A stretch of 9,895 nt of DNA from Betaproteobacteria bacterium. Its GTDB lineage: Bacteria > Pseudomonadota > Gammaproteobacteria > Burkholderiales > Burkholderiaceae. The stretch is from contig JAGWXN010000114.1 in the NCBI GenBank assembly GCA_018969885.1, positions 1 through 9,895 on the forward strand, given 5' to 3'. This document shows, in pieces, positions 1 to 9,895 of this stretch. The position numbers and the translations under genes are program-made. Within the stretch, counting starts at the first letter, position 1. Each line of letters opens with the position of its first letter. The notes beneath the pieces were generated by a model that was not told where the DNA came from, searched no databases, and was given only the letters and a program-made list of their open reading frames with translations.

Positions 1-372
1 ACCCGATTCGTTGAAGGCGCGGTCAACCTGGCCACCTTCGAGCGGCCGGCTTCGCTCGAGGTTCGAGCGCTCGCGCAGCGCGTCCGTTGGATTCCTCTGG
101 CGGATGCGCGATTTCCTGAGCGGTTCGAGGCGGTGGTGCGCTGTACGCTCACTGATGGCAGTGAAAGCTCGGTCCGGATCGATGATGTCGATGGCAACCC
201 GTCGCGTCCAGCCTCCACGGCTCGGATCCTCGCCAAGTTCCGCGACAACGCGTCGCGCGTGCTCGACACCGAGGCGGTCGATGCGCTCGAGCGGGCCCTC
301 CCTCACCTGATGAACAGCCGGGAACCGGTGACGACGCTCAGCCGGTGGTTGCGCGCGTTGCGAGCCGCTTAG
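1..372 (+). CDS. MmgE/PrpD family protein, C-terminal fragment
   Basis: This is the 3' end of a gene that enters from the left edge; the frame is open from base 1 to the TAG at 370-372, giving 123 residues. The reading V-R-C-T-L-T-D-G followed by a D-G-N-P-S-R-P stretch and then an A-K-F segment resembles the extreme C-terminus of the MmgE/PrpD family, where a strand with an acidic 'DG' turn precedes a small-residue/proline loop and a 'KF' helix. Family members include 2-methylcitrate dehydratase and cis-aconitate decarboxylase/immune-responsive-gene-like proteins, usually about 450 residues; most bacterial paralogues have no assigned substrate. The catalytic part lies outside the window, so the reaction cannot be assigned. 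Its stop overlaps by two bases the stop of the convergent gene on the other strand. The family call rests on the C-terminal pattern only. Confidence 0.72.
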   Translation, partial: TRFVEGAVNLATFERPASLEVRALAQRVRWIPLADARFPERFEAVVRCTLTDGSESSVRIDDVDGNPSRPASTARILAKFRDNASRVLDTEAVDALERALPHLMNSREPVTTLSRWLRALRAA

Positions 373-1052
373 GCGGCCATCGCATAGAGCAGGCGATAAC
401 GGCCCATCGCAACGGCGTCGACAGTACGAGGCGAATGTGCGCGCAGATGCTCGGCCACCATCGCCTGTGCCTGCAAGGCGTCGCTGTCGCGCGCCGCTTC
501 GATGAAAATTGCGTGTTGCGGTGATCGATCCTGATGACCCGTGACGCGTGCCGCGTCCATGCGGGCGCGAATTTTGGCATCGTGGTCGGCAAGCCAGATG
601 GAGCCGACCCCGGCCAATGCGGCGATTGCGGCGACAGGCAGGCCGTCAAGCGCATCACGAGCCGCGCTGTCATCGGCTGTCGTTGGATCGAACCGGGTGA
701 CGGCCAGGATGCTCCCCATACCGGCGCGCACCCGGGTCTGAACGCGCGCGGTCATTCGAACCGTGTTGGCATACCAGCCTCGGCGCTGGCGGTCCTCGTC
801 GGATACCGTTCCCAGAAGCTTCAGATAGTCGGGGGCAAGCAAAGCTTCCGGCGTGTGGGTTTCAAACAGCACCATGTGACTGGCCGGACCGTCGATCGCT
901 TCGAAACATCGGCCGGTGGTGAAGGTGCTGCCCACGCGGCTTGGCATGTGATCACGCAGGTACCAGTCCAGCCACGGGTCGACCATCGACGGGCTGATGT
1001 CGAACCAATAGATCAGGGCGCCGGTTACATGGGTGGCAGGTGATGGCTTCAT
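369..1052 (-). CDS. Two-repeat dimeric alpha/beta-barrel-like protein (EthD/DUF4286-like), function unknown
   Basis: The predicted protein has 227 residues. I chose the ATG at 1052 because GGAAGG lies about six bases upstream; a GTG at 1097 in the same frame would overlap the TGA of the upstream gene (GTGA) and add 15 residues, so it remains possible. The N-terminal half (about 10-105) has a strand (A-L-I-Y-W-F), an amphipathic helix ending in W-Y-L-R-D-H-M-P, then a G-R-C-F-E-A strand and an M-V-L-F-E-T strand. This is the layout of ferredoxin-like dimeric alpha/beta-barrel proteins, where the 'HMP' after the first helix is typical. The second half (about 113-190) begins again with S-I-L-A-V-T-R-F and ends with A-I-F-I-E-A, so the chain looks like two such repeats. 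I see no metal or cofactor motif. It follows the TctC gene with a 41-base gap, suggesting co-transcription. The fold is a reasonable guess; the function is unknown. Confidence 0.7.
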   Translation of the reverse strand: MKPSPATHVTGALIYWFDISPSMVDPWLDWYLRDHMPSRVGSTFTTGRCFEAIDGPASHMVLFETHTPEALLAPDYLKLLGTVSDEDRQRRGWYANTVRMTARVQTRVRAGMGSILAVTRFDPTTADDSAARDALDGLPVAAIAALAGVGSIWLADHDAKIRARMDAARVTGHQDRSPQHAIFIEAARDSDALQAQAMVAEHLRAHSPRTVDAVAMGRYRLLYAMAA

Positions 1053-1093
1053 GCCGCTTCCTTCCGCTTGCCCGCCTGCGGCGTCTTTCGGGC

Positions 1094-2074
1094 TCACTGG
1101 TCGGGCTTGATGTCGGCCGCCTTCACCACCACCGCCCAGCGCGCCATGTCGGCCTTGATGAACGCGTCGAATTCCTCAGCGGTGCGCAGGGTGGGCTGCA
1201 GCCCCTGCCGCGACAGACTCGTGAGCGTATCGGGCTGCTTCAGGATCTCGGTGACCGCAGCATGAATTCGTCGCCGGGTGTCGATTGGCGTGGCGGAGGG
1301 CGCCATCAGGCCGTACCAGTAATAGACTTCGTAGCCCGGCACACCCGATTCGATAAAGGTGGGAATGTCCGGCACGATCGCCATGCGTTCCTTGCTCGAC
1401 ACCGCCACCACCCGCAGCTGACCCGACCGCGCAAAAGAGGTGGACGACGGCAGCGTGGTGAAGATCATCATGTCCTTTTGAGTGCCGACAATCTCTGCCA
1501 TGGCCGGTCCCACGCCCTTGTACGGCACATGTGAAAGCTTGGTGCCCGTAACATGGAAAAATAGTTCAGCCGCCAGATGGGCACCACTTCCAACGCCCGC
1601 GGATGCGAACAGCAGTTGCCCCGGGCTGGCCTTGGCGCGCGTGACCAGGTCCTGCGCGGTTTTAATCGGCGAGGCGGGGTTCACCACCAGAACCATGGGC
1701 GTATCGGCGAGCGCGGCCACCGGCGCGAAATCTCTTGCGACGTCATAGGGCAGCTTCGGATAGAGGCTGGGGTTGACGCCGATCTCGGAAGTAGACCCGA
1801 CCAGAAGCGTTCGTCCATCAGGCGCGGAGCGCGCCACATGCTGGGCGGCAATCGCACCCGCCGCACCAGGCCGGTTTTCCACGACCACGCTGGTGCCCAG
1901 TTTTTCTGCGAGCTTGGGCGCCAGCATGCGCGAGAGGATGTCGGTGCCGCCGCCGGGGCTGAACGGCACGATGAGCGAGAGGGGTTTGTCGCCGCTGCTC
2001 TGGGCGGCCGCTTGATCAACCGGGGCGAGAGCGAGCACGGCCAGCGCCGCAGCAATGAACAAAGAGGGCCTCAT
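1094..2074 (-). CDS. Bug/TctC-family tripartite tricarboxylate transporter substrate-binding protein
   Basis: The product (326 residues, the usual size for the family) is a periplasmic solute-binding protein of the Bug/TctC type, which captures carboxylic acids or related small molecules. The start at 2074 is set by GGAG five bases upstream and by a signal peptide beginning there: M-R-P-S, a hydrophobic A/L-rich core at about 6-17, and a likely cleavage after A-A-A at residues 22-24. Family hallmarks follow: a strand ending P-F-S-P-G-G-G-T-D (37-45), E-N-R-P-G-A (66-71), P-D-G-R-T-L-L (85-91) and N-P-S-L-Y-P-K-L-P-Y-D (101-111). No membrane partners (TctA/TctB) are in the window, which is common for these orphan Bug receptors in Burkholderiales. 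It reads divergently from the dehydrogenase gene at 2310. The ligand cannot be read from the sequence; the neighbouring catabolic genes suggest a carboxylate. Confidence 0.95.
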   Translation of the reverse strand: MRPSLFIAAALAVLALAPVDQAAAQSSGDKPLSLIVPFSPGGGTDILSRMLAPKLAEKLGTSVVVENRPGAAGAIAAQHVARSAPDGRTLLVGSTSEIGVNPSLYPKLPYDVARDFAPVAALADTPMVLVVNPASPIKTAQDLVTRAKASPGQLLFASAGVGSGAHLAAELFFHVTGTKLSHVPYKGVGPAMAEIVGTQKDMMIFTTLPSSTSFARSGQLRVVAVSSKERMAIVPDIPTFIESGVPGYEVYYWYGLMAPSATPIDTRRRIHAAVTEILKQPDTLTSLSRQGLQPTLRTAEEFDAFIKADMARWAVVVKAADIKPDQ

Positions 2075-2144
2075 GAAAACTCCTTGTGGATTTTTCTCGT
2101 TCTGATTGAGCGCATCAGCATTCCCGAAACACGTTCTGGTTTTG

Positions 2145-2173
2145 ACGGTAAAGCCCGCGTTCCAGGGGTGCAA
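2145..2173 (-). promoter_or_regulatory. Weak candidate promoter for the TctC-type gene
   Basis: Read on the minus strand, TTGCAC (2173-2168) is followed after exactly 17 bases by TACCGT (2150-2145). The -35 half matches TTGACA at four of six positions; the -10 half is poor, matching at three. It lies about 70 bases upstream of the ATG at 2074. The divergent gap 2075-2309 holds no gene that I can support, so some promoter must lie here, but this is only the best match by eye. Confidence 0.25.
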
Positions 2174-2233
2174 GTTCTCGCGGTCCGAAAACCTGAAAGG
2201 CCGAGCGCTGCCCATCGATCCAATCTGTGCCAA

Positions 2234-2285
2234 CCCCTGACGGCGAAGGGGCTACAGTTCCGCTACGATGCGGATCGATCTCATC
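2234..2285. other. Two small inverted repeats upstream of the first dehydrogenase gene
   Basis: CCCCT (2234-2238) pairs with AGGGG (2247-2251). Further right, GATG (2267-2270) and CATC (2282-2285) flank the self-complementary octamer GATCGATC (2273-2280), with one base out of perfect symmetry. TACGAT at 2264-2269 could serve as a -10 but has no good -35 at normal spacing. These sit in the divergent gap just upstream of the ribosome binding site for the gene at 2310 and could be operator sequence; short repeats like these also occur by chance in GC-rich DNA. Confidence 0.25.
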
Positions 2286-2309
2286 AGAAGCGCGGATAGG
2301 GGGGTGACA

Positions 2310-3200
2310 ATGACAACGAAGCCGATCGGATTCGTGGGTCTGGGCAATATGGGCGGGCGCATGACACGCCGACTGGTGGCCGGTGGGCTGAGTGTGCTCG
2401 GTTTCGACGTTCGCGCCGGGCAGGCTGAGCAGTGCGGCGCAACGCCTTCCTCGTCCATCGCACAGATCGCGCAGGCCTGTGACCTGATCCTGCTGTCGCT
2501 GCCTGATAGTCATGCCGTGGAAGCGGTGGTCGAGGGTGATGCCGGCCTTCTCGCGTATTGCCGAGCAGGGCAGACCATCGTCGATCTCTCCACGGCGGCG
2601 CCGCGCTCCACGCGCCGACTTGCCGCCCTCTTTGCAGCGCGCGGCGCGGTGTTGGTCGACGCAGGCATTTCGGGGGGCGCCGCCGCTGCCGACAAGGGAA
2701 CCCTCACGCTCATGATCGGCGGCCCGGCGGGTGTAGACGGCACGCTTGATCCGGTGTTCCGGCACTTTGCTGCCAAGGTGGTTCACATGGGCGAAACCGG
2801 GAATGGCCACGCCACCAAACTGCTCAATAATTTTCTGAATGCGGTCACGCTCGCTGCGACCGCAGAGGTCATGGTCGCCGGCCGCAAGGCCGGACTGGAT
2901 CTTCAGCAACTTCTCGACGTGATCAACAGCAGCAGTGGCGTGAACTTTGCGAGCCTCAACCGCTTTCCCCATATCATTCGGGGCAATTATCTGGAAGGCG
3001 GGCTCACCGGCAAGCTCATGACCAAAGACATCGTGCTCTACGCCGAAATGGCGAGTGAACTCGGTATCGCTTCGCTCAACGCGGCCGGTCCGCTGGCAAG
3101 CTTTGGCCTTGGAACGGCGCTGGGCTATGGCGACCAGATCAGTAATCGGGTGGTCGACGCAATCGGCGACGCCAGTGGCGGTGTTCGGGTAAATGGCTGA
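2310..3200 (+). CDS. NAD(P)-dependent beta-hydroxyacid dehydrogenase, HIBADH family (copy 1)
   Basis: The product (296 residues, normal length) belongs to the 3-hydroxyisobutyrate dehydrogenase-like family: cytoplasmic enzymes oxidising beta-hydroxy acids, or reducing the corresponding semialdehydes, with NAD(P). The ATG at 2310 is preferred because a run of G's (AGGGGGG) ends about five bases before it and the Rossmann motif begins at residue 6; an upstream in-frame ATG at 2268 gives an unlikely 14-residue extension. Visible motifs are G-F-V-G-L-G-N-M-G (7-15), L-L-S-L-P (61-65), substrate-loop D-A-G-I-S-G-G (117-123, where the common form is D-A-P-V-S-G-G), G-x-G-x-x-x-K-L-L-N-N with the expected catalytic Lys170, and K239-D in the C-terminal domain. 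Isoleucine in place of valine and glycine in place of proline in the substrate loop are mild departures. It leads a four-gene run, with 32 bases to the next gene. The substrate is not identifiable. Confidence 0.93.
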   Translation: MTTKPIGFVGLGNMGGRMTRRLVAGGLSVLGFDVRAGQAEQCGATPSSSIAQIAQACDLILLSLPDSHAVEAVVEGDAGLLAYCRAGQTIVDLSTAAPRSTRRLAALFAARGAVLVDAGISGGAAAADKGTLTLMIGGPAGVDGTLDPVFRHFAAKVVHMGETGNGHATKLLNNFLNAVTLAATAEVMVAGRKAGLDLQQLLDVINSSSGVNFASLNRFPHIIRGNYLEGGLTGKLMTKDIVLYAEMASELGIASLNAAGPLASFGLGTALGYGDQISNRVVDAIGDASGGVRVNG

Positions 3201-3232
3201 CCTTCGTTTTTAATGTTTTTCAGGAGATCTCG

Positions 3233-3616
3233 ATGAAAGTGATGCATGCGCGCCAGGAAGGCGCCAATTCGGAAATGCGTGGCGGCACCTTTACCGGCGG
3301 TGTGTGGGGAGACCCGGTCATGCCCTTCACCCAGGGTGTCCAGATCAATAACGTGTTTTTCTCGCCAGGTGCTCGCACCCACTGGCATCAGCATGAAGTG
3401 GGACAGGTGCTGCATGTGGTGGGCGGAAGCGGATGGGTGTGCGAGGACGGCCACGAACCCCAGCGCATCCGGACCGGCGATGTCGTCTGGATCGGACCGG
3501 GCGAGCGTCACTGGCATGGCGCCGATACCAACAGTTTCATGATGCATCTGGCCATTTCAATCGGTAAAACCGACTGGAAGGAGCCGGTGACCGATGCCCA
3601 GTATGTGAAGGGCTGA
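3233..3616 (+). CDS. Small single-domain cupin resembling cupin hydroxynitrile lyases
   Basis: The product (127 residues) is a single cupin barrel. AGGAG sits seven bases before the ATG. The first metal motif is T-H50-W-H52-Q-H54 followed by Q58 four residues later; the second is G-E-R-H93-W-H95-G, then H105. As I recall it, the Mn-dependent cupin hydroxynitrile lyase of Granulicella tundricola uses two His, a Gln and a further His in the same order and spacing, with the additional H-W-H-G and M-x-H-L-A-I segments also shared; the C-terminal W-x-x-x-V-T-D-x-Q-Y is another shared feature. Most relatives in genomes are simply called cupin-domain proteins and sit beside redox enzymes, so a natural role in cyanohydrin chemistry should not be assumed. 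It is most likely a cytoplasmic metalloenzyme acting on an intermediate of this pathway. Only 17 bases separate it from the SDR gene. Confidence 0.9.
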   Translation: MKVMHARQEGANSEMRGGTFTGGVWGDPVMPFTQGVQINNVFFSPGARTHWHQHEVGQVLHVVGGSGWVCEDGHEPQRIRTGDVVWIGPGERHWHGADTNSFMMHLAISIGKTDWKEPVTDAQYVKG

Positions 3617-3633
3617 ACCGGAAAGGACTCCCG

Positions 3634-4356
3634 ATGTCTGCCTCATCGCATAAAAGAACGATTCTGGTCTCGGGTGCCTCGGCCGGTATCGGCCGGGCCT
3701 GCGCGCTCATGCTTGCCCGTCGCGGTGATACCGTGATTGCGATGGGGCGGCGTCTGGATGCGCTGCAGTCGCTGGCCAACGAGGCGCCCGCCGGATCGAT
3801 CGAAGTGCTTCCTGGCGATCTCAACGACAAGGCTTATCTTGATCAGGCCGATGGCCACTTCGCGCGGTGCGACGTGTTCATCAATAACGCGGGGGTGTTG
3901 CGTTATGCGCCGCTCATGGATCTGTCCGACGACGACATCGCCTGGATGTTCCAGACCAACGTCATGGCGGCGGTACAACTCACGCGCCGCGTTGCCCGGC
4001 ATATGGTGGCCAGGCAGTCCGGCCACATCGTGTTCATGACCTCCATCGCTGCGCGTGAGGTCTACCGGCTGGCCTCGGGTTACTGCGCCACCAAGCACGC
4101 GCTCTCCGCATTTGCGCGCTCGTTCCGGCTCGAACTGCAGAGTTTCGGCATCAAGGTCACCGAGGTGGCGCCCGGTATGGTTGACACCAACATCCGCGAA
4201 GGCAGTGACCATCCTGCGGTCGTTGCCGCCATGCAGGCGCGTCGCTTTTCGCCGCTCACCTCCGACGAGGTGGCCAGTGCGGTGGTCTATGCGCTTGAAT
4301 CCACGCCCAACCTCTGCCCCGATCTCATCGAGCTGAGGCCGTTGGGCTCTGTCTGA
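3634..4356 (+). CDS. Short-chain dehydrogenase/reductase (classical SDR)
   Basis: The product (240 residues) is a classical SDR, a cytoplasmic NAD(P)-dependent oxidoreductase acting on an alcohol/ketone pair. AAAGGA lies eight bases before the ATG. The cofactor motif G-A-S-A-G-I-G is at 14-20, an acidic D62 follows the third strand region, and N-N-A-G is at 84-87. The catalytic tetrad appears complete: N109, S137, Y150 and K154 (Y-C-A-T-K), followed by the P-G turn at 180-181. The basic pair R39-R40 after strand 2 favours NADP(H), an inference from known SDR patterns. The C-terminus is short, as in the cytosolic YdfG-like group. It sits 17 bases after the cupin gene and 20 before the next, so it is probably translated from one transcript with both. 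The substrate is unknown. Confidence 0.94.
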   Translation: MSASSHKRTILVSGASAGIGRACALMLARRGDTVIAMGRRLDALQSLANEAPAGSIEVLPGDLNDKAYLDQADGHFARCDVFINNAGVLRYAPLMDLSDDDIAWMFQTNVMAAVQLTRRVARHMVARQSGHIVFMTSIAAREVYRLASGYCATKHALSAFARSFRLELQSFGIKVTEVAPGMVDTNIREGSDHPAVVAAMQARRFSPLTSDEVASAVVYALESTPNLCPDLIELRPLGSV

Positions 4357-4376
4357 CGTTTTCCCGGAGATCCCCC

Positions 4377-4922
4377 ATGGCCACTGCAGCGAAGGCCGCC
4401 AGCAAGGCGGCTGCGAAGAAACCGGCAGCGAAGAAAGCTGCGGCAAAGCAAGCCGCCGCAAAGAAGCCCGTAGCCAAGAAGCCCGTAGCCAAGAAGCCCG
4501 CTGCGCTACCGACCCTGAAGGTACCTGCGGTCACCCGCTGGAAGCCACAGACATTCATGGCCGCGCACGCGAGCGACAAAAGCCAGCAGTTTCGGAAAGG
4601 CCTTCGTTCCTACGCCTCGTACCGCGATCTGGGAATCAGCAAGGCAACTGGTGGCGTGGTCCAGGCGCATGTCATTCGACTGCACGGCCCCTGCGATCCG
4701 GCGGTGGTGTCGATCCGTCATCTTCATGGCGTCCAGTTCCAGTTCCTGTACATGCTCAAGGGCTGGATGGAGGGCGAATACAACGGCCGTCGCGAGCGCT
4801 TCGAGGCAGGCGCCTGCTGGATCCAGCCCAATTCGATCCCGCACACGGTGCTCGATTATTCCGACGACTGCGAGATGATCGAGCTGATTCTTCCCGGCAC
4901 GTTCGAGACCCGCGAGCTCTGA
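4377..4922 (+). CDS. Cupin-domain protein with N-terminal histone-H1-like Lys/Ala/Pro tail
   Basis: The product (181 residues) has two parts. Residues 1-43 are almost entirely Ala, Lys and Pro with A-A-K-K-P and V-A-K-K-P repeats, like the disordered DNA-binding tails of bacterial histone-H1-like proteins, AlgP and PhaF-type phasins. From about 70 onward it is a small cupin: Y-R-D-L-G-I-x-x-A-T-G-G (82-93), A-H-V-I-R (97-101), R-H115-L-H117, F-Q-F-L-Y-M-L-K-G-W (121-130), and a second motif around I-P-H156. That order matches a widespread uncharacterised cupin family in which the protein usually starts just before the Y-R-D-L-G-I segment. The start at 4377 is supported by GGAG seven bases upstream and a 20-base gap to the SDR gene; the next in-frame Met (residue 62) has no comparable signal. 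The tail suggests nucleic-acid or polyanion binding; this is inference. It ends the operon. Confidence 0.88.
   Translation: MATAAKAASKAAAKKPAAKKAAAKQAAAKKPVAKKPVAKKPAALPTLKVPAVTRWKPQTFMAAHASDKSQQFRKGLRSYASYRDLGISKATGGVVQAHVIRLHGPCDPAVVSIRHLHGVQFQFLYMLKGWMEGEYNGRRERFEAGACWIQPNSIPHTVLDYSDDCEMIELILPGTFETREL
4461..4500 (+). repeat. 15-bp perfect tandem repeat inside the Lys/Ala tail (2.7 copies)
   Basis: AAGAAGCCCGTAGCC occurs at 4461-4475 and 4476-4490 without mismatch and continues for ten more bases at 4491-4500. Each unit encodes the pentapeptide K-K-P-V-A in frame. The unit length is a multiple of three, so gain or loss of copies would lengthen or shorten the tail without a frameshift. Upstream, the same amino-acid pattern is encoded by less identical codons, so the exact repeat is probably a recent duplication. 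Confidence 0.95.
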
Positions 4923-5077
4923 TCCGCCCCAGGCGGTACCCAGAGGACTTTATTGCTGCGCACGACAGCCCTGAAGGGGGCCCCGCGGGGCTGGCTGCGC
5001 TGAGCGGGCCCGGCTGCCGGGCTCGCGGCGCGAGGGCGATTACCGCGCCCCGCGCCCGCGCGGTGACTGCCGCGCGA
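4923..5077. terminator. GC-rich convergent intergenic region with several inverted repeats; possible bidirectional terminator
   Basis: This gap lies between two genes that face each other. It contains CAGCCC (4966-4971) pairing with GGGCTG (4988-4993) around the palindromes GGGGCCCC and CCCCGCGGGG; a perfect 6-bp stem GCCCGG/CCGGGC with loop CTG (5008-5022); and a 7-bp stem CGCGCGG/CCGCGCG with a six-base loop (5057-5076) next to the stop of the minus-strand gene. No T-run follows any stem on either strand, so these are not textbook intrinsic terminators. Their position suggests transcript-end or RNA-stabilising structures, or a dispersed intergenic repeat. Confidence 0.5.
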
Positions 5078-5971
5078 TCAGGCCTCGTTCGGCTTGATCA
5101 CCACGCCCATTCTTGCTTCAACAAACTGGGCAATCCGTGTGAAGTCGTGAGGGCCGCCGTACACCTCGTTGGTTTGTCGCCAGATTTCATGGACGGCATC
5201 AGCCACCGGCATGTTGGCGCCCAGCTCCGCTGCCTCGCGCATGCAGAGATCAACATCCTTGAACATCAGCGCGGTGGCAAAACCGAAGTCGAAGGTGCGC
5301 GGCAAAACAGCCTTTGGGAACTTGTCGCGGCTCGCGGTATTCATGCCGCTCCCCGCATTGATCACATCGATCATGATCTTGGGGTCTAGCCCGGCTTTCA
5401 CCCCCATCGCCACCGCCTCGGAGGTGATGGCCATTGATGCCGCCGACACCAGGTTATTGGCGAGTTTCATGGTCTGCGCCATGCCGGGCTCGGCGCCGAT
5501 ATAGAAGAGCTTGCCGATGTGACGCAGCACATCGGAGAGGCGCTCGAAGCTTGCCTTAGGCCCCGATACCATCACCGCGAGCGTGCCCTTGATCGCACCG
5601 TTTCGTCCGCCCGATACCGGTGAATCGATGAACTCGATGCCCCGCGCAGCGAGTGCAGTCTGAACCGAACGCGCCATTGAAGTGCCGGTGGTGGAGAGGT
5701 CCACCACCGTTCGCACTACGCTACCGTGAATGAGACCAGTCGCCGACGTGCAGACGTCGTTTACGATCTTCGGCGTGGGCAGTGATAGCAGCACCGTATC
5801 CACCTGGTCGCCCACCTCGCGCACTGAGGCGGCAACCTTCGCGCCACGGGCAGCCAAAGCCTGGGCGGCAGCAGGGTTGACATCAAACACAACCAGCGTG
5901 TGCCCGGCATCGAGCAGGCGCTCGGCCATGGGCACACCCATGGCTCCCAATCCGATGAAGCCCAGATTCAT
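5078..5971 (-). CDS. NAD(P)-dependent beta-hydroxyacid dehydrogenase, HIBADH family (copy 2)
   Basis: The product (297 residues) is a second, clearly different member of the 3-hydroxyisobutyrate dehydrogenase-like family. The start at 5971 follows GGAG by six bases and places the Rossmann motif at the usual position: G-F-I-G-L-G-A-M-G (4-12). Other hallmarks are L-L-S-L-P (61-65), D-S-P-V-S-G-G (116-122), K-G-T-L-A-V-M-V-S-G (128-137), M-K169-L-A-N-N with the expected catalytic lysine, and F-K238-D in the C-terminal domain. It keeps the canonical P-V-S-G-G loop, unlike copy 1, and the two chains differ widely outside motifs, so they are not a recent duplication. Family members include tartronate semialdehyde reductase and 3-hydroxyisobutyrate, 2-(hydroxymethyl)glutarate and gamma-hydroxybutyrate-type dehydrogenases; I cannot choose among them. 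It stands alone on the minus strand, divergent from the ligase gene. Confidence 0.94.
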   Translation of the reverse strand: MNLGFIGLGAMGVPMAERLLDAGHTLVVFDVNPAAAQALAARGAKVAASVREVGDQVDTVLLSLPTPKIVNDVCTSATGLIHGSVVRTVVDLSTTGTSMARSVQTALAARGIEFIDSPVSGGRNGAIKGTLAVMVSGPKASFERLSDVLRHIGKLFYIGAEPGMAQTMKLANNLVSAASMAITSEAVAMGVKAGLDPKIMIDVINAGSGMNTASRDKFPKAVLPRTFDFGFATALMFKDVDLCMREAAELGANMPVADAVHEIWRQTNEVYGGPHDFTRIAQFVEARMGVVIKPNEA

Positions 5972-6034
5972 TGCAATCTCCGAGATACGCGGCTGACCCG
6001 GTCGGTCATCGCCGATCAGGCCGAAGGATCGCAT

Positions 6035-6065
6035 CGGATCCGCGGCTTGAGAAGCGGGCGATCCG
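6035..6065. promoter_or_regulatory. 31-bp imperfect palindrome, candidate operator in the divergent region
   Basis: CGGATC (6035-6040) is mirrored by GATCCG (6060-6065), and GCTT (6045-6048) by AAGC (6052-6055), around the centre GAG at 6049-6051. Counting base pairs about position 6050, 11 of 14 possible pairs match. It lies between the divergent dehydrogenase and ligase genes and is centred about 67 bases before the inferred transcript start of the ligase, a usual place for an activator such as a LysR-type protein. No regulator gene is in the window, so the binding protein is unknown. Confidence 0.5.
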
Positions 6066-6080
6066 AAAGTGATTCCGTTA

Positions 6081-6110
6081 TGGCCGCGCGGCGCCAGGTT
6101 TGCCTATACT
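6081..6110 (+). promoter_or_regulatory. Candidate sigma-70-type promoter of the ligase operon
   Basis: TATACT at 6105-6110 matches the TATAAT -10 consensus at five of six positions, the best -10 I see in the window. A weak -35 (TGGCCG, 6081-6086) lies 18 bases upstream, and a TG two bases before the -10 may help. Transcription would start near 6117, about 30 bases before the ATG at 6147. The poor -35 fits a promoter that needs an activator, consistent with the palindrome centred at 6050. Confidence 0.5.
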
Positions 6111-6122
6111 TGCCGCGCCCCT

Positions 6123-6140
6123 GTTGGGGTGTTTCCCAAC
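6123..6140 (+). promoter_or_regulatory. Perfect inverted repeat in the ligase mRNA leader
   Basis: GTTGGG (6123-6128) is followed after GTGTTT by CCCAAC (6135-6140), a perfect 6-bp stem with a six-base loop that ends six bases before the ATG at 6147. In DNA it could be an operator just after the transcript start; in RNA it would be a small hairpin against the start codon. No Shine-Dalgarno sequence lies at normal spacing before this ATG, so the hairpin occupies the place where one would be expected. Confidence 0.45.
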
Positions 6141-6146
6141 CCAATC

Positions 6147-7742
6147 ATGCAAAAGCCTGCCCCGCCCGAACTCGCTCCAACGAGCCTGACCATCCCCGCG
6201 CTGGTGACCGAGATGGCGAACCGCTATCCGGATCGCGAAGCAGTGGTGGGGGCCCATGACCGGTTCACCTATCAAGGCCTCGAGCGGGCGGTGAACCTGG
6301 TGGCTGCATTCCTTCTGCAGGCAGGTATCCGTAAGGGCGATAAGGTGGCGGTGCTGATGGGCAACCTCCCCGAGTGGATCATTGCCGACTTCGCGATCAC
6401 CTCCATTGGCGCGGTGATGGTGGCAGTCAATACCTGGGTGACGGCTCGGGAACTCGCCTACGTGCTGGAGCATTCCGACACGCGCCTCCTCGTCACCACC
6501 GGCCGGTTTCTGCGTCACGATTACCGCGCAATGATCGACGAACTGCGAGCCGAGTCCCGACTGCCTCAACTCGAGCGCCTGCTGGTGGTGGGCGAAGACG
6601 TACGCGACGGCGATCTGCGCTGGACCGATGCACTGCGCGAGCCCGATCCCGCTGCTGCGTCCCGACTGAACGAAGCGCGCTCGGCCGTGAAACCCGATGA
6701 TCCCGCTTACATCCTCTACACCTCGGGTTCTACCGCGCTTCCCAAAGGGGTGGTCGTGCAGCACCGCGGGCTGGTTGAAAACATGTGGCAGATCGGTCAG
6801 CGCCAGCACGTCACGCATCATGACCGATTGTGGCTCGCCGTCTCGCTCTTCTGGGGGCTGGGGTGCGAGAACGCGCTCTTCAACCTCTATACGCACGGCG
6901 GCTGCATTGTGCTTCAGGAAAGCTTTGACGCTGAGGTGGCCCTCCAACTGATCGAGCGCGAACGCTGCACGATGTTCTATGGCACGCCCAACATGGCTGA
7001 AGCGCTTCTGAGTGCGCCCGGTTATCGGCGAGAGCGGCTTCGAACCATGCGGGGGGGCGCTACGATCGGCACACCTGATCAGATCCGACGCCTGGTCGAT
7101 GCGGGCCTCACCGAGATCTGCAACATCTACGGACTCACCGAAACCTACGGCAACTGCACGGTCACTGATGCAGCTGACGATCTGGCGCTACGGCTGACCA
7201 GCATCGGCCAGCCGCTCGCGGGCTTTGATATCCGGGTGATCGACAGCAGCTCCGGGCTGGAGTGCGCACCTGGCGAGATCGGAGAAATCCGCGTCAAGGG
7301 TCATGTGCTCAAGGAGTATTACAAGGATCCCGAGCGTACCCGCGAGGCCTTTGATGAGCAGGGCTACTTCCGCACGGGCGATCTCGGTCTGTTCGGACCC
7401 ACCGGGCACCTTTATTTCCGGGGGCGGATCAAGGAAATGATCAAGACGGGTGGCATGAATGTGTCGCCGGTTGAAGTGGAACAGGTGCTCACCGGACACC
7501 CGGGCGTGATGGCAGCCTATTGTGTGCCGCTCCCTGACCCCGAGCTCGAGGAAGTGTTCGGCGCGGTGGTGGTGCCCAAGCAAGGGGCGGTGATCGATCT
7601 CGAGGCCGTGCGGGCTTTGTGCACCCGCGAACTGGCACGATACAAACGACCGAAACAGTTTCTGGTGATCGAGGAGCGCGATCTGCCGCTCACCATCACT
7701 GGCAAAGTGCGCAAAGACGATCTGATCCGCCGCTTCACCTGA
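6147..7742 (+). CDS. AMP-forming acyl-CoA synthetase / carboxylate-CoA ligase (class I adenylate-forming)
   Basis: The product (531 residues, normal length) activates a carboxylic acid with ATP to an acyl-adenylate and probably transfers it to CoA. Motifs in order: Y-T-S-G-S-T-x-x-P-K-G (191-201, ATP phosphate loop), Y-G-T-P (278-281), Y-G-L-T-E (328-332), T-G-D (410-412, ribose-binding Asp), the hinge region around F-R-G-R-I-K-E (424-430), G-G-M-N-V-S-P-x-E-V-E (435-445) and the catalytic lysine K520 in L-T-I-T-G-K-V-R-K. All key residues are present. The start at 6147 is chosen because the likely promoter lies between it and the next upstream in-frame ATG at 6069; it has no clear Shine-Dalgarno. 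Substrate specificity cannot be read by eye; relatives include short/medium-chain, aromatic and crotonobetaine/carnitine-CoA-ligase-like enzymes. It opens a four-gene run and reads divergently from the second dehydrogenase. Confidence 0.95.
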   Translation: MQKPAPPELAPTSLTIPALVTEMANRYPDREAVVGAHDRFTYQGLERAVNLVAAFLLQAGIRKGDKVAVLMGNLPEWIIADFAITSIGAVMVAVNTWVTARELAYVLEHSDTRLLVTTGRFLRHDYRAMIDELRAESRLPQLERLLVVGEDVRDGDLRWTDALREPDPAAASRLNEARSAVKPDDPAYILYTSGSTALPKGVVVQHRGLVENMWQIGQRQHVTHHDRLWLAVSLFWGLGCENALFNLYTHGGCIVLQESFDAEVALQLIERERCTMFYGTPNMAEALLSAPGYRRERLRTMRGGATIGTPDQIRRLVDAGLTEICNIYGLTETYGNCTVTDAADDLALRLTSIGQPLAGFDIRVIDSSSGLECAPGEIGEIRVKGHVLKEYYKDPERTREAFDEQGYFRTGDLGLFGPTGHLYFRGRIKEMIKTGGMNVSPVEVEQVLTGHPGVMAAYCVPLPDPELEEVFGAVVVPKQGAVIDLEAVRALCTRELARYKRPKQFLVIEERDLPLTITGKVRKDDLIRRFT

Positions 7743-7795
7743 TCGGCTGAGGCTGACACAGATTTTGCATCGAATTCTCAATGGAGATCTGCCAG

Positions 7796-8596
7796 ATGAC
7801 ACTCCCCAATTACGAAATTTACGCGGTCAAGTATGCGCACCACGACCGCAGTTCGCGCGACAACTTTGTGGGCGGGGACAGCCATGACGTGCCCATGCCG
7901 CTTGATTACTTTGTCTGGGCGATTCGGGGCGGCGGTCGCACGTGGGTGCTGGATACCGGGTTTTCCGAGGAGGTTGCCAAGCAGCGCGGACGCGATTTTC
8001 TCCGCTGTCCCGGACAGGGGTTGTCACTGCTAGGAATCGATCCCGAGTCGGTGAGCGATGTCATCATCTCGCATATGCATTACGACCACGCCGGCAATGC
8101 GCAGCTTTTCCGGCGGGCGCGCTACCACCTGCAGGACCGCGAGATGCAGTTCGCAACCGGGCGCTGCATGTGTTTCAAGCCCATGCGTTTTCCGTTCGAT
8201 GTGAATGACGTGAAAGCCATGGTCGACCGGGTGTTCGAAGACCGCGTGTGCTTTCATGATGGTGACGACGAAATCGCGCCAGGCATCACGCTCCACCGGG
8301 TGGGCGGCCATACGATGGGATTACAGGTGGTACGCGTCCATACCCGCCGCGGGTGGGTGGTGCTTGCGAGCGACGCCTCGCATTTCTACGCGAACATCGA
8401 GTCCGATCGGCCGTTTCCGCTCATCTACAACCAGGCCGACATGCATGAGGCCTATCGGCGCGTTTATTCGCTTGCCAGTTCTCCGGCGCATGTTATTCCT
8501 GGCCACGATCCACTGGTCATGAAGCGCTATCCGGCGCCCAGTGATGCCCTGCGCGGCATCGCAGTGAGGCTTGATGCCGATCCGATCGCCGACTGA
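7796..8596 (+). CDS. Metallo-beta-lactamase-fold hydrolase, N-acyl-homoserine-lactonase-like
   Basis: The product (266 residues) is a cytoplasmic metallo-beta-lactamase-fold hydrolase, expected to bind two metal ions. The ATG at 7796 follows GGAG by nine bases; an upstream ATG at 7781 contains that GGAG and is less likely. The signature H93-x-H95-x-D97-H98-A-G is followed by G-G-H172, the bridging D193 in A-S-D-A-S-H-F-Y, and H237 in P-G-H-D. That complete set and the length match the AiiA/AttM lactonase branch, whose members open acyl-homoserine lactones or other lactones. Y198, five residues after D193, may correspond to the catalytic tyrosine of AiiA (three after the Asp there), but the spacing differs. 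In this catabolic operon a pathway lactone or thioester is at least as likely a substrate as a quorum signal. It lies 53 bases after the ligase gene. Confidence 0.92.
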   Translation: MTLPNYEIYAVKYAHHDRSSRDNFVGGDSHDVPMPLDYFVWAIRGGGRTWVLDTGFSEEVAKQRGRDFLRCPGQGLSLLGIDPESVSDVIISHMHYDHAGNAQLFRRARYHLQDREMQFATGRCMCFKPMRFPFDVNDVKAMVDRVFEDRVCFHDGDDEIAPGITLHRVGGHTMGLQVVRVHTRRGWVVLASDASHFYANIESDRPFPLIYNQADMHEAYRRVYSLASSPAHVIPGHDPLVMKRYPAPSDALRGIAVRLDADPIAD

Positions 8597-8634
8597 TTCA
8601 GGCTTTCCCACCATTGCGTTTCAAGGACTCCACC

Positions 8635-9024
8635 ATGTCAGCCTTTCCTGATGAAGACTGGTTCAGGGCCTATCAGGCCCGCGTCAACGCCGATCGAGAA
8701 CTCGCAGTGATCGGCAACTGGTTCAGTGCGCGTTTCTCGATCACTGTGGGTGACACCCGCCGCGTGCTCACGGTTGAACAGGGGCGCATCAGCCAGATCA
8801 ATTTCGCGCCGCGCTTTGATGCCCGTCCCGCTTTCGGGTTCCGGGCGCCGATGGACACCTGGGCCAAGTTTGTGAGTGCCACGCCGCCGCCGCTCTATAA
8901 CGACTTCTTCGCCATGCTGATGCGCGTGCCCGAGTTTGTGCTGGAGGGGGACGGTCTGGTCGCCATGCAGAACGGCCGCGCACTGCAGCGGATGATGAAC
9001 CTGATGCGAAAGGAAGCCGCATGA
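8635..9024 (+). CDS. SCP2 sterol-carrier-like domain protein
   Basis: The product (129 residues) looks like a single SCP2-fold domain, a small cytoplasmic protein with a hydrophobic pocket for fatty acyl-CoA, sterols or other lipids. The ATG at 8635 follows AAGGA by seven bases. The layout is right for the fold: a helix (8-20), strand F-S-I-T-V (34-38), strand R-V-L-T-V-E-Q-G-R-I (43-52) in the place of the usual 'v.dG' hairpin, a helix with the W-A-K-F segment (76-79) followed by P-P-P, then F-V-L-E-G-D-G-L-V-A (101-110), the typical 'G.l.leGd' end, and a last helix. There is no enzyme motif. Family membership is by layout, not a diagnostic signature, so the confidence is moderate. Its last codons overlap the start of the hydrolase gene (ATGA at 9021-9024), which suggests coupled translation and possibly a working partnership. 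Confidence 0.75.
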   Translation: MSAFPDEDWFRAYQARVNADRELAVIGNWFSARFSITVGDTRRVLTVEQGRISQINFAPRFDARPAFGFRAPMDTWAKFVSATPPPLYNDFFAMLMRVPEFVLEGDGLVAMQNGRALQRMMNLMRKEAA

Positions 9025-9860
9025 ACCGCCTCGAACCGATCAGCGGCCGTTATGTCACGGTCGATATTCAGGGCGAAGCCCATCGCATTTTTTTCGAGGA
9101 AGCGGGCGAGGGCGTGCCGCTCATTTGTCTGCACACTGCAGGGGCCGATTCGCGACAGTGGCGGCATCTGTTAAACGATACCGATGTCACCAGCAAGTTC
9201 AGGGTGCTGGCGTTTGATCTGCCCTATCACGGGCGCTCAAACCCGCCCGATCAGTGGTGGCTGCGCAAATATCAGCTCACCTCGCAGCTGTATGCCGACA
9301 TGATTCGGGCCTTCTGGAAGGGGCTGGATCTCGATCGTCCAGTCATCATGGGTTGCTCGATGGGCGGAGCGATTGTGCTCAAGATGGCGGTGGATTATCA
9401 GCGTGAGCTTCGCGGCATTGTCGGGCTAGAGGCGGCCGCGTACGCACCTGGCCGCTACAACGACTTCCTGCATCACCCGGCGGTGCATGGCGGTGAACTC
9501 TGCGCGAGCTACACCATGGGTCTGTGCGCGCCCACCACACCCGAAACCAACCGCCGCGAAAACTGGTGGTATTACGCACAGGGCGGTCCTGGCGTCTACG
9601 CTGGCGACGTGCATTTCTACAGCTTCGACTGGGACGGCCGTGAGGCGATCAAGACAATCGATACCGGTCTTTGCAAGGTGTCGCTACTGACCGGTGAATA
9701 CGATTACTCCGCCACCCCGGCCATGTCGGAGGCGGTGGCCGCGTCAATCAAAGGGTCGCGCTACAGCCTCATGAAGGGCATGGGGCATTTTCCGATGATC
9801 GAGGACTGGCCCGGGCTCAAGCGCTATCTGATGCCAGAGCTTGAACAGATGCTGGGTTGA
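9021..9860 (+). CDS. Alpha/beta-fold hydrolase
   Basis: The product (279 residues) is an alpha/beta-fold hydrolase without signal peptide. Seen are the oxyanion-loop segment L-H-T-A-G-A-D-S (37-44; often H-G in this place, here H-T), F-D-L-P-Y-H-G-R-S (65-73), the nucleophile elbow G-C-S113-M-G-G, an acidic residue in L-T-G-E226-Y-D228, and the catalytic histidine in G-M-G-H256-F-P. The triad is therefore Ser113, Asp228 (or Glu226) and His256. The H-T in the oxyanion loop and an aromatic cap region rich in Trp and Tyr (about 140-205) set it apart from simple esterases; it could be an ester, lactone or C-C bond hydrolase. Serine rather than aspartate as nucleophile argues against epoxide hydrolase or dehalogenase. 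The start codon overlaps the previous stop (ATGA). It ends the visible operon, with only 35 bases left and no terminator seen. Confidence 0.93.
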   Translation: MNRLEPISGRYVTVDIQGEAHRIFFEEAGEGVPLICLHTAGADSRQWRHLLNDTDVTSKFRVLAFDLPYHGRSNPPDQWWLRKYQLTSQLYADMIRAFWKGLDLDRPVIMGCSMGGAIVLKMAVDYQRELRGIVGLEAAAYAPGRYNDFLHHPAVHGGELCASYTMGLCAPTTPETNRRENWWYYAQGGPGVYAGDVHFYSFDWDGREAIKTIDTGLCKVSLLTGEYDYSATPAMSEAVAASIKGSRYSLMKGMGHFPMIEDWPGLKRYLMPELEQMLG

Positions 9861-9895
9861 GTGCCGGCGCGGGCTGTGTGGCAGATCCGGACAGC

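Follow-up and report, generated by a model that had tools for sequence, protein, structure and literature searches.

The tailed cupin gene and its neighbourhood

The DNA analysed here, a stretch of 9,895 nucleotides that we call the window, carries on its forward strand an open reading frame of 181 residues (4377–4922, +) that starts with ATG and is preceded, 7 nt upstream, by the sequence GGAG (4366–4369, +), read as its ribosome binding site. The encoded protein falls into two parts. Residues 1–52 (4377–4532, +) form a basic, histone-H1-like Lys/Ala/Pro tail, predicted to be disordered and free of acidic residues, and residues 53–181 (4533–4919, +) form a cupin core recognised by Pfam, by structure matches and in the AlphaFold2 model. 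The fusion of a cupin to a tail of this kind, as put forward in the original prediction, was confirmed, the tail now comprising residues 1–52 instead of 1–43. In the AlphaFold2 model the core was confident, while pLDDT lay below 50 for residues 1–33 (predicted disorder). Both parts of the protein remained below the Pfam cut-offs: HC2 (PF07382) matched residues 6–59 with E 1.8e-6 and 28.7 bits (cut-off 40), and Cupin_2 matched the core with 25.3 bits against a curated cut-off of 27.2. The curated threshold of NF038052 (HC2) was also missed (20.3 against 135 on the whole protein), and PF07883 was precomputed on most of the close homologues among the matches listed.

The core is predicted to adopt the small beta barrel of the cupin fold, according to the AlphaFold2 model and to matches with many cupin structures. 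Its closest solved structure, PDB 2o8q, is Bxe_C0505, a Burkholderia xenovorans cupin of unknown function; unlike the window protein, this 134-residue chain, matched from its residue 10, has no tail. Cupin metal sites usually combine an HxH motif, a Glu and a later His. In the tailed cupin, motif 1 contains the putative ligands His115, His117 and Gln122 (codons within 4719–4742, +) and motif 2 contains His156 (4842–4844, +). All four residues were invariant in 29/29 aligned proteins, and Gln122 occupies the position where the cupin motif expects Glu. We read this set of three His and one Gln as probably a metal site, and the tailed cupin as probably a metal-dependent enzyme with both metal and catalysis putative. 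The manganese hydroxynitrile lyase GtHNL (4bif; NF049940) is a small cupin, as is the tailed protein, and its metal ligands are three His and one Gln. However, the (R)-mandelonitrile lyase model NF049940, matched by the other cupin of the operon (3233–3616), gave no match on the tailed protein at E 0.01.

Upstream of the tailed cupin and on the same strand, a conserved run begins with a 3-hydroxyisobutyrate-dehydrogenase-like gene (2268–3200, +; Pfam and NCBIfam), continues with a tailless, mandelonitrile-lyase-like cupin (3233–3616, +) and reaches a short-chain dehydrogenase (SDR) identified by Pfam (3634–4356, +), 20 bp upstream of the tailed cupin. The tailless cupin scored 127.3 bits with NF049940 against a cut-off of 140 and matched 4bif with E 2.2e-25; these matches make it a candidate lyase. 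The order 3-hydroxyisobutyrate dehydrogenase, mandelonitrile-lyase-like cupin, SDR and tailed cupin was found in the window and in four genus relatives, with 18–21 bp between the last two genes. The SDR–cupin pair was also present in the alphaproteobacterial G1017 (21 bp apart, SDR 53% identical), with acyl-CoA ligase, thiolase-like and CoA-transferase genes in the vicinity.

Surroundings differed in the Bradyrhizobium family. Of 30 larger loci from this family, neighbours were counted in the 28 where the script displayed the core (L168 and L171 were excluded, since the ORFs that the script retained there included no core): groEL was among the neighbours in 18/28 (10/10 + 8/18). In 10 loci usg was the gene directly upstream and stopped 85–159 bp short of the cupin. 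The genes usg, groES, groEL and that of a nucleoside transporter were recognised by their families on L143 and L145. In addition, a gene that we take from its sequence to be thiL-like neighbours the tailed cupin in five loci of this family. The tailed cupin is not tied to one catabolic operon.

These data bear on the regulatory role suggested by the original prediction, in which a DNA-anchored cupin would sense a pathway metabolite and act as the missing regulator of the operon. Cupins can serve as sensor domains, and the tailed cupin is the last gene of the conserved metabolic run in the genus, both of which speak for such a role. Against it, a lysine-rich tail confers no sequence choice, the gene lies mostly elsewhere in the Bradyrhizobium family, near groEL or the thiL-like gene in the loci counted above, and no DNA-binding regulator domain was detected in the protein: Pfam returned HC2, Cupin_2 and DUF6083 only at E 0.01 and NCBIfam gave no regulator-type match. 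Without one fixed catabolic operon around the gene, the regulator idea is left without its basis. We consider it very unlikely and, given the lack of a regulator domain and the differing surroundings, set it aside as main reading.

Several other genes accompany the run. A second 3-hydroxyisobutyrate-dehydrogenase-like gene (5078–6034, −) exists beside that at 2268–3200 (+), and both are kept in the five genus loci. An ORF of 242 residues (369–1097, −), for which we found no Pfam or NCBIfam match at E 0.01, is conserved next to a TctC-type binding-protein gene in 3/5 genus loci. A small ORF (8614–9024, +) is kept in 5/5 genus loci, its orthologue L034:5705–6094 being without Pfam match. The gene at 7781–8596 (+) has a metallo-beta-lactamase fold and resembles quorum-quenching lactonases, but its scores fall far short of the cut-offs for these (63.5 against 375 for AiiA).

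Conservation and distribution of the tail

Two homologue searches, one with the core alone (best 120 of 5824) and one with the whole protein (best 120 of 1702), were merged into a set of 158 proteins including the query. At least 25 residues preceded the core in 153/158 proteins among the matches listed, query included. Tails tabulated by identity band contained 50 acidic residues in 9761, again in proteins among the matches listed. Five of the 158 were exceptions: three begin within the core region and one begins 12 residues ahead of the core, and these four may represent clipped starts, near relatives being tailed. The fifth, P0125, has an acidic N-terminus of 18 residues. A further core-only search from a Bradyrhizobium protein (best 120 of 7987) found the tail in 119/120; search words of both core-only searches were drawn from the core, not from the tail. 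One homologue, from a betaproteobacterium, aligned with 75% of the query at 93% identity. The original prediction had named as signs of an annotation artefact homologues that all lack the tail and an absent ribosome binding site at 4366–4369; we found the tail on close homologues and the site in place. Its view that the tail is likely translated is in agreement with this site and with the tailed close homologues, and from these signals the tail is very probably translated.

We further analysed, at the DNA level, 49 distinct genes with the tail. Their tails measured 24–89 residues (median 49) and carried a net charge of +10 to +28, with D+E amounting to 0.6% in tails versus 13.9% in cores. A ribosome binding site was located at the tail start in 46/49, a count helped by the start-choosing script, which favours such sites. 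Base composition contributes to the basic character: tail frame +2 gave a K+R fraction of 0.354 versus 0.345, but 2.8% acidic residues. Tails were then compared in 67 pairs whose cores are at least 85% but less than 100% identical; the pairs overlap, and their alignments favour like residues. Single-base differences in the tail were K-R 40, K-Q 32 and K-E 1, and at Ala A-V 40, A-E 1 and A-D 0. Of these 67 computed pairs 60 were listed, and 59 of them had a lower dN than dS in the tail. Four independent ungapped tail pairs, with few substitutions, showed K-R 2, K-E 0 and two acidic changes. Sequence and length of the tail vary fast and its charge is kept.

For phylogenetic analysis, 313 sequences were reduced to 214 distinct cores, each 110 residues or longer, and these to 114 at 93% identity, five rows with non-basic N-terminal stretches being scored as tailless. 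The basic tail needed three changes on the 114-core tree versus a shuffled mean of 38, on a tree made from few columns with many forks open and by a count blind to gain versus loss. One clade with support 100/100 holds the tailed rows (54/60 members) and spans Beta- and Alphaproteobacteria; its six tailless rows are L053, L039, L040, L051, L006 and P0125. In our reading, this distribution suggests a single gain of the tail, then losses.

Could the tail stem from wrong annotation or from the neutral expansion of a repeat? Its low complexity, a 15-base unit coding for KKPVA that recurs near the end of the window's tail and the equally basic frame +2 would fit this explanation. However, the ribosome binding sites at the tail start, the mixed Ala codons in the tail of the window's gene, the presence of the tail throughout a clade spanning two classes and the low dN all argue against it. 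We regard this origin as extremely improbable and set it aside on the grounds of conservation, ribosome binding sites and codon mixture. On this sequence evidence, the tail is a true feature of the protein family.

The family alignment matched 56/399 genomes of the order and 21/398 of the phylum at E 1e-25. Among the 30 order loci read for tails the basic tail was that of G001 only, and among the 22 phylum loci so read 11 were with and 11 without it, L102 and L052 duplicating G001 in these two sets. In the window's own family, 8/74 genomes matched at E 1e-40. The tailed gene was found in 4/5 genomes of the window's genus; G001, the nearest genome compared, shares 31% of sampled words with the window. 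In the family of G457, the Bradyrhizobium family, 99/248 genomes matched at E 1e-40 and the tail was present in 40/40 loci read for tails. The core was present in 112/117 Bradyrhizobium genomes and in 107/109 good ones. The groESL of G457 (Bradyrhizobium, genus g252) is 96.8% identical to groESL of Bradyrhizobium plasmids. Comparison of plasmid records with the query protein gave 20 matches, all below 60% identity and none covering 80% of the query.

A second, dissimilar tailed cupin

In the genus relatives G005 and G002, the gene directly before the dehydrogenase of the tailed-cupin cluster encodes a Cupin_2 protein with an acid-free, K/A/T-rich tail at its C-terminus. The core of this second cupin showed no significant similarity to that of the first (best E 0.42). 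The C-terminal tail was observed in 7/7 loci whose cores are about 70% identical or more, a count that includes the query's locus and comprises three loci in the genus and four in another family of the order; it was found in 0/30 more distant loci read, all below 50% identical. The tailed genes are L032:6794–7540 (+), L035:10885–11598 (−) and L213:5929–6582 (+), with further loci L192 and L218–L220. Their tails are of Lys/Ala/Thr or Lys/Ala/Pro type and acid-free. In L035 and L213 the tail is mostly a KAT triplet repeat, whose length looks likely to change easily. The second-cupin genes have TRAP transporter, fumarylacetoacetate hydrolase or acyl-CoA ligase-like genes nearby. Close linkage of the two tailed cupins is not obligatory, since G003 has the second one on a different contig and only distant relatives of it were found in G001.

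We also looked for similar stretches in other proteins. An acid-free basic stretch of 40 residues occurred in 28/477 distinct ORFs, a control covering the ORFs of 29 loci as predicted by a simple script; these 28 were 25 tailed cupins, the second cupin twice and one other. HC2-like stretches were few, 0–4 per genome in 10 genomes, and the cupin's own tail was among them in five.

Tentatively, two dissimilar cupins of one catabolic cluster could each have gained a histone-like tail, at opposite ends, and so gather pathway steps on the nucleoid or on polyphosphate, the N-terminally tailed member being kept near-universally in Bradyrhizobium. We consider this scenario unlikely; if true, it would mean a polyanion-tethered metabolic assembly.

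A putative electrostatic tether

Lysine-rich disordered tails are already known on DNA-processing, nucleoid and granule proteins. Tails of the KPAA type, as in AlgP and PhaF, bind DNA, and AlgP sits on polyphosphate granules, where its KPAA tail is required for granule spacing (PMC9239181, in extract). A protein of HC2 type is abundant on the PHB granules of Herbaspirillum (PMC3783465, in extract). In bacteria, lysine-rich low-complexity regions go with DNA binding, and metabolic proteins of eukaryotic proteomes are said to be poor in regions of this kind (PMC6821194, in extract). On DNA, Dps makes use of flexible N-terminal ends (PMC4433220, in extract).

The likeness to Lys/Ala/Pro tails of nucleoid and granule proteins, drawn by the original prediction, is a fair one. 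The Pseudomonas proteins AlgP and PhaF have, like the window protein, a disordered, Lys/Ala/Pro-rich and acid-poor tail. However, the AlgP tail is C-terminal, about 150 residues long and carried by a helical domain (PMC9239181, in extract), whereas that of the tailed cupin is N-terminal with 24–89 residues; proteins of the AlgP/PhaF phasin type are marked by a helical or phasin domain that ends in a long KPAA tail, an arrangement not found in the tailed cupin. The window tail shares the HC2 composition (PF07382), at a score below the cut-off. In Herbaspirillum, HC2 comes with no other known domain (PMC3783465, in extract), unlike the cupin-borne tail. Similarly to Dps, the tailed cupin would present a flexible basic N-terminus on a small metalloprotein, the cupin's metal being putative. 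Dps has a ferritin-like fold and a much shorter tail than the tailed cupin. In the present case such a tail is kept on a small metabolic-type protein across a clade spanning two bacterial classes. Databases name this protein just as a cupin, and none of the titles and abstract openings listed in the literature searched, a scope without subscription papers and preprints, concerns a tailed cupin.

We propose that the tail is probably a real device holding the enzyme on DNA or another negatively charged polymer. A translated, selected, disordered N-terminal polycation would act as an electrostatic tether, which would hold the folded core on a cellular polyanion without reading sequence, in a mode likened to that of the flexible Dps N-termini and of the PhaF/AlgP KPAA tails. 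This reading is drawn from the translation signals, the kept charge, the low acid content, the predicted disorder, the clustering in one clade and the tail on the second cupin. The partner would most probably be chromosomal DNA. The full proposal, in which charge holds a putative metal-site enzyme on a polyanion, with DNA as the likeliest one, appears to us about evenly balanced. Basic tails are also able to attach to RNA, polyphosphate or membranes, which counts against DNA as the partner. Also against the tether, base composition accounts for part of the tail's basic character, and the tail is lost or absent in 6/60 clade members and the core can therefore do without it. We would rank DNA first and polyphosphate or PHA granules second, a role without target being possible.

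Binding of the tail to the surface of a polyphosphate or PHA granule would place the enzyme at a storage granule, as the granule association of AlgP and of the Herbaspirillum HC2-type protein would suggest. However, composition alone cannot tell DNA from polyphosphate, no granule gene was found among the subset of neighbours with a family look-up, and the study of the Herbaspirillum granules does not use the word cupin in its main text (PMC3783465, in extract). We judge a granule location quite unlikely.

A charged disordered tail could also lack any target and serve solubility, folding or turnover of the core. The fast-changing sequence and length with constant charge, together with the existence of tailless members, are consistent with this. 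On the other hand, such a bristle could equally be acidic, and the near-absence of acidic residues, together with the comparable tail of a dissimilar cupin, indicates a need for positive charge. This explanation seems unlikely to us. The contribution of such a tail to an enzyme is directly testable, as tailed and tailless relatives occur side by side, even in one genome.

A tailless paralogue was indeed observed within the window's genus, at L039 (G005), L040 (G001), L041 (G003) and L051 (G002), with about 57% identity to the closest core in the set. It constitutes a natural tailless partner within the same genomes as the tailed cupin. In L040, the tailless paralogue is followed by a gene in the fumarylacetoacetate hydrolase cluster.
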